From Winogradskyella costae (lineage in GTDB: Bacteria > Bacteroidota > Bacteroidia > Flavobacteriales > Flavobacteriaceae), in the NCBI RefSeq assembly GCF_013403865.1, contig NZ_JABFDK010000001.1, forward strand, positions 930,001 to 994,000: 64,000 nt of DNA. Direction: 5' to 3'. This document shows, piece after piece, positions 1 through 64,000 of this stretch (position 1 is its first letter; the number at the start of each line of letters is the position of its first letter). Both the position numbers and the translations under genes were made by a program. A model generated the notes under the pieces. That model saw nothing but the letters and a program-made list of their open reading frames with translations, was not told where the DNA came from and did not search any database.

Positions 1-2
1 AT

Positions 3-1421
3 CATTCTGTAATACCTAAAAGTATTTCTGTAGACTTAAATGGCAATGTAATTATTGTCGGTTATTTTGATGCTGGAGAATTTGATGCCAATCCTGGTTC
101 TGAAGAATATCTTCTAAGTTCTACAAATTATGAAATGTTTATTGTAAAATTAGATACTAATGGAAACTTTATCTGGGCAACTTCTTTTGGAGCAACCGAT
201 GATTCTTTTGAGAGTATAACTGATGTTGGCACAGACAGTAATGGAGACATATATGTAACAGGATATTTTAATAGTACAATATCAATTGCTCATGCTGCAG
301 GAACTTCATCTATTACAAGCAGTGGATACTCCGATATATTTGTTTTAAAATATGCTTCTGAAGGTTATTATGTTTGGATGTACAGTGCTGGAGGTACAGA
401 CTTTGACTTGGGTATGAGCATAGATGTAACACCAACAGGTGATTCTTATATTACTGGGCAATATAGAGAAACGGCTACTTTTTACACGCCTATATTTGGT
501 CCTGGCGCAATTACCCTAAGTACTACCGCTAACTACAGAGGATTATTTGCTCTAAAACTAGATGCATCAGGCAATTACCAAAATGCAATTAAAATTGGCG
601 AAGCCCAATCTGAATGTATCGGAACTGCAATTGCTGTTGACACTAATAATGACGCTTATGTAACTGGGTATTATGGAGGTGTTTTAACATCTAATGAAGG
701 CACCACGGATCAATTAACCATTGATTCTGATGGCAATTATGAGGCGTTTGTAGCCAAAGTTGACCTTAAAAACCAAAATATATCATGGATTAAAGAGATT
801 GATGGAGGTACAGAATCAAATTTTGGTTACGGCATAGATACAGACTCTAACAACAACGTTTATGCTACTGGTTTCTTTAGTGCATCAATAACAGTTGATG
901 GTTACACACTTAACAAACAGACCACTCATGTTTTTGATAGTTATTTATTAAAAATGAATAGCTCAGGAGCATTTACAGGAGCATATCAATTTGGTGCTCT
1001 AAATGCTATAGAAACTCAACCTATAACTGTAGACACTAATGACAATATTATAGTTGCTGGATCCTTTAGAGAAACTGCAGATATTAGTCCTTTTTCAGCT
1101 GAGAACTTACAAATTACATCTTCTGGATTTAGAGATAATTACCTTTTTAAAATTGCCCAAGGTAATTTATTAAGCATAACAGATAATAGCATTAACAATA
1201 CACTTAAAGTGTATCCAAACCCTGTAGATGACATTCTTTACATAACTAGTCAGCAGCCAATACTTTCTAAAAACTACACAATTTTTGATGTAAACGGTAA
1301 ATTAATTTTATCAGGTAAATTACTATTTAATAATAAAATCAATATCAGCCATTTAAAAAGTGGATTCTATTTTCTAAGTTTAAATCAACAAGCAGAAACG
1401 TTTAAGTTTGTGAAAAATTAG
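3..1421 (+). CDS. T9SS-secreted SBBP/beta-propeller repeat protein, 5'-truncated
   Basis: The reading frame is open from the first bases of the window, so the true start lies upstream; 472 residues are visible. The protein is built from repeats of roughly 50-60 residues with a recurring core of the type TDSNGDIYVTGYF, preceded by FVLK or FIVKLD strands. This is the SBBP/beta-propeller pattern. The last 75 or so residues form a type A T9SS sorting domain (KVYPNPVDDILYI, then NGKLILSG, then a terminal SGFYFLSL block). Such proteins are exported by Sec, cross the outer membrane through the type IX system and stay on the surface or are released. The substrate or partner cannot be read from the sequence. 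The next gene starts 67 bp downstream on the same strand. Confidence 0.85.
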   Translation, partial: HSVIPKSISVDLNGNVIIVGYFDAGEFDANPGSEEYLLSSTNYEMFIVKLDTNGNFIWATSFGATDDSFESITDVGTDSNGDIYVTGYFNSTISIAHAAGTSSITSSGYSDIFVLKYASEGYYVWMYSAGGTDFDLGMSIDVTPTGDSYITGQYRETATFYTPIFGPGAITLSTTANYRGLFALKLDASGNYQNAIKIGEAQSECIGTAIAVDTNNDAYVTGYYGGVLTSNEGTTDQLTIDSDGNYEAFVAKVDLKNQNISWIKEIDGGTESNFGYGIDTDSNNNVYATGFFSASITVDGYTLNKQTTHVFDSYLLKMNSSGAFTGAYQFGALNAIETQPITVDTNDNIIVAGSFRETADISPFSAENLQITSSGFRDNYLFKIAQGNLLSITDNSINNTLKVYPNPVDDILYITSQQPILSKNYTIFDVNGKLILSGKLLFNNKINISHLKSGFYFLSLNQQAETFKFVKN

Positions 1422-1488
1422 ATTATAAAATACGGACATTCCTGCAATAATTTTTGGAATCAGAGTATAACCTTTCTATCTTCGAACT

Positions 1489-2682
1489 ATGTATAGATGG
1501 GAAATGTTTATCGATTTCTTTTTAATCGCCGGAATGTCTTTTTTAGCGTTCTTAATTCTTGTACTCATAAAATCTAAAGTTCACTTTTCAAAAACTATAC
1601 TGAACATATTTTTTATAAACGCTTTTTTCTTTTTACTCTATTACTACTCTTATCTTCACAAAATTAGAATTACTGGAGGTATTGCTATACTCTTTGGTCA
1701 TGGAGTTGGTTACCTTTTAGGACCCTCTTTTTTATATTTGGTTAAATCCTTAGTGTTTTCTAAAGAGAAAATTTTACGGCCCTATTTAAAGAGTCTCATT
1801 CCTTTTGCCATAGTTTTTGTATTTTGTAATGTGCCGCTATTCATTGCAATGACTACAGATTATTTTGATAGTTATCACAACCTTTATATCACATTAGAGA
1901 TTCCATTCAATATTTTAGAAAATATATTTATCATTTTCTACATTTTCAAAACACTAAAATTTTTAAATCGTCTAAAGATTTCCATACAAGAAAATTATGC
2001 AAACCTTTCCTCACAAAACCTTCAATGGTACAAACATTTTATCATTGGGTTTTTAGTTATTGTCATTATAGACTCACTGCTTAGCGTTTACGAGTTCTTT
2101 TTTACGGTAGATTTATGGAATATTGGAACCGTTATCGCCTTTATGTTATTCTTTCTATATCTTTATTTGGGCTATAAGGGCTTATATCAAGCTCAAATTC
2201 TTATTCCAAGCTTTCTATTAGACCAATTAGATGAATCTCAAACATCATCTAAAAACCCCATTTTAGACACTGATGCTACGACAGAAAAGGAAAAAACAAT
2301 AGTTAGACAACTCGATAGCTTAAAGCCTCAGGAAATTGAAAATTTAAAACAGAAACTGCACATACTTTTAACAGAAGATAAAGTGTATCTCAACGAGGAT
2401 CTTAATCTAACTCAGCTTTCCGAGTATATGGATATTTCTAACAAAAAATTATCTGAATTATTAAATCATCATTTAAGTACCAATTTTTACGATTTAATTA
2501 ATGAATATCGCATTAACGCCATTAAGGAACGGTTTGAAAATGGTGATGCCGAAAAATACACGATTATATCCATAGCCTATGACGCCGGTTTTAAGTCTAA
2601 GGCCAGTTTTTATAGAATTTTTAAGCAAAAAGAAGGGATCTCACCCTCTAATTATAATAAAAAATTTCAGGAAGTATCCTAA
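1489..2682 (+). CDS. AraC-family regulator with N-terminal multi-pass membrane domain
   Basis: The protein has 397 residues. About 240 N-terminal residues are strongly hydrophobic with roughly seven membrane segments. A charged linker follows (about 245-290), then a C-terminal AraC/HTH_18 DNA-binding domain (about 295-395) with its two helix-turn-helix units (LTQLSEYMDISNKKLSELLN and the IAYDAGFKSKASFYRIFK signature). Membrane-tethered AraC proteins of this kind are common in Flavobacteriia and probably sense an envelope or small-molecule signal; the ligand is unknown. A second ATG at 1504 is a plausible alternative start, because a weak promoter match (TATCTTCG at 1477-1484) would put transcription initiation close to 1489. 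It stands alone, with gpsA about 100 bp downstream. Confidence 0.85.
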   Translation: MYRWEMFIDFFLIAGMSFLAFLILVLIKSKVHFSKTILNIFFINAFFFLLYYYSYLHKIRITGGIAILFGHGVGYLLGPSFLYLVKSLVFSKEKILRPYLKSLIPFAIVFVFCNVPLFIAMTTDYFDSYHNLYITLEIPFNILENIFIIFYIFKTLKFLNRLKISIQENYANLSSQNLQWYKHFIIGFLVIVIIDSLLSVYEFFFTVDLWNIGTVIAFMLFFLYLYLGYKGLYQAQILIPSFLLDQLDESQTSSKNPILDTDATTEKEKTIVRQLDSLKPQEIENLKQKLHILLTEDKVYLNEDLNLTQLSEYMDISNKKLSELLNHHLSTNFYDLINEYRINAIKERFENGDAEKYTIISIAYDAGFKSKASFYRIFKQKEGISPSNYNKKFQEVS

Positions 2683-2748
2683 GCATCTTACCGCACTTTA
2701 GGAGACAATACTTAGCCCTTTAAAAACTTTATTTCACATTATTTTGAC

Positions 2749-2756
2749 TATTTTTG
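2749..2756 (+). promoter_or_regulatory. Candidate -7 promoter element of gpsA
   Basis: TATTTTTG fits the Bacteroidota -7 consensus TAnnTTTG and sits 24 bp before the gpsA ATG. No convincing -33 TTG is seen at the right distance. Confidence 0.35.
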
Positions 2757-2780
2757 ATATAGAAAAATGACACAATCACT

Positions 2781-3782
2781 ATGAGTGACACTATAAAATA
2801 CGCTGTATTTGGCGCAGGAAGTTGGGCAACAGCCATCGTAAAAATGCTTTGCGAAAATTTAGATGAAGTGGGTTGGTATATGCGAAGCGTTTACGCTAAA
2901 GAACACATTTTAAAAGAGAAACACAATCCTAGTTATTTAAGTTCTGTAGAATTTCATACCGATCAGTTAAAACTAAGCAACGATATTAATGAAATTGCAG
3001 ATTGGGCAGATGTGCTCATTTTTGTAATTCCATCGGCTTTTATACATGCCGAATTAGAAAAACTGACCTCAGACATTAGTAAAAAAACGATAGTATCTGC
3101 TGTAAAAGGGATTATGCCAGAAACTGGAAAATTAGTTGGTGAGCATTTTCATGATGAATACACTATTCCATTTGAAAACATTGCAGTTATTGCAGGTCCT
3201 TGCCACGCAGAAGAGGTGGCTTTAGAGCGCTTGTCGTATTTAACTATTGCGTGTGACGATGCAAAAAAAGCCCAAGCGATTGCCGATAATTTATCGAGTG
3301 ATTACATAAAAACCAAAACAAGTGATGATGTTATTGGTATTGAATATGCTGTAATGTTAAAAAATATTTACGCTATCGCTGCCGGAATGGCTCATGGATT
3401 GGGTTATGGTGATAATTTTCAGAGTGTTTTGATGAGTAACTCAATTAGAGAAATGAAACGCTTTATCAAAAAGATGCACAAGATGAAACGTAATATTAAT
3501 AATTCGGCTTATTTAGGTGATTTATTAGTAACTGGTTATTCTGTGTTTTCTAGAAACCGAATGTTCGGAAACATGATTGGCAAAGGGTACACAGTAAAAT
3601 CTGCGCAAATGGAAATGAACATGGTTGCAGAAGGCTACTACGCAACTAAAAGCGCATTCGAATTAAACAAAAAGAATAAAAAGAAAACCCAACTGCCTAT
3701 TATTAATGCTGTTTACGATATTCTTTATGACAATAAAGATCCTAAGAAAGTATTTAAGAAATTGACGGATAAGTTGGATTAG
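2781..3782 (+). CDS. gpsA: Glycerol-3-phosphate dehydrogenase [NAD(P)+]
   Basis: This 333-residue cytosolic enzyme interconverts dihydroxyacetone phosphate and sn-glycerol 3-phosphate, the entry step of phospholipid synthesis. The N-terminal Rossmann motif GAGSWA is at residues 11-16. The family blocks around AGPCHAEEV and the catalytic-lysine region (MLKNIYAIAAGMAHGLGYGDN) are present, as is the late substrate-binding segment (AYLGDLLVTGYSVFSRNR). Length is normal for GpsA. It is convergent with the small gene that ends at 3815; the 32-bp gap holds a weak GGC/GCC hairpin (3790-3804). Confidence 0.95.
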   Translation: MSDTIKYAVFGAGSWATAIVKMLCENLDEVGWYMRSVYAKEHILKEKHNPSYLSSVEFHTDQLKLSNDINEIADWADVLIFVIPSAFIHAELEKLTSDISKKTIVSAVKGIMPETGKLVGEHFHDEYTIPFENIAVIAGPCHAEEVALERLSYLTIACDDAKKAQAIADNLSSDYIKTKTSDDVIGIEYAVMLKNIYAIAAGMAHGLGYGDNFQSVLMSNSIREMKRFIKKMHKMKRNINNSAYLGDLLVTGYSVFSRNRMFGNMIGKGYTVKSAQMEMNMVAEGYYATKSAFELNKKNKKKTQLPIINAVYDILYDNKDPKKVFKKLTDKLD

Positions 3783-3814
3783 TTTGGCTTTGGCTATTAG
3801 CCAAGTGCTAATAC

Positions 3815-4210
3815 CTACTTTACCAAAATACCACGTAATTGCATCAACGGAATAGCCTGTAAAGCCTTTTCGTTGATTGTATTTTTTCTGAATACATACG
3901 TTTTATCAAACATTTGGTTGCCTTCAAAAAACGTTATTTTAAACTCATTATTTAGCTCTAAAACCTTTTCTTGTAAATATTCAATTTTAGCGTAACTTCT
4001 TGCAGGTAGTTTTGCAATCGTATGGCGCATTATAGGCGTTACTTTAGTGTCACTATAACCTTTGGTAACAATAAGAACCGTATCTAAATCTTTATCGCTA
4101 TTATTAATGATATAAGCATTCCAATCTTGAGTTTTGTATTCCAAATGTTCTTCTTGCACCACGGCAACATGAACATCTTTTACTTCGGGGATTTTAATGT
4201 CTTTTTTCAA
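3815..4210 (-). CDS. Conserved hypothetical protein downstream of pheS
   Basis: This 131-residue soluble protein has no signal peptide and no membrane segment. It starts with a charged lysine-rich stretch and appears to be mostly beta-strand, with phrases such as NAYIINNSDKDLDTVLIV that suggest an immunoglobulin-like or beta-sandwich fold. I recognise it only as a conserved flavobacterial hypothetical. It lies 3 bp downstream of pheS on the same strand and is almost certainly co-transcribed with it. Nothing in the sequence gives a specific function. Confidence 0.75.
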   Translation of the reverse strand: MKKDIKIPEVKDVHVAVVQEEHLEYKTQDWNAYIINNSDKDLDTVLIVTKGYSDTKVTPIMRHTIAKLPARSYAKIEYLQEKVLELNNEFKITFFEGNQMFDKTYVFRKNTINEKALQAIPLMQLRGILVK

Positions 4211-4213
4211 AGT

Positions 4214-5233
4214 TTATAATGCTGATTTAAACTGCTCTAAAAATCGAACGTCATTCTCACTCAACAATCTAATATCGCTAATTTGGTTTAATAACATCGC
4301 AATACGATCAATTCCCATTCCGAAAGCAAACCCAGAATAGACTTTAGAATCAATACCGCAGTTTTCTAAGACATTAGGATCTACCATTCCGCAACCCATA
4401 ATTTCTAACCAACCGGTACCTTTAGTAATTTTATAATCTGTTTCGGTTTCTAATCCCCAATATACATCGACCTCTGCACTTGGCTCAGTAAACGGAAAGT
4501 ATGAAGGACGTAATCTAATTTTAGACTTCCCAAACATCTCTGTTGTAAAGTATTGTAAGGTTTGTTTTAAATCTGCAAAACTCACATCTTTATCAATATA
4601 TAAGCCTTCCACTTGGTGAAAGAAACAATGTGAACGTGCAGAAATCGCTTCATTTCTATAAACTCTTCCTGGAGAAATTGTACGAATTGGAGGCTGATTA
4701 TTCTCCATATAACGTACTTGTACAGAACTTGTATGTGTACGTAATAAAATATCTGGATCGGTTTGAATAAAAAACGTATCCTGCATATCTCTCGCTGGGT
4801 GGTATTCTGGTAAATTCAACGCTGTAAAGTTATGCCAATCATCTTCAATTTCCGGACCTTCACTAACGTTAAAACCAATGCGCGAAAAAATATCAATAAT
4901 CTCATTTTTAACTATAGAAATAGGATGACGTGCACCAATAGCAATCGGTTCACCAGGACGTGATAAATCACCAAAAATCCCTTTGTCTTCCTCTTTACTT
5001 TCTAAAGCTTCCTTTAAATCGTTGACTTTAGCTTCCGCTGTAATTTTAAGCTCGTTAATTATCTGTCCGAATTCACGTTTCTGATCGTTCGCTACATTTT
5101 TCAATTCGCCATAAAATGCTTTTAAATGCCCTTTGGAACCTAAATATTTAATTCTAAAGGCTTCAACCTCTTCTTTTGACTGTGCTTTAAAAGCTTCTGC
5201 TTCTGCTATGAGTTCTTTTATCTTATCTATCAT
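4214..5233 (-). CDS. pheS: Phenylalanyl-tRNA synthetase alpha subunit
   Basis: This is the 339-residue catalytic alpha subunit of the class II (alpha-beta)2 enzyme that charges tRNA-Phe in the cytosol. Residues 1-85 form the N-terminal coiled coil that contacts tRNA (with GSKGHLKAFYGELK). The rest is the class II core: motif 2 around RVYRNEAISARSHCFFHQVEG, and motif 3 with the FAFGMGIDRIAMLL helix near residues 303-316. Length is normal. pheT is not adjacent, as is common in Bacteroidota. A -7-like TAAATTTG (minus strand, 5273-5280) and a 15-bp palindrome (5240-5254) lie between promoter and start codon. Confidence 0.96.
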   Translation of the reverse strand: MIDKIKELIAEAEAFKAQSKEEVEAFRIKYLGSKGHLKAFYGELKNVANDQKREFGQIINELKITAEAKVNDLKEALESKEEDKGIFGDLSRPGEPIAIGARHPISIVKNEIIDIFSRIGFNVSEGPEIEDDWHNFTALNLPEYHPARDMQDTFFIQTDPDILLRTHTSSVQVRYMENNQPPIRTISPGRVYRNEAISARSHCFFHQVEGLYIDKDVSFADLKQTLQYFTTEMFGKSKIRLRPSYFPFTEPSAEVDVYWGLETETDYKITKGTGWLEIMGCGMVDPNVLENCGIDSKVYSGFAFGMGIDRIAMLLNQISDIRLLSENDVRFLEQFKSAL

Positions 5234-5239
5234 TTTATG

Positions 5240-5280
5240 CTGAATTTAATTCAGTATCTCATATTGAGAGCGCAAATTTA
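5240..5280 (-). promoter_or_regulatory. pheS promoter element and start-proximal palindrome
   Basis: On the minus strand TAAATTTG (5273-5280) matches TAnnTTTG, 39 bp before the pheS start. Between it and the ATG lies CTGAATT-T-AATTCAG (5240-5254), a perfect 7-bp inverted repeat that could fold next to the start codon or bind a protein. No -33 element at the expected spacing was found. Confidence 0.35.
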
Positions 5281-5292
5281 ACGATTTTATAC

Positions 5293-5326
5293 AAAAAAAA
5301 CGCCTTCAAATTGAAGGCGTTTTTTA
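5293..5326. terminator. Intrinsic terminator, symmetric
   Basis: A perfect CGCCTTCAA/TTGAAGGCG hairpin (5301-5319) is flanked by an A run on the left and a T run on the right. It lies just downstream of the minus-strand lipoprotein gene ending at 5346 and separates it from pheS. Confidence 0.85.
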
Positions 5327-5345
5327 TCTATTTTATAAAAAAGAC

Positions 5346-5783
5346 TTATTGTCTGATAAAAACGTCTTTATACGTTGTGTCATCTGACGTATCATCAGGT
5401 GTTCCATTATCGTAAAAATCTTCAAAATAGAACGTATTGTTCTCAAAAATCAATTCTTGTGTTGCTACATCACCTTCAATATATTGCGTATAAAATCCAT
5501 CTCCATCGTTTGACCAAGTTGCTGAAATAAATTCTTCTAATAAGCAATTACCTTCTGTATCTTCTTCAAAATCGGTATATTCAAAAGTTCCATCTGAATT
5601 AAAAATAAAAGTTTCTTCTTTTTCACAATCAGATACAGTTTGTTCAACTCCATTTTCGAAAAACGTATGATATTTCCATGTCCCAACTAACGGGTCTATA
5701 GGAGCGTCATCATCATCATTATCGCTACTACAAGATGTAAACACAAGTGCAAAAACACTTAAAAGTAAAATTAATTTTTTCAT
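5346..5783 (-). CDS. Lipocalin-like lipoprotein
   Basis: This 145-residue protein has a lipoprotein signal peptide (MKKLILLLSVFALVFTSC, lipobox Cys at 18) followed by an acidic SSDNDDDD tether typical of Bacteroidota lipoproteins. The mature part has the usual start of lipocalin-like/DUF4923-type domains (DPLVGTWKYHTFFENG) and a FIFNSDGTFEYTDF strand pair, consistent with a small beta-barrel. It probably sits in the outer membrane or periplasm. The ligand is unknown. It is monocistronic, with its own terminator (5293-5326). Confidence 0.8.
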   Translation of the reverse strand: MKKLILLLSVFALVFTSCSSDNDDDDAPIDPLVGTWKYHTFFENGVEQTVSDCEKEETFIFNSDGTFEYTDFEEDTEGNCLLEEFISATWSNDGDGFYTQYIEGDVATQELIFENNTFYFEDFYDNGTPDDTSDDTTYKDVFIRQ

Positions 5784-5850
5784 AAGTAAATTTAGGTTAA
5801 AATGTTAAATGTTGAAATTAACAATTTCTTAACAAAAACCTAATAGAGAC

Positions 5851-6213
5851 TTACTTTATATATTCTGTTTCCAAAAAATAGTTTACAATAGCCTCTTTCA
5901 TCAGCACACTTTGTTCACCAGCCTTTAAATGTGGTAATTGCGCTAATACTTTGTAATGTGGCCACCCTTCATCATCTACATAATCGAATTCATAATAACC
6001 ATAAGGCTCTAAGACCTTACAAATTGCGATATGCATTAAATCGAGTTTATGATCTTTTTTATATTCGCGATGCAATTGCCCAAGCTCTTGCACACCAATA
6101 AGGTATATAATTGAATCGAGATCTAATTTATCTCCATCAGCAAATTGGTTAGAAAGTTTCTCTACTACCAACTCCCATCGCTCTTTTAATTGTTCGTCTC
6201 TTGCCATGCTCAT
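5851..6213 (-). CDS. Small conserved hypothetical protein
   Basis: This 120-residue, soluble, mostly helical protein has no signal sequence. Recognisable stretches are LDLDSIIYLIGVQELG and DLMHIAICKVLEPYGYYEF. I recognise it as a conserved Bacteroidota hypothetical of unknown role. A second in-frame ATG at 6207 (third codon) could be the real start. The 240 bp upstream contain an imperfect hairpin (6257-6281: AAGTTGAAGT / ACTTCAAGTT with a 5-nt loop), which may lie in its leader. Confidence 0.75.
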   Translation of the reverse strand: MSMARDEQLKERWELVVEKLSNQFADGDKLDLDSIIYLIGVQELGQLHREYKKDHKLDLMHIAICKVLEPYGYYEFDYVDDEGWPHYKVLAQLPHLKAGEQSVLMKEAIVNYFLETEYIK

Positions 6214-6407
6214 TTCCCGTAAAACGGAAATCTCTTTAATTAATAATCAAAGTTTTAAGTTGAAGTGTTCGACTTCAAGTTTAACTTTTTATAAGGCTTC
6301 AAAGTTAATAAACTAAAGTAGGTTGAAATGCGTTATTATTTATAAATCAGAAAAAAAGTATAGTTTATCTTATTATCCCTAAGTTTAAATTATTTGATTG
6401 ACTAAAA

Positions 6408-6436
6408 TTTGAACTTAAAAAATTCATGTACTTTTG
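6408..6436 (+). promoter_or_regulatory. Promoter of the cvpA-like gene
   Basis: TTTG (6408-6411), a 17-bp spacer and TACTTTTG (6429-6436) fit the Bacteroidota -33/-7 pattern. The predicted transcript would begin about 10 nt before the ATG at 6454. Confidence 0.55.
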
Positions 6437-6453
6437 TTTAAACCGCTAGTTCT

Positions 6454-6981
6454 ATGAGTATAATTGATATTATTTTAGCCTCCCTTTTATTATTCGGATT
6501 TGTACGTGGGCTATTTAAAGGGCTTTTTGTAGAAGTCGCTTCTTTATTAGCTTTAGTTTTGGGTGTATATGGCGCGATTCATTTTAGTGATTTTGCCGCA
6601 GGCTTTTTAGAACCTAAGGTAGATTGGAATGAAAAAACCATTAATATCGTTGCTTTTGCCATCACTTTTGTCGTGATTGTTTTAGTCATTAGCCTAGCCG
6701 GAAAAGCATTAACCAAATTAGCCGATTTCGCCGCTTTAGGAATCATCAATAAACTCGCAGGCGCTGTTTTTGGAGCGCTTAAAATTGGATTAATTCTTAG
6801 TGTACTTTTGAGTGTTTTTCATAAAATGAATAACACCTTACCCTTTATGGAAAAAGAAGATTTGGAAAAAAGCACGCTTTACGAACCCATAAAATCATTA
6901 GCTCCTATGATTTTTCCATCAATCATCAAAAGCGAATCAGAAGCAGACGCTGAGCCAGACACTACTGAGGAAAACGCATAA
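6454..6981 (+). CDS. CvpA family membrane protein
   Basis: This 175-residue inner-membrane protein has four hydrophobic segments (about residues 3-25, 29-48, 62-85 and 100-122). It carries the CvpA-type opening IIDIILASLLLFGFVRGLFKGLF and a charged acidic tail. In E. coli CvpA is linked to colicin V production and envelope stress. In Bacteroidota the family is widespread but its exact job is unsettled. It is a single gene with its own promoter (6408-6436) and a bidirectional terminator that also serves the convergent carbonic anhydrase gene. Confidence 0.88.
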   Translation: MSIIDIILASLLLFGFVRGLFKGLFVEVASLLALVLGVYGAIHFSDFAAGFLEPKVDWNEKTINIVAFAITFVVIVLVISLAGKALTKLADFAALGIINKLAGAVFGALKIGLILSVLLSVFHKMNNTLPFMEKEDLEKSTLYEPIKSLAPMIFPSIIKSESEADAEPDTTEENA

Positions 6982-7010
6982 AAAAACCATTCTTTCGAAT
7001 GGCGTTTTTT
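6981..7010. terminator. Bidirectional terminator
   Basis: CCATTC (6987-6992), a 4-nt loop and GAATGG (6997-7002) are flanked by A6 and T6 runs, between the convergent cvpA-like gene and the end of the SulP/carbonic anhydrase operon. Confidence 0.8.
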
Positions 7011-7011
7011 A

Positions 7012-7638
7012 CTAATCTAAGTGATAAATTTCCATAATATCTTTGAGATATTTTTCAAAGTCTATTTTCAAATCAATGAGTTTTCCGGTGTGTACATCAA
7101 ACACCCAACCGTGTACTTTTAAACCACGATCCCTATAGGCTTTTTGAACTGCAGCCGTTTTAATTAAGTTAACGCATTGTTCTTTTACGTTGAGTTCTAC
7201 TAAGCGATCGTATTTTTTTTCTTCGCATGTAATCGCATTCAATTCCGTATGATGAATTCTATAAACGTCTCTGATATTTCGTAACCAACCATTTAAAACT
7301 CCTAAGTCTGCAGATTGCATAGCCGCTTTTACACCACCACACGCATAATGACCGCATACCACAACGTGGTTCACTTTTAAATGTGTTACGGCGTAATCCA
7401 CAACAGACATGGCATTTAAATCCGTACCAATAACCATATTGGCGATATTTCTATGTACAAAAACTTCCCCAGGACCTAACCCCATCAAATCTTCAGCGGT
7501 TACTCTACTATCGGAACACCCTATGTATAACAATTCTGGTTTTTGTCCTTTCCCTAAGTCTTCAAAATAATTAGCATCAACGGCAAGTTTATCTTTAATC
7601 CACTTCTCGTTATTTTTAAATACATTATTTAAGTCCAT
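7012..7638 (-). CDS. can: Beta-class carbonic anhydrase (first copy)
   Basis: This 208-residue cytosolic zinc enzyme interconverts CO2 and bicarbonate. The beta-class zinc ligands are visible: C41 and D43 with R45 in GCSDSRV, then H97 and C100 in CGHYACGG. Length and motifs fit the clade that includes E. coli Can. It is the last gene of a six-gene minus-strand operon, 11 bp after the SulP transporter gene that ends at 7650. Transporter-carbonic anhydrase adjacency, and fusions of the two in other bacteria, support a role in using or trapping imported bicarbonate. A terminator follows at once. Confidence 0.95.
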   Translation of the reverse strand: MDLNNVFKNNEKWIKDKLAVDANYFEDLGKGQKPELLYIGCSDSRVTAEDLMGLGPGEVFVHRNIANMVIGTDLNAMSVVDYAVTHLKVNHVVVCGHYACGGVKAAMQSADLGVLNGWLRNIRDVYRIHHTELNAITCEEKKYDRLVELNVKEQCVNLIKTAAVQKAYRDRGLKVHGWVFDVHTGKLIDLKIDFEKYLKDIMEIYHLD

Positions 7639-7649
7639 ATTTATATCAG

Positions 7650-9515
7650 TTAAAATTCATCCTTTACATTATTTTTAATCCAGTTTAAGCAACTATCAAA
7701 GTCCTTAAAAATATGATCTTTAGGAATTAAATCTGGAATTATATCTATACGCTCCATCATATATTTGGGTTGTTTTAATAGCCCAACAAACAAGACTTGT
7801 ATATTTCTTTTTGATAAATCTTGAAGCACATCCTCCATTGCGTAGAGTCCGGATTGATCCATATATTGCATGCGTCCTAAACGAATTACTACTGTTTTTG
7901 CTGTAATCGGAATTTGATCCGCTAAAGCCTGAAATTCACTTGTAGATCCAAAAAACAACGGTCCTTTTAAGTGTTTTATAAATACTTCTTCTTTTAATCT
8001 GTTAGGAAAATCAGTTTCATCTGCCCACGCTTTCTCTTTCCCTAAGGATTTAACATCGGATCGTAAAGCTGTTATATCACCTATTTTTTTCATAAACATA
8101 AGTGATGCTATTATTAAACCAATACCAACTGCATAAACTAAATTCCAAAACGTAGACAAGAGTAATACAACAATCATAATTAGGACTTCAGAACTTAACT
8201 TTAATGGTCCTATTTTAATATCCTTTGGTAATGCAGGAATCGCTTTTAAACCTTTATAATCCATAACTCCAAAACCAACTGTAATTAAAATTCCAGCTAA
8301 AACAGCTGCTGGAATTTGCGAAGCAATATCTCCTAAAGCTAAAAGAATAACTAATAAAAATACACCAGCAATCATACCTGATAATCTGGTTTTACCACCT
8401 GCGTTAATATTTACAACGGTTCTAATCGTTGCTCCGGCTCCTGGCAAACCACCAAACAAGGCTGCTATACTATTTCCGATACCTTGCCCAATAAGCTCTT
8501 TATTTGGCTTATGTTTTGTTTTTGTAACATTGTCTGCAACGACACTCGTTAATAAGGAGTCAATAGAACCTAATAAGGCTAAGGTAAAAGCAGTAAAAAA
8601 ATAAGGCATTAAGTTCCCAAAATCGAATTCGGTAAAAATGGCCATATTAGGCATAGGAAATCCACTAGGTATTTGTTCAATCGGTCGGTAATCTAAACCA
8701 AAGCCAAAAGCAATTCCTGAGACGATTACTAAAGCTACTAAAGTACTCGGTATCGCCGTTGTTATCCGTTTAAATCCATAAATGATAATTATAGTTCCTA
8801 GAGCTAGCAGCAGTTCTAACCAATTTATATGCTGCATAGCTCTTGGTATCGCTTTTAAAGCACCCAATGCACCAGAAGCAGAATTCCCAGCTAATATAGA
8901 CGCTTCACTTTCCATTTCTTCGGGTGTAATTCTACTGGCTCGGTCTACAGTTTCTCTAAAGTTTTCAAGGACAAGTATACCTTCACCTGCTTCTTCTTTT
9001 AAAATATCGTTTAAAAGCATTTCTTCAGCGTGAGGCATATACTTTTCAATTAACTCTGCATCTTCTCCTGCATAATAGCCCACTGCAGGCAACACTTGGG
9101 TAATAATTATAATGAGTCCAATTGCTGTCATAAATCCTGAAACTACAGGGTACGGAATGTATTTAATGTATTTTCCGAAGCCGAAAACCCCCAAGCCAAC
9201 TTGCATTAACCCTGCTAAAATAAATACGGCTAGAATTATAGGAAGCGATTTACTTACATCACCTTCATGAATAGCTAATAGCCCCGCAATAAGCACCATA
9301 CTTACAGCTGTCATTGGTGCTGTAGGTCCAGAGATTTGTGTATTAGTACCACCAAATAGAGCTGCAAAAAAAGCTAGAAATATAGCCCCATAGAGTCCTG
9401 CACTTGGACCAAGACCAGATGACACGCCAAATGCTAAGGCTAAAGGTAGCGCAACAATACCAGCTGTAATACCACCGAAAGCGTCACCTTTAAAATGAGA
9501 AAAAAGCTTTTTCAT
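7650..9515 (-). CDS. SulP family anion (probable bicarbonate) transporter with STAS domain
   Basis: This 621-residue inner-membrane protein starts with the SulP signature region (GGITAGIVALPLALAFGVSSG) and has about 10-14 membrane segments through residue 480. An unusual hydrophilic loop lies at about 150-220. A cytosolic STAS domain follows (about 500-610), with the conserved LGRMQYMDQSGLYAMED segment. SulP proteins carry sulfate, bicarbonate or other anions. The carbonic anhydrase gene 11 bp downstream and another two genes upstream favour bicarbonate, but this is inference. It differs from the second SulP at 11708-13300 in length and STAS region, so this is not a recent duplication. Confidence 0.93.
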   Translation of the reverse strand: MKKLFSHFKGDAFGGITAGIVALPLALAFGVSSGLGPSAGLYGAIFLAFFAALFGGTNTQISGPTAPMTAVSMVLIAGLLAIHEGDVSKSLPIILAVFILAGLMQVGLGVFGFGKYIKYIPYPVVSGFMTAIGLIIIITQVLPAVGYYAGEDAELIEKYMPHAEEMLLNDILKEEAGEGILVLENFRETVDRASRITPEEMESEASILAGNSASGALGALKAIPRAMQHINWLELLLALGTIIIIYGFKRITTAIPSTLVALVIVSGIAFGFGLDYRPIEQIPSGFPMPNMAIFTEFDFGNLMPYFFTAFTLALLGSIDSLLTSVVADNVTKTKHKPNKELIGQGIGNSIAALFGGLPGAGATIRTVVNINAGGKTRLSGMIAGVFLLVILLALGDIASQIPAAVLAGILITVGFGVMDYKGLKAIPALPKDIKIGPLKLSSEVLIMIVVLLLSTFWNLVYAVGIGLIIASLMFMKKIGDITALRSDVKSLGKEKAWADETDFPNRLKEEVFIKHLKGPLFFGSTSEFQALADQIPITAKTVVIRLGRMQYMDQSGLYAMEDVLQDLSKRNIQVLFVGLLKQPKYMMERIDIIPDLIPKDHIFKDFDSCLNWIKNNVKDEF

Positions 9516-9555
9516 ATATTCTATTAAATTTTAAAGATAACAACTGTATTATCTT

Positions 9556-10218
9556 TTAGAAATTAAGATACGTAATAATATTAAATTGATCTCTATTATT
9601 AGATTCAAAAAATTGATTCATATAGCCTGCTTCTATCCTAAGCGATTTGTTTACTTTATAACCTAGGCCTCCATACACCCTATTTCTATCAAACACTGAA
9701 GACTCTGTATTTAAAAAAATCTCATTATATGCTGAAAGATAGTAGCTATTACTTTCTTTCTTGGTTATCGGAATATTAAATCCTAAAAAATAACGAAAGC
9801 GCATTTTATAATCGTCTTCAATAAACCGTTGTTCAAACCTATAGCGATGACTTAGCCCTACACTCCCAACCGTTTGTTTGGTTGTAAATTGTTGAAATAT
9901 ACGATGTTCATTAATCGATACTTTATCTTCTGTATCATCCACATAATTTTGAGATAGAATATAGCCATAACCGAGCAAAATATTGTTATTATTTTCAGTT
10001 AAATTATACCCCACCCCTGTTCTTATGAGTAATTGCTCTAAATCATCACCGATATTGTAACTTCTATATTGCACTTCATTGTGTATATTCCATTTGGAAT
10101 CTAACTTCTTATTACCGATATAAATAAGCCAATTTCCAAAACTACTATCTTGCGCAAACGTAAAAAATGGTAGCGCCAACAAAAGCGTTAGTGCTACCAT
10201 ATTCATTTTCTTTAACAT
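9556..10218 (-). CDS. DUF2490 outer-membrane protein
   Basis: This 220-residue protein has a signal peptide (about 22 residues, ending TFAQ). It is rich in alternating amphipathic strands with aromatic ends and finishes in a phenylalanine (FNIITYLNF), as expected for an outer-membrane beta-barrel. The overall pattern matches DUF2490: GNWLIYIGNKKLDSKW near the N terminus, then HEVQYR- and HRYRFEQRF-like strands. Function in the family is not established. Its position inside the carbonic anhydrase/SulP operon, 16 bp after one anhydrase gene and 40 bp before a SulP gene, suggests a pore or envelope component for the same substrate. Confidence 0.85.
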   Translation of the reverse strand: MLKKMNMVALTLLLALPFFTFAQDSSFGNWLIYIGNKKLDSKWNIHNEVQYRSYNIGDDLEQLLIRTGVGYNLTENNNNILLGYGYILSQNYVDDTEDKVSINEHRIFQQFTTKQTVGSVGLSHRYRFEQRFIEDDYKMRFRYFLGFNIPITKKESNSYYLSAYNEIFLNTESSVFDRNRVYGGLGYKVNKSLRIEAGYMNQFFESNNRDQFNIITYLNF

Positions 10219-10234
10219 ATTATATGTTTATTTT

Positions 10235-10864
10235 TTATTCATAAAATTTTACTTCACCTGTATTTACATCATACATGGCGCCAATAATTTTAATTTCACC
10301 GTTTTTCTCCATTTCAGTAAGCACTGGACTTTCGTCATGGATTCTATCAATCATTAATTGAACATTAACGTGTGATACTTTATCAACAAAATCTAAATTC
10401 TTAGAGGTTCTTAAGCTTTCGTCTTTAGGTTCTGTAACTGCATTTACTGCAGGTGTAATTTTTTGAACTAATTTGGTTAAATTACCCATTTCAGCATGGT
10501 CACAAGCTCCCTTTACGGCACCACAACTTGTGTGCCCTAAAACGACTATAAGTTCTGTGCCTGCTAATTTACAAGCAAACTCCATACTTCCTAAAATATC
10601 TTCGTTTACAATATTACCTGCAACTCTTACACTAAAAATATCTCCTAAGCCTTGGTCAAAGACCAACTCAGCAGAAACTCTAGAATCGATACAACTTAAA
10701 ATCGTAGCAAATGGAAATTGCCCTTCGCTTGTATCATTTACTTGCTCTAGAAGGTTTCTATTTGCTTTTAAATTATTTTGAAATCTTTGGTTGCCCTCTT
10801 TTAAATATTGCAATGACTTTTCAGGTGTCATTGTTGCTTGGGTTTCTTTTGTATGTGCTTTCAT
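10235..10864 (-). CDS. Beta-class carbonic anhydrase (second copy)
   Basis: This 209-residue beta-carbonic anhydrase has zinc ligands C58 and D60 with R62 (SCIDSRV) and H111 with C114 (GHTSCGAVKG). The N-terminal region (PEKSLQYLKEGNQRF) is typical of a different beta-CA clade from the copy at 7012-7638. The two therefore look like paralogues of separate ancestry rather than a tandem duplication. There is no obvious signal peptide, so it is probably cytosolic. It lies between the universal stress protein gene (37 bp upstream) and DUF2490 (16 bp downstream) in the same operon. Confidence 0.94.
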   Translation of the reverse strand: MKAHTKETQATMTPEKSLQYLKEGNQRFQNNLKANRNLLEQVNDTSEGQFPFATILSCIDSRVSAELVFDQGLGDIFSVRVAGNIVNEDILGSMEFACKLAGTELIVVLGHTSCGAVKGACDHAEMGNLTKLVQKITPAVNAVTEPKDESLRTSKNLDFVDKVSHVNVQLMIDRIHDESPVLTEMEKNGEIKIIGAMYDVNTGEVKFYE

Positions 10865-10901
10865 AATGTTTTGTTTTGCGTTTAATTAAACTTGTTTTTA
10901 T

Positions 10902-11702
10902 CTATGCTTCCGACACTAATAATGAAACATTCAATTTGCTCACTACTTCTCTTAAAGAGGTTTCACCCGTGTTTTTAGATGTATCCTCAGCTCTGTCAAT
11001 ACACAATAAATTAATACTATTTTTCAATAAATAAGAAGAGAGCGTATCCATAGCATCAGCATTTTGCTCAAATACATACTCTATAAATTTTTCTTCATTT
11101 TCATCAGCTAGCTTTACCGTTTCTTTCTGACTGTTTATAATCTTAAAAGATTTTAATGGTGCTTTAGCATGTGTAATTAAATCTTTTGAAAATTTACCGT
11201 TAAAGATTTTATGAGAATCGTTAAAAACTCCTAAGGACATTTTTTCATTAGGGATTAGTGCGTTTTCATTAGATGAAATCATAATGACACCTTTAAATTC
11301 TTTCAAAATAAAACGTGTAATACTATCCCCAATAAGCTGAAGCGGATTGGAATCGCGTTGTCCCAAAACAATAATGTCTGGTTTAGTAAGCGTGATGTAA
11401 TTACTGATCTCTTCTTTAATTTTCCCAAATGCATAGTTGTAATTAATTGTTGCATTATATGCCTTTGAAATAGGATCAATTAAAGCTTCAATTTTCTTTT
11501 TAGTGATGATCTGCTCATCATTTAAAGTTCTAATTGCAGATAATTGATTGTCTATATTTACAATATCGGTATGTTTTTTAACATGGAACAAGTCTATGTC
11601 TGCACCAATCATTTGCGCTAAGCTTACACTACTCTTTATGGTTGTGCTCGTACTTTTACTTAAATCTGAAAGTACGAGTATTTTATATTTATAAGTTTCC
11701 AT
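10902..11702 (-). CDS. Universal stress protein (UspA-like, tandem or extended)
   Basis: This 266-residue soluble protein begins with a UspA fold: the opening strand YKILVLSDLSKST, and a nucleotide-loop-like region near residues 110-130 (DIIVLGQRDSNPLQLIGDSITRFI). The second half (about 145-266) looks like a degenerate second Usp domain. It starts 5 bp after the SulP gene ending at 11708 and is surely co-transcribed. Usp proteins are often paired with transporters and may bind ATP or AMP to tune them. Here that would link anion uptake to energy state, but this is inference from context. Confidence 0.85.
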   Translation of the reverse strand: METYKYKILVLSDLSKSTSTTIKSSVSLAQMIGADIDLFHVKKHTDIVNIDNQLSAIRTLNDEQIITKKKIEALIDPISKAYNATINYNYAFGKIKEEISNYITLTKPDIIVLGQRDSNPLQLIGDSITRFILKEFKGVIMISSNENALIPNEKMSLGVFNDSHKIFNGKFSKDLITHAKAPLKSFKIINSQKETVKLADENEEKFIEYVFEQNADAMDTLSSYLLKNSINLLCIDRAEDTSKNTGETSLREVVSKLNVSLLVSEA

Positions 11703-11707
11703 AATGT

Positions 11708-13300
11708 CTAACTTAAACTTATTTTAGACTTAGGTCTCAATTGAAAGAAATCAATGAAACTAGGTGGGTTTTCAACGATCCCACGTTTAGAAATTAATTT
11801 AATGTCGATGTTTCTCTCTTTTGCTTTAAACGCAAAATCTTCGAGAATTTCAATAATATCATAATCAAGATATCTTGTTTTAGTCACGTCGAACTCTAAA
11901 TAAGTATCTCTTGGTAAGCTATCTAATTCTTTTAAAATAGCACCTTTATTAAAGAAAGTTACTTCTTCAGCAAGAGCCATTTTAATTTTATGTTTTCCAT
12001 TACTATTATCTTCAATGTGCAAGAAGTGAGAGTTTTGGTAACTCTTTAATAATATGACAACAACTCCAACAGCCAGCCCAAGACCAATACCAACTAGTAA
12101 ATCTGTAAAAACAATACCAATTACTGTTACAAAAAATGGTACAGATTGTTTCCATCCTAATTTATACATCTTTACAAATAATGATGGCTTAGCAAGCTTA
12201 TAACCTACTATTAAAAGTATAGCTGCTAATACCGATAATGGAATTTTATTAAGTAATGTAGGAATTAATATCACTGAAATTAATAATAAAAATCCATGAA
12301 TAATAGCAGACATTTTACTCTTCCCTCCAGATTGAATATTAGCAGAACTACGCACAATTACCTGTGTAATGGGTAATCCACCTATTAAACCAGATAAAAT
12401 ATTACCTGTACCTTGCGCTAATAACTCTCTATTGGTAGGTGTCACATTTTTATCTGGATCTATTTTATCGGAAGCCTCTACACATAACAAAGTTTCTAAA
12501 CTTGCCACTAATGCGATTGTAAAAGCGATAATCCAAACTTCAGGATTTGTTATTGCTGAAAAATTAGGAAAGCTAAATTGGCCAATAAAAGAATCCAAAC
12601 TATCTGGCACAGGTACACTCACTAAATGTGATTGAGCAATAGCAAGGCTCTCATTAGATTGTGTTATAACATAGAAAACTATCCCTACGACCACAGCAAC
12701 TAGAGGCCCTTGAACGACTTCGAAAATCTTTCCTTTTTTGACTAAAACATTACTCCACAATAATAATATACCCAATGCGATAAAGCCTACTACCATAGAG
12801 CCTATAATAAGATTATCGAAAACATGCCATATTGCTGAAAATGTATTTTCACCAGAACTTTCTACAAAACTATCTGCTCCTTCTGGTTCGGCATCATAGC
12901 CAAAAAAGTGAGGGATTTGTTTTAATATAATGATAATTCCGATACCTGTAAGCATCCCTTTAATAACAGACGAAGGAAAATAATAACCAATAATTCCGGC
13001 TTTTAAAACACCAAAAAGTAATTGAATAACCCCTCCTAATACTACAGCAACTAAAAAGTTTTCATAACCACCTAAAGTACCTATAGCAGTTAATACAATA
13101 GCTGCCAAACCTGCTGCAGGTCCACTAACTCCAATTTTAGAACCACTTAAGGCTCCTACTACAACTCCTCCAATAATTCCGGCAATTAAACCAGCGAAAA
13201 GAGGTGCGCCACTAGCTAAAGCAATACCTAAACATAAAGGTAGTGCAACGAAAAATACAACGACACTTGCAGGCAAGTCGTTTTTTAATGTTTTAAACAT
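11708..13300 (-). CDS. SulP family anion (probable bicarbonate) transporter
   Basis: This 530-residue inner-membrane transporter is the first clear gene of the inorganic-carbon operon. It opens with the SulP core (LPASVVVFFVALPLCLGIAL, then SGSKIGVSGPAAGL) and has about 10-12 membrane segments up to residue 430. A short, poorly conserved STAS-like tail follows (LPRDTYLEFDVTKTRYLDYD) and lacks the DQSG motif seen in the other SulP of the operon. This subtype often lies beside carbonic anhydrase genes, so bicarbonate is the likeliest substrate. A perfect 8-bp inverted repeat lies just upstream of its start (13319-13339). Confidence 0.92.
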   Translation of the reverse strand: MFKTLKNDLPASVVVFFVALPLCLGIALASGAPLFAGLIAGIIGGVVVGALSGSKIGVSGPAAGLAAIVLTAIGTLGGYENFLVAVVLGGVIQLLFGVLKAGIIGYYFPSSVIKGMLTGIGIIIILKQIPHFFGYDAEPEGADSFVESSGENTFSAIWHVFDNLIIGSMVVGFIALGILLLWSNVLVKKGKIFEVVQGPLVAVVVGIVFYVITQSNESLAIAQSHLVSVPVPDSLDSFIGQFSFPNFSAITNPEVWIIAFTIALVASLETLLCVEASDKIDPDKNVTPTNRELLAQGTGNILSGLIGGLPITQVIVRSSANIQSGGKSKMSAIIHGFLLLISVILIPTLLNKIPLSVLAAILLIVGYKLAKPSLFVKMYKLGWKQSVPFFVTVIGIVFTDLLVGIGLGLAVGVVVILLKSYQNSHFLHIEDNSNGKHKIKMALAEEVTFFNKGAILKELDSLPRDTYLEFDVTKTRYLDYDIIEILEDFAFKAKERNIDIKLISKRGIVENPPSFIDFFQLRPKSKISLS

Positions 13301-13318
13301 TTGATATAATGATTTTGT

Positions 13319-13339
13319 CTATTGAATGGATTTCAATAG
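13319..13339 (-). promoter_or_regulatory. Inverted repeat upstream of the SulP operon
   Basis: CTATTGAA, 5 nt, TTCAATAG: a perfect 8-bp inverted repeat 18 bp before the ATG of the SulP gene. It could be an operator or a hairpin in the 5' leader. It is not followed by a T run, so it is not an ordinary terminator. Confidence 0.45.
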
Positions 13340-13387
13340 TTATTTTAATACTTTCTTTAGGGACAAAAAATGTCGAACGAAAAAATA

Positions 13388-13681
13388 TTAAATAAAATCG
13401 GGTGGTGGAGATATTAAATTAAGATGCGGTACAGGATAGTTTTTAAACTGATATCCTTCAAGATGTGTAACCTCTTGAACTTCAATTAAGAATTCTGAAT
13501 CTTGGTGATTTTTATCAAACAAAAGTTTAGCGTGAGCATTTTCTTCTTCCTCTGTTATACTAAAAAAACAAGCCACGTCAATTGAGTCATCTATAGACAT
13601 AATAATTGTAGGGGCAGAAATAAGTGCCACAAATACTATGGTTAAGAAAATAGATAATCTGTATTTGGAGCTCTTTTGCAT
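13388..13681 (-). CDS. Small single-pass membrane protein upstream of the SulP operon
   Basis: Using the ATG at 13681 gives 97 residues. A short basic N terminus (MQKSSKYR) precedes one membrane segment or uncleaved signal (SIFLTIVFVALISAPTIIM), then an acidic, extracytoplasmic tail ending in PPPDFI. A longer reading from 13705 is possible, but the promoter-like TATATTTG (minus strand, 13688-13695) lies between the two starts, so 13681 is preferred; the transcript may be nearly leaderless. I do not recognise a family. It lies between the Bat operon and the SulP operon on the same strand, and could belong to the latter. Confidence 0.6.
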   Translation of the reverse strand: MQKSSKYRLSIFLTIVFVALISAPTIIMSIDDSIDVACFFSITEEEENAHAKLLFDKNHQDSEFLIEVQEVTHLEGYQFKNYPVPHLNLISPPPDFI

Positions 13682-13687
13682 AAGCGA

Positions 13688-13723
13688 CAAATATAATATG
13701 TTCAATTTTAACAGACTGTTAAA
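13688..13723 (-). promoter_or_regulatory. Promoter element and palindromic operator candidate
   Basis: The minus strand carries TATATTTG (13688-13695), a full match to TAnnTTTG. About 11 bp farther upstream is the palindrome TTTAACAG-N-CTGTTAAA (13707-13723), which overlaps where the -33 element would be. That arrangement suits a repressor or activator site. Confidence 0.45.
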
Positions 13724-13729
13724 TTAATT

Positions 13730-14488
13730 CTAAAAATCCTTTAATCGTTTAATATCTTTAGAAGGAATCCATCCTGTAGAGTTATCCGATAATTCAATTT
13801 TGTTCCAATCATCATAGGTTTCTACAATTTGTACCTTAGTACCTTCATGTAATCTAAACACTTCTTCACTTGCAGCATTAGGGTCTGTTTTCACTCTACT
13901 TTCTTGTGCAAATACAATCGCAGGATTATTCTTCTTATTTAATCCTTCCTTCTGAAATGCCATAGAGACAGCAAAACATGCCACAAACAAACTAACAATG
14001 CTAGTTACAAAAGCAATTCGTTTTTTTGAACTTGTATATGAAAAATGATAGGCTAAGAATATAATTACAAATAAGAGCGCACCCCCGACTGCGATTTTTG
14101 CCCAAGCATCTGTAGTAAACGTATTAACGATATTGTTTATTATTCTTGAAAACCCAACAACCGGAACTGTATCGATTGCATCAATGGTCATATTCTGCGC
14201 AAAAGCCAAATTATTTTGTATGTCTTTATCGTTTGGCTCTAATTGCAATGCCTTTTCAAAATAATAAATACTAGGAGCAATATTATTGAGTTTATAATTT
14301 GCATTCCCTAAGTTAAAATATAACTCAGCAGAGTGTTCTTTTGAATCTAATATAGATTCATATTTATCAATCGCTTCAGCAAATTTAGCATCATTATACA
14401 AGGCATTTGCATCACTAAAACTTTGATCATTTTGCGAAAAGCTCAACAGGCTAAAACAACATACAAGTAAGACGGTGATTGTTCTCAT
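13730..14488 (-). CDS. batE: BatE: TPR and SH3 domain aerotolerance protein
   Basis: This 252-residue protein has a signal peptide (about 1-19), TPR repeats (about 25-95, including AELYFNLGNANYKLNNIAPS), two hydrophobic segments (about 130-150 and 160-180) and a C-terminal bacterial SH3 domain (about 190-250, ending NSTGWIPSKDIKRL). This is the BatE architecture of the Bacteroides aerotolerance operon, whose products act in the periplasm or inner membrane; the mechanism is not settled. The start is 1 bp from the batD stop, showing tight coupling. It is the last gene of the bat operon. Confidence 0.88.
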   Translation of the reverse strand: MRTITVLLVCCFSLLSFSQNDQSFSDANALYNDAKFAEAIDKYESILDSKEHSAELYFNLGNANYKLNNIAPSIYYFEKALQLEPNDKDIQNNLAFAQNMTIDAIDTVPVVGFSRIINNIVNTFTTDAWAKIAVGGALLFVIIFLAYHFSYTSSKKRIAFVTSIVSLFVACFAVSMAFQKEGLNKKNNPAIVFAQESRVKTDPNAASEEVFRLHEGTKVQIVETYDDWNKIELSDNSTGWIPSKDIKRLKDF

Positions 14489-14489
14489 A

Positions 14490-16259
14490 TTATCTTAGTT
14501 GTTTATCTATTAACGAAATTGTATGCCCTGCTTTATCATAATCGTTCTGCATGGTAACTTGCGTAATTGGTGTATAACGTGCCAATTCGCAATTTTCTAA
14601 TATTGAAATAAAATCTGAAACCACTTCTTTTGACACCTGTCTTTCGCTTAGTAAGCTTTCAATCTTATCTTTATTAAAATCACTAGTTTCAATATTTAAT
14701 TTTGCTTTTAAATAATTGTGAAGTGCTTTTTCTAAGGCCAAGTAAAATGATTCTTTTTGTCCAAGCGCTTTTTTGGCTTCACTTAAATACTTTTTGGCTA
14801 AACGATCAGCTTTTCTAATACGATTACCTTGCACATCTGCATCGCGCTCGTCCTTTTTACGCCTAACAACAATAGCTAAAGGAATGGCTAAAAATGGCAC
14901 CAATAATAAGGACCAGAACCCAATAGACTTAAAGAAAGGCTCGGATTTTACAGGTATCCAATTAGAATTCGTTTTTATAAAGGCAAACGTATTTGTACTT
15001 GCATTGACTGTCTGTTTAGTGGCATCTACAGTGTTATCCACAGCAGCATTGGCGGCCATAGGCCCCTCTAATACATCAATAACTACATCGTCTGATGAAA
15101 TGCGCTTATAACTTTCCGTTTTTAAGTCAAAGTATGAAAATGAAATGGTTGGAACCGGGTATTTCCCTCTATACTGTGGAACAATAGTATAAGTATCAGA
15201 AATGCGCCCTTGCATACCGCTTAAATTGGTCCTAACGTTTTCTTGGTGTTCTGGTTCATAAACCTCCAAAGAACTAGGAACGGTAAGTTTCGGTAATTCA
15301 AAAAGCTTTAAATTTCCAGATCCTGAAACCTCTATTTTAGCTTGAAGCGATTCCGTAGCATTTAACTGTGTTTTAGATGTTGTAACTTTGAAATCAAAAT
15401 CGCCAACAGCTCCTTTAAAATCTGAAGGCTTCCCTTCTTCAGGCAATTCTTTTACATTAATCGTTCTACTGCCTGCAGTAACCATTTTTGGCACTCTAGT
15501 TATCAATGCTCTACCAAAAACATCTCTTCTATTTGAGGGTACTTCTACAGTGACCTCCATCACCAAAGGCTCTAGTTTTAAAGCTCCCGTTTTTTGAGGA
15601 TAAAGCACCGTTTTTCTAAGAATAACATAACGATATTCTTCACCGTCATATTCACCTGTGTGAACAGGAAAACCTTTAACATCTATGTTCTGACTCCAGA
15701 AATCATTAAATCTCGGAGTATCTTTTTCTCTCCAACTACTTACACCCGTATCTTTTGAAACATACAACTTATAAACTACAGTAATAGCTTCATTTAAATA
15801 AGGATTGGCTTTAGATACCTCAGCAACTAAATGAATATTTGCCGAAGCAACATCTGAAGCAGTTGCCTCACCATTAGGCGCACTCACAGCAGCCGTAACA
15901 TTTACCGTTATAGGAAATGTTTTATAGGTTTCACCTTCAATTTCAATGGTTGCCTGTTTAATAGTAAAGTTCCCTCGTGATTTTGGTGCTAAAAAATAAC
16001 TGTAGGTCTTAGAGTAAGAGCGTTTTCCATTTCTAGAATAGTTACTCACAGACGTATTAGGCCCTCCAACGACATCAAAATCTGCAAAACTAGGAGGTAC
16101 AAAATTATCCCCATCTTCGTTCATTTCGAAATCGATACGTAAGCGCTCATTAATCCCTAATTTTTTCTTGCTAACTTTTGCTTCAAATTTCACCTGAGCT
16201 GAAGCGATACTTGTTGCAAGTACTAAGAATATTATTAATATGTTTTTAATTGATTTCAT
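14490..16259 (-). CDS. batD: BatD: oxygen-tolerance protein
   Basis: This 589-residue protein has a signal peptide (first 22 residues, ending SAQ). A large periplasmic part is made of beta-sandwich BatD repeats (for example KLGINERLRIDFEMNEDG, LNEAITVVYKLYVSKD, LNATESLQAKIEVSGSG). One membrane segment lies near residues 435-460 and is followed by a basic cytosolic tail. This is the standard BatD/DUF7507-like layout. It probably interacts with the VWA proteins BatA and BatB. It is preceded by a 60-bp gap after batC and followed directly by batE. Confidence 0.9.
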   Translation of the reverse strand: MKSIKNILIIFLVLATSIASAQVKFEAKVSKKKLGINERLRIDFEMNEDGDNFVPPSFADFDVVGGPNTSVSNYSRNGKRSYSKTYSYFLAPKSRGNFTIKQATIEIEGETYKTFPITVNVTAAVSAPNGEATASDVASANIHLVAEVSKANPYLNEAITVVYKLYVSKDTGVSSWREKDTPRFNDFWSQNIDVKGFPVHTGEYDGEEYRYVILRKTVLYPQKTGALKLEPLVMEVTVEVPSNRRDVFGRALITRVPKMVTAGSRTINVKELPEEGKPSDFKGAVGDFDFKVTTSKTQLNATESLQAKIEVSGSGNLKLFELPKLTVPSSLEVYEPEHQENVRTNLSGMQGRISDTYTIVPQYRGKYPVPTISFSYFDLKTESYKRISSDDVVIDVLEGPMAANAAVDNTVDATKQTVNASTNTFAFIKTNSNWIPVKSEPFFKSIGFWSLLLVPFLAIPLAIVVRRKKDERDADVQGNRIRKADRLAKKYLSEAKKALGQKESFYLALEKALHNYLKAKLNIETSDFNKDKIESLLSERQVSKEVVSDFISILENCELARYTPITQVTMQNDYDKAGHTISLIDKQLR

Positions 16260-16319
16260 TTAATTTTTTAAAACACTTTTACAGCATTTAGTGAGAGACT
16301 GCTTACTGTTAACTAGTTA

Positions 16320-17174
16320 TTACCAATCTTTCTCAGTCTTAACTTTAGCACCTTTTTGTTTCTCAGCATTCATTTTCTCTTGGACCTTTTGTTCTTGATT
16401 TTGCATAGCTTCCAAGATATTCTTTATCTGCTGAGGAGACATTTGTCCTGGTTGCGGTTTAGGCTGTTGATTGTTATCCTTGTTATCTTCCTTTCCTTTA
16501 CCATCATCCTTTTTATCATCTTTTGGTTTTCCGTCTTCATCCTTATCCTTGTCACCATCTTTTTTATCTTGATCACCTTCGTCTTTCTTATCTTGGTCGT
16601 CCTTTTGATCTTTATTGTCTTTGTTCTCGTCCTCTTTCTTTTGCTCGTCTTCCTTGTCCTGCTCGTCTTCTTTATTGTCGTCCTTCTTATCATCTTCACC
16701 TCCTCCATCGTCTTTTTGCTGATCCGCACATTCTTTTGCTAAAGCAAAATTATAACGTGATTCTTCATCAAGGGGGTTATTTCTCAAGGCATTCTTGTAG
16801 GCTTCAACAGCTTCTTTGCATTGTTTATTTTGCATTAAAATATTGCCAATATTATGAAAAGCCCTATGTTTTTCGTCTTTGGTAGTTGCATTATTTGCTG
16901 CTTCTTGACTTCTAAATAAGGCTTCATCAAAACTACCCTTTGTGTAATATGAATGCGCCAAATTATAAGCACCTGTAGCTTTACTTGGTGCTTCTGAAAT
17001 GGCTTTTCTGTACTCCATTTCAGCTTCTACATAATTATCTTCTCCGACCAATTCATTCGCTTTGTACACAAAATTCGTCGCGTTTTTATCCGCTTTTAAT
17101 TGTTCCTTATTAAGATCTTGGGAAAGGCCAAAGTTTCCAATTAAAACTGTGATAAGTAATATATAAAATTTCAT
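16320..17174 (-). CDS. batC: BatC: TPR protein with a long charged low-complexity tail
   Basis: This 284-residue protein has a signal peptide (about 1-18) and TPR motifs at about 35-150. A stretch of almost only Asp, Glu, Lys, Gln and Asn (about 155-240) follows, then a short conserved helical end (MSPQQIKNILEAMQNQEQKV). BatC proteins of Bacteroidota share the TPR plus charged linker plan and are thought to scaffold the periplasmic Bat complex. The biased codons also create long open frames on the other strand here, which are not genes. The 154 bp before it hold a direct repeat TTAACGCT-N7-TTAACGCT (minus strand) that could be regulatory. Confidence 0.87.
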   Translation of the reverse strand: MKFYILLITVLIGNFGLSQDLNKEQLKADKNATNFVYKANELVGEDNYVEAEMEYRKAISEAPSKATGAYNLAHSYYTKGSFDEALFRSQEAANNATTKDEKHRAFHNIGNILMQNKQCKEAVEAYKNALRNNPLDEESRYNFALAKECADQQKDDGGGEDDKKDDNKEDEQDKEDEQKKEDENKDNKDQKDDQDKKDEGDQDKKDGDKDKDEDGKPKDDKKDDGKGKEDNKDNNQQPKPQPGQMSPQQIKNILEAMQNQEQKVQEKMNAEKQKGAKVKTEKDW

Positions 17175-17328
17175 ATGTATCTTTTAATTATGAAAACGAC
17201 CTCTAAATTACTAAAGCGTTAAATGACTTAGCGTTAAAAAAAATTTAAAAATTTTAATTCGTTCACCTTTATTGCTGAGAAAAGTCTCAATCCATATATT
17301 CTATGAGTAGCATTTACAACGCATCTTT

Positions 17329-18369
17329 TTAGATATATGTTTCATTAAATAAATTTAACTTCTTTAACCAAGCTGTTTTTCGTTCTAAAAAGAAGATATC
17401 GATGAATAATAACAGAATTCCGAAAACTAAAAACCACTGAAATTGATCTTTAAAATCTGCAATTTGCTTTGACTCAAATTCTTGTTTATCCATTTTATCT
17501 AGCTCTTCCTTTATCGTCTCCACAACTTTAGCGGTATTACTACCGTTAATGTAGACTCCATTGGCTTCTGCCGCAATTTCTTTTAGTGTAGATTCGTCTA
17601 ATCTGGTAATAACTGTTTCATTGTTATTGTCTTTCTTATAGTTTAAAATAACTCCATTACGCTTTATGGGAATAGGACCTCCTTTTACATTACCCACTCC
17701 AATCGTTAATATTCTAATGCCTTGCTCAGCAGCCTCTTCAGCAACATTTAAAGCTTCCCCATCATGATCTTCTCCATCTGAAATAATAATCAATACCCGG
17801 TTGGCCTGATCTTCGTTATCAAAATAGGTTTTAGAAAGTTGAATCGCTTCGCTTATTGCTGTACCTTGTGAGGATAACATATCTGTATTCATGTTTTGTA
17901 AAAACATTTTTGCTGAAGCGTAATCTGTTGTGATTGGTAATTGTGGAAATGCTTTGCCAGCATACGCTATAATACCTACACGATCGCTTACTAAACTGTT
18001 CACAATCTGTGTAACCAATTGCTTTGATTTCTCTAAACGGTTTGGTGCAATATCTTCAGCTAACATACTCTTTGATACATCTACTGCAAAAACAATATCT
18101 ACACCTTCACTCCTAACTGTTTCTAATTTAGTACCTATTTTAGGATTAACCAAAGCTAAAGATAAACAAGCAAACGCACCAGAAAGCACTAAAACTTTTA
18201 AAACACTTTTAAATAAGGATTGATTTGGACTAAGACGTTTAAGTAAACCAGAATCTGCAAATTTCTTTTGTACAGAACGTCTCCATAATTGGAGTATTAT
18301 GAACAAAAGAATGATTACCGGAATTACCAGTAACGTCCAAAACCATATTTTCTCATCAATTCTAAACAA
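17329..18369 (-). CDS. batB: BatB: VWA-domain membrane protein
   Basis: This 346-residue inner-membrane protein has hydrophobic segments near residues 10-27 and 57-76 and a von Willebrand factor A domain (about 90-285). The metal-ion-dependent adhesion site is intact (AVDVSKSMLAEDIAPNRL, with the TAISEA and SDGEDHDGEA motifs). A final membrane segment lies near 310-330. It is paralogous to BatA next door, and the two genes overlap by 8 bp, a sign of translational coupling. VWA proteins of this type act with MoxR ATPases in metal-dependent assembly or stress functions. Confidence 0.93.
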   Translation of the reverse strand: MFRIDEKIWFWTLLVIPVIILLFIILQLWRRSVQKKFADSGLLKRLSPNQSLFKSVLKVLVLSGAFACLSLALVNPKIGTKLETVRSEGVDIVFAVDVSKSMLAEDIAPNRLEKSKQLVTQIVNSLVSDRVGIIAYAGKAFPQLPITTDYASAKMFLQNMNTDMLSSQGTAISEAIQLSKTYFDNEDQANRVLIIISDGEDHDGEALNVAEEAAEQGIRILTIGVGNVKGGPIPIKRNGVILNYKKDNNNETVITRLDESTLKEIAAEANGVYINGSNTAKVVETIKEELDKMDKQEFESKQIADFKDQFQWFLVFGILLLFIDIFFLERKTAWLKKLNLFNETYI

Positions 18370-19366
18370 AGCTTCTAAATATTGTATTTCTTAATAATAA
18401 TTCTATCAATAATAACAGTCCTGCAATGAGCACTAATGGTCTGTATTTTTCGTCGTAATTGTAATATTTTGTTTCTTCAATTTCAGTTTTTTCGAGCTTA
18501 TTGATTTCTTCATAAATCTCGGCTAACTTATCATTGTTTGTGGCTCTAAAGTATTTACCACCCGTTTCAGATGCGATTTCTTTTAATAGAGCTTCATCAA
18601 TTTCCACTTGCATACGACCATATCTAAACGTACCATTAGTGTTAAAACCTATTGGAGATAATGCCATACCATTTGTACCGATACCAATAGCATAGACTTT
18701 AATTCCATATTCTACAGCTAAAACGCTAGCTGTTTTTGGATCTAAGGCACCAGAGGTGTTAACCCCATCCGTTAATAAAATAATAACTTTACTCTTAGCT
18801 CTGCTATCTTTTAATCGGTTAACAGAAGTTCCTAACCCCATACCAATTGCCGTTCCGCCTTCGATAATAGAATTATAATTAATATCTCTTAGCGATCGTT
18901 TAACGATAGATTTATCGCTAGTAATTGGAGTTTTAGTATAGGCTTCACCTGCATATTCTACTAAACCAATACGATCATTTGGACGGCCATCAATAAAATC
19001 GGCTGCCACTTCCTTTAAAGCATCTAATCGATTAGGACGCAAATCCTTTGCCAACATACTTGCCGAAACATCAATTGCCATAACAATGTCTATTCCGCTC
19101 GTGGTTTTAGTCTTTGTAGACACATCAACTGTTCTTGGTCTTGCTAAAGCCGTAATTAGAAAAGCTAAAGCCACTAAGCGCAACGCAAAAAGAATGTATC
19201 GGAATTTTGACCAAAACGAAGATGTCCCTTGAAAACCTTTGATACTAGATATTTTTAACTCAGCCGTTTGTTTGCTGTGTTTAAGAACATACCAAATTAT
19301 GGCTATTGGCAACAGCAACAGCAACCAAAAAAATTCTTTATTTAAAAATTGTATATTCTCTAGCAT
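18362..19366 (-). CDS. batA: BatA: VWA-domain membrane protein
   Basis: This 334-residue protein has N-terminal membrane segments (about 10-27 and 55-75), a VWA domain (about 88-290) with an intact MIDAS (AIDVSASMLAKDL, GGTAIGMG, LTDGVNTSG), and a C-terminal membrane segment (about 305-325). Its start codon overlaps the stop of the upstream gene by one base, and its own 3' end overlaps batB. It is the standard partner of BatB in the aerotolerance operon. Confidence 0.93.
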   Translation of the reverse strand: MLENIQFLNKEFFWLLLLLPIAIIWYVLKHSKQTAELKISSIKGFQGTSSFWSKFRYILFALRLVALAFLITALARPRTVDVSTKTKTTSGIDIVMAIDVSASMLAKDLRPNRLDALKEVAADFIDGRPNDRIGLVEYAGEAYTKTPITSDKSIVKRSLRDINYNSIIEGGTAIGMGLGTSVNRLKDSRAKSKVIILLTDGVNTSGALDPKTASVLAVEYGIKVYAIGIGTNGMALSPIGFNTNGTFRYGRMQVEIDEALLKEIASETGGKYFRATNNDKLAEIYEEINKLEKTEIEETKYYNYDEKYRPLVLIAGLLLLIELLLRNTIFRSFV

Positions 19367-21078
19367 TATTTTTTCTCTTCTACAGGCTCTTCAGATTTCA
19401 ATTCAATAGAGTCCATAATACGTTCAATCATTTCATCAGCATAACCATCACCTCTAGACCATGTGATAACGATTTGCTGTAATACATTTTCATTAGAAAA
19501 ACACAACAATGCGTACTCGGCATTTACAAAATCATCTGTTCCTGCTACCTTAAGGTTTAACGTACCAAATGTTTTTAAGCCTTCTGCATTATTAGGAGTA
19601 ATAAATTTATCTCTCTTAATGGTTATATCGGAAGCTCCTTTTGCTTCGAAACCCTTTATGGTTTCCTCTGAAACCTTCAACAAATCAAAGGTAGGATTAT
19701 CCGTATTTTCTCCTTGCGGTGCTTGCTTTGGTACATTAAGTGTGGTGGTATTTATAACTACACTAAAAACATCTAACATGGTACCATATGCAAAAGTAGT
19801 CATGTTAAGTTTTTCCTTAGCCTCTTCCGAAATTTGAGGATCCACACGCTTTAAAACTATAGGTGTCTCTATCCAAACAGGAGGAAAACCATAGGCGCTT
19901 TTAACCCAATCTCCCTCTAAAAGCTCTTTACTTTCATGACCAATAATAGTGTCTTTCACATAACTAAAACCATATTTAATCCCAAAGCCAATAAAGGTTG
20001 CAATAATTAGAAAAAGTGATATACCGACAGTAATCCATATTTTTGCACGCTTTTTTTTACGTTCTTGTGCTTCTTTATACTTTTGATCTAATAACTTTTC
20101 TTCTTCGGAAGGTTCTGGTAAGCTTACCTTAACGTGATCTATGGCTTTATCTATCGTAGATTTATCCATTTCAGCAAGAGCAGTATCTGGAGCAGACTTC
20201 GCAAATTTAACTAAATCGGCACGTTGCAAAATAGATTCGATATGTAAAATGGTCTCTTTTGAAAGAGGAATTTGATTGCCATCTTTTAATAAATTTAATC
20301 TCGTAACCAATTCTGATGTGGTGCTTTCTAAAGCACGATCATAAACTTTTTCATCTAAATATTTTCGGATGATAAAAGTTAATTCGGAATAGTATTCTTT
20401 AACCTCCGAGCGAATTAAAAACTGACTTTCATCAAGTTTCTGTAATGCTAATTTTGCACGATCATAAGGAGGTAATAATGCTATTTCTTCCTCCTCGGTT
20501 AAAGGCTTTGTTCTCCAAATAAACCAATACAGTAAAAACACAATTACCGCTATTACTAATACGATTATTAAAAGCCATTTCCACCAATCACTTCCGCTTT
20601 CTTCAACCTCGATGATAGGCTTAATATCGTAGAGTTTTTGTTTTGTTGTATCAACTTCAATAGTATTAACCTCCACCCTTAAAGAATCCGTAAAAAAGGG
20701 CTGCTCACCAATAATAATTTTTTGCCTCGGAATGGTATACCCTCCAGAATCGAACTGTGTAAGCTTATAGACTCTAGATAATAAAAACCTTGCTTCTCTT
20801 TTAGTGGTATCTATTTTTAAAGCCTCCACATTTTCTAAAGGCATAAATGTTTGTCCTTCTGGAAATACGACTAATGCTAAAGAATCTGCTTCTACATTAA
20901 TTTTATAATTGATTTGTTCACCAATTCTAATTTTTGTGGTATCAATTTCAGAAGTAACCTGTGCAGAAGAGATGAGAGATGATAGAAAACAGAATATAGA
21001 AAATAGACCTAAAATGGTAGACCGAAGATGGCTGACCATTGGGCTTGTATTTCTTATTATGTTATTTTTCTTATTCAT
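19366..21078 (-). CDS. BatD-like/DUF4381-type two-pass membrane protein of the Bat operon
   Basis: This 570-residue protein has a signal peptide (about residues 14-40; an ATG at 21039 is a shorter alternative start). A short periplasmic domain resembles BatD beta-repeats (IRIGEQINYKINVEADS), then a membrane segment at about 165-188 with SDWWKWLLIIVLVIAV. A cytosolic DUF4381-like helical region follows (about 195-320, PPYDRAKLALQKL), a second membrane segment (about 345-370), and a C-terminal extracytoplasmic domain of about 190 residues that I do not recognise. It sits between DUF58 and batA and probably bridges them. It ends in a 1-bp overlap with batA. Confidence 0.8.
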   Translation of the reverse strand: MNKKNNIIRNTSPMVSHLRSTILGLFSIFCFLSSLISSAQVTSEIDTTKIRIGEQINYKINVEADSLALVVFPEGQTFMPLENVEALKIDTTKREARFLLSRVYKLTQFDSGGYTIPRQKIIIGEQPFFTDSLRVEVNTIEVDTTKQKLYDIKPIIEVEESGSDWWKWLLIIVLVIAVIVFLLYWFIWRTKPLTEEEEIALLPPYDRAKLALQKLDESQFLIRSEVKEYYSELTFIIRKYLDEKVYDRALESTTSELVTRLNLLKDGNQIPLSKETILHIESILQRADLVKFAKSAPDTALAEMDKSTIDKAIDHVKVSLPEPSEEEKLLDQKYKEAQERKKKRAKIWITVGISLFLIIATFIGFGIKYGFSYVKDTIIGHESKELLEGDWVKSAYGFPPVWIETPIVLKRVDPQISEEAKEKLNMTTFAYGTMLDVFSVVINTTTLNVPKQAPQGENTDNPTFDLLKVSEETIKGFEAKGASDITIKRDKFITPNNAEGLKTFGTLNLKVAGTDDFVNAEYALLCFSNENVLQQIVITWSRGDGYADEMIERIMDSIELKSEEPVEEKK

Positions 21079-21110
21079 ATTCTTATCTTCTTTTCTATAT
21101 ATTCTGTTTG

Positions 21111-21977
21111 CTATCCTCTTCTTTTAAAATACCCTAAGAGTTTTTTTACATAACTTTCGTCTACGCGACAATCAATAACACCTGCTCCAGATTTTGTGAA
21201 ACTATCTTTAAAGTAGTTGACTTTTTCGTTATAAAACTGACTATAGTTCTGTCTTACTTTTTTAGATGACGTATTTACCAAAATTAGTTCTCCTGTTTCT
21301 TCATCTTGCATTTGAACCATACCAAGGTTTGGAATTTCTTTCTCATGCTTGTCGTAGACTCTAATGCCGGTGATATCGTGTCTACCCGCTGCAATTTTCA
21401 GGTTTTGCTTATAATTATCGGCCACAAAATCGGATAGCACAAAAACAATGGCCTTTTTCTTCATAACATTAGACAAAAACTTAAAGGCTTCTGCAATGTT
21501 AGTCTTTTTACTTTTAGGCTTAAACTCTATTAATTCTCTAATTATTCTAAGCACATGAGAACGTCCTTTTTTAGGGGGGATATAAAGTTCAATCTGATCT
21601 GAAAATAAAATTAATCCTATTTTATCATTATTCTGAGTTGCAGAAAACGCTAATGTAGCTGCCATTTCTGTAACTATTTCATTTTTAAACTGATTTTGTG
21701 TCCCAAACATTTCACTTCCTGAAACATCTACCATAAGCATCATGGTAAGTTCTCGCTCTTCTTCAAAAACTTTAATATGAGGCAAATTAGTTCTTGCGGT
21801 AACGTTCCAATCAATATTTCTAACATCATCTCCAAATTGATACTGACGCACTTCAGAAAATGTCATACCACGACCTTTGAAGGTTGAGTGATATTCTCCT
21901 CCAAATATATGATCAGACAAACGTCGTGTCTTAATCTCTATTTTTCGTACTTTTTTTAGAAGTTCTTTAGTATCCAT
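21111..21977 (-). CDS. DUF58 domain protein of the MoxR/Bat operon
   Basis: This 288-residue soluble protein has the DUF58 signature near residues 35-60 (GMTFSEVRQYQFGDDVRNID, then WNVTART) and a VWA-like fold with a MIDAS-type DVSGSE at about 84-89. DUF58 proteins regularly lie between moxR and the VWA genes and are thought to be adaptor or substrate-binding partners. It lies 82 bp after moxR; that gap holds a repeat-like hairpin (22003-22050). No signal peptide is seen. Confidence 0.92.
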   Translation of the reverse strand: MDTKELLKKVRKIEIKTRRLSDHIFGGEYHSTFKGRGMTFSEVRQYQFGDDVRNIDWNVTARTNLPHIKVFEEERELTMMLMVDVSGSEMFGTQNQFKNEIVTEMAATLAFSATQNNDKIGLILFSDQIELYIPPKKGRSHVLRIIRELIEFKPKSKKTNIAEAFKFLSNVMKKKAIVFVLSDFVADNYKQNLKIAAGRHDITGIRVYDKHEKEIPNLGMVQMQDEETGELILVNTSSKKVRQNYSQFYNEKVNYFKDSFTKSGAGVIDCRVDESYVKKLLGYFKRRG

Positions 21978-22002
21978 TATTTAGTGAGCAGTTTGTAGTC
22001 TT

Positions 22003-22050
22003 CAGTTTGCAGTCTCCAGTTACAAGTTAACAACTGTAGACTGAACACTG
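22003..22050. repeat. Palindromic REP-like element inside the Bat operon
   Basis: Imperfect inverted arms (22003-22021 and 22032-22050, about 16 of 19 bases pairing) enclose a 10-nt loop. The CAGTTTGCAGTCT / AGACTGAACACTG wording is like short repeats scattered in intergenic DNA of many flavobacteria. It is transcribed between moxR and DUF58. Confidence 0.55.
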
Positions 22051-22058
22051 AGTACTTT

Positions 22059-23060
22059 TTAAGGTACTTCAATTACATTTACAATCTTATTAATAATATC
22101 TTCTGAAGTGATATTTTCTGCTTCCGCTTCGTAAGTAATTCCGATTCTATGACGTAAAACATCGTGAACAATAGCACGTACATCTTCTGGAATCACATAA
22201 CCTCTTCGCTTAATAAAAGCATAACATTTAGCTGCTGTAGCTAAGTTTATACTTCCACGAGGAGATGCTCCAAAAGAAATTAAAGGTTTTAAGTCGCCTA
22301 GTTTATATTTTTCAGGATAGCGTGTTGCAAAGATGATATCGAGAATATATTTTTCGATTTTTTCATCCATGTAAACCTCTCTAACGGCATTTTGTGCACT
22401 TAAAATTTGAGCAATAGACACTACAGGATTTACTTTTTCGTATGTTCCTCTTAGGTTCGCTCTTACAATTTGCTGTTCGTCATCTATGGTTGGATAATCT
22501 ATAACTGTTTTCAACATAAAACGATCCACTTGTGCTTCTGGCAAAGGATAAGTTCCTTCTTGCTCAACTGGGTTCATCGTTGCCATAACTAAGAATGGCT
22601 TATCTAAAATAAACGTTTCGTCACCAATCGTCACTTGTTTTTCTTGCATTGCTTCAAGCAAAGCCGATTGTACTTTGGCTGGTGCTCTGTTAATCTCATC
22701 TGCTAAAACAAAATTGGCGAAGATTGGCCCTTTTTTAATCGTGAAGTCATTCTCCTTCATATTAAAAATTAATGTACCTACCACATCTGCAGGTAATAAA
22801 TCTGGCGTAAACTGAATTCTGCTAAACGAAGCGTCAATAGCTTTAGACAGCGTATTAATCGCTAAAGTTTTTGCCAAACCTGGCACACCTTCTAGTAAAA
22901 TATGACCTTGACCTAATAAACCGATGAGTAATCGCTCTACCATATGCTTTTGTCCGACGATAACCTTGTTCATTTCAAAGGTTAATAAATCTACAAATGC
23001 ACTTTCTCTTTCTATCTTTTCGTTAATTGACTTAATATCAACTGTACTCGTTTCTTCCAT
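22059..23060 (-). CDS. MoxR-family AAA+ ATPase
   Basis: This 333-residue cytosolic ATPase has Walker A GVPGLAKT (58-65), Walker B LADEINRAPAKVQSALLEAM (about 118-137), sensor 1 around VMATMNPVEQEGTYPLPEAQ and an arginine-finger region QVDRFML. Length is typical of the MoxR/RavA group. It heads the operon moxR-DUF58-BatD-like-batA-batB-batC-batD-batE. Family members act as chaperones that load metals or assemble complexes with VWA partners, and the presence of BatA/B/DUF58 fits. A full-match -7 element lies 19 bp before the ATG (minus strand, 23079-23086). Confidence 0.95.
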   Translation of the reverse strand: MEETSTVDIKSINEKIERESAFVDLLTFEMNKVIVGQKHMVERLLIGLLGQGHILLEGVPGLAKTLAINTLSKAIDASFSRIQFTPDLLPADVVGTLIFNMKENDFTIKKGPIFANFVLADEINRAPAKVQSALLEAMQEKQVTIGDETFILDKPFLVMATMNPVEQEGTYPLPEAQVDRFMLKTVIDYPTIDDEQQIVRANLRGTYEKVNPVVSIAQILSAQNAVREVYMDEKIEKYILDIIFATRYPEKYKLGDLKPLISFGASPRGSINLATAAKCYAFIKRRGYVIPEDVRAIVHDVLRHRIGITYEAEAENITSEDIINKIVNVIEVP

Positions 23061-23078
23061 TATTTAAGGGTTTAAGAA

Positions 23079-23086
23079 CAAAACTA
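23079..23086 (-). promoter_or_regulatory. Candidate -7 element of the moxR-bat operon
   Basis: On the minus strand TAGTTTTG matches TAnnTTTG, 18 bp before the moxR start. No clear -33 TTG is seen at 17-21 bp. Confidence 0.4.
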
Positions 23087-23195
23087 TGTTTAACACCTAT
23101 TTCATTTTAAAATAAATTTTCAATAAGAAATGGCGCCGTGTTTTTTAGAGCATGCAAAGTGTTAAAATTTTTTCTTAGTTGCTGTTAACAATTGG

Positions 23196-23260
23196 TTAAA
23201 AAAAAGAGCAATACCGAAGTATCGCTCATTTAAAGTTCAGAACTCGCCTAAACGAGTTCT
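23196..23260 (-). terminator. Terminator and extra hairpin downstream of the DUF4382 gene
   Basis: Reading the minus strand from the stop at 23282: a perfect 8-bp hairpin (AGAACTCG / CGAGTTCT, 23239-23260), then GAGCGATAC-TTCG-GTATTGCTC (23206-23227) followed by a T9 tract. The second is a good intrinsic terminator; the role of the first is unclear. Confidence 0.75.
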
Positions 23261-23281
23261 ATTAATCATGGATTAGAATAA

Positions 23282-23851
23282 TTAATATTGAATGTCTCTT
23301 ATTTCAGTAGATGTTTTAGCGTTTAATACCATCATATTATCAGATGTATTAAAACTAATAGATTCATCGAGGTCTAAATCTATTACTATGTCATACATAT
23401 GATTTGCTTTAAATTCTGAATTTACTATGTTTGAAGGTGTAGCATTGCCTTTATCTGCAACTTCTAAACTAAATAATGTTTCATTGATATCAATAAAATT
23501 ATTATCATCTAAAACAATTCTAATTTCATAAACATACGTGGATTCAATTTCAGAATAATTTACGAGTAGTAATTGCGCATCTTCGTTAAGCGCACTTACA
23601 TTATGAGTACCAGTATTAATAGCATTTAAGCTAACCCAAGCATCTGAAACGCTTTTTTCTTGTTTTACTCGTATTTGCACATCAGCTATATCTAAGTAAA
23701 CCTTATTAAGATCTTGCGTTGTGCTTTTTAAACTCACAGAAACTGATGCCAATTGCGCATTGTCATGCATAGCATCTTTAGAGCAACTAGTTGCACTTAT
23801 TAAAAGGATAAATGTGAATACTAAAAATTTAAAGACTTGTAAGTGTTTCAT
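23282..23851 (-). CDS. DUF4382 lipoprotein
   Basis: From the ATG at 23851 this gives 189 residues with a lipoprotein signal peptide (VFKFLVFTFILLISATSC, Cys about 23). A longer frame to 23929 would add a 26-residue leader with no signal features, so the inner start is preferred. The mature part matches DUF4382: ASVSVSLKSTTQDLNKVYLDI followed by VQIRVKQ and a tryptophan near DAWVSL, then beta-rich segments ending in a VIDLDLDESI strand. The family is thought to be surface or periplasmic; its function is unknown. It is divergent from the aldo/keto reductase gene. Confidence 0.78.
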   Translation of the reverse strand: MKHLQVFKFLVFTFILLISATSCSKDAMHDNAQLASVSVSLKSTTQDLNKVYLDIADVQIRVKQEKSVSDAWVSLNAINTGTHNVSALNEDAQLLLVNYSEIESTYVYEIRIVLDDNNFIDINETLFSLEVADKGNATPSNIVNSEFKANHMYDIVIDLDLDESISFNTSDNMMVLNAKTSTEIRDIQY

Positions 23852-23955
23852 AATTTGGGGTATTGAATAATTACAGAGCAATGATACCTCAATCGGTATG
23901 TTTTGAGTATTTTTATGCATGAATTGCACAAAAACCCATATAAACTGAAAAAAAA

Positions 23956-24819
23956 GTGAAATATTCTCGATTAATTGCAGGTACTATGACCTGGGGAAGC
24001 TGGGGAAAACAGCTCTCAAACAAAGAGATAGAAGCTTTAATCGACTTCTGTGTTTCTAACCACATCACCACTTTCGACCATGCAGATATTTATGGTGCTT
24101 ACACTACCGAAGCAGACTTCGGAAAAGCCTTCAAAGGCTCTAGCATTCAACGAGACGTCATTCAGCTAATTTCAAAATGCGGTATTCAAGAGCAATGTGG
24201 TAACCGAAATAATACGGTTAAACATTATAATTATGGGAAAGATTATATTATTTGTTCGGTTGAAAATTCCCTAAAACATCTCGAAACTGACTACCTCGAT
24301 TTATTATTACTACACAGACCGAGTCCATTAATGGTTGCTGAAGAAATTGCTGAAGCCATAACTATTTTAAAGAAAGACGGAAAGATTAGAGACTTCGGTG
24401 TATCTAATTTTACACCATCGCAAATGGACATGATTGGTTTGCGCATGGATATTGACGTCAATCAAATAGAATTTTCACTTACCGAACATTCTGCAATGCA
24501 TAATGGCACCTTAGATTTTATGACCACCAATGGCATAAAACCAATGGCATGGTCGCCTTTAGGTTCCGTTTTTAAAGATGATAATGAACAAACCAGACGC
24601 ATTCATAAACAGCTTGGTGCCTTGATGGAAAAATACAATGCAACTGAAGATCAGTTGTTATTGGCTTGGATTATAAAGCATCCATCTCAAATTCACCCTG
24701 TAGTGGGAACAACGACACAAGAGCGATTAAAACTAGCGGTTGAAGCTGCGAAAATTGAACTAGAACTAGAAGATTGGTTTTTAATATTAGAAGCTGCACA
24801 AGGGTGTGCGGTGCCTTAA
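23956..24819 (+). CDS. Aldo/keto reductase
   Basis: This 287-residue cytosolic NAD(P)H-dependent oxidoreductase is of the YdhF type. The start is GTG (23956); it is preferred to the internal ATG at 23986 because the first beta strand (SRLIAGTMTWGSWG) is needed for the barrel. The catalytic tetrad regions are present: FDHADIYGAY (Asp, Tyr), ISKCG (Lys) and LLLLHRPSP (His). The C-terminal cofactor loop has HPVVGTTTQERLK. The substrate is unknown. It is followed by an SDR gene and an HD-like hydrolase gene on the same strand, with a 90-bp gap that carries a repeat-like motif near 24877-24905. Confidence 0.9.
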   Translation: MKYSRLIAGTMTWGSWGKQLSNKEIEALIDFCVSNHITTFDHADIYGAYTTEADFGKAFKGSSIQRDVIQLISKCGIQEQCGNRNNTVKHYNYGKDYIICSVENSLKHLETDYLDLLLLHRPSPLMVAEEIAEAITILKKDGKIRDFGVSNFTPSQMDMIGLRMDIDVNQIEFSLTEHSAMHNGTLDFMTTNGIKPMAWSPLGSVFKDDNEQTRRIHKQLGALMEKYNATEDQLLLAWIIKHPSQIHPVVGTTTQERLKLAVEAAKIELELEDWFLILEAAQGCAVP

Positions 24820-24909
24820 TAAACTTTGCTATCTCAATCGCAGTTTTCAGTGACTTAATCGGAACGATAATACTATAAAAACTCTTGCCTTCGCAGGAAT
24901 GACAGAACT

Positions 24910-25662
24910 ATGAAAAAAACAGCATTAATCACAGGTGCAACAAGCGGTATTGGTAGAGCAACAGCTTATGAATTTGCTAAGCACGGTATAAATTTAATTC
25001 TTTGTGGTCGTAGACAAGAACGCTTAGACAGTATACAAAAAGCCCTATCTAAAGAAACTAAAGTGCACACTTTAAATTTTGATGTCCGCGATAAAGTGCA
25101 GACTTTTAAAACCATTGCCTCCTTGCCAGAAGAGTTTCAAAATATAGACATTCTTATAAACAACGCAGGAAATGCTCACGGTTTAGACCCCATACAAACA
25201 GGAAATTTAGATGATTGGGATGCGATGATGGACATTAATGTAAAGGGGTTGCTCTATGTGAGTAAAGCCATTATCCCAAAAATGACCGAACGCAAATCTG
25301 GACAAATAATTAATATAGGATCTTCCGCTGGTAAAGAAGTGTATCCTAATGGCAGTGTCTATTGCGGCAGCAAACATGCCGTTTTAGCAATTACAGAAGG
25401 CATGCGTATTGATTTAAATCCCTTCGGAATTAAAGTCGGTGCTATTAATCCTGGTTTGGTAGAAACTGAATTTTCCGAGGTTCGATTTAAAGGCGATGCA
25501 GCTGCAGACAATGTCTACAAAGGGTATAAAGCGTTGCAAGCGGAAGATGTTGCAGAAGTGATATATTTTGCGATATCCAGACCAGCTCATGTCAATATTG
25601 CCGATGTGCTGATGTTTTGCACCGCTCAAGCTAGTTCTACGATTGTAAAAAAGGAATTATGA
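24910..25662 (+). CDS. SDR family NAD(P)-dependent oxidoreductase
   Basis: This 250-residue classical short-chain dehydrogenase is close to the YdfG/serine 3-dehydrogenase group. The cofactor motif TGATSGIGRA is at 8-17, NNAG near 86-89, the catalytic serine in IINIGSSAGKEVYPNG, and YCGSK (Tyr and Lys) near 152-156. The NPGLVETEFSEVRFKGD segment is typical of the YdfG group, which oxidises hydroxy acids such as 3-hydroxypropionate or serine. The gene overlaps the next one by 4 bp, so both are translated together. Confidence 0.92.
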   Translation: MKKTALITGATSGIGRATAYEFAKHGINLILCGRRQERLDSIQKALSKETKVHTLNFDVRDKVQTFKTIASLPEEFQNIDILINNAGNAHGLDPIQTGNLDDWDAMMDINVKGLLYVSKAIIPKMTERKSGQIINIGSSAGKEVYPNGSVYCGSKHAVLAITEGMRIDLNPFGIKVGAINPGLVETEFSEVRFKGDAAADNVYKGYKALQAEDVAEVIYFAISRPAHVNIADVLMFCTAQASSTIVKKEL

Positions 25663-26285
25663 AACATTTGTTGAAGAATTATTGGCAGAATTTAATTTCA
25701 GATTATGCTGATCTTTCTTTAATTGATTCACTTTGGACAACTATCGAATCGCAATACACGTCTAAAAATAGATACTATCACAACCTTTCACATCTTTACA
25801 ATATCTTTCTTCAATTGGAAGATTTTAAAACTGAAATTGAAGATTTAGACAGTTTAAGATTGGCCATTTGGTATCATGATATTATATACAAATCCACAAC
25901 TAAAGACAACGAAGAGCAAAGTGCTCTTTTTGCGGAAAAAGCACTAAAAGATCTAAAACACGACTCGTTTAGTATAGAAAAGATTAAAAAACTCATCATT
26001 TCAACCAAAAAACACGAATTGATTTTAACCGAAAACCTAGATAATGCTTATCTTTTGGATTTAGATTTGTCTATACTAGGAACTGATTGGGAAACTTACA
26101 ATAAGTACACTCAAAATATTAGAAAAGAGTATAAAATCTATCCCGATATTCTTTACAAACCCGGACGAAAAAAAGTCCTGAAACACTTTCTTCAAAGAGA
26201 TTCGTTATATTTCACAGAACGATTCCAAACAAAATTTGAAAAACAAGCTAGAAAAAATTTGATTCAAGAAATCGATATGCTATAA
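25659..26285 (+). CDS. HD-domain-like metal-dependent phosphohydrolase (COG4339 type)
   Basis: This 208-residue soluble protein has the family signature YYHNLSHLYNIFLQL (about 39-53), with its conserved tyrosine and two histidines. AIWYHDIIYKSTTKDNEEQS (about 70-89) supplies the HD pair. LLDLDLSILGTDWETY and a late basic region complete the usual layout. Members are predicted metal-dependent hydrolases with no firmly established substrate. It starts inside the last codons of the SDR gene (4-bp overlap). The pairing with the SDR and aldo/keto reductase suggests a small-metabolite role, which is inference. Confidence 0.85.
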   Translation: MKHLLKNYWQNLISDYADLSLIDSLWTTIESQYTSKNRYYHNLSHLYNIFLQLEDFKTEIEDLDSLRLAIWYHDIIYKSTTKDNEEQSALFAEKALKDLKHDSFSIEKIKKLIISTKKHELILTENLDNAYLLDLDLSILGTDWETYNKYTQNIRKEYKIYPDILYKPGRKKVLKHFLQRDSLYFTERFQTKFEKQARKNLIQEIDML

Positions 26286-26314
26286 TTAAATTATCACATT
26301 AATGGTAAGTAAAC

Positions 26315-27448
26315 ATGATTAACAAACGCCTTCTCATAAAACACTTGCTTGCTCACAACGATGAGAACAGTTTTTATGATAAAAAGCGAAAAATTGATAT
26401 TAGTCAAAAAGAAGGAAAAGCGAAGTTTTTAAAACATGTCTGTGCACTTTCTAATAGTAATCCAAAAAACAATTCTTATATCGTAATTGGAGTAGAGGAT
26501 ATTGACAACGAAATTATTGGTGTCGATTTTTTTGATGATAGCAAAATTCAAAATCTCATCAATGCTTATCTTAACAACCCACCAATTGTACAATACGAAA
26601 ACATTCCATTTCCACATTTGTCAGATGACAAGGTTATTGGCTTAGTCACCATTAGACCCATTGATAGTATTACAGCTCTTAAAAAAAACATCTGGAAATA
26701 TTATGGTGGCTCTGTATTTTTTAGAGATGGAAGCATTAGCATGCCCAAAGTTTTTGATATTGAAATTAAGGATGTAAACTCAAAAATTGTCGCAGCGATT
26801 GAAAACAATGCACAAAACAATATTGAACTTACATTAAATGGCGTTTTCGATTTTATGAATAAGCGCCAAGATTTTAGCCCACAATACAAAGTATTTAAAG
26901 AATACTTTGTATTGTGCTGGTCTGGGAACAAAAAATATGTAAATAATGAGCTATTTTTTTCTAGGGTAGATATTGAGTTAATTAACGAACAGGTTCGTTT
27001 ATTTTATTCAGCATTAGATGAAGTTTCTATATCATACACCGAAGATTCTTTTAAAATTATTGAATACGTAAAGCTGGGTTTACACCAATCTCATAAATAT
27101 TATAAACTTGAAGAAAAAATTATTCATTTTGAAAATAATGCTAATTACTCTATAGAGGTCAATCTTGTTTTTGAGCCCCCTCAATTTGATAAAAAAGTAC
27201 TACATCATATTTACAATTCTAATAATTCAATTTTAAAAAAGCTTAAAAAAGCCATTACCTTGTCTCAAGGTGAATCTAAAGACTTAAGAAATCTAGCCGC
27301 TAGCTATTTAATTTGTTATCTCAACGGATTCGATACAGCATTGCAAAAATTAGAGGATATGAAACCATATCTAAAGAACTATAATTTAGAACTCTATTTT
27401 TCTTACAAAGAGACCATGCGAATTTTGAGAAAAGTAAAATATAGTTAG
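26315..27448 (+). CDS. AlbA_2 (Schlafen AAA_4-like) domain protein
   Basis: The protein has 377 residues. The N-terminal 130 or so match the AlbA_2 domain pattern: DISQKEGKAKFLKHVCALSN, then NSYIVIGVEDIDNEIIGVDF and a strand around KVIGLVTIRPI. The C-terminal 240 residues are unlike known domains to my eye, with helical and beta segments. Such proteins occur as putative ATP-binding regulators; some AlbA_2 proteins lie in defence islands, but the neighbours here are metabolic, so no such role is claimed. It starts 29 bp after the HD-like gene and ends before a plus-strand terminator. Confidence 0.78.
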   Translation: MINKRLLIKHLLAHNDENSFYDKKRKIDISQKEGKAKFLKHVCALSNSNPKNNSYIVIGVEDIDNEIIGVDFFDDSKIQNLINAYLNNPPIVQYENIPFPHLSDDKVIGLVTIRPIDSITALKKNIWKYYGGSVFFRDGSISMPKVFDIEIKDVNSKIVAAIENNAQNNIELTLNGVFDFMNKRQDFSPQYKVFKEYFVLCWSGNKKYVNNELFFSRVDIELINEQVRLFYSALDEVSISYTEDSFKIIEYVKLGLHQSHKYYKLEEKIIHFENNANYSIEVNLVFEPPQFDKKVLHHIYNSNNSILKKLKKAITLSQGESKDLRNLAASYLICYLNGFDTALQKLEDMKPYLKNYNLELYFSYKETMRILRKVKYS

Positions 27449-27606
27449 TTTATCGGTAATTATAGATTTTTCATCCCTGTTATTTGCATCTTGTCGGATC
27501 TCAATTAAAAACGATACTGATTATACAATTTTATCGACCATTCATCAAAAACTTTGCTGACCGACTAAAATATTGTCCATATTTGTAATGCTATTAATCA
27601 ATTGCT

Positions 27607-27658
27607 AAACCTTGTTTCACCAAAGCCAAAAGCTGAAAATTGAAGCAAGGTTTTTTTT
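27607..27658 (+). terminator. Intrinsic terminator of the 24-27.4 kb gene cluster
   Basis: AAACCTTGTTTC (27607-27618) pairs with GAAGCAAGGTTT (27642-27653) with one G-U pair, and a T8 run follows. It lies between the AlbA_2 gene and the convergent DUF1501 gene. Nothing else is seen in the 216-bp gap. Confidence 0.75.
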
Positions 27659-27664
27659 GTGCGC

Positions 27665-28852
27665 TTAAATAAAATTTAATTGTTCTTGTTTGCTGTGAAT
27701 TATGCCATCAGCAGAAACATCCATCCACTTCGAAAGTATTGTAGCGTAAACGGATCTAAAATCAATATTATATTTTATATCACCATTTGGATCTAAATCA
27801 CTTAAACTCGCCAAATTATTATAAAAACCGCCTTTCTTTAAATCCTTACCTATGACAAAAACATTATTCGCCGCACCATGATCGGTACCATTAGCTGCAT
27901 TTTGTTTAACGCGTCTTCCAAATTCTGAAAAGGTTAAAATTAACGTATCTTCGAAAGTCCCGTTTCGCTTTAAATCGCTTACAAATGCCGTAACACTTTC
28001 TGCATATTGTGATAATAATTTTGTTTGCTTATTGTTTTGATTCGCGTGGGTATCAAACCCCCCAAGCGATGTATAAAAGACCTTTGTATCTAAATCAGAA
28101 TTAATAAATTGAGCCACATTTCTAAGTTGTTTTGCAAAAGCGTTTTGAGGGTAGGTTTCTTGTGATGTTTTTAAATCCGTATTTTCAAAAATATAATTGG
28201 CAGATGATTTTGCCTCAATCATTGTTTGGTACAAATACCCTAAGTTATGTTCGCTTAAATGTGTGTCGTTATAATGACTTAATACATTTTTAAAATATGG
28301 GTCTTTTGCCGAATTATGCAAGACTCTAAAATCATTAGTGGCAATACCATTAAACTGCTCACCTTTCATAGCCAAACTGAGCTGCTCATCTATCTCTATG
28401 GCATTATAGGGCTGTTTGCCATATTGATCTAAGTAACGTCCTAACCAACCACTTTGTAAATATTCCTCTGAGCCACTTGCGGTTTGCCAAATATCCATAG
28501 ACCTAAAATGTGATCTAACAGGATTGGGGTAACCAACGTTATTGATAATAGATAATTCACCATTATCAAACAACGCACGCAGTGGACTTAATGCAGGATG
28601 AAACCCTAAATCGTCAGTTAATTTTATAATACCTTTAGTGATTGCTAATTTTGGCCTTGCGTTGTAATACAAATCATTGTTATGTGGAATAATGGTATTT
28701 AACCCATCATTTCCACCAGCTAATTGCACAATTACTAAACGCTTATAACCTAATTGCTCTTTAGCTACAGACTCAAATGCTTTTACAAAATTAGGCACAA
28801 AAAACAAGCTGCTTGCTAAGGCTGAATTCTTAAGAAATTTTCTTCTATCCAT
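27665..28852 (-). CDS. DUF1501 protein with twin-arginine signal
   Basis: With the ATG at 28852 this gives 395 residues. The start MDRRKFLKNSALASS is a twin-arginine-type signal (RRKFLK) followed by a hydrophobic stretch; a GTG 9 bp earlier is possible but would place extra residues before the Tat motif. The body has the DUF1501 core: VIVQLAGGNDGLNTIIPH, the GFHPALSPLR segment, SHFRSMDIWQTAS, and the late FSEFGRRVKQNAANGTDHG block of alkaline-phosphatase/sulfatase-like folds. It is exported, probably folded. Start and stop are 2 bp from the DUF1800 gene, its usual partner. Confidence 0.9.
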   Translation of the reverse strand: MDRRKFLKNSALASSLFFVPNFVKAFESVAKEQLGYKRLVIVQLAGGNDGLNTIIPHNNDLYYNARPKLAITKGIIKLTDDLGFHPALSPLRALFDNGELSIINNVGYPNPVRSHFRSMDIWQTASGSEEYLQSGWLGRYLDQYGKQPYNAIEIDEQLSLAMKGEQFNGIATNDFRVLHNSAKDPYFKNVLSHYNDTHLSEHNLGYLYQTMIEAKSSANYIFENTDLKTSQETYPQNAFAKQLRNVAQFINSDLDTKVFYTSLGGFDTHANQNNKQTKLLSQYAESVTAFVSDLKRNGTFEDTLILTFSEFGRRVKQNAANGTDHGAANNVFVIGKDLKKGGFYNNLASLSDLDPNGDIKYNIDFRSVYATILSKWMDVSADGIIHSKQEQLNFI

Positions 28853-28854
28853 AA

Positions 28855-30216
28855 TTAACACATTTGATATTCTGGTAAGGACATTAACTGAACGCAGTAC
28901 TCTCGTTTAGATACTTTACTCAGCGTTTGCAAATAATCTGCCGTTCCTTTATTTACAGTTCCTTGTAACATATAATCTTGAAGCTCTTCCGTGGAGACCG
29001 CTTCAAAATTCTCAAAAAAAGTAGTCCAATTTGGTGTGGTTTTAAAAGGCAATTTACCCTTGTGCTTTGTCATGAATTTCTTTTTAAACTCATCATGTTC
29101 ACCTGAAGCAATTACAGCGTTATTCAAAATTACGGACGGTAATTTTAAACGTACCATAATAGTATTTGCGTCAATCCAAGCTTTATCACCTTTCCAGCCA
29201 GCTACATTTGGTGGATCCAATAAGGTTTGTCCTAATAATTTTTGAATTTTAATAAGGTCTCTTTCCTTTTCAAATGTAGCAGGCACTGTAACCGCCATTC
29301 CTACCAAATAATCTATTGGAGATTTTATTTTTGAACCTATGTTAGCGTCATCGTAAAACCAATCTGACAGAAACACAAAACGCATTAAGTTTTCGATATT
29401 ATAATCTTTAAAAAACACATCAGTCATCGCATTGATATGTTTCGGATTCGGTTTTGGATTTACAAAATAACGGTAGATTTTATCTGAAATATAGGCGGCA
29501 CATTGTTTATTTTCAAGAATAATATCAATAATATTATCTCCTTCATAATTCCCTATATGATTAAAAAACAGCTTAGAGTTATGATCATGATGATTTTCGT
29601 TATATACAAAACTCCCTTTAAAATCATGATTATAACCTGTAAAGGCTCTCGCACATTCTTTAATATCTTTCTCAGAATACCGTCCTTCTCCTAATGTAAA
29701 CAACTCCATTAATTCGCGTGCAAAATTCTCATTAGGTCTTGCTTTTTTATTTTGCTTTCCATTAAGGTATCTAAGCATTGCGGCTTCTTTAGAAATAGCT
29801 TTTACAAAATCTCTAAAATCACCTAGCGCAAAGTACCTAAGCGTGTTATTGTATTGTTCAGTATATAATGGATTTCTCTCTCTGCATACAAAATGATTAG
29901 CCCAAAACAACGTCATACGCTCTCTAAGCAACTCGGTAGGATTAATTAATCGTTTTACCCAAGCTATATTAAACTCCAAAATTTTCTTTGCTCCTTTTTG
30001 ATTAATTTCTCTCGCTAATTCTGGGAAGTTTTTAAGATCTACGGGTTTGATACCATCTAAATATGACAGATCTATATTTAGAGGAGTAAAAGCTTTAGAA
30101 GACTCAAAAAGTGCTTCAACCACTGATGCCCTATGTTTAGATATGGTCGTATTAGACTTTGGGTGCATTCCAAAGCCTGCTCGCCAATACAAATGTTGAA
30201 GTTGTTGCTGTGTCAT
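28855..30216 (-). CDS. DUF1800 protein
   Basis: This 453-residue protein shows the DUF1800 layout: QQLQHLYWRAGFGMHP at the N terminus, RERMTLFWANHFVCRE, RPNENFARELMELFTLGEG (the best-known family motif) and VAGWKGDKAWIDANT near the C terminus. No signal peptide is apparent at this start. DUF1800 and DUF1501 genes are found together across many phyla and are thought to act as a pair in the envelope; their biochemical role is not established. It is followed by the DUF1501 gene. Confidence 0.9.
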   Translation of the reverse strand: MTQQQLQHLYWRAGFGMHPKSNTTISKHRASVVEALFESSKAFTPLNIDLSYLDGIKPVDLKNFPELAREINQKGAKKILEFNIAWVKRLINPTELLRERMTLFWANHFVCRERNPLYTEQYNNTLRYFALGDFRDFVKAISKEAAMLRYLNGKQNKKARPNENFARELMELFTLGEGRYSEKDIKECARAFTGYNHDFKGSFVYNENHHDHNSKLFFNHIGNYEGDNIIDIILENKQCAAYISDKIYRYFVNPKPNPKHINAMTDVFFKDYNIENLMRFVFLSDWFYDDANIGSKIKSPIDYLVGMAVTVPATFEKERDLIKIQKLLGQTLLDPPNVAGWKGDKAWIDANTIMVRLKLPSVILNNAVIASGEHDEFKKKFMTKHKGKLPFKTTPNWTTFFENFEAVSTEELQDYMLQGTVNKGTADYLQTLSKVSKREYCVQLMSLPEYQMC

Positions 30217-30269
30217 ATATATTAAGACTTAATATTTTTCTAATAGTTTAACCTACAGCTCTTAAAATA

Positions 30270-30302
30270 AAAAAAACCGTCTATATTATAAACGGTTTTT
30301 AA
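30270..30302 (-). terminator. Terminator after the beta-barrel protein gene
   Basis: AAAAACCG (30272-30279) and CGGTTTTT (30293-30300) flank a 13-nt loop between A and T runs, downstream of the minus-strand gene that ends at 30338. Confidence 0.7.
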
Positions 30303-30337
30303 AATTAAATATTTTTAAATCAGCAATAAAACTGAAA

Positions 30338-31054
30338 TCAATTTATAAATCGCGATACTAAATCGCGACTTCCAATTGTAAAAACAATACCTAAACCAAC
30401 TGTACTGTAAGTTCCTTTTCTAAAAAAACTTTCTAAATTTGATGGTACTTCAATATCTGTTCTACTCACATTGTAACTGTAATCGAGATATATCATAAAA
30501 TGCTTCGCCAACTCATAGTGAAGATATACTCCATAGCGATTTAACTTTGCTGAATCATGCTGCTCAGCAATATCAGATGTATTAAAACCCGTGTTTTTAT
30601 AATCTAAATCACTATCAATTGAGATATTAAGCCCTAACCGCAATTTTTCAGTTGGCAAAAACTCATAGCCTAAGTATATATAGTTTTCAGCAATTCTCGA
30701 CTTTCTATAACTCCCTATGAGCTCTTGATTTTTAACATCAAAATAGCTAGCACCTGTCGCAAGCCCAATAAAAAAGTGCTTATAAATATACACTTGCATT
30801 TTAAAATCAATTCCGGATTTACCTTCTAAGCCTTCTCCCATAAAATTGTCACCACTTGTAAAAGGTTTATGCCCTCCTACTGTAATTGCAAAAAATCGTT
30901 GACGCCCTTCTGAATTGAAAAAGCTGCTTTTAGATGTGGTTTCAGACTCATTTTCAGAAACGTTCTCTTGTGCAAAACTAACAGAACAAAATAAGCAAAC
31001 ACAGGTGAGCCAAAGAGTTTTAATAAGTGAACGTAAAGTCATAGTTATCTTCAT
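30338..31054 (-). CDS. Outer-membrane beta-barrel protein, unassigned
   Basis: This 238-residue protein has a signal peptide (about 1-28, ending VSFAQ). The mature part has alternating strands with aromatic girdles (KMQVYIYKHFFIGLATGASY, YIYLGYEFLPTEKLRLGLNI, YGVYLHYELAKHFMIYLDYS), consistent with an OmpW- or OprF-like eight-stranded barrel. I do not recognise a specific family. It overlaps the 3' end of the upstream lipoprotein gene by 35 bp (22 bp if the ATG at 31042 is used), so the two are coupled and probably act together at the outer membrane. Confidence 0.75.
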   Translation of the reverse strand: MKITMTLRSLIKTLWLTCVCLFCSVSFAQENVSENESETTSKSSFFNSEGRQRFFAITVGGHKPFTSGDNFMGEGLEGKSGIDFKMQVYIYKHFFIGLATGASYFDVKNQELIGSYRKSRIAENYIYLGYEFLPTEKLRLGLNISIDSDLDYKNTGFNTSDIAEQHDSAKLNRYGVYLHYELAKHFMIYLDYSYNVSRTDIEVPSNLESFFRKGTYSTVGLGIVFTIGSRDLVSRFIN

Positions 31055-31715
31055 TTATAGTTATAAACTCTGTTATTTCTGGTTCATCATTTATAGAATA
31101 TGTAAACTCTACAATCTCACCAAGCGGTACGTATAATAGCCATTCAAAATCAGGATTACTATCATTAAGAAATCGGCTTACCACACGTTCTTCATAACAT
31201 GAACTTTGAAACTCATTGAGTGTTATCCCTTCATAATATTCTAAGCAAAAGCCTTCAATATATTTAAAACTGTACCTAAGTGTGTAAGATTCTCCACTTG
31301 TTCTAACCATATTATAGTTAAAGGCGGCTAATTTTTTCAAGCTTACAGTTTCTAGGTTAAACGTTAAATCTAAAGGTGTATATTCTAAAGTATTGGTTTT
31401 ATAGACATAGGTACTATACGCATCACCTCCATCTATTTCAATAGCAAAATCTTCGTCTCTATCGTATAATGAAATTACAGAAAAATGACCATCGGCATTA
31501 CTATAACCTTCTCCTAGAATATATTGATTTTCACCACCAGTAAAATTACCTCGTTTTGTTAACACACTAATTTTAGCCTCAGAAATAGGCATATTATCCT
31601 GGTCTTTAATAGTGCCCTCAACTAAAATCCTGGTATTGTCTTCTAGTTGAACTTCACAACTTAAGACCGTCATTAAAAAACACGGTATTAAGAAGAATTT
31701 AAATAATAGTTTCAT
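31020..31715 (-). CDS. Lipoprotein with carboxypeptidase-regulatory-like domain
   Basis: This 231-residue protein has a lipoprotein signal (FFLIPCFLMTVLSC, Cys 20). Next comes a CarboxypepD_reg-like beta-sandwich (about 30-105: ILVEGTIKDQDNMPISEAKI, then GYSNADGHFSV). The second half (about 105-231) is unrecognised, with several tyrosine-rich strands. It is probably anchored to the outer membrane. It is co-transcribed with the beta-barrel gene that overlaps its end. No substrate can be named. Confidence 0.72.
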   Translation of the reverse strand: MKLLFKFFLIPCFLMTVLSCEVQLEDNTRILVEGTIKDQDNMPISEAKISVLTKRGNFTGGENQYILGEGYSNADGHFSVISLYDRDEDFAIEIDGGDAYSTYVYKTNTLEYTPLDLTFNLETVSLKKLAAFNYNMVRTSGESYTLRYSFKYIEGFCLEYYEGITLNEFQSSCYEERVVSRFLNDSNPDFEWLLYVPLGEIVEFTYSINDEPEITEFITINEDNYDFTFTY

Positions 31716-31780
31716 ATGTTGAATTAGATCGGTTGCCTAATAGATGCCATTTGTAAAAAAAGGTTGCGTACTACAATGTT

Positions 31781-31816
31781 AAAAAAACAAAGCCATATCT
31801 TTCGATATGGCTTTAA
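31781..31816 (-). terminator. Terminator of the aldehyde dehydrogenase gene
   Basis: AAAGCCATATC (31789-31799) and GATATGGCTTT (31804-31814) form an 11-bp hairpin with a 4-nt loop. On the minus strand a T7 tract follows. It lies 27 bp beyond the stop at 31841. Confidence 0.85.
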
Positions 31817-31840
31817 AATATTTAAAAACTTAACCTTTAC

Positions 31841-33394
31841 TTAAAGATCAAACTTAATCCCTTGTGCTAGTGGCAATTCATCAGAGTAATTAACGGTGTT
31901 GGTTTGTCTTCTCATGTAGACCTTCCAAGCATCAGAACCAGACTCACGTCCACCTCCTGTTTCTTTTTCACCACCAAAAGCACCACCAATTTCAGCACCA
32001 GACGTTCCGATGTTGACGTTAGCGATTCCACAGTCAGAACCAGCATAAGATAAAAACTTCTCTGCTTCTTTCATTTCGTTAGTCATAATGGCTGATGATA
32101 AGCCTTGAGCCACACCATTTTGCTTTTCAATAGCATTTTCAACCTCACCCGAATATTTCATTAAGTATAAGATTGGGGCAAATGTTTCGTGTTGAACGAT
32201 TTCAAAATGATTTTCAGCTTCAATAATGGCTGGTTTTACGTAGCAACCACTTTCGTAACCTTCACCTTCTAAAACACCACCTTCAACTAAAACGTTTCCA
32301 CCTTCAGCTTTTGCTTTTTCAATAGCCGCTAAATAGGTGTTTACAGAATCTTTATCAATTAACGGTCCAACGTGATTGTTTTCATCCAAAGGGTTACCAA
32401 TCTTAATTTGTCCGTAAGCACCAACAATGGCATCACGTACTTTATCGTAAACTGATTCGTGAATAATTAAACGACGTGTAGAAGTACAACGTTGTCCACA
32501 AGTACCCACAGCACCAAATACAGCACCAGGAACGACTACTTTTAAATCGGCTGTAGGTGTGATAATAATGGCATTGTTGCCACCTAATTCTAATAAGGAC
32601 TTCCCAAAACGTTCTGCCACTGTTTTACCAACTATACGTCCCATTCTTGTAGACCCTGTAGCAGACACTAAAGGAATTCTAGAATCGGTAGTCATCATTT
32701 CACCGACTTTGTAGTCTCCATTAATGATACAAGAAATACCTTCTGGTAGGTTGTTATCTTTTAAAATACCTGCGATAATATTCTGACACGCTATTGAACA
32801 CAACAATGATTTTTCAGAGGCTTTCCACACACAAACATCACCACAAATCCAAGCTAAAGCGGTATTCCAAGCCCACACGGCTACCGGAAAGTTAAATGCT
32901 GAAATAATACCAACCACACCAATAGGGTGCCATTGTTCTCTCATCACGTGACCAGGACGTTCCGAAGGAATCGTTTGCCCATTTAATTGACGTGATAAAC
33001 CCACAGCGAAATCACAGATATCAATCATTTCTTGAACCTCACCGTAACCTTCTTGCAAGGATTTACCCATTTCGTAAGAGACTAATTTCCCTAACGGTTC
33101 TTTTAAGTCTCTTAATTTATTTCCAAACTGACGTACAATTTCTCCACGTTGTGGAGCTGGTACATCTCTCCACGTTTTAAATGCGCTTGTCGCGGCATCC
33201 ATTACTTTGTCGTAATCTGCTCTAGTTGTTGTTTTTACTTTCCCTATTAACTTCCCGTCTACCGGTGAATAGGATTCAATAACATCTCCACTAGAAAAGC
33301 TATTAGACCCTGTAGAAGAGCCATTATTTATATCGTTAACGCCTAATTGTTCTAAGGCTTCTTTTATTCCGAAATCGGTAGCTACTGCTTCCAT
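31841..33394 (-). CDS. ALDH7-type aldehyde dehydrogenase
   Basis: This 517-residue cytosolic NAD(P)+-dependent enzyme of the antiquitin/ALDH7 group oxidises semialdehydes; the usual substrate in bacteria is alpha-aminoadipate semialdehyde of lysine breakdown. Visible motifs are ISAFNFPVAVWAWNTALAW, the SATGSTRMG Rossmann loop, LELGGNNAIII (catalytic Glu) and GTCGQRCTSTRRL (catalytic Cys), with QHETFAPILYLMKY later. The EMGKSLQEGYGEVQEMIDIC segment is typical of ALDH7. It is single, with its own terminator and divergent from the A2M gene. The substrate is inferred from the family only. Confidence 0.9.
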   Translation of the reverse strand: MEAVATDFGIKEALEQLGVNDINNGSSTGSNSFSSGDVIESYSPVDGKLIGKVKTTTRADYDKVMDAATSAFKTWRDVPAPQRGEIVRQFGNKLRDLKEPLGKLVSYEMGKSLQEGYGEVQEMIDICDFAVGLSRQLNGQTIPSERPGHVMREQWHPIGVVGIISAFNFPVAVWAWNTALAWICGDVCVWKASEKSLLCSIACQNIIAGILKDNNLPEGISCIINGDYKVGEMMTTDSRIPLVSATGSTRMGRIVGKTVAERFGKSLLELGGNNAIIITPTADLKVVVPGAVFGAVGTCGQRCTSTRRLIIHESVYDKVRDAIVGAYGQIKIGNPLDENNHVGPLIDKDSVNTYLAAIEKAKAEGGNVLVEGGVLEGEGYESGCYVKPAIIEAENHFEIVQHETFAPILYLMKYSGEVENAIEKQNGVAQGLSSAIMTNEMKEAEKFLSYAGSDCGIANVNIGTSGAEIGGAFGGEKETGGGRESGSDAWKVYMRRQTNTVNYSDELPLAQGIKFDL

Positions 33395-33698
33395 ATTTGC
33401 TAATTTTTTATGAATTATTAAATTTTGATGCGAAGTTACTAATAAATACTTAGTTAGGCGAAGTGTGACATCTCTAAATTGAATAACATTAAAGCCTCTA
33501 AATTAGTCGAATGACAAATTCACACTCTCTACAAAAACAATTTTAATTTTATTAACTCATTTACATATAAATCTTAACTTTAAGAATAATTTAACAACAA
33601 GCCAAAGTCTAAACCTTAAAAAATTTCCGTACTTATTTAACAAGAAAGCACCTACCTTTGCTTGTTAATCGAAACTTTTATTTAAATCCATCAACATC
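33395..33698. other. 304-bp divergent intergenic region
   Basis: It separates the aldehyde dehydrogenase (minus) and A2M (plus) genes. It holds a minus-strand TAACTTCG near 33433-33440 (one mismatch to the -7 consensus) for the former, and TACCTTTG at 33653-33660 for the latter. AGTGTGA (33461) and TCACACT (33530) could pair over a long loop. No ORF, tRNA or strong hairpin is seen. Confidence 0.5.
33653..33660 (+). promoter_or_regulatory. Candidate -7 element of the A2M gene
   Basis: TACCTTTG matches TAnnTTTG, 38 bp before the ATG at 33699; no clear -33 element at the expected spacing. Confidence 0.4.
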
Positions 33699-36600
33699 AT
33701 GAACATCAAAAAGCACCTCCTCCTACTCTTAATTCTCGCATTTGTCGTTTCATGTAAAAAAACACCTGTAGAAACCGATAATATTTTTAAGTATCGCGAT
33801 TACATTAGCTATACAACTTCAGGTTTAGTTTCTGTTGCTGACCCTATAAAAATCAGCCTTTCAGATACGGTTAACGGATGGGAAATCGATAAAACCCTAC
33901 CAGCAGAACTTGTTAAAATAACACCTCACGTTCAAGGCCAATTAAAAGCCATGAACAATCATACCTTACTTTTCACACCAGATGAACACCTAGAACCTGC
34001 TACAGAATACACTGTAAATGTAAAGCTCGGAGAAATTTACAAAAACATCCCAACAGATTTTGAAGATTACACCTTTCAATTTAAAACCATCACTCCAAGT
34101 TTTAATATCACCACCCAAAACCTACAATCCTATAGTAAAGAATGGCAATATATGTTTGCGCAATTGCGTTCAGCGGATGTTATTTCACTTGCTGAAGCTA
34201 AAAACTTAGTGTCTGCTTCTCAGAATTCAAAATCATTAAAATTGGTGTGGAATGACGCTAACGAAACTTCAAAATTCTTCGAGTTTAAAATAGATAGTAT
34301 TAATCGTTTGGTTGAAGACAGTAAAATTGATGTGAAATGGGATGGTTCAGCTATAAACGCAGATAATAAAGGTGAAAACTTTATTACTATTCCTGGAAAA
34401 AATAACTTTACCATTGTAAATTTTGAAGTCATTCAAAGTCCAGAACAATTCTTATCTCTAAACTTTTCAGATCCATTGGTAAAACAGCAAAATTTCGCTG
34501 GCTTAGTCTCGCTTCAAGGCGTTAAAAACCCAAAATATATTGTCGATGGCAATGTATTGCGTGTGTATCCTGATTCTAAGTTGGTGGGCGATATTCAGGT
34601 TGATATCTTCCAAGGCATCAAAACAACTGATGGTTTCAAATTGAAAAAACCATTTTCAGAACTGGTTACCTTTGAAGAATTAAAACCTGAAGTAAGACTC
34701 ATCAGTAACGGCAGTATTCTTCCAAATTCAAATGAATTAAAATTCAATTTTGAAGCCGTTAACCTGAGTAAAGTCGATGTGAGAATCATTAAAATATTCG
34801 AAAATAACGTTCTTCAATTTTTACAAGATTACGACCTTAATAGTGGTGACCAATATGCCATTAAAAAAGTAGGACGACGCATCGCTAAAGAAACCATAAC
34901 CTTAATACAAGACGAGCACCAAAATACCGGAAAATGGAAAGCCTACAGCATCGATTTATCTAAATATTTAAAAGCAGATCCTGGAGCCATTTATAGAGTA
35001 GAATTGAGTTTTAAAAAGGAATATTCGCTTTACGATTGTACCTCAAATGCAGAAACAACAAGCATTGATGACGATGACTACTATGATGATTATTATGAAG
35101 AGGATTACTACGCTTCTGAGGAAAGTACTGAGGAAGAAGAGGACTTACGAGAAGAACGTTATTGGGACAATTTAACCTATAGCTACAGAAACACCAATTA
35201 CCGTTGGAGAGATAGAGACAATCCTTGTACCGAATCTTATTTTAACTACGGCAATCGCGTGGTGTCTCAGAATTTAATCAGTTCAAATCTTGGTATAATT
35301 GCGAAGCAAGGTGCTGATAACACGTACCTATTTGCGGTGACCAATATTTTAACGACCAGTCCAGAAAGTGCTACAAAAATCACCTTATACAATTACCAAC
35401 AACAAGAATTAGCCGATGGCATTACCAATAAAGAAGGCATGCTAAAAATCGACGCTAAACACAGAGCTGCTTTTGCCATTGCAACTAAAGGGAGCAACGT
35501 GAGCTATATTAAATTACACGATGGCATGTCTTTATCATTGAGTAAATTCGATGTGTCTGGTAACCGATTACAACGTGGTCTAAAAGGGTACATTTACGCA
35601 GAACGTGGAGTTTGGCGACCTGGAGACAGTTTGTTTTTAACCTTTATGTTGAATGACGTTGCGAATAAACTACCAAAACGTCATCCTGTAAAATTAGAAA
35701 TCACAGATCCTGTTGGAAAATTGGTGTACAGAAAAATATCGATAGACAACCTTAATAATTTCTATGATTTTACAGTACCAACATCAACAGATTACAAAAC
35801 TGGAAACTATAATGCAAAGGTTTCTGTTGGTGGTGCTACATTTTCAAAAGGCTTAAAAATTGAAACCGTAAAACCAAACCGATTAAAAATTAAAATCGAT
35901 TTTGAAAACGACATTTTAACCAACGACAAACCGCTTCAAGGAGATTTAAATGTGACATGGTTACACGGCGCACCAGCGAAGAGTTTAAAAGCTGAAATAA
36001 AAGCAAAATTCACATCAACGTATACCAGCTTTAAAGGCTATAAAAATTACGTTTTTAACGATCCTACACGTACATTTAATTCTGAAGAAACCAATGTGTT
36101 TGAAGGTAATTTAGATGTAGAAGGTAATGCGACCATCAATTCAAAACTGAATATTGGTAAAAATGCGCCGGGCATGTTAACGGCTCAATTCCTAGTAAGA
36201 GCTTTTGAAAATGGCGGTGATTTTTCATTAGATGCCTTTACCATGCCTTATGCTCCGTATGAGAGTTTTGTTGGGTTACAATCACCAAAAGGCAATAACT
36301 ACGGTTCCTATTTTACAGATGAAAATCACACCTTTGATATAGCAACCGTAACGGCTGAAGGGAAACCTATTAAAAGAGAGAAATTAGAAGTAAAAGTTTA
36401 TAAAGTTGAATGGCGTTGGTGGTGGAATTCCTCTTATGATAACCTATCGAGTTACGTATCGAGCAATTACCACAGACCAGTACAGTCCTTTTTAGTCAAT
36501 ACAGATGCTAACGGTAAAGCGAATTTCAAATTGAAGATTCCAGAAGATGAACGCGGACGTTACTTAATTAGAGTTGTAGATCCAGTAAGTGGACATGCTA

Positions 36601-39272
36601 CAGGAAGAACGGCTTACTTCTATAAAAACTGGTGGTCTTCAAATCCTTCAAGTGATAAAGAAGCGGCAAAAATGTTAGTGTTTTCAACTGACAAAGAAAA
36701 TTATAATGTTGGAGAAATTGCCAAATTAACCTTCCCATCAGGTTCAGAAGGCAGAGCTTTAGTAAGTATAGAAAATGGTTCGGAAGTATTGCAACAGCAA
36801 TGGGTAAAAACGAAGCCAGGTGAAACGACTATCGATATTCCTGTAACTTCCGAAATGGCACCAAACGTCTTTATTAATATTTCATTATTGCAACCGCATG
36901 CTATAACGTCTAACGATTTACCAATTCGTTTGTATGGCGTCATTCCGATGATGGTAGAGGATCCAGCCACTAAATTAGAACCTCAAATTAAGATGCCAGA
37001 TGTTATTAGACCTGAGCAATCTTACGAGATAAAAGTATCTGAAAAGCATAACAAATCTATGACCTACACCATTGCCGTTGTAGAAGAAGGCTTGTTAGAT
37101 TTAACACGTTTTAAAACACCAAATGCTTGGGAGAGTTTTTATGCACGTGAAGCATTAGGCGTGAAAACCTGGGATATTTTTGATGATGTTATTGGTGCTT
37201 ATTCCGGTAGTGTTGACCAAGTATTCGCGATTGGTGGTGATGGCAGTGCTGCTGCTGGAAAAAACAAAAAAGCCAACCGTTTTAAACCTGTTGTGACGTA
37301 TTTGGGCCCTTTCCTGTTAGATAAAGGTCAAACGAAAACACATCAACTTAAAATGCCAAATTATATTGGTGCCGTAAGAGCTATGGTTGTGGCAGGAAAC
37401 AACGCCACAGAAGCTTATGGAAGCGTTGATAAATCTGTTCAGGTGAAACAACCTTTAATGGTTTTAGCCACCTTACCACGAAAATTGAGTCCTGGTGAAA
37501 AAGTAACATTACCTGTAACCGTTTTTGCTATGGAAGACAAAGTTAGAAACGTGAATTTATCCTTAAAATTAAGCGATGGTATTACTGTAAAAGGAAACGC
37601 GACACAATCCCTTTCATTCGATAAGCCAGATGAAAAAATGGTCTATTTTGAGTTGGATGTTACCAAAGCAAAAGGCATCAATACCGTTGAAGTTATTGCT
37701 TCAGGACACGGCGAAAAATCAACCTATAAAGTTGAAATTGATGTGGAGAATCCGAATCCGTTTACATCGCGTGTTATGGATTATGAATTAGAAGCCAACG
37801 CCACTAAAAACATCGACGTGACGACCTTTGGAGTTGCAGGTACAAATTCCGCAACGGTAGAATTTTCAACATTACCACCAATGGATTTCACAGGGAGATT
37901 GCAATATTTAGTTCGTTATCCTCATGGGTGTTTAGAACAAACCACCTCTGGAGTATTTCCGCAATTATTCTTGGCTGATATCTTTGACCTAACGGCTCAA
38001 AAGAAAAAAGAAGTACAGAGTAATATTGAAAGCGGCATTAAACGTTTAGGGAATTTCCAAAAAGCCAATGGAGGTATGAGTTATTGGATGGGAGAAAGCA
38101 CAGCCAATGATTGGAGCACAAGTTATGCTGGCCACTTTATGATTGAAGCGGAGAAGAAAGGCTTTGTTTTGCCATTAACGTTTAAAAGCAATTGGATTGC
38201 TTACCAACAACAAGCTGCTCGAAATTGGAGACCGAGTTATAAAATCTATCATTCAGATTTAGCACAAGCGTATCGTTTATATACCTTGGCTTTAGCTGGA
38301 AGTCCTGATTTAGCAAGCATGAATAGATTGCGTGAGTTTGAAGAAATCTCAAACGAAGCCAAATGGCGATTAGCAGCAGCCTATGCTTTAGCCGGACAAA
38401 AAGAAGCGAGTGATGCCATTTCAAAAACGGCTAATATTAATTTTCAGCCACCAAAATCTAACTATTACACTTATGGGTCAGTGGATAGAAATAGAGCCAT
38501 GGCTTTAGAAACCATGATTATCACTGGCAATCTAAAAGCTAAAGACTTAGCAAAATCTATTGCTAAAGATTTATCGAGTGACAGCTGGATGAGTACGCAA
38601 ACCACAGCCTACAGTTTATTAGCTATGGGGAAAATGGTGATTAAAAATGGAGGAAAAGATTTAAAACTTTCCTACAGTATAAATGGCAAATCAGAAACTA
38701 TAGATACTAAAAATGCCATTGCGCAACGCAGTATTCCTATTACTGATGGCAGCAATCAAATTTCGATTAACAACGCTAAAGATAATTTGGTTTATGTACG
38801 CATTTTAAACTCTGGTAAATTGAAATTAGGCGAAGAATTAGCGGAACAACGTGGCTTTAGTATTTCAACGATTTATAAAGATTTACAAGGCAACAGAATT
38901 GATGTTAAAACACTACAACAAGGACAAGATTTTGTAGCGACAGTAAGCATTTCAAATTTAACAAATGATTATGTACACGATGTAGCGTTAACGCAAATTT
39001 TCCCTTCAGGTTGGGATATTGTAAACACTAGATTTACAGATTTTGGAGATACAACTGTCAGTCAAGCGCGATATACAGACATCAGAGATGATCGCGTGAA
39101 TTTCTATTTTGATATGAACGCCAAGGGTAAATATGGCACTAAAACCTTTACCGTTTTATTAAACGCTTCCTATTTAGGCACCTATTATCTACCAGGCTCA
39201 CAAGCTGAAGCCATGTATGATAACGACTATTTGGTGAGAAATAAAGGGGAATGGGTAACTGTTGAGAAATAA
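33699..39272 (+). CDS. Alpha-2-macroglobulin family lipoprotein
   Basis: The protein has 1857 residues. A lipoprotein signal ends at Cys 19 (LAFVVSC). MG-type beta-sandwich domains fill about 30-1000, with an acidic Asp/Glu/Tyr-rich linker near 448-485. The ERGVWRPGDSLFLTFMLND block (about 628-646) is the usual MG2-like anchor. The alpha-helical thioester domain (about 1390-1680) carries the intact thioester motif C1411-L-E-Q1414 in PHGCLEQT. A receptor-binding-like domain ends the protein. Bacterial A2Ms trap attacking proteases in the periplasm, often working with PBP1C; the pbpC gene lies 4 kb downstream. Length is normal for the Bacteroidota type. Confidence 0.93.
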   Translation: MNIKKHLLLLLILAFVVSCKKTPVETDNIFKYRDYISYTTSGLVSVADPIKISLSDTVNGWEIDKTLPAELVKITPHVQGQLKAMNNHTLLFTPDEHLEPATEYTVNVKLGEIYKNIPTDFEDYTFQFKTITPSFNITTQNLQSYSKEWQYMFAQLRSADVISLAEAKNLVSASQNSKSLKLVWNDANETSKFFEFKIDSINRLVEDSKIDVKWDGSAINADNKGENFITIPGKNNFTIVNFEVIQSPEQFLSLNFSDPLVKQQNFAGLVSLQGVKNPKYIVDGNVLRVYPDSKLVGDIQVDIFQGIKTTDGFKLKKPFSELVTFEELKPEVRLISNGSILPNSNELKFNFEAVNLSKVDVRIIKIFENNVLQFLQDYDLNSGDQYAIKKVGRRIAKETITLIQDEHQNTGKWKAYSIDLSKYLKADPGAIYRVELSFKKEYSLYDCTSNAETTSIDDDDYYDDYYEEDYYASEESTEEEEDLREERYWDNLTYSYRNTNYRWRDRDNPCTESYFNYGNRVVSQNLISSNLGIIAKQGADNTYLFAVTNILTTSPESATKITLYNYQQQELADGITNKEGMLKIDAKHRAAFAIATKGSNVSYIKLHDGMSLSLSKFDVSGNRLQRGLKGYIYAERGVWRPGDSLFLTFMLNDVANKLPKRHPVKLEITDPVGKLVYRKISIDNLNNFYDFTVPTSTDYKTGNYNAKVSVGGATFSKGLKIETVKPNRLKIKIDFENDILTNDKPLQGDLNVTWLHGAPAKSLKAEIKAKFTSTYTSFKGYKNYVFNDPTRTFNSEETNVFEGNLDVEGNATINSKLNIGKNAPGMLTAQFLVRAFENGGDFSLDAFTMPYAPYESFVGLQSPKGNNYGSYFTDENHTFDIATVTAEGKPIKREKLEVKVYKVEWRWWWNSSYDNLSSYVSSNYHRPVQSFLVNTDANGKANFKLKIPEDERGRYLIRVVDPVSGHATGRTAYFYKNWWSSNPSSDKEAAKMLVFSTDKENYNVGEIAKLTFPSGSEGRALVSIENGSEVLQQQWVKTKPGETTIDIPVTSEMAPNVFINISLLQPHAITSNDLPIRLYGVIPMMVEDPATKLEPQIKMPDVIRPEQSYEIKVSEKHNKSMTYTIAVVEEGLLDLTRFKTPNAWESFYAREALGVKTWDIFDDVIGAYSGSVDQVFAIGGDGSAAAGKNKKANRFKPVVTYLGPFLLDKGQTKTHQLKMPNYIGAVRAMVVAGNNATEAYGSVDKSVQVKQPLMVLATLPRKLSPGEKVTLPVTVFAMEDKVRNVNLSLKLSDGITVKGNATQSLSFDKPDEKMVYFELDVTKAKGINTVEVIASGHGEKSTYKVEIDVENPNPFTSRVMDYELEANATKNIDVTTFGVAGTNSATVEFSTLPPMDFTGRLQYLVRYPHGCLEQTTSGVFPQLFLADIFDLTAQKKKEVQSNIESGIKRLGNFQKANGGMSYWMGESTANDWSTSYAGHFMIEAEKKGFVLPLTFKSNWIAYQQQAARNWRPSYKIYHSDLAQAYRLYTLALAGSPDLASMNRLREFEEISNEAKWRLAAAYALAGQKEASDAISKTANINFQPPKSNYYTYGSVDRNRAMALETMIITGNLKAKDLAKSIAKDLSSDSWMSTQTTAYSLLAMGKMVIKNGGKDLKLSYSINGKSETIDTKNAIAQRSIPITDGSNQISINNAKDNLVYVRILNSGKLKLGEELAEQRGFSISTIYKDLQGNRIDVKTLQQGQDFVATVSISNLTNDYVHDVALTQIFPSGWDIVNTRFTDFGDTTVSQARYTDIRDDRVNFYFDMNAKGKYGTKTFTVLLNASYLGTYYLPGSQAEAMYDNDYLVRNKGEWVTVEK

Positions 39273-39332
39273 TACCAAGACCTGCAAGGTTTCAAACAAC
39301 CGTGTAAGTCTTAATTAACCTAAATAATAATA

Positions 39333-39361
39333 CCTACAAGGTCGAAAAAAGACCTTGCAGG
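39333..39361. repeat. CCTGCAAGGTC hairpin
   Basis: CCTACAAGGTC (39333-39343), a 7-nt loop and GACCTTGCAGG (39351-39361) pair at 10 of 11 positions. A degenerate copy of the same wording is at 39278-39312. It might help end transcription of the A2M gene, but there is no T run. Confidence 0.5.
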
Positions 39362-39380
39362 ATAAGTCAACACAACTCTC

Positions 39381-39496
39381 GTCAGTTCGAGTGATTCTGA
39401 CTTTTTCGTCAGAATTGTATCGAGAACCATACAAATTAAAATGTTTCTCGATACAAATTTCAAGCTCAAAAAAGCTTAAAATTCACTCGAAATGAC
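39381..39496. repeat. Nested (cloverleaf-like) palindromic repeat element
   Basis: Outer arms GTCAGTTCGAGTGA (39381-39394) and TCACTCGAAATGAC (39483-39496) pair with one mismatch. Inside are three further hairpins: 39394-39401 with 39408-39415 (8 bp), 39415-39427 with 39444-39456 (12 of 13), and 39462-39466 with 39473-39477 (5 bp). The sense and antisense forms both fold. The wording GTCATTTCGAGTG is like dispersed flavobacterial intergenic repeats, so this is probably a REP/MITE-type element. Confidence 0.6.
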
Positions 39497-39613
39497 AACA
39501 GTATAAAAGACAAAAAACTAGCTACTGAAACTAGTCCTGAGTAAACTAAAACTTGTCGGTCGACAGACAAGAATCCTAAAATACTATTTAGGCTTTGAAT
39601 TTATTTGAAGTAT

Positions 39614-39713
39614 AAAATGTAAATTTTTTGTAATAAACGAGGCATCAAAATCAAGCATAGCCATAGCTATGGTTTATTTTTATAACAAAGTGAAGTGCAA
39701 AAAAGAACATTTT
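39614..39713. repeat. Long inverted repeat with a central palindrome
   Basis: Arms AAAATGTAAATTTTTTG (39614-39630) and CAAAAAAGAACATTTT (39698-39713) are largely complementary. Close to the centre is a perfect 12-bp palindrome CCATAGCTATGG (39661-39672). It may be a MITE-like relic or a regulatory DNA structure upstream of the SH3 gene. Confidence 0.45.
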
Positions 39714-39784
39714 TACCGAATAAACACAAGGTGTAAATGGTATCAAAAAACCGCTAATAATGTTTAACCCAAAAACAAAAAATT

Positions 39785-40636
39785 ATGAACAATTTAAAAC
39801 AGATTTTAGCGATTGTAATGTTATTAAGTGTAACAGCAGTAACAGCTCAACAAACGGCATATGTTGCCGCAGAAAGTGGATTATCTCTTAGAGACCAACC
39901 CGACATTAGTGCAAAACTATTGAGTAAATTATCCTATGGTGAAGCCATTGGAGTTATAGAGAACACAAATAAAGAACTCGTTGTAGTAGATGGTGGTAAA
40001 AAAGTCAGTGGCGAATGGGTAAAAGTTGAAACCCGAAACCATATTGGCTATGTGTTTAATGGCTATTTATCGTCAACAAAAATTTCTAAAACCATTAGAT
40101 TGGATTTAGATAAATTGAATGTTGAAATTAAGAATTTAGCTACTAGCGACTATAAAAGAACGCACAATTTAAAACAACAAGATTCTATTACAATTAATGT
40201 GGATCTCGGAGCTTCACCTGAAAGAAAACAAATTGTTTTAGTTGATAATGATTATAAGCACGTGAGCATCTTTCAACGCTACGAAAATAGCATTTCATTT
40301 ATGAGTGCAGATGCGCAATGCGACTCAAAGGATTGGAAACATTTTGATTCGGAATGGAAACCATTAAAACAAAATAGATCTAATACGTTTGAAACTTTAG
40401 CCTATACAGAAAACGATTGGAAGCACTTTATTGATACGTCGATTGAAGATTTAAAAACAGAGGTTATAGACCAATGTGGATCAGATTGGTTAGACTACTT
40501 TAAAACCATTAAGAATCGAAAAGATCAACCTGTTGGAGTTGCCACAAATCGTGTGTTTTTAAAGTTTATACTCACCGATTTTGAAGATAATATCACAGAA
40601 AAAATAATTGAATTTGATATACCGAAAGGGTGTTAA
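39785..40636 (+). CDS. Secreted SH3-domain protein
   Basis: The protein has 283 residues. A signal peptide (about 1-21, ending VTAQ) precedes a bacterial SH3 domain (about 25-97: AESGLSLRDQPDISAKLLSK, then HIGYVFNGYL). The rest (about 100-283) is an unrecognised extracytoplasmic domain rich in charged strands. SH3_3 domains in exported proteins often bind peptidoglycan; the nearby PBP1C and A2M genes fit a cell-wall theme, but no role is proven. It is convergent with the T9SS gene ending at 40685. Confidence 0.78.
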   Translation: MNNLKQILAIVMLLSVTAVTAQQTAYVAAESGLSLRDQPDISAKLLSKLSYGEAIGVIENTNKELVVVDGGKKVSGEWVKVETRNHIGYVFNGYLSSTKISKTIRLDLDKLNVEIKNLATSDYKRTHNLKQQDSITINVDLGASPERKQIVLVDNDYKHVSIFQRYENSISFMSADAQCDSKDWKHFDSEWKPLKQNRSNTFETLAYTENDWKHFIDTSIEDLKTEVIDQCGSDWLDYFKTIKNRKDQPVGVATNRVFLKFILTDFEDNITEKIIEFDIPKGC

Positions 40637-40650
40637 TTTGAAAAATTCAT

Positions 40651-40676
40651 CCTGGTAAGTTTTAAAACCTGCCAGG
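40651..40676. terminator. Hairpin between convergent genes
   Basis: CCTGGTAAGTTTT (40651-40663) pairs with AAAACCTGCCAGG (40664-40676) with one mismatch and a G-U pair. T-rich DNA flanks it on both strands. It is a probable weak bidirectional terminator, or a repeat of the CCTGCAAGGT type. Confidence 0.45.
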
Positions 40677-40684
40677 ATTGTATT

Positions 40685-43135
40685 TTAACGTTTTAAACCA
40701 AAGTGTCCAACAAATTCTTCTCCATCTAAAACAATTCGGTACCAATAATCTGAATTCGGTAAATCTTCATTATTAAATGTACCATCCCAAAATACGTTTC
40801 TATTAATGGATGAGAATAATAACTTACCGTATCGGTCAAAAATATAAACTTCTGACGTTCTAAAATGCGGAACGACATTTAAAGCAAAGAAATCATTCTG
40901 ACCATCACCATTTGGTGTTATAAATTTTTGTATAAAAAAGTGAAAATAATCCATTACTATGATAACATCACAATCAAAAGCTTTCACATAAATGGTATAA
41001 GAACCAGCATCCATATTAGAAAATATAGAACTAAATTGAAATGAAATACCATCTAATGAATATTCAAAATCTCCAGAATTAGACATATTTACAATTATTG
41101 AGCTGCCATCAGACGCAATACTTTCTATATTTGGAGTTGGTATTTGTTCTACATAAATCGTTTTTTCAATTGTAAAGCACCCATCTGTAATTAAAACTTC
41201 ATAAGTCCCAGCAACGTCAACGGTTTTGAATTCAGTAACCTCACCTGAACTCCATTGATAGGTTGGATTAACGATATCAGAATCTGCTTGCATTACAACC
41301 TCATTTCCATCACAGAAACTCAAGAATTCTTCAATAAATTCTATTGGTTGAGCTCCAACTATATCCCAACTACATGTGGTGGTATTAAATATTGTAGTTT
41401 CCCAACATTCTAAAGTGGGTTGAGCAGGTTGCGCACCCGAAACATCCCATGAACACGTCATATCATTAAAAGTTGCTGTTTCCCAACATTCTAAATCTGG
41501 TTGTACTGGTTGTATTCCAGAAATATCCCAAGTACATGTTATAGTATTGAATATTGTAGTTTCCCAACACTCTAAAGTAGGTTGAACAGGTTGCGTACCT
41601 GAAACGTCCCATGAACACGTAATATCATTGAAAGTTGCTATTTCCCAACATTCTAAAGTGGGTTGTGCTGGTTGTATTCCTGAAATATCCCAAGTACATG
41701 TTATAGTATTAAATATTGTAGTTTCCCAACATTCTAAAGTAGGTTGAACAGGTTGCGCACCCGAAACATCCCATGAACACGTAACATCATTGAAAGTTGC
41801 TGTTTCCCAACATTCTAAAGAGGGTTCTGCTGGTTGTGTCCCTGAAACATCCCAAACACATGTTGTAGGATTAAAGGTTGCTGTTTCCCAACATTCAATA
41901 TTTGGTTGTACTGGTTGCGCACCTAAAATATCCCATGTACACGTTATATCATTAAAAGTTGCTATTTCCCAACATTCTAAAGTGGGCTGAATAGGCTGCG
42001 TTCCATTTATTTCCCAAGTACAGGTATTTGTATTAAAAAATGTAGATTCCCAACACTCCAAACCTACGGGTTCAACAGGCTGTGTTCCTACAACCGTCCA
42101 ACTACACGACGAATCATCAAATGTTGCCGTTTCCCAGCATGCCATTATTGGGGGTGGTGGGGCTTGATTTATTACAATTTCATAAACGTCAGAAAACGTT
42201 AAGCAGTCAGAATTATTCAAATTTGCAGCATATTCTGCAACTTTAGCTCGGTAATAAGTTGTTGTCGTAATTCCTGAGACATCTATAGAAGCATTTATTT
42301 CACCTGCAAGATCAGTCCAGTTCACTCCATCATTACTCACTTGCCATTGATAAAAATGAGTACTAAAAACAGTATTATCAGGAATAGCCGTAATGGTATC
42401 TGAAAAAGGAGCCTGAGTACTACACATCTCAATAGAGTTTCCGGTGCCATTATCTTCTGTTGCAATTAAGTCCCCACAACTTTTAAAGATAATATCGTCT
42501 ATGGCCAAATCATTACCACAACCACCGGCCCCGTTATTAATAATTTTTAAGATAACAGAAGTTTGACCAGGTAGCGTTTGAAACACTAAACCATATTGTT
42601 CCCAATTCGGAGTAGCGGATCCATAAATATCCCCAGTATTACCATTCGCTAAAAGGCTGGTATTTGTATCATCCCAAATCTGAAATTCAACATTAACAGG
42701 TATCCCGTTTCCACCGCAACCCGAGCTCGGTAAGATATTTATCAACCAAGAAGAAAATTCATACGTTGTGTTTTCGCACAAACCGCTAACTGCTATGTTA
42801 TAAAATTCACCTGTTGTAAAACTTGCATTGACAATGAGCGCCTTTCCATTAACGTCTCCTGTGTGATCACTAGGTAAATTCCACCCATAAGAAAATGTGT
42901 TTTGAGAAATAGTATACTCACCATCTTGTGGTCCTGCAGTATTAACAAATGTATACGTCGTAGTGCCTGCGGATAAGCCAGGTCCATAATCTGTTCCCGA
43001 ACCAAAGGTTTCAGAAAAGATAGGATCTCCAGAGTTCCCTTGACAGAATCCTAATTGCCCATGCATTTCTTTTGAAAATAATAAAGAAATACTAATAAAT
43101 ACAAGTAACTTTAAGTCTAATAATGAATTTCTCAC
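40685..43135 (-). CDS. T9SS type B sorting-domain protein with ten CWET repeats
   Basis: The protein has 816 residues. A signal peptide (about 1-27) is followed by a secreted adhesin-like region (about 30-225, with a jelly-roll look: WLINILPSSGCGG, EFQIWDDTN, LKIINNGAGGCGND). Next is an Ig-like segment, then ten tandem 27-residue repeats at 332-600 of the type CWETATFNDITCTWDVSG followed by QPVQPTLE, each with two cysteines. A PKD/Ig-like region follows, and finally a gliding-motility/CHU_C type B sorting domain (FITPNGDGQNDFFAL ... FDRYGKLLFSS ... WDGTFNNEDLPNSDYWY). It should be surface-exposed or secreted by the type IX system. Its target is unknown. Confidence 0.88.
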   Translation of the reverse strand: MRNSLLDLKLLVFISISLLFSKEMHGQLGFCQGNSGDPIFSETFGSGTDYGPGLSAGTTTYTFVNTAGPQDGEYTISQNTFSYGWNLPSDHTGDVNGKALIVNASFTTGEFYNIAVSGLCENTTYEFSSWLINILPSSGCGGNGIPVNVEFQIWDDTNTSLLANGNTGDIYGSATPNWEQYGLVFQTLPGQTSVILKIINNGAGGCGNDLAIDDIIFKSCGDLIATEDNGTGNSIEMCSTQAPFSDTITAIPDNTVFSTHFYQWQVSNDGVNWTDLAGEINASIDVSGITTTTYYRAKVAEYAANLNNSDCLTFSDVYEIVINQAPPPPIMACWETATFDDSSCSWTVVGTQPVEPVGLECWESTFFNTNTCTWEINGTQPIQPTLECWEIATFNDITCTWDILGAQPVQPNIECWETATFNPTTCVWDVSGTQPAEPSLECWETATFNDVTCSWDVSGAQPVQPTLECWETTIFNTITCTWDISGIQPAQPTLECWEIATFNDITCSWDVSGTQPVQPTLECWETTIFNTITCTWDISGIQPVQPDLECWETATFNDMTCSWDVSGAQPAQPTLECWETTIFNTTTCSWDIVGAQPIEFIEEFLSFCDGNEVVMQADSDIVNPTYQWSSGEVTEFKTVDVAGTYEVLITDGCFTIEKTIYVEQIPTPNIESIASDGSSIIVNMSNSGDFEYSLDGISFQFSSIFSNMDAGSYTIYVKAFDCDVIIVMDYFHFFIQKFITPNGDGQNDFFALNVVPHFRTSEVYIFDRYGKLLFSSINRNVFWDGTFNNEDLPNSDYWYRIVLDGEEFVGHFGLKR
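41336..42145 (-). repeat. Ten tandem 81-bp coding repeats with a 162-bp super-repeat
   Basis: Ten in-frame 81-bp units encode 27 residues each. Units 5-10 alternate between two forms, one with ATFND and one with TIFNT, giving a 54-residue (162-bp) higher-order unit present three times. Conserved positions are the C-W-E and C-x-W cores and the G-x-QP end. The near identity of adjacent super-units points to recent unequal crossing-over. Confidence 0.85.
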
Positions 43136-43150
43136 GTTTAAATATATAGA

Positions 43151-43158
43151 TATCTTTG
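43151..43158 (+). promoter_or_regulatory. Candidate -7 element of pbpC
   Basis: TATCTTTG fully matches TAnnTTTG, 55 bp before the ATG at 43214; no good -33 element is seen. Confidence 0.35.
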
Positions 43159-43213
43159 TCTAATAATCTTAAATTTTAAGCAGAAATTTGGCAAATCAGC
43201 TTTTGTATAGTCT

Positions 43214-45565
43214 ATGTATAGGTTAATTAATTTTTTAAAGCGAAATAGAATCAAATCTGTAGTGGTGACATTGCTTTTAATTGCTTATTATTTTTGTTTA
43301 CCCCACCAATTATTTAAAGATCCTACGGCAACGGTAATCACAAGTCAATCTAATAAATTATTAGGAGCATTAATTGCAGATGATGGGCAATGGAGGTTTC
43401 CTGCCAATGATAGTGTACCTGAAAAATTTAAAATTTGCATTCTTCAATTTGAAGATGAGTATTTTTATAAACACCCAGGATTCAATCCTATTTCAATTTT
43501 CAAAGCTTTAAAAGGGAATTTAAGTTCAGGAACGGTAAAACGAGGAGGCAGCACATTGACTCAGCAAGTGATACGATTATCAAGAAAAGGACAATCTCGG
43601 ACCTATTTTGAAAAACTGAAAGAACTGATCTTAGCCACACGATTAGAATTTAGATCATCTAAAGATGAAATTTTAAACCTCTATGCAAGTCACGCACCAT
43701 TTGGAGGAAATGTTGTTGGAATCGATGCGGCTTCTTGGCGTTACTTTAATAGAAATGCCTCTAATTTATCTTGGGCCGAAAGTGCAACTTTAGCAGTTTT
43801 ACCTAATGCCCCAAGTTTAATTTACCCTGGAAAAAATCAAAAACTACTATTAAATAAACGAAATCGACTATTAAAAAAACTATATGAAAATGGCACTATC
43901 GATCAATTGACTTATAACTTATCTATCGCTGAAGGCTTGCCACAAAAACCCTATCCGCTGCCTCAAATTGCACCTCATTTACTTCAAAAGATAGCTAAGA
44001 CACAAAAAGGAGAACGTGTAAAAACGACGGTTAAAATAGCACTTCAAGAGCAAACGAATAACATAGTAAAGCAGCATTACGATCTCTTAAAGCAAAATGA
44101 AATTCATAATCTTTCCGTTTTAGTTTTAGACGTAAAAACAAGAGAAGTGGTAACTTATGTTGGCAATTCCCCAACAGATAAAATGCATCAAAACAGTGTA
44201 GATATTATTGACAAACCTAGAAGTACAGGTAGTATTTTAAAACCATTTTTATATGCTGCCATGCTCGATGCCGGAGATCTATTACCAAATACTTTGGTGG
44301 CAGATATACCTACACAATTTGGAAGTTACCAACCCGAAAATTATAATCAGACATACGCCGGCGCCGTAAAAGCTAATGAAGCACTATCACAATCGCTCAA
44401 TGTTCCTATGGTAAGAATGCTTCAAGAGTTTGGATTAGATCGCTTTTACCACTATCTCAAATCTCTTCAGCTCAAAGATTTAAAATATAATGCCAATCAT
44501 TACGGGTTATCTTTAATATTAGGAGGTGCAGAAAGTAATCTTTGGGATATGTGTAAAAGTTATGCTGGTATGGCATCGACCTTGAATCACTTTAATGCTA
44601 ATTCTAGTCAGTATTTTACAAATGAATTTTGCCAACCTACTTATAATTTTAATCAAACTGTTGACTTTGGAAAGCTAACCCCCGAAAAAGCAGTTTTTGA
44701 TGCCGCTTCCATTTTTTTAACATTTGAAAGTATGAAACAGGTCAATCGACCAGAAAGCGATGAAAGTTGGAACTACTATGATTCTTCACAAGAAATTGCT
44801 TGGAAAACAGGAACAAGTTTTGGTTTTAGGGATGCTTGGGCCATTGGTACAACAAAAGATTATGTTGTAGGTGTTTGGGTTGGGAATGCCGATGGGGAAG
44901 GACGACCAGGTTTAGTTGGTGTACAAACGGCTGCACCTATTATGTTTGATGTGTTTGATTTACTACCTAAAACTGATTGGTTTGCAAAACCTTACGACGA
45001 AATGCTTGAGGTGAATATTTGCAAAAAAAGTGGCTATCGCGCTTCCTCTATTTGCGATGACACCGAAATGCGTTATATACAAAGTAGTGGAAAGAAAACA
45101 GAACCATGCCCTTTTCATAAATTAGTACACTTGGATTCATCTGAACATTATCAGGTCAACTCATCTTGTGAAGCCATTTCAAATATTACTAACACGTCTT
45201 GGTTTGTATTACCCCCTCTTCAATCCTATTATTTCAAATCGAAGAATCCATTTTACAAGCCTTTACCACCTTACAGAGCAGATTGTGCTGAATCAGGAGG
45301 AATTTCTATGGAATTCATTTACCCTAATCAACAAAGTACAATTTATTTACCAAAAGATTTTGATGGCAACATTAATGAGCTAATATTAAAAGTCGCACAT
45401 TCTAAACCCGAGCTAGAACTATACTGGTATATTGATAATGAATATATTGGAAGCACTACAGATATTCATGATATAGCTGTTACACCAAACTATGGCGAAC
45501 ATATCATTACTGTTACAGATGAATTAGGAAATGAACTAAAACATAAAATTACAATTTCGGAGTAA
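43214..45565 (+). CDS. pbpC: Penicillin-binding protein 1C
   Basis: This 783-residue bifunctional peptidoglycan synthase has an N-terminal membrane anchor (about 14-31). The glycosyltransferase 51 domain (about 55-225) has FEDEYFYKHPGF, RGGSTLTQQVIRL and the later NLYASHAPFGGNVVGID. The transpeptidase domain (about 300-560) has S340-I-L-K343, S394-L-N396 and K531-T-G-T534, all three catalytic motifs intact. A C-terminal BiPBP_C domain (about 690-783) is typical of PBP1C and separates it from PBP1A/1B. In many bacteria PBP1C is encoded next to an A2M; here the A2M gene is upstream, with two genes inserted between. Confidence 0.95.
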   Translation: MYRLINFLKRNRIKSVVVTLLLIAYYFCLPHQLFKDPTATVITSQSNKLLGALIADDGQWRFPANDSVPEKFKICILQFEDEYFYKHPGFNPISIFKALKGNLSSGTVKRGGSTLTQQVIRLSRKGQSRTYFEKLKELILATRLEFRSSKDEILNLYASHAPFGGNVVGIDAASWRYFNRNASNLSWAESATLAVLPNAPSLIYPGKNQKLLLNKRNRLLKKLYENGTIDQLTYNLSIAEGLPQKPYPLPQIAPHLLQKIAKTQKGERVKTTVKIALQEQTNNIVKQHYDLLKQNEIHNLSVLVLDVKTREVVTYVGNSPTDKMHQNSVDIIDKPRSTGSILKPFLYAAMLDAGDLLPNTLVADIPTQFGSYQPENYNQTYAGAVKANEALSQSLNVPMVRMLQEFGLDRFYHYLKSLQLKDLKYNANHYGLSLILGGAESNLWDMCKSYAGMASTLNHFNANSSQYFTNEFCQPTYNFNQTVDFGKLTPEKAVFDAASIFLTFESMKQVNRPESDESWNYYDSSQEIAWKTGTSFGFRDAWAIGTTKDYVVGVWVGNADGEGRPGLVGVQTAAPIMFDVFDLLPKTDWFAKPYDEMLEVNICKKSGYRASSICDDTEMRYIQSSGKKTEPCPFHKLVHLDSSEHYQVNSSCEAISNITNTSWFVLPPLQSYYFKSKNPFYKPLPPYRADCAESGGISMEFIYPNQQSTIYLPKDFDGNINELILKVAHSKPELELYWYIDNEYIGSTTDIHDIAVTPNYGEHIITVTDELGNELKHKITISE

Positions 45566-45586
45566 TTACTTTCACCCTTAAATCCC

Positions 45587-45594
45587 TATTTTTG
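45587..45594 (+). promoter_or_regulatory. Candidate -7 element of the 45618 membrane protein gene
   Basis: TATTTTTG matches TAnnTTTG and lies 23 bp before the ATG at 45618. Confidence 0.35.
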
Positions 45595-45617
45595 CATAAA
45601 TTAATCAACTTATCATT

Positions 45618-46055
45618 ATGGAAACTGTTCAATTTATACATTCAAAATGGGCCTATTTAGTACTTTTAGTATTAGTCCTTGCTACATTTAACGCATTAAT
45701 TAAATTTTTTGGGGACAAAGAATTTGATGCAAAAGATTTTAGAATTTCATTATTTGCGTTGATTACAATGCACATTCAATTACTGATAGGTATCATATTG
45801 TATATCACGAAGGATTATTTTTCAGTGATTGAACAAGTTGGTGGTATGGGAGAAGTGATGAAAAATTCAGAATTAAGAAAACTAATTATAGAGCATCCTT
45901 TCGCCATGATTATTGCTATTGCCTTAGTTACAATAGGATATTCTAAACACAAAAAAAAATTGACCTCTAAGCCAAAATTTAAGCTACTGGCTATTTTTTA
46001 TACTTTAGCTTTAGCTTGTGTTTTATATATGATTCCATGGAACCTTTGGTTCTAA
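45618..46055 (+). CDS. Four-helix membrane protein (cytochrome b-like, uncertain)
   Basis: This 145-residue protein has four membrane segments (about 9-28, 43-64, 92-110 and 120-140). Histidines lie in or near the segments (H8, H52, H92), so a heme-binding role is conceivable. Similar flavobacterial proteins have been labelled cytochrome B, but the sequence does not settle this. A good bidirectional terminator follows. Confidence 0.75.
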   Translation: METVQFIHSKWAYLVLLVLVLATFNALIKFFGDKEFDAKDFRISLFALITMHIQLLIGIILYITKDYFSVIEQVGGMGEVMKNSELRKLIIEHPFAMIIAIALVTIGYSKHKKKLTSKPKFKLLAIFYTLALACVLYMIPWNLWF

Positions 46056-46073
46056 ATTTTAAATCATAGCACA

Positions 46074-46110
46074 TAAAAAAAGCGTCTAATATTATTAGAC
46101 GCTTTTTTTA
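46074..46110. terminator. Bidirectional terminator
   Basis: AGCGTCTAAT (46081-46090), a 3-nt loop and ATTAGACGCT (46094-46103) lie between A and T runs, serving the convergent membrane protein and nuclease genes. Confidence 0.88.
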
Positions 46111-46125
46111 GTTTCAAAATTTTGT

Positions 46126-47178
46126 TTATAATTCTTTAACTAAGTATACATATACAGGAAAGTGATCACTATAACCTCCTGAAAGACCTGCATCAATCAT
46201 TCTTAAAGGATAGTCTTTATAGCGTCCTTCTTTATTAGTTAAATACGACTTATTAAAAATTCCTGCTTTATAAAATCTAAAAGACGTATAATCCTTTTCT
46301 AAAAAAGGTTGTGTAAATAAAATCATATCAAATAAACTCCATGAATCTCTATAACCAGTTGTTCCTAATCCTTTTTTCTTATATAGGTTTTCATAAGGAT
46401 TATAAACACCTTTTAACTTCACCTTATCTTTGTCTGATTCGGTTTTTATTTCCTTTTTCATACTATCATTAATAGGATTATCATTAAAATCTCCCATAGT
46501 CATGATTTTAGCATAAGGATCAATAGATTGTAGAGAATCAATTATACGTTTGTTTAATTTTCCTGCTGCAACACGTTTAAATCTACTTCTTGCCTCTCCT
46601 CCACTTCGAGACGGCCAGTGATTAACAATAACATGAATTAAATCACCATCTAATTCTCCAGTAACCAATAATTGATCTCTTGTATAAACACGTTTTCTTG
46701 AAGAATCATCGTAAATAAGTAATTCATGAGAACTTGTTTCAATAGGTTTAAAAAGTGCTTTTTGATATAATAGTGCAACGTCAATTCCTCTTTTATCAGG
46801 AGAATCAAAATGAATAATACCATAATCTTTACTCAATAATTGAGGATCATTAACCAAATCTACAAGCACTTGTCTGTTTTCAACTTCAGACACTCCAATT
46901 ATTGCAGGTGAGTTTTTAGTATCTTCATAACCAATATCAGCAACTACTTTTGCCATATTTTTTACTTTTCTCTCATAGGCCTCAGCTCTTAGACCCTGAT
47001 TTAATTCCATAATAGGACTAGCTTCATCATATTTAGTCGTATCATTTATAGTATCAAATAAATTTTCTAAATTATAAAATGCTACAGTGTGAATTTTATA
47101 CTTTTTCTTCTCTTGTGCATTTATACTTATAAATACCATAATAAATAATACCAATAAGTTGTGTTTTAAATTTTTCAT
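46126..47178 (-). CDS. Secreted endonuclease/exonuclease/phosphatase family protein
   Basis: This 350-residue protein has a signal peptide (about 1-21, ending INAQ). The EEP-fold active-site motifs are present: NLENLFD (Asn/Glu), GVSEVEN (metal-binding Glu), VNHWPSR (His), MGDFNDNP (Asp/Asn) and the final SDHFPVY (Asp-His). It is predicted to cut nucleic acids or phosphodiesters in the periplasm or outside the cell. It is divergent from the TonB receptor gene, with overlapping promoters, so the two are likely co-regulated. Confidence 0.9.
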   Translation of the reverse strand: MKNLKHNLLVLFIMVFISINAQEKKKYKIHTVAFYNLENLFDTINDTTKYDEASPIMELNQGLRAEAYERKVKNMAKVVADIGYEDTKNSPAIIGVSEVENRQVLVDLVNDPQLLSKDYGIIHFDSPDKRGIDVALLYQKALFKPIETSSHELLIYDDSSRKRVYTRDQLLVTGELDGDLIHVIVNHWPSRSGGEARSRFKRVAAGKLNKRIIDSLQSIDPYAKIMTMGDFNDNPINDSMKKEIKTESDKDKVKLKGVYNPYENLYKKKGLGTTGYRDSWSLFDMILFTQPFLEKDYTSFRFYKAGIFNKSYLTNKEGRYKDYPLRMIDAGLSGGYSDHFPVYVYLVKEL

Positions 47179-47223
47179 TTACCTCATGTTATGTTAACAT
47201 TAATTACTTTACAAATCTTGAGC

Positions 47224-47259
47224 CAAAAGTAGATATTTATTATAAATAATGTAAATTTG
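47224..47259. promoter_or_regulatory. Overlapping divergent promoters of the nuclease and TonB receptor genes
   Basis: The minus strand has TACTTTTG (47224-47231) toward the nuclease, and the plus strand TAAATTTG (47252-47259) toward the receptor. Both match TAnnTTTG and are back to back, 20 bp apart, so each -33 region would fall on the other's -7 element. Confidence 0.5.
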
Positions 47260-47315
47260 CACGCCTTAAATAAATTTTATTTAATGTACCAAGACTATTA
47301 ACTTTAAATTTAGAT

Positions 47316-50096
47316 ATGAAAAAAAGTTTAATTATTTTACTATTTGGAGTTTTAACTTCCTTTACTATGATGGCACAAAATACCATTATTAAGGGTAGTG
47401 TAAAAGATGCCGCATCTTCAGAACCAATTCCAGATGTAACAATTACTATTGAGGAAACCCAGCAAACAACTTTAACAAACGGTTTCGGTGAATTTATTTT
47501 TTCCAGCAATGTACCATTAGGGGAACATGTTTTAAAAATTTCTAAAGCTGGCTTTGTAACAAAGCGTTACCCAATTATTGTAAACGAAGGTCAAACCGTA
47601 GATATTACGGATATGACTTTAGATATCGATGTCACAGATGTACAAGATATGTTTACAATTACATTGTCTGATGACGAATTAAATGATGATACAAGTGGTG
47701 CAGATAATATTTCTGGATTACTATCGTCTTCATTAGATGTTTTTCAAAGAACAGCAGCTTTTGAATTTAGTTCTTCTTTCTTTAAAGTAAGAGGTTTAGA
47801 TTCAGAAAACGGATCTGTTTTAATGAACGGTATTGAAATGAACAAACTTTACAACGGGAGACCACAGTGGAGTAATTGGGGCGGATTAAACGATATGATG
47901 CGTAACCAAGTTTTAACAACTGGTCTTACTCCTTCTGATTATAATTTTGGTGGTGTTTTAGGAACATCTAACATTATAACTAGAGCTTCTTCTTATAGAA
48001 AAGGTGGACGTATTACATATTCTTCTTCAAATAGAAGTTATACTAATCGTGTTATGGCAAGTTATGCATCTGGTTTATTAGATGGGGGTTGGTCTTATGC
48101 TGTTATGTTAGGAAGACGTTGGGGCGAAGAAGGTTTTGTTGATGGAACATTATATGATTCTAATTCATTCTTTGCTTCTGTAGAAAAGAAAATAAACGAT
48201 AAACACAGTATTAACTTTACTTCAGTTTACACACCTAATAGAAGAGGAAAGTCGTCGCCAAACACACAAGAAATTTATGACCTAAAAGGGATTAAATACA
48301 ATGAATACTGGGGAGACTTGGATGGAGAACAACGAAATTCTCGTATTAAAGAAGTTGAAGAGCCAATCTTTATGTTAAATCATTATTGGGATATTTCTTC
48401 TAAAACAAGATTAAATACTAACGTTGGTTACCAATTTGGTAAATTAGGAAATAGTAGATTAGATTACAGTGGTGGTGGTAACCCAAGTGCTGCTTATTAC
48501 CAACTACTACCTAGTTATCATGAACAAAGAGATGACCTTGCAGGTGCATATTTAGCAGAGCAAAAATTTATAACTGATGGCCAATTAGATTGGAATCGTA
48601 TTATAGATGCTAACGTTACTAATAATATTAATGACATAACTTCTGCGTACGCTTTATATGAAGACAGAGCTGATGACAAGCAATTAACAGTTAATTCTAT
48701 ATTTACATCTGAAATTAATGAACACATTGTTATTAATGGAGCAGTAAACTACAAAAACTTAAAGTCAGAAAACTTCGGAGAAGTTATCGATTTATTGGGG
48801 TCTAATGTTGGTTTATTAAATGTAGATTCTTTTGACGGATACCAATATGACAACCGTAATCAAGATAGAATAGTACAAGAAGGAGATAAATACAGATATA
48901 ACTACAACTTATATGCTGATGTCATTTCAGGTTATGCTCAAGGGCAGTTTAAGTACAACAAGTTTGATTTCTATGCTTCTGCCAATATAACTAGCACAAC
49001 ATACCAAAGAGAAGGGTTATGGGAGAATAGCAGATTTGACGGAGTTGATGGACGACCAGAATCTTTTGGAAAGGGAGACGAGCTTTCATTTACAGGTCTT
49101 GGTGCAAAAGCAGGATTCACATACAAAATTACAGGAAAACACTTAATTGATGTTAATGGAGGTTATCTTACAAGAGCACCAAATTTACGTAACACGTACT
49201 CTAACTCTAGAGAAAATCATTCTGTGGTGAATAATATCAGTGAAGAAATAGTAACATCATTAGATGCTAGCTACATCTTTAGATCACCAATAGTTAATGC
49301 TAAAGTTACAGGATTCTATACTAAAATAGAAGACGCTAACGAAGTTGGTTTTTATTATGCTGATGGTTTAAGTGGCGGTAACGATATTACAGATAACGAT
49401 ACGTCTGCATTTGTTCAGGAAGTTTTACAAGGTATTGACAAAAGCCATTTAGGAATGGAATTAGGAATTGAAGCACAAGTAACACCAACTATAAAATTAA
49501 AAGGTGCTGCTTCTATTGGTCAATATACATATGATAATAATCCTAACTTATACTTAACGTCTGCTAGTTTTCAAACAGCAGATGGGTCAGGTTCTATTGA
49601 TTATGGAAAAGCTAATTTAAAAGATTATAAACTTGCTGGAGGACCTCAAAGAGCTGCATCTATTGGTTTTGAATACAGAGATCCTGATTTCTGGTGGTTT
49701 GGTGCAACAGCTAACTTCTTCTCTAATGCTTACATCGACGTAAATGCATTAACAAGAACAGAGAATTTCTATTTAGATTCAGATGGGTTGCCAATAAATG
49801 ACTATGATGAAGACTTAGCTACTGAATTACTAAAACAAGAAAAAATTAGCGACTACATGGTTATTAACTTAGTCGGTGGAAAATCTTGGAAAGTTGATGA
49901 ATATTATATTAGTCTATTTGCTAGTGTTGGTAACATCCTTGATGAAGTATACAAAACAGGTGGTTTTGAACAAGGTAGAAATGCCAACTATAGAGAACTT
50001 AGAGATGATAATGCTGATGGCAATCCTCAGTTTGGTTCTAAGTATTGGTATGGACGTGGTGCCAATTATTTTGTTAACTTGAACGTTAGATTCTAA
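47316..50096 (+). CDS. TonB-dependent receptor with carboxypeptidase-like plug extension
   Basis: This 926-residue outer-membrane receptor has a signal peptide (about 1-21, ending MMAQ) and a CarboxypepD_reg-like domain (about 24-110: IKGSVKDAASSEPIPDVTIT). The plug region (about 140-235) includes FKVRGLDSENGSVLMNGIEM. A 22-strand-type barrel follows and ends in NYFVNLNVRF, with the terminal Phe typical of outer-membrane barrels. No SusD gene is adjacent. The partner is the DUF5689 lipoprotein 30-80 bp downstream, with the secreted nuclease divergent, so the cargo may be a nucleic-acid or phosphate product. This is inference. Confidence 0.92.
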   Translation: MKKSLIILLFGVLTSFTMMAQNTIIKGSVKDAASSEPIPDVTITIEETQQTTLTNGFGEFIFSSNVPLGEHVLKISKAGFVTKRYPIIVNEGQTVDITDMTLDIDVTDVQDMFTITLSDDELNDDTSGADNISGLLSSSLDVFQRTAAFEFSSSFFKVRGLDSENGSVLMNGIEMNKLYNGRPQWSNWGGLNDMMRNQVLTTGLTPSDYNFGGVLGTSNIITRASSYRKGGRITYSSSNRSYTNRVMASYASGLLDGGWSYAVMLGRRWGEEGFVDGTLYDSNSFFASVEKKINDKHSINFTSVYTPNRRGKSSPNTQEIYDLKGIKYNEYWGDLDGEQRNSRIKEVEEPIFMLNHYWDISSKTRLNTNVGYQFGKLGNSRLDYSGGGNPSAAYYQLLPSYHEQRDDLAGAYLAEQKFITDGQLDWNRIIDANVTNNINDITSAYALYEDRADDKQLTVNSIFTSEINEHIVINGAVNYKNLKSENFGEVIDLLGSNVGLLNVDSFDGYQYDNRNQDRIVQEGDKYRYNYNLYADVISGYAQGQFKYNKFDFYASANITSTTYQREGLWENSRFDGVDGRPESFGKGDELSFTGLGAKAGFTYKITGKHLIDVNGGYLTRAPNLRNTYSNSRENHSVVNNISEEIVTSLDASYIFRSPIVNAKVTGFYTKIEDANEVGFYYADGLSGGNDITDNDTSAFVQEVLQGIDKSHLGMELGIEAQVTPTIKLKGAASIGQYTYDNNPNLYLTSASFQTADGSGSIDYGKANLKDYKLAGGPQRAASIGFEYRDPDFWWFGATANFFSNAYIDVNALTRTENFYLDSDGLPINDYDEDLATELLKQEKISDYMVINLVGGKSWKVDEYYISLFASVGNILDEVYKTGGFEQGRNANYRELRDDNADGNPQFGSKYWYGRGANYFVNLNVRF

Positions 50097-50174
50097 AAAG
50101 AAAAATTAATAAATAATATCACAATTATGAAATGTTCAAATTTCATAAATTCAATAATAATAAATAAAAAAGTT

Positions 50175-51578
50175 ATGAATAAAGCGATTAAATCTTTAAA
50201 ATTAATGTTAGTCTTAATAGCTTCTGTAGCTATTACATCTTGTGTACAGGATGATGACTATACTATTCCTAATAGTTTAGGAGACGAAGAAAATAAAGGC
50301 CTTACATCATTGTTAGAGACTGGAAATGAATTAACGTTCGCAGAAGTTAAAGCATTGTACCAAGGAGGGGAGTTCATCGACCCAGTAGACACTAATGATT
50401 ATGTGAAAGGATATGTATCTTCATCTGATCAGACAGGTAACTTCTTTAAAGAATTCTATATTCAAGATAGTCCTACAAACCCAACATCAGGTATAAAAGT
50501 AATTTTAAACCAAGTTGATACTTACAACCAATTCAATTTAGGAAGAGAAGTATATATTGGTTTACAAGATCTTTTTATTGGAGAAGAGCGTGTTGGAAAC
50601 GGTGTCATTACAATTGGTGGTGGAACTGAAACTGATCAATACGGTACTACTGTAACAAGTTTAAACGAAATTCAAATAAGGCAAAAAGTTTTAAGATCAG
50701 CTGATTCTTACGAATTAACACCTTTAACGTTGGGACTTTCTGCAATTGGTAATAGACATGTAGGTATTTTAGTCAATGTTCAAAATGTGGAATTTGCTGA
50801 CAATTTAAATGGTTTAAATTATTTTGATCCTATCGAAGTTTTTGATACACAAAGAAAATTACAAGACTGTAGTGGTTTTGAGTACACACAATTTATTTTA
50901 GAAACTAGTAGTTTTTCAAGTTTTAAAAATGAAGAATTACCTATTGGAAATGGATCTATAACAGCGGTTGTTAGTAAAACTTTTGATGGTGCTAGCTTAA
51001 TATTAGCTCTTAACAGTACGGATGATGTAGATATGGAAAACCCTAGATGTACTTTATTAGACCTCTCAGAATTTGATGTTGTCTTTGACGAAGGCTTTGA
51101 TAGTGGTTTAGGCGACTGGGAAGTTATAAACACATTAGGCACAGAGGAATGGTACGCTAGTAGCTTTAGTGGTGAAGGTTATGTAAGAGGATCTGCTTAT
51201 GAGAACAGTACTACGACTTTAGAAATGATTAGCTGGTTAATATCACCTTCAATAGATTTTGATGCTAATGAGAATGAGCGTCTTATTTTACAAATTGCAG
51301 ATGCTTTTAGTAATGGACAACCAATAAAAGCTTACTACTCTAACGATTACACAACAGGTAGTGACCCTGATGATGCAACATGGATAGAAATAGGAGCTTC
51401 AGAAATTGCTGCTTTACCAGAAAATACTGGCTTTTTCAACAATGTTTATGATGCTACAGGATTAATTGATGTTTCTATGATTGCAGGTAATGCTGTTTTA
51501 GCCTTTGTTTATGATAGTAACAATGCATCAATATCTACGACAGTAGATTTTAGTAATGTTCAAATTTTAGCACAATAA
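50175..51578 (+). CDS. DUF5689 surface lipoprotein
   Basis: From the ATG at 50175 this gives 467 residues. A lipoprotein signal peptide ends at a Cys near residue 23 (LVLIASVAITSC). A frame starting at 50127 would add 16 non-hydrophobic residues and is less likely. The N-terminal half matches DUF5689 (FAEVKALYQGG, then DYVKGYVSSSDQTGNFFKEF). The C-terminal half (about 310-467) has a jelly-roll-like appearance (VVFDEGFDSGLGDWEVINT, SWLISPSIDF). It is probably exposed at the outer membrane as the partner of the TonB receptor. It is followed by a strong terminator. Confidence 0.87.
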   Translation: MNKAIKSLKLMLVLIASVAITSCVQDDDYTIPNSLGDEENKGLTSLLETGNELTFAEVKALYQGGEFIDPVDTNDYVKGYVSSSDQTGNFFKEFYIQDSPTNPTSGIKVILNQVDTYNQFNLGREVYIGLQDLFIGEERVGNGVITIGGGTETDQYGTTVTSLNEIQIRQKVLRSADSYELTPLTLGLSAIGNRHVGILVNVQNVEFADNLNGLNYFDPIEVFDTQRKLQDCSGFEYTQFILETSSFSSFKNEELPIGNGSITAVVSKTFDGASLILALNSTDDVDMENPRCTLLDLSEFDVVFDEGFDSGLGDWEVINTLGTEEWYASSFSGEGYVRGSAYENSTTTLEMISWLISPSIDFDANENERLILQIADAFSNGQPIKAYYSNDYTTGSDPDDATWIEIGASEIAALPENTGFFNNVYDATGLIDVSMIAGNAVLAFVYDSNNASISTTVDFSNVQILAQ

Positions 51579-51602
51579 AAAATCTTATTTTTTTATAAAG
51601 AG

Positions 51603-51636
51603 AAAGGACTGTTTAAAACGACAGTCCTTTTTTTAT
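51603..51636 (+). terminator. Intrinsic terminator of the receptor operon
   Basis: AAAGGACTGT (51603-51612), an 8-nt loop and ACAGTCCTTT (51621-51630), followed by a T run. Confidence 0.88.
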
Positions 51637-51749
51637 ATCCATATTTCATATTAAACGAATAAGAGTATTTAATTTTATGTCTTATTTAATTGATAGTGCT
51701 TTATTGTAATTCACTATATTTATAACCTAAAAAAAAGGATTCCACCTCT

Positions 51750-52112
51750 ATGTTAGACACCTTATATATTTCAATATTTAATCACTACAAGAAAACTTTA
51801 GGAAAAAAAAGCATTAATATAGCTCTCCTTTATATTAGCACTTTAGAGGTATCTATTGTATTTGTAATAAGTGCTTTTTTTATGGCTTTTGCGAGTCAAA
51901 TGAACATGCTAATAATGTCTTCATCAAAATTTTGGGTATTATTTGCATTAATTACATTTCTTATAATATCTAAAAACTGGATGCGCTATAATGGAAAGAA
52001 ACGACTGATTCTTAATGCCAAATCTAAGCGTAATGATACTTCTATTTACTTATTATGGCTTTTCCCTTTAGGCTGCTTCGTAATAGCCTCTATTCTGCTT
52101 CAAGTTCAATAA
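51750..52112 (+). CDS. Small three-helix membrane protein, unassigned
   Basis: This 120-residue protein has three membrane segments (about 25-50, 58-76 and 97-118), separated by a basic loop (KNWMRYNGKKRLILNAKSKR) that should face the cytosol. I do not recognise the family; similar small proteins are scattered in Flavobacteriia. It is a single gene. Confidence 0.68.
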   Translation: MLDTLYISIFNHYKKTLGKKSINIALLYISTLEVSIVFVISAFFMAFASQMNMLIMSSSKFWVLFALITFLIISKNWMRYNGKKRLILNAKSKRNDTSIYLLWLFPLGCFVIASILLQVQ

Positions 52113-52140
52113 AAAAACGCCACCCTTTCGGATAGCGTTT
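52111..52140 (-). terminator. Terminator of the heavy-metal-domain gene
   Basis: On the minus strand AAACGCTATC and GGTGGCGTTT (52114-52140) pair with two G-U pairs, and a T7 tract follows. It is about 90 bp beyond the stop at 52228. Confidence 0.65.
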
Positions 52141-52227
52141 AAATATTTAAACTTTATAAGTAATTTTTAATAATTATCTATTTTTGGCTTTAACATAACA
52201 CGACTCTTTACCATCTGTGCCTCAAGC

Positions 52228-52626
52228 TTATTTATCGCTCCCAAAATCATCTACGATATGCATATTTTTCACTTTGTAAATATCTGCAACCTTCGTAACG
52301 GTTTCTTGTAATGCCTTTGGTGTAACTTTAGCTTCATCATATTCTACCATAGCCATACGTGTATCAAAATCTACTTTAGCAGATTTTACACCTTCCATTT
52401 TAGCCATCTTCTTTTCGATAGTTTTAGCACAACCCATAGCACAAGTCATTCCATCTATCCCAAATTCTACTTTAGCATACGTTGCATTTGGATCTAGAGT
52501 CGCAGCCACGTCTTTTTTAGCCACTTCCACCTCTACAGTTTTAACTTGTGGTTCGGTTTCATTTTTACAAGAGGTAAAAACCAAAGCTACAATTGCAACT
52601 ATACTTATTGTCTTAAACATCTTCAT
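52228..52626 (-). CDS. Heavy-metal-associated (HMA) domain lipoprotein
   Basis: This 132-residue protein has a lipoprotein signal peptide (Cys 20) followed by a linker and one HMA ferredoxin-like domain (about 53-125). The metal loop is GMTCAMGCAKTIE: its cysteines (C62 and C66) are spaced CX3C, not the classical CX2C of MerP, CopZ and ATPase HMA domains. VDFDTRMAMVEYDE is the usual second half. It is probably a periplasmic or outer-membrane metal (copper-like) binding protein. It is single and divergent from the EamA transporter gene. Confidence 0.85.
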   Translation of the reverse strand: MKMFKTISIVAIVALVFTSCKNETEPQVKTVEVEVAKKDVAATLDPNATYAKVEFGIDGMTCAMGCAKTIEKKMAKMEGVKSAKVDFDTRMAMVEYDEAKVTPKALQETVTKVADIYKVKNMHIVDDFGSDK

Positions 52627-52723
52627 TGATTTAAAGTATTAATATTTTGGTTAAAACTAACAAATATTGACGTTCCTTACGAAACAATTAACGAATTTTA
52701 TGACTCATTATAGACGATCTTGT

Positions 52724-53611
52724 ATGAAAAACCCTAATTTAAAATGGATATACCTTATAATGCTATCTATTATATGGGGAAGTTCTTTTATACTTATTAA
52801 GAAATCACTTTTAGGTCTTTCAGCATATCAGCTAGGAGCGCTTAGAACTATTATTACAGGAATACTTCTTTTAGCTTTTGGTTTTAATACACTAAAAACT
52901 ATACCAAAACCTAAATGGAAATGGTTGTTAATTTCTGGATTTCTGGGATCATTTATTCCGGCATTCTTTTTTGCAATTGCAGAAACAGAAATTGATAGTG
53001 CCATAGTATCCATATTAAACTCGTTAGTGCCTTTAAATACTATTTTATTAGGCTTTGCTGTTTTTAGAATTACATCAACTAAGCGACAAATTTTTGGAGT
53101 AATTATCGGCTTTATTGGTACGGCTATATTAATTTTAAAGGGATCTGAATTAAACCCCCATCAAAATTATTTATATGCAGGCTTTGTAATTGCATCAACA
53201 GTAATGTATGCCGCAAACGTCAATATTATAAAACGCTATTTACAAGATGTAAAACCATTGGCTATTGCTGCTGGCAATTATGCCTTCATTGTTATTCCGG
53301 CACTAATTGTATTACTATTTAGTGACTTCTTTGCGACAGTAACGATCTCTAATCCAAAGTTATTAGACGCCTTAGTTTATGTTACTATACTATCTGTTTT
53401 TGGTACTGCACTCGCCAAAATATTATATTTTAAATTGGTACAAATGTCCACTCCAGTTTTTGCATCTTCTGTAACTTACATTATGCCTATTGTCGCTTTA
53501 ATTTGGGGAGTTTTAGATGGCGAGAATTTAAGTTATATTCAAGGTTTAGCGTCAATACTTATTTTGATTGGTGTCTATTTATCTCATAAACCACAGTCTA
53601 AACTAAAATAA
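52724..53611 (+). CDS. EamA/DMT-family transporter
   Basis: From the ATG at 52724 this gives 295 residues. A longer frame (start at 52667) adds 19 residues without a membrane or signal function and is less likely. It has ten hydrophobic segments in two EamA repeats, with the opening IYLIMLSIIWGSSFILIKK typical of the family, and GFIGTAILILKGSEL at the end of the first repeat. It moves small metabolites or amino acids across the inner membrane; the substrate is unknown. A terminator follows. Confidence 0.88.
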   Translation: MKNPNLKWIYLIMLSIIWGSSFILIKKSLLGLSAYQLGALRTIITGILLLAFGFNTLKTIPKPKWKWLLISGFLGSFIPAFFFAIAETEIDSAIVSILNSLVPLNTILLGFAVFRITSTKRQIFGVIIGFIGTAILILKGSELNPHQNYLYAGFVIASTVMYAANVNIIKRYLQDVKPLAIAAGNYAFIVIPALIVLLFSDFFATVTISNPKLLDALVYVTILSVFGTALAKILYFKLVQMSTPVFASSVTYIMPIVALIWGVLDGENLSYIQGLASILILIGVYLSHKPQSKLK

Positions 53612-53616
53612 TACGC

Positions 53617-53649
53617 ATAAAAAAACCGAAGCTTTCACTTCGGTTTTAA
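53617..53649. terminator. Bidirectional terminator
   Basis: AAAACCGAAG (53622-53631), a 6-nt loop and CTTCGGTTTT (53638-53647) between the convergent EamA and M16 peptidase genes. Confidence 0.88.
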
Positions 53650-53673
53650 TAGACTATTTAAAAGGCCTTAGAT

Positions 53674-55749
53674 TTAATTAAAATCTGCTTCTGTTACACC
53701 TTCATTTATCTTCACTTCCATTAATTTGAATACTACAGACTGTCCCATCATATTAGCATCTCTAGTCTCTGGAAATTTTATTCCATTATATTCTTTATAA
53801 TCTTTTAACAAGGCTTCTTGACTTTGAGTTTGTCCCTGCATAGAAGTCGTCTGTACTTCTTTAACTTTAAGTCCGGTTTCAACATCATAATAAAGCATGA
53901 AAGATATCACTTCACCAGAAACTTTTACAACATAAGCATCTTTACCTTCAATACTTTCAATGGCAGTAATTTGAGCAGATTCAGAATCCACTAAATTCAA
54001 TTCCATAAATAAGCCTGCATTTGCCTTCATATCATTCGTCATATTTTCTGGTAGTGGTTGCTGATTAGCAGTTGCTCCATCTTGAGTCATTACCATAGAC
54101 ATCACTTTATTTCCACCCATAAACATGTTTTGCACCATTTTTCCTTCTAATCGTTTTTCTTCAGAAATCACAGCTCCCATAGGTGTTGTAGCTTCATATT
54201 TAGTTAAAACTGATTTTAAAGTCTCTGAGTTATCTGTAACTCCAATTGCTTTAAGGTAATTATTTAAAACAGATTTTACAGTAACTCCTTCTGGTAACTC
54301 AACTTCAAACTCAGGCTTATCAGTAGCTTTAGCATACTTATCAAAATACTTGATTGGAATGCCTGTCTTTTCTAAATTCTCTAAAACTTCAGCACCATTA
54401 CCTACAACAATAATTCTTAAATTATCTTCTTTAAAATATTTGTTTGCTACACGCTTAATATCTTCAATAGTAACATCATTTATTTTTTGTAAATAAGTCG
54501 TGTAAAAATCTTGAGGCAAATCGTTTAACTTAATATTTAGTGCATAATTTGCAATAGTTTGTGGACGCTCTAAAGCCATTACAAAGTTACCTACATATTT
54601 TGCTTTAGCATCTTTTAAAAGCTGAGCATCAACTGGTTCTGTTCTAATCCTTTTAATTTCCTTTAAAGCTTCAATAACAGCACTATCAGTTACTTCATTC
54701 CTAACTTTAGCACTAGCATTAAAACGAGAAGCACCATATCTGTTTGTTCCTAAACTAGAATAAGCACCATAAGTGTATCCTTTATCTTCTCTTAGATTTT
54801 TAAACAAATAACCTTCACCACCACCACCTAAGATGTTGTTTGTAATTAAAGCGGCATGATAATCTTCATCACTCATCTTTAAATCAACGTTGTTAGTAAT
54901 AGAAAGATTAGATTGTGTAGCATCCGGTACATCAACAAAGTTAATTTGCGTGTATTGTACGTTTGGATTTGGTTTTGGCACTGTAGTGTTAACAGTTACA
55001 GATTGAGACCAACCTTTAAAATATTTTTGAATTTGTTTTTTAACGTCTTTATACTTTACATCACCAATTACAACTAAGTATGCATGGTTAGGGTTGAAGT
55101 ATGTTTCGTAAAACGCAACAGCGTCTCCAAATGTTACATTGTTAATTGTCTCTTCTGTTACAAACTCTCCGTAAGGGTGGTTTGTTCCGTAAGATAAAGC
55201 CGAACCAACTCTACCAGCAATAACGTCTGCACTTTTAGCATCTGCTTTTAAACCCTCTAGTAATTTAGTCTTTTCTTTATCAAACTCTTCTTCTGTTAAT
55301 AATGGATTTATAGCTGCATCTGCCATTAATTCTAATACTCTATCTGAATACTTTGTTAATGAACTTGCAAAACCTCCGCTAATTCCAAAATTTAAACTTG
55401 CTCCTAAGAAATCTATTTCTTCGTTAAATTCGTCTTTAGAAATACTCGTCGTTCCGTTACCCAACATACTTCCGATTAAGCTTTCAATACCTGCTTTTTT
55501 TCCTGTTGCCACAGGAGCATTATCGATTCTTAAAGAATAAGATACTCTTGGTAACTTATGGTTTTCTACTACAAGCACCTTTAAGCCATTCTTTAATGTA
55601 AACTCTTCTGGCTTATCAATTGATATTTCTGGTTCTGGACCCGCCACAGGTGGCTGAGATCTGTCTATTTGTGCACTGGCGCCAATAGTCATTATAAATA
55701 ATGCGAAAAAGGCTACTATTTTATTGTTCATGTTAATTGCTGTTTTCAT
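53674..55749 (-). CDS. M16-family peptidase homologue lacking the zinc motif (non-catalytic partner)
   Basis: From the ATG at 55749 this gives 691 residues. The start is 1 bp from the upstream M16 gene stop; a longer start (55782) would overlap it. A signal peptide is followed by M16 and M16_C domains (about 40-470). The HxxEH motif expected in the first M16 domain is replaced by GIESLIGSMLGNGTT, so it cannot bind zinc. A C-terminal 200-residue domain (about 490-691) resembles LolA/outer-membrane-lipoprotein-like folds (YYDVETGLKVKEVQTTSMQG). It is likely the regulatory half of a heterodimeric periplasmic protease. Confidence 0.88.
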   Translation of the reverse strand: MKTAINMNNKIVAFFALFIMTIGASAQIDRSQPPVAGPEPEISIDKPEEFTLKNGLKVLVVENHKLPRVSYSLRIDNAPVATGKKAGIESLIGSMLGNGTTSISKDEFNEEIDFLGASLNFGISGGFASSLTKYSDRVLELMADAAINPLLTEEEFDKEKTKLLEGLKADAKSADVIAGRVGSALSYGTNHPYGEFVTEETINNVTFGDAVAFYETYFNPNHAYLVVIGDVKYKDVKKQIQKYFKGWSQSVTVNTTVPKPNPNVQYTQINFVDVPDATQSNLSITNNVDLKMSDEDYHAALITNNILGGGGEGYLFKNLREDKGYTYGAYSSLGTNRYGASRFNASAKVRNEVTDSAVIEALKEIKRIRTEPVDAQLLKDAKAKYVGNFVMALERPQTIANYALNIKLNDLPQDFYTTYLQKINDVTIEDIKRVANKYFKEDNLRIIVVGNGAEVLENLEKTGIPIKYFDKYAKATDKPEFEVELPEGVTVKSVLNNYLKAIGVTDNSETLKSVLTKYEATTPMGAVISEEKRLEGKMVQNMFMGGNKVMSMVMTQDGATANQQPLPENMTNDMKANAGLFMELNLVDSESAQITAIESIEGKDAYVVKVSGEVISFMLYYDVETGLKVKEVQTTSMQGQTQSQEALLKDYKEYNGIKFPETRDANMMGQSVVFKLMEVKINEGVTEADFN

Positions 55750-55750
55750 A

Positions 55751-57070
55751 TTATTGATCGTCTTTTTTTGGTAGATATTCAATTTCTACACGTTGGTTAG
55801 GACTTAAATATTGCTTAGCCGCTGCCTGAATGTCTTCTCTAGTAATAGACCTATACGTTTCTAACTGATTATTAATGATATTTACATCACCATATAATAA
55901 GTAATATGTTGCTAAAGACCCTGCAATACCTGCTACACTAGAATTAGAGCTCACGAAATTATTTTCAAATTGATTTAAAAGTTTTTGATAATCACGCTCA
56001 CTAATTAATTCATCCTGAAGCTTTACGATTTCCTCATCGATTTCTGCCAATAACGTATCTAAACTCACTTCGCCTAATGGTAAAGCAAATAGAGCAAAAA
56101 TATTATAATCTACTTGACCGATATTAACTGCTTGTACCGTTAAGGCTTGTTTTTTCTCGTCAATTAATTTTTTATAAAGTACAGAACTTTTTCCTCCACT
56201 TAAATAACTAGAAATCATATCTAACACATAAGCATCTTTGGTAGACTGACCAGGAAGTCTGTAAGCTGCAATAATTGCTGGAATTTGAATATTCTTATCG
56301 TAAGCCTTAGCTTTTTTCGTTTCAGAAATTGGTGTTTCTTTTGGGAAATTACGAACTACGTCTGGACCTTTTTTAACAGCACTAAAATAATCTTGTACTA
56401 ATTTTTTAGTTTTAGCATAATCAATATCACCTGCAACAACTAATACAGCATTGTTTGGCACGTAATATTTATCGAAATACGCATTGAACTCTTCTAAAGT
56501 CGCAGCATCTAAATGTTCTAATTTACCAATATTTTCATCCTTGTAAGGGTGAACTTCAAAAAGATTCTCACCTATAGTCTTTAGAAGACTCCCATAAGGT
56601 CTATTATCGTAACTCTGACGTTTTTCTTCTTTTACAACTTCGTTCTGTGTATCCACACCAACTTGGTCAATAACAGGGTGCAACATACGCTCAGACTCTA
56701 ACCACAATCCTAATTCTAATTTATTAGATGGAAAAATTTCGTAATAATACGTTCTGTCTTGAGACGTATTAGCATTAAATGTACCTCCATTTGCAGGAAT
56801 AATTTTCATAAATTCCCCACGACCAATATTTTCAGAACCTTCAAATAAAAGGTGTTCAAAAAAGTGTGCGAACCCTGTACGTGCTCTATCTCCATCTTTT
56901 CCTCCTACGTCATACATTACAGATGTAATAACAACTGGTGCCGTATTATCCTGATGCATAATAACGTGTAATCCGTTGTCTAAATCAAATTCCTCAAATT
57001 CAACTTTTTGTGCTATTGCCTGATGGCTAATAAACAACAAAGAAGCCAAAGCTAGTAAGTAGTTTTTCAT
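55751..57070 (-). CDS. M16-family zinc metallopeptidase (catalytic partner)
   Basis: This 439-residue protein has a signal peptide (about 1-20, ending AIAQ) followed by M16 and M16_C domains. The inverted zinc motif HFFEH is intact (H69, E72, H73), with the distal glutamate in NEVVKEEKRQS. It is the catalytic subunit, paired with the downstream HxxEH-less gene (translationally coupled). It is a periplasmic protease or peptidase, probably of the PqqL/heterodimeric type. The substrate is unknown. Confidence 0.93.
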   Translation of the reverse strand: MKNYLLALASLLFISHQAIAQKVEFEEFDLDNGLHVIMHQDNTAPVVITSVMYDVGGKDGDRARTGFAHFFEHLLFEGSENIGRGEFMKIIPANGGTFNANTSQDRTYYYEIFPSNKLELGLWLESERMLHPVIDQVGVDTQNEVVKEEKRQSYDNRPYGSLLKTIGENLFEVHPYKDENIGKLEHLDAATLEEFNAYFDKYYVPNNAVLVVAGDIDYAKTKKLVQDYFSAVKKGPDVVRNFPKETPISETKKAKAYDKNIQIPAIIAAYRLPGQSTKDAYVLDMISSYLSGGKSSVLYKKLIDEKKQALTVQAVNIGQVDYNIFALFALPLGEVSLDTLLAEIDEEIVKLQDELISERDYQKLLNQFENNFVSSNSSVAGIAGSLATYYLLYGDVNIINNQLETYRSITREDIQAAAKQYLSPNQRVEIEYLPKKDDQ

Positions 57071-57279
57071 TGTAGTTTTTTTTAAAATTTAAATTGTTTT
57101 AAAGGTTTGTCTATACTAAATGTATATTGTTACAAGAAGTCTCACAAAAATAAGCAATGATTTATCTTTTTAACAGAATAAAATGTAAAAACTCCCCACT
57201 ATATAGATGTCTATTTTACCAAAAAGGCTTACACTCTTAATTATTTAAAGCAAAAACAGGTCTAAAACCCTTAAAACGC
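57071..57279. other. Upstream part of the 300-bp gap between M16 and rplU
   Basis: AT-rich DNA between the divergent M16 (minus) and rplU (plus) genes. No ORF, RNA gene or strong repeat is seen here; the right third holds the rplU promoter and leader, listed separately. Confidence 0.4.
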
Positions 57280-57309
57280 TTGCCTATTAATAATTTAGAA
57301 CTATATTTG
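57280..57309 (+). promoter_or_regulatory. Promoter of rplU-rpmA
   Basis: TTG (57280-57282), a 19-bp spacer and TATATTTG (57302-57309) fit the Bacteroidota consensus with good spacing, as expected for a ribosomal protein operon. Confidence 0.7.
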
Positions 57310-57314
57310 CATCC

Positions 57315-57343
57315 GCTTTCTGAGATGAAAGCATATTTTTTAA
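57315..57343 (+). promoter_or_regulatory. Candidate attenuator or L21-type leader hairpin
   Basis: GCTTTC (57315-57320), a 6-nt loop and GAAAGC (57327-57332), followed by ATATTTTTTAA: a terminator-like hairpin in the rplU leader, about 30 nt before the start codon. Ribosomal protein operons are often self-regulated through such leaders; no Rfam match can be claimed. Confidence 0.4.
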
Positions 57344-57370
57344 TAAACAAATTAATAAAAACGTTACGCT

Positions 57371-58015
57371 ATGTACGCAATTGTAGAGATAGCAGGGCAT
57401 CAATTTAAAGTTGAAAAAGACCAAAGAGTTTTTGTTAACCGTTTATCAACAGAAGAAGGTAAGAAAGTAGATTTCGACAACGTTCTTTTAATTGGTGATG
57501 GTGACAATATTACTTTAGGCGCCCCAGCTATAGATGGAGCACTAGTAGGTGCAAAAGTCTTAAGACACCTTAAAGGTGACAAAGTAATCGTCTTCAAAAA
57601 GAAAAGACGTAAAGGTTACCGTGTAAAAAACGGACACAGACAATCTTTAACTGAAATCGTAATTGAAGGTATTACTGCTTCTGGAGCTAAAAAAGCTGCT
57701 CCAAAGAAAGAAGTTAAAAAAGTAGAAGCAAAAGCTGCTCCTAAAAAAGCAACTGGAAAAGCTGACGATTTAAAGAAAATCGAAGGTGCTGGACCTAAAG
57801 CTGCTGAAGCATTAGTTGCTGCTGGTTTTGAAACTTTTGAAAAAGTGGCAAATGCAAAGCCAGAAGAATTAAGCAATGTGCTTAGTGAAGCTAGCTCAAG
57901 ATTAGCACACATCGTTACTGATACTTGGCCAAAGCAAGCTAAATTAGCTGCAGATGGTAAGTGGGACGAGTTAAAAGAATTACAAGACAGATTAGACGGT
58001 GGAATTGAAAAGTAA
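57371..58015 (+). CDS. rplU: 50S ribosomal protein L21 with C-terminal HhH extension
   Basis: The protein has 214 residues. The first 100 are ordinary L21 (YAIVEIAGHQFKVEKDQRVF, then VIVFKKKRRKGYRVKNGHRQ), which binds 23S rRNA in the large subunit. A Lys/Ala-rich linker (about 104-130) follows, then a helix-hairpin-helix domain (about 132-214: LKKIEGAGPKAAEALVAAGF). L21 is normally about 100 residues; this extension occurs in Flavobacteriia and its role is unknown. It is co-transcribed with rpmA, 42 bp downstream. Confidence 0.96.
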   Translation: MYAIVEIAGHQFKVEKDQRVFVNRLSTEEGKKVDFDNVLLIGDGDNITLGAPAIDGALVGAKVLRHLKGDKVIVFKKKRRKGYRVKNGHRQSLTEIVIEGITASGAKKAAPKKEVKKVEAKAAPKKATGKADDLKKIEGAGPKAAEALVAAGFETFEKVANAKPEELSNVLSEASSRLAHIVTDTWPKQAKLAADGKWDELKELQDRLDGGIEK

Positions 58016-58057
58016 TTTTCAATTGCATTAATATTAACAAAATAAAACCTTAAGATC

Positions 58058-58318
58058 ATGGCTCATAAAAAAGGAGTTGGTAGTTCGAAGAATGGTAGAG
58101 AATCAGAATCAAAACGTTTAGGCGTTAAGATATTTGGTGGACAAGCTGCTATTGCTGGAAACATTATCATAAGACAACGTGGAAACACGCACCATCCAGG
58201 TGAAAACGTTTACCAAGGAAAAGATCATACTTTACATGCTAAAGTTGACGGCCTAGTAAAATTTACTAAGAAAAAAGACAACAAGTCTTACGTTTCTATT
58301 GAAGCTTTTGAAGCTTAA
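58058..58318 (+). CDS. rpmA: 50S ribosomal protein L27
   Basis: This 86-residue protein begins [20 protein letters not shown], typical of mature L27, so there is no Firmicutes-type cleaved leader. The remainder ([35 protein letters not shown]) is normal. L27 lies at the peptidyl-transferase centre. The order rplU-rpmA is conserved. A terminator follows. Confidence 0.97.
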
Positions 58319-58342
58319 TAAATTCATTTCTTAACAAATTGT

Positions 58343-58376
58343 AAAAACCCTTTCTATTTATAGAGAGGGTTTTTTG
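58343..58376 (+). terminator. Terminator of rplU-rpmA
   Basis: AAAAACCCTTT and AGAGGGTTTTTT (58343-58375) pair over a 10-nt loop, followed by a T run. It sits just before a repeat-like element. Confidence 0.8.
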
Positions 58377-58382
58377 TTTTTG

Positions 58383-58463
58383 TCATTTTAAGCAAAGCGA
58401 AGAACCTCATAGTAACATCGTTATTATCTATTGAATAAAGATGTTTTGCTTCACTCAGAATGA
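58383..58463. repeat. REP-like palindromic element
   Basis: The element is bounded by diverged TCATTTTAAG / CAGAATGA-type arms. Its core hairpin is AACATCGTTAT (58414-58424) with ATAAAGATGTT (58435-58445), 10 of 11 pairs. The wording (GCAAAGCGAAGAA, CTTCACTCAGAATGA) is like dispersed flavobacterial intergenic repeats. Confidence 0.5.
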
Positions 58464-58470
58464 AGCTCTT

Positions 58471-60243
58471 TTAGATAATCTCCATCTTTTTTAGCAAGAA
58501 ACTAGCATTCATATTCTGGCAAACGCCTTGTTTCAATTTATAATCAAAAAAGAGTTCATCGTTTATGATTTCTGCATCGAAGTAATAGTTTTTTACAGCT
58601 TCTAATTCTGTTTCTATTTCAGTAAGACTTAAATCGTGCGTTGCTATGATTCCAGTGGCATGTTGTTTAACCAATTTCTCAACAAACTTGCGGGAGCCAA
58701 TAGCTTTATCTGTGCTGTTCGTCCCTTTTAAAATTTCATCTAAAATGACGAAGTAGTTTTTATCATTTTCAATCGTATCTACAACAAATTTTAATCGTGT
58801 TAGCTCGCTAAAGAAGTACGAACTATCATCTGTTAACGAATCGGTTGTTCGCATACTTGTAATTAACTTAATAGGCTTGTATTTGCTTTGTTTAGCACAA
58901 ATAGGCAAACCAACATTGGCCATTACAATATGAAGCGCAACAGTCCTTAAAAATGTACTTTTACCAGCCATATTTGCACCTGTTACGATAAAAAATTGTT
59001 CTTCTCTTAATTCTAAATCACTATCTACACGTTTTTCTGCATTTAATAACGGATGCCCCAGGCCTTCGGCTAAAATCGTCACTGGTTTCTCCGTAATTAT
59101 TGGATAGGTAAATTTTTGATGATTAAATGCATAATTCCCTAAGCTATTAAATGCATCGAAGAAGGTAACCACTTCAAACCAATCATCTACTTTATGGCTG
59201 TATTTAGAAATCCATTTTTCAACGTTATAACTGTTTCTAATATCTAGCAATAAATAACCATTGCCTAAAACCAATGAAATAAGATTATTCCTATTATCGA
59301 GAGCATCCAGTGCTTTTGAAAACTTTGAGAATATTTCGGATGCTTTCTGGTCTTCAGACCTAATCAATTTTTGTTTCTCCTTTAATAATTCAGACTTAAA
59401 CGTTGTCGTTTCAATGGCTTCTAAAAGCAATGCGTATTGTCTAAACGTATCTTTGGCTTGTCCTGTATGAAGCGCTAGGACATCAATTTTTTTCCAATAT
59501 ATGCCGGCAATTCCAAGTCCCACCAATAACCAATAACCAATGGTTGTAATTGGGATAATTTCCGCAATTCCTAATCCTAAAATCACCAACGATACGATAC
59601 TAAAACCAATAGTTAATACAAGCTGGGTTTTACCTAAAAAAGGCTTATAGTCTTTTAACCATGTAATAATAGAGGCTGCAGAATGTTCTATTTCTACACC
59701 TTGCGCTACAGCAACATAGTTTTGTCTCCATTTAGGTAAATCTGCTAACTCCTTTATAGCGTCTTGTCGTTCTTTAATGTTGGTAATAGCGTTAGAAAGC
59801 AAATTGGCACTTAATTTCTGAGCTCCTTCTTTAAGGGCAGTTCTATTCATAAATTGAAAGAAAGATCCTTTCCCAAATAAATCGATATCTAAACTAAAAA
59901 AATGTTTAGGATCTTGATACTCGGCTCCCTCTGGTCTATCATGAAAATCACCTTTTGCTATTTTTAATTCTTCTTCGTTAATAGCTATTAAACGCTTGTG
60001 TAAGTTTCGTTTCGATTTTAAATCTGTATAACGGGATAATAAGAAAAGAAAACTAGACAAACCTAAAACAGCAATTCCTGTGGAGACCTGCCAATTCTCA
60101 TAAGTGAAATAAATTCCAATTCCTGAAAGCACAAAAATGGCAAGTCTAAGTATACTATATAAGCTTAGCTGTTTAAATATACGTTTAGAAGTTACTTGAT
60201 TTAATTCTAATTGCTCTTTGTAAAAAGATGCTGGGTTTTGCAT
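58471..60243 (-). CDS. Membrane-anchored MutS-family ATPase
   Basis: This 590-residue protein has two membrane segments near residues 28-70 and two more near 205-250, around a charged middle region. A C-terminal MutS ATPase domain follows (about 395-585) with Walker A GANMAGKS (422-429), Walker B VILDEILKGTN and IIATHDLSL. It lacks the mismatch-recognition domain, so it is not a classical MutS; it resembles MutS2-like or membrane MutS proteins of Bacteroidota of unknown function. It is a single gene. Confidence 0.87.
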   Translation of the reverse strand: MQNPASFYKEQLELNQVTSKRIFKQLSLYSILRLAIFVLSGIGIYFTYENWQVSTGIAVLGLSSFLFLLSRYTDLKSKRNLHKRLIAINEEELKIAKGDFHDRPEGAEYQDPKHFFSLDIDLFGKGSFFQFMNRTALKEGAQKLSANLLSNAITNIKERQDAIKELADLPKWRQNYVAVAQGVEIEHSAASIITWLKDYKPFLGKTQLVLTIGFSIVSLVILGLGIAEIIPITTIGYWLLVGLGIAGIYWKKIDVLALHTGQAKDTFRQYALLLEAIETTTFKSELLKEKQKLIRSEDQKASEIFSKFSKALDALDNRNNLISLVLGNGYLLLDIRNSYNVEKWISKYSHKVDDWFEVVTFFDAFNSLGNYAFNHQKFTYPIITEKPVTILAEGLGHPLLNAEKRVDSDLELREEQFFIVTGANMAGKSTFLRTVALHIVMANVGLPICAKQSKYKPIKLITSMRTTDSLTDDSSYFFSELTRLKFVVDTIENDKNYFVILDEILKGTNSTDKAIGSRKFVEKLVKQHATGIIATHDLSLTEIETELEAVKNYYFDAEIINDELFFDYKLKQGVCQNMNASFLLKKMEII

Positions 60244-60277
60244 AAGTCTATAATAAAATTGAAATATAAGAAAAGTA

Positions 60278-60310
60278 AAAATCCCAAGTCATAATTAGGC
60301 TTGGGATTTT
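60278..60310 (-). terminator. Terminator of the sdh operon
   Basis: AAAATCCCAAG (60278-60288), an 11-nt loop and CTTGGGATTTT (60300-60310) form a perfect 11-bp hairpin downstream of sdhB; a T-rich stretch follows on the minus strand. A short repeat-like motif (TTCGCAGGAAT, 60330-60340) lies between it and sdhB; the same 11-mer is at 24890-24900. Confidence 0.8.
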
Positions 60311-60343
60311 GTATAATAAGATTTCTGCTTTCGCAGGAATATG

Positions 60344-61090
60344 TTAACCTTTTAAAGTCGCAGATAAATACTCACGATTCATACGTGCAATATTTTCTAA
60401 AGAAATACCTTTTGGACATTCTACTTCACAAGCACCTGTATTTGTACAGTTACCAAAACCTTCTAAATCCATCTGCGCTACCATATTTTTAACACGATCT
60501 ACAGCTTCCACTTGCCCTTGTGGTAATAACGCATATTGTGATACTTTAGCACCGACAAATAACATTGCCGAAGAGTTTTTACAACTTGCTACACATGCAC
60601 CACAACCAATACAAGTTGCTGCATCCATAGCTTCATCTGCTGCATGTTTAGAAATAGGAATACTGTTAGCATCTTGTGTGTTACCAGAAGTGTTTACAGA
60701 AATATATCCACCAGCTTGTTGAATACGCTCAAAAGCCATTCTATCTACTACTAAATCTTTAATCACTGGAAATGCTGCTGCTCTAAATGGCTCAATAGTA
60801 ATGGTATCACCATCTTTAAACATACGCATGTGTAACTGACATGTCGTTACACCTCTATCTGGTCCGTGTGCTTCACCATTAATATACATAGAGCACATAC
60901 CGCAAATTCCTTCACGACAATCATGATCAAATGCAACAGGCTCTTCACCAGAGTTTACTAATTGTTCATTCAAAACATCCATCATTTCTAAGAAAGACAT
61001 GTGTTCTGAAATATCAGTAACTTTGTAATCGACCATTTGACCCTTAGCTTTTGAGTCTTTTTGTCTCCAAATTTTAAGTGTTAAATTCAT
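60344..61090 (-). CDS. sdhB: Succinate dehydrogenase/fumarate reductase iron-sulfur subunit
   Basis: The protein has 248 residues. The N-terminal 2Fe-2S ferredoxin domain has [18 protein letters not shown] and GVTTCQL. The C-terminal 4Fe-4S/3Fe-4S part has [15 protein letters not shown] and [15 protein letters not shown]. It passes electrons between the flavoprotein and the cytochrome b in the membrane. It is the last gene of sdhCAB, 10 bp after sdhA. Confidence 0.96.
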
Positions 61091-61100
61091 ATCGTCTTTC

Positions 61101-63113
61101 TTATTTGTATGAACGTTGTTTTAGTTCAATATCTTTAAATTCTAATTCTTCTTTATGTAAAACTGCATCAGCAGGTTCTCCTTTATATTCCCAAGCAGCA
61201 ACAAAGGCGAAGTCTTCATCATTACGCTTAGCTTCTCCTTTTTGAGGACCATCTAATTCAGCAGATTCTTCTCTAAAATGTCCACCACAAGATTCTTCTC
61301 TCATTAAAGCATCCTTTGCAAATAATTCTCCTAACTCTAAGAAATCTGCAACACGTCCGGCTTTTTCAAGTTCTGGATTCATCTCATTTGCTGTTCCTGG
61401 TACAGAAACATCTTTCCAAAATTCTTCTCTTATGGCTTTAATTTCTGCCATAGCCTCTGTTAGACCTTGTGCGTTTCTAGACATTCCTGCCTTGTCCCAC
61501 ATTACTTTTCCTAATTTCTTATGAAAATAATCAACAGATTTAGTACCCTTATTATTTACAAAGAAGTTAATTCTTTCTGTGACTTCTTTTTCTGCCTCTT
61601 CAAACTCTTTAGAATCCGTTGAAATTTTCCCAGTACGGATGTCTGTAGATAAATAATCTCCTATCGTATATGGTAATACAAAATACCCATCGGCTAAACC
61701 TTGCATTAAAGCAGAGGCACCAAGTCTGTTTGCACCATGATCAGAGAAATTAGCTTCACCAATACAATAGCACCCAGGAATTGTAGTCATTAAATTATAA
61801 TCAACCCAAACACCACCCATTGTATAGTGTACTGCAGGATAAATCATCATAGGTGTTTCGTATGGATTTTGATCTATAATCTTTTCATACATCTGAAATA
61901 AATTTCCATATTTCGCTTCTACGATTGCCTGACCTAATTCGTAAATTTTTTCATCAGACGGGTTTGTAATGTTATGGATTTTAGCTTGTTCTCTTCCGTA
62001 ACGCTCAAATGCAGAGGCAAAATCTAAATATACCGCTTCACCAGTTGCATTAACTCCGTAACCAGCATCACAACGCTCTTTTGCAGCTCTAGATGCTACA
62101 TCACGCGGAACTAAGTTACCAAATGCAGGATAACGTCTTTCTAAATAATAATCGCGTTCATCTTCTGACAAATCGGTTGGTTTTTTACGACCTTCTCTAA
62201 TTGCCATAACATCTTCCATATTTTTAGGCACCCAAATACGACCATCATTACGTAATGACTCTGACATCAACGTCAGTTTCGATTGGTAATCTCCCGAACG
62301 TGGAATACATGTTGGGTGAATTTGTGTGTAACAAGGATTCGCAAAATACGCTCCTTTTTTATGAATTTTCCAAGCAGCAGTTGCGTTAGAGCCCATAGCG
62401 TTTGTTGATAAGAAATATACATTTCCATAACCACCAGAACCAACAACAACAGCATGTGCTGAATGCCTTTCTATTTCACCTGTAATTAAATTACGAGCAA
62501 TAATTCCTCTTGCCTTTCCGTCTACAATAACGACATCTAGCATTTCGTGACGGTTAAACATTTCAATCTTACCACGAGCAATTTGTCTATTCATTGCTGA
62601 ATACGCTCCTAGTAATAACTGTTGTCCTGTTTGTCCTTTAGCGTAGAATGTTCTAGAAACTAAAACACCACCAAACGAACGGTTATCTAATAATCCACCA
62701 TAATCACGTGCAAAAGGAACTCCTTGTGCCACACATTGGTCAATGATATTAGTAGATACCTCAGCAAGACGATACACGTTTGCTTCACGCGAACGGTAAT
62801 CACCACCTTTCACAGTATCATAAAATAATCTATATGTAGAATCGCCATCACCTTGGTAATTTTTCGCAGCGTTAATACCACCTTGTGCTGCGATAGAGTG
62901 CGCTCTACGAGGTGAATCTTGGTAAGCAAATGCTTTTACATTATAGCCTAACTCCGCTAATGTTGCAGCAGCAGAACCACCTGCAAGTCCTGTTCCAACG
63001 ACAATAACATCAATGTGACGTTTATTGGCTGGATTTACTAAATCGATGTGGTTTTTATAATCGGTCCATTTATCTTTAATTGAACCCTTTGGTACTTTTG
63101 AATCTAAAGCCAT
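61101..63113 (-). CDS. sdhA: Succinate dehydrogenase/fumarate reductase flavoprotein subunit
   Basis: This 670-residue catalytic subunit carries covalent FAD; the attachment histidine lies in [17 protein letters not shown]. The N-terminal nucleotide fold has [17 protein letters not shown]. Active-site blocks such as [11 protein letters not shown] and [12 protein letters not shown] are intact. Length and motifs fit the Bacteroidota type that works as succinate dehydrogenase or fumarate reductase. It is the middle gene of the operon. Confidence 0.97.
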
Positions 63114-63125
63114 ATTAGATATGTT

Positions 63126-63800
63126 TTAATGATTAAGGTGATGAAATAATGCAATAAATATAAATCCTAATGGAATAATAATTGCATATGCTTTTCCGAA
63201 TCCCTTTAATCCTTTTGTGTATTTATTATTTGCACCAACCGATTGAAAGGCTGAGCTAAATCCGTGTAATAAATGTAATGCTAAGAAGACAAAAGCAATA
63301 ACATAAAGTACAACTCTCCATAAGTCTACAAACTTATGTTGTAACTCTTCGAAGTATCTAAATTCTCCGTTAGCAAGTTGCCCAGACATATCACCAACAA
63401 TATATTTGGTGTTAATTTCTGGAAACCAAAAATCATAGAAATGTAGTCCCATAAACGCTAAAATAGCAGCTCCACTCCAAATCATGTTTCTACTCATCCA
63501 AGTAGAATTTGCAGCACCATTATTTTTAGCATAAGAGATATTCCTTGCTTTATTGTTTTTAATTTCTAGTACAAATCCCATCACAAAATGAAAAATCACA
63601 CCAAAAATTAATACAGGTTGCATTAAATATTGAATCACCCAAAACGTCCCCATAAAGTGTGATACTTCATTAAAAGTATCTGCACTAAAAACAGATAATA
63701 GGTTAATTGCAAAATGTTGTAATAAGAAAATCATTAGGAAGAAAGCCGAAAGTGCCATGGCAAATTTTCTTCCAATCGACGAATTTAAAATCCCGCTCAT
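63126..63800 (-). CDS. sdhC: Succinate dehydrogenase cytochrome b subunit
   Basis: This 224-residue protein has five membrane segments and several conserved histidines (LLQHFAINLL, GVIFHFVMG, MGLHFYDFW, ALHLLHGFSSAF) suited to two heme b groups. The one-subunit, di-heme form is typical of Bacteroidota, with no sdhD. It anchors the complex and exchanges electrons with menaquinone. It is the first gene of the operon, with a strong promoter upstream. Confidence 0.95.
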   Translation of the reverse strand: MSGILNSSIGRKFAMALSAFFLMIFLLQHFAINLLSVFSADTFNEVSHFMGTFWVIQYLMQPVLIFGVIFHFVMGFVLEIKNNKARNISYAKNNGAANSTWMSRNMIWSGAAILAFMGLHFYDFWFPEINTKYIVGDMSGQLANGEFRYFEELQHKFVDLWRVVLYVIAFVFLALHLLHGFSSAFQSVGANNKYTKGLKGFGKAYAIIIPLGFIFIALFHHLNH

Positions 63801-63827
63801 TGTAATTGTAGTTGATTATTTGTTTAA

Positions 63828-63858
63828 CAAAGATACTGCGCAATTAACGTTTTCCCAA
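63828..63858 (-). promoter_or_regulatory. Promoter of sdhCAB
   Basis: On the minus strand TTG (63856-63858), a 20-bp spacer and TATCTTTG (63828-63835) fit the consensus well. The ATG is 28 bp away. The remaining 140 bp to the window end show no other feature. Confidence 0.7.
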
Positions 63859-64000
63859 CAACGCATTGTTATTATTAATTTATTTAGAATGAATTTAAGT
63901 AGATTTAAGCTTACTTTCAATCAAATTATTCTTATTAATCGTTTGAAACCTATAATACTGCCTTTACAGATAGACTTTTCTATTTTTAATTTATTTAAAA

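Follow-up and report, generated by a model that had tools for sequence, protein, structure and literature searches.

What is a 116-bp, multiply folded palindromic element doing between two genes of Winogradskyella costae: does it encode a functional RNA, is it a mobile repeat, or is it a chance fold? It lies at positions 39381–39496 of a 64,000-nucleotide stretch of contig NZ_JABFDK010000001.1 (here called the window), between a gene for a bacterial alpha-2-macroglobulin (33699–39272) and a bacterial SH3 domain gene (39785–40636), both on the + strand. A previous interpretation from the letters alone, the sequence-only reading, saw 14-bp outer arms around three hairpins and suggested a REP or MITE-type element, possibly mobilised by a RAYT-like transposase elsewhere.

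Fold of the element and its repeat family

The outer arms (39381–39394 and 39483–39496) are complementary at 13 of 14 positions, with G39385/A39492 as the single mismatch, and 12 of these 13 pairs form in the minimum-energy fold; A39394 and T39483 close the inner hairpins instead. The arms enclose three hairpins (39394–39415, 39416–39455 and 39456–39483), so the architecture first described is borne out. Folded as + strand RNA, the element reached −45.7 kcal/mol compared with a mean of −16.6 (sd 3.0) for dinucleotide shuffles, and none of 200 shuffles was as stable as the 116-base element. Against a fold of this stability (z −9.66), and against a dispersed family whose reversed-pattern control has no match in the same genome, a chance palindrome has a practically negligible probability. 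The natural unit extends by one base on each side of the arms, from C39380, the first base of a CGTC tag, to A39497, and consists of the following parts.

39380–39427, + strand: monomer 1, with CGTC tag (39380–39383), outer stem, inner hairpin and tail GTATCGAGAAC at 39417–39427; closing pair G39385–C39427
39394–39415, + strand: inner hairpin of monomer 1, 8 bp, variable in the family (predicted fold and orthologues)
39416–39455, no strand: central hairpin, the paired inner ends of both monomers (TGTATCGAGAA / TTCTCGATACA)
39428–39443, no strand: spacer of 16 nt between monomers 1 and 2
39444–39497, − strand: monomer 2, inverted, with tag TGTC, closing pair T–A and tail GTATCGAGAAA
39456–39483, − strand: inner hairpin of monomer 2, variable in the family (predicted fold and orthologues)

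Because the middle hairpin is formed by the inner ends of the two monomers, the cloverleaf is the product of two inverted repeats. Searches of the window against Rfam returned no family at or above the gathering score; at relaxed E-values, the region 39200–39800 gave five matches, all below it (best 32.1 vs 45 bits). A tag search allowing up to one mismatch found only this one dimer of the family in the window.

The copies give the monomer pattern YGTCA-S-TTCGAGTG-variable hairpin-GTATCGAGAA-S′, in which S pairs with S′, and in the window element two of these monomers face each other head to head, tags outside. We collected 309 distinct monomers and clustered them at 85% of the inner region to 163, which were 36–67 nt long (median 49), with inner regions of 12–42 nt and a mean inner stem of 8.7 bp. 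Among 258 strict monomers, 148 began with CGTC and 110 with TGTC, a choice of bases that the search pattern itself (C or T followed by GTC) demanded.

A whole-genome search for copies, proposed together with the initial description, showed the sequence to be multi-copy. The exact 14-base tag occurred at 27 sites in the own genome (4.13 Mb, 51 contigs) and its reversed-pattern control at none; the element as query yielded 21 matches, some of them both strands of one place. Using one genome per genus of Flavobacteriaceae, own included, at least one exact tag site was found in 71 of 149 genera and at least two in 53; the 18 genera with a single site may be due to chance, since six genomes show one reversed-control match each. 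Within the genus, the element was matched in 51 of 60 genomes (own included). Contigs of a genome collection contributed at least 117 stretches with the family; among the matches listed, all but three were labelled Bacteroidota, mostly Flavobacteriales; binning errors may account for these three (one Chlorobiota and two Dojkabacteria MAG contigs). The scan of viral contigs gave no family match. With 27 sites at home and a distribution over 71 of 149 genera and 51 of 60 congeners, the element is therefore REP- or REPIN-like and CGTC-tagged, not a single-copy RNA.

Pairs of monomers are frequent. Four genomes, one of which (G176) entered the count with 71 of its 87 sites, held 24 head-to-head dimers spanning 99–186 bp, five tail-to-tail pairs and 28 same-strand neighbours, the latter mostly in arrays. 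Over the 309 monomers, an opposite-strand tag lay at most 170 nt from the tail in 166, and the neighbour arrangements comprised 166 head to head, 68 tail to tail and 113 head to tail.

Some loci have a more complex organisation. Monomers also form tandem arrays, with periods such as 52 bp and 196 bp (12 copies), in which the tail is missing from some units (L131:1309-2005; G176:C1:541847-544003; L177; L193). At two loci (L308:2135-2258 and L043), the loops of inner hairpins contain an additional palindrome of the TGTCA type, which gives the impression of a repeat inserted into another's loop. Four stretches of ~0.25–0.5 kb, spaced ~1.6–3.5 kb and each with a family site, follow each other at L365 (G153:C1:2214100-2222900), and all four match the same own-genome loci (L041, L042).

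Conserved pairing and turnover at orthologous sites

The closing pair S–S′ was Watson-Crick in 142 of the 163 clustered monomers (G-C 69, C-G 48, A-T 19, T-A 6), compared with a mean of 56.6 and a maximum of 79 in 2000 permutations. Similarly, the net inner stem was 7.09 vs 3.48 after swapping the 3′ halves between monomers (swapped maximum 3.77 in 200 rounds). The structure of the family is conserved while the sequence of the inner stem varies.

Among orthologues of the window copy itself, the aligned sequences suggest modest covariation. Seven of the eight pairs in the inner hairpin of monomer 1 were invariant across 10 distinct orthologues. Over the same 10, five pairs carried double changes, compared with 2.4 after shuffling (16/500) and 1–4 with partners slid, and the covariation score was 0.077 vs 0.048 in shuffled alignments (0/500 as high) and 0.033–0.046 with partners slid. 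The paired percentage in these orthologues, 89.9, is biased upward because the structure came from one of them. A single-copy sequence with compensatory changes had been named earlier as the pattern of a functional RNA: the compensatory changes are present, and the sequence is multi-copy.

The macroglobulin C-terminus was located in 50 of the 60 genomes of the genus, and both flanking genes were recognised at 42 of these 50. Comparing filled and empty sites in relatives, another check suggested at the outset, we found that, allowing up to one mismatch, this gap has one or more tag sites in 16 of the 42 genomes and none in 26. The first hairpin was near-identical in all 11 aligned orthologous copies; hence the elements of this gap look like copies by descent. 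One species has kept only monomer 1. Among the 36 gaps inspected, those free of the repeat were short or contained other palindromes (GACCTGCAAGGTTTTxAAAACCTTGCAGGTC; AATTCCTGCGxAGGCAGGAATCTCA; GTCATTGCGAGG..GGCAATCTC). These empty gaps and foreign palindromes mark the gap as a place where several repeat families come and go. In two congeners (L289, L290), the gap also accommodates a small additional ORF whose start resembles that of a lipoprotein, as judged by eye.

Elsewhere in the genome, one monomer of an operon was present in one and absent from the other of the own genome and a close relative, a 61-bp difference at which no duplication was seen at base level and which could equally be a deletion. 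Another gap of that operon carries a different palindrome in the monomer's place. We then tried another six sites of the relative and found an own-genome counterpart for four of them and none for two. These sites had at first looked specific to the relative, an idea we rejected: at three of the four counterparts the own genome has copies that are recognisable or decayed, and one (L359) is without the repeat. A third congener lacks the repeat at one of the relative's four matched sites. This suggests that the copies are old, mostly vertically inherited and decaying, with local amplification.

In three congeners (L358:840-1000, L378, L386), a glycosyltransferase-like ORF (name assigned by eye) of 269, 269 and 287 aa, respectively, contains a dimer in frame; the own-genome counterpart (L394), a frame of 256 aa, has a diverged stretch about as long. 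Palindromic elements of Rickettsia can also sit in frame inside genes. The in-frame insertion is alike, the hosts are unrelated, and the likeness is one of description.

Tandem arrays at periods of 52 and 196 bp, decaying allelic copies and the limited resemblance of dispersed own-genome copies (best identity 0.875 over 48 bases, ungapped comparison) would also be expected of neutral debris, in which replication slippage and hairpin-templated repair maintain and multiply palindromes that are not mobile at present and have not been so in recent times. Yet unlinked sites in many genera share tag and tail, and their differing inner stems still pair, which makes this an unlikely account.

Folding strand and genomic placement

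A G·T mismatch in a stem of the tagged strand is an A·C mismatch on the opposite strand, and the two types can thus indicate which strand folds. In the clustered monomers, G·T or T·G outnumbered A·C or C·A by 10:0 at the closing pair (p 0.002) and by 26:10 in the inner stems (p 0.011). Divided by gene context according to crude ORF calls, the summed closing and inner ratios of unclustered monomers were 19:7 in sense, 14:4 in antisense and 24:4 in other positions; after clustering, they were 11:3 (p 0.057), 10:4 (p 0.18) and 15:3. Selection on RNA alone predicts a reversal of the bias in antisense monomers, which was not seen, although neither the clustered antisense nor the clustered sense value is significant taken singly. 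As far as mismatches in the compared copies can tell, the wobble bias weakly favours folding of the tagged strand as single-stranded DNA over folding as RNA. Cytosine deamination of the single-stranded tagged strand could be an alternative source of the bias. With the terminus placed by assumption opposite dnaA, monomers in four genomes showed no replication-strand bias (26:36, p 0.25). Single-strand transposition would perhaps leave such a bias, and its lack might count against dispersal as single-stranded DNA.

The 309 monomers were located mainly between genes: 149 in codirectional, 63 in convergent and 19 in divergent gaps; a further 29 fell within crude ORF calls and 49 at the edges of loci. 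Those in codirectional gaps had a median distance of 89 nt behind the upstream gene and were sense in 98 and antisense in 51 cases (clustered 50:32), an excess that leaves room for an effect at the RNA level. Same-strand monomers of the family also occupy several gaps of a paa-like operon (L130:2304-10293, G000:C49; gene names by eye).

Such placement is what one would expect if transcribed intergenic hairpins benefited the host by stabilising or processing the upstream mRNA, with selection keeping the useful copies. The short distance to the upstream gene, the surplus of convergent over divergent gaps and of sense over antisense monomers, the repeated same-strand occurrence in the paa-like operon and the covariation among orthologues all fit this explanation. 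However, the wobble bias tracks the strand of the repeat and not transcription, no tag (up to one mismatch) was found in the orthologous gap of 26 of 42 genomes, some of which have other palindromes there, and in three congeners one copy is part of an open reading frame. We consider a host-beneficial RNA rather unlikely, though it comes closest among the alternatives.

The reading that we favour, with fair but by no means high confidence, is a REPIN-like, head-to-head dimer of CGTC-tagged REPs without a gene of its own, belonging to a family that was dispersed as folded single-stranded DNA. Its basis is directly observed: a repeat family with a terminal tag, frequent head-to-head and mainly intergenic, with covarying stems, and patchy presence as well as descent at this site. 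For dispersal, the tagged strand would fold as single-stranded DNA and be recognised in trans by an enzyme, just as TnpA-REP proteins, which process folded single-stranded DNA (PMC8266576, accessible part), recognise their own REPs. This enzyme would probably not be a dedicated Y1 transposase linked to the family. Today the copies seem to be mostly vertically inherited, subject to decay, loss and local tandem amplification, and any effect on the mRNA of the upstream macroglobulin or downstream SH3 gene would be secondary.

Transposase genes and known repeat systems

According to the sequence-only reading, a MITE or REP may have been mobilised by a RAYT-like, or Y1/RAYT, transposase encoded at another locus. 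In its favour, tag, bulged stem and inverted doublet are the form of RAYT substrates, and one RAYT of the own genome has kept its HUH and tyrosine motifs intact. We found two Y1_Tnp matches in the own genome. One is a degraded IS200-like transposase gene (L021, G000:C33:104632-104976); the other, the RAYT, forms an in-frame fusion with HemF and lies between GACCT..AGGTC palindromes, not between copies of the CGTC-tagged family. Both were rejected as mobilisers, the former being broken by two internal stops and the latter tied to a different repeat. Thus, the suggested search for a RAYT gene did find one, in the company of another palindrome.

Extending the inspection to 51 Y1 loci (2 own, 29 best-of-genome and 20 chosen among the matches listed), we found no site of the family, at up to one mismatch, in the 175,054 nt around them; with a looser motif, L053 and L071 each had a single match that looked like chance. 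At 27 sites per 4.13 Mb, about one site would be expected by chance, so the result indicates lack of linkage and not avoidance. At five of the 51 loci, the Y1 gene was flanked on either side by a different palindrome. Y1_Tnp matches occurred in 29 of 71 genera with the repeat and 30 of 78 without it (Fisher p 0.87, 149 genera), and they did not predict repeat presence at 1, 5 or 10 sites over the same 149 genera. One genome had 49 tag sites and zero Y1_Tnp matches at E 0.001. A stretch of a relative with symmetrical flanking copies contained no transposase among its ORFs, as judged by eye. All this leaves movement by a Y1/RAYT transposase quite improbable. From the earlier classification, the REP part holds (dispersed, mainly intergenic, tagged, often inverted dimers); the MITE part is unsupported, though still conceivable, with no duplication seen at the single 61-bp difference, and RAYT mobilisation is unsupported for this family, with neither linkage nor co-occurrence.

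The RAYT-linked palindrome deserves a note of its own. Two copies of it adjoin the element at 39278–39362 of the window (GACCTGCAAGGTTT.. and ACCTACAAGGTC..GACCTTGCAGG). It was found at six of the 51 Y1 loci, and at five of them (L022, L073, L109, L123, L125) on both sides of the Y1 gene; it is a RAYT-linked REP of flavobacteria. The RAYT–HemF fusion (L022:388-1851, G000:C11:1322051-1323511) recurs at L332–L335 and, in another genus, at L125. A long frame of this kind exists in 23 of the 60 genomes of the genus, own included, 17 of them aligned over the full length and six with two adjacent same-frame matches. In the five frames read (L332–L335, L125), the NHFH and YVHKNP motifs were intact; the linker LSGFENLTG occurs in four of five frames and is encoded in the own genome by the repeat palindrome. 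The fusion may represent a transposase that has been domesticated, or no more than a read-through frame. Among the literature matches listed, no title dealt with a fusion of RAYT and coproporphyrinogen oxidase.

How does the family relate to described repeats? The following comparisons refer to the accessible parts of the papers cited. The CGTC-tagged REPs of Di Nocera, De Gregorio and Rocco (2013, PMC3733652) have stems of 8–9 bp, loops of 4–5 nt and a 3-nt tail mostly fitting CCA; their first two stem pairs are A-T, and they are mainly intergenic and frequent as head-to-head dimers, with negligible head-tail dimers, rare clusters and no linked tyrosine transposase. Our family agrees in the terminal CGTC/TGTC tag, the frequent head-to-head arrangement, the mainly intergenic location and the lack of a linked tyrosine transposase at the 51 Y1 loci examined. 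It differs in that a short, conserved, bulged outer stem encloses a second, sequence-variable hairpin, that same-strand neighbours and tandem arrays are common, and that, of the 163 clustered monomers, 117 have G-C or C-G at stem position two; a T follows S′ in 122 of 309 monomers. The two-tier hairpin falls outside the stem and loop lengths given there for four described CGTC families. The flavobacterium Gramella forsetii is on the CGTC list of that paper, and its repeat may be the same as the family reported here. The same authors equate RPE-4 and RPE-6 of Rickettsia with CGTC repeats.

REPINs (Bertels and Rainey 2011, PMC3116915) consist of an inverted REP pair and a spacer that form one larger hairpin, show compensatory changes, occur in tandem clusters and are linked to RAYTs. 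The inverted doublet forming one hairpin, the compensatory changes and the tandem clusters are shared by our family; the linkage is not, as no RAYT at the 51 Y1 loci was flanked by the CGTC-tagged repeat. REPs of the E. coli type resemble it in the bulged, imperfect palindrome after a conserved motif, and strand-specific folding fits as well (PMC8266576). Their tag is GTAG (PMC3733652) and not CGTC, however, and no cognate enzyme was found here at the 51 Y1 loci. For subclass 2.6 of the TnpA-Y1 transposases of Bacteroidetes, atypical structures flank the transposase gene (PMC6006769). They share with our repeats the phylum and the presence of copies elsewhere in the genome, but the CGTC-tagged family flanks no Y1 gene at the 51 loci inspected; by analogy, the neighbouring GACCT..AGGTC palindrome may be a candidate structure of this type. 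REPs were counted in two Flavobacterium genomes in PMC12306157, in whose available account the sequence of our family was not found, and a search of literature text for both core motifs of the monomer together gave no match.

By which route CGTC repeats spread without a linked transposase is a question left by the available text of the 2013 account (PMC3733652). The family described here is rich in copies throughout a genus and offers orthologous sites both with and without the repeat, copy-rich genomes free of Y1_Tnp matches and a strand-specific mismatch bias, and together these features make the alternatives of DNA vs RNA and of mobile vs relic testable. The broader idea that CGTC repeats are a REPIN-like class, dispersed as folded tagged-strand DNA by machinery other than a linked Y1 transposase and hence a second, independent way to spread short palindromes, is offered tentatively; we would regard it as doubtful at this stage.

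A further hairpin in the same intergenic region, CTTGTCGGTCGACAGACAAG at 39552–39571, precedes the SH3 gene. Relatives of it with compensatory changes (e.g., CTCGCCGTCCGGAAGGCAAG, CTTGTCGTCCGGAAGACAAG, CTTGCTGGTCGACAAGCAAG) were found with a loose pattern at 36 of 50 loci. As a candidate functional RNA, this hairpin would be stronger than the 116-base element.
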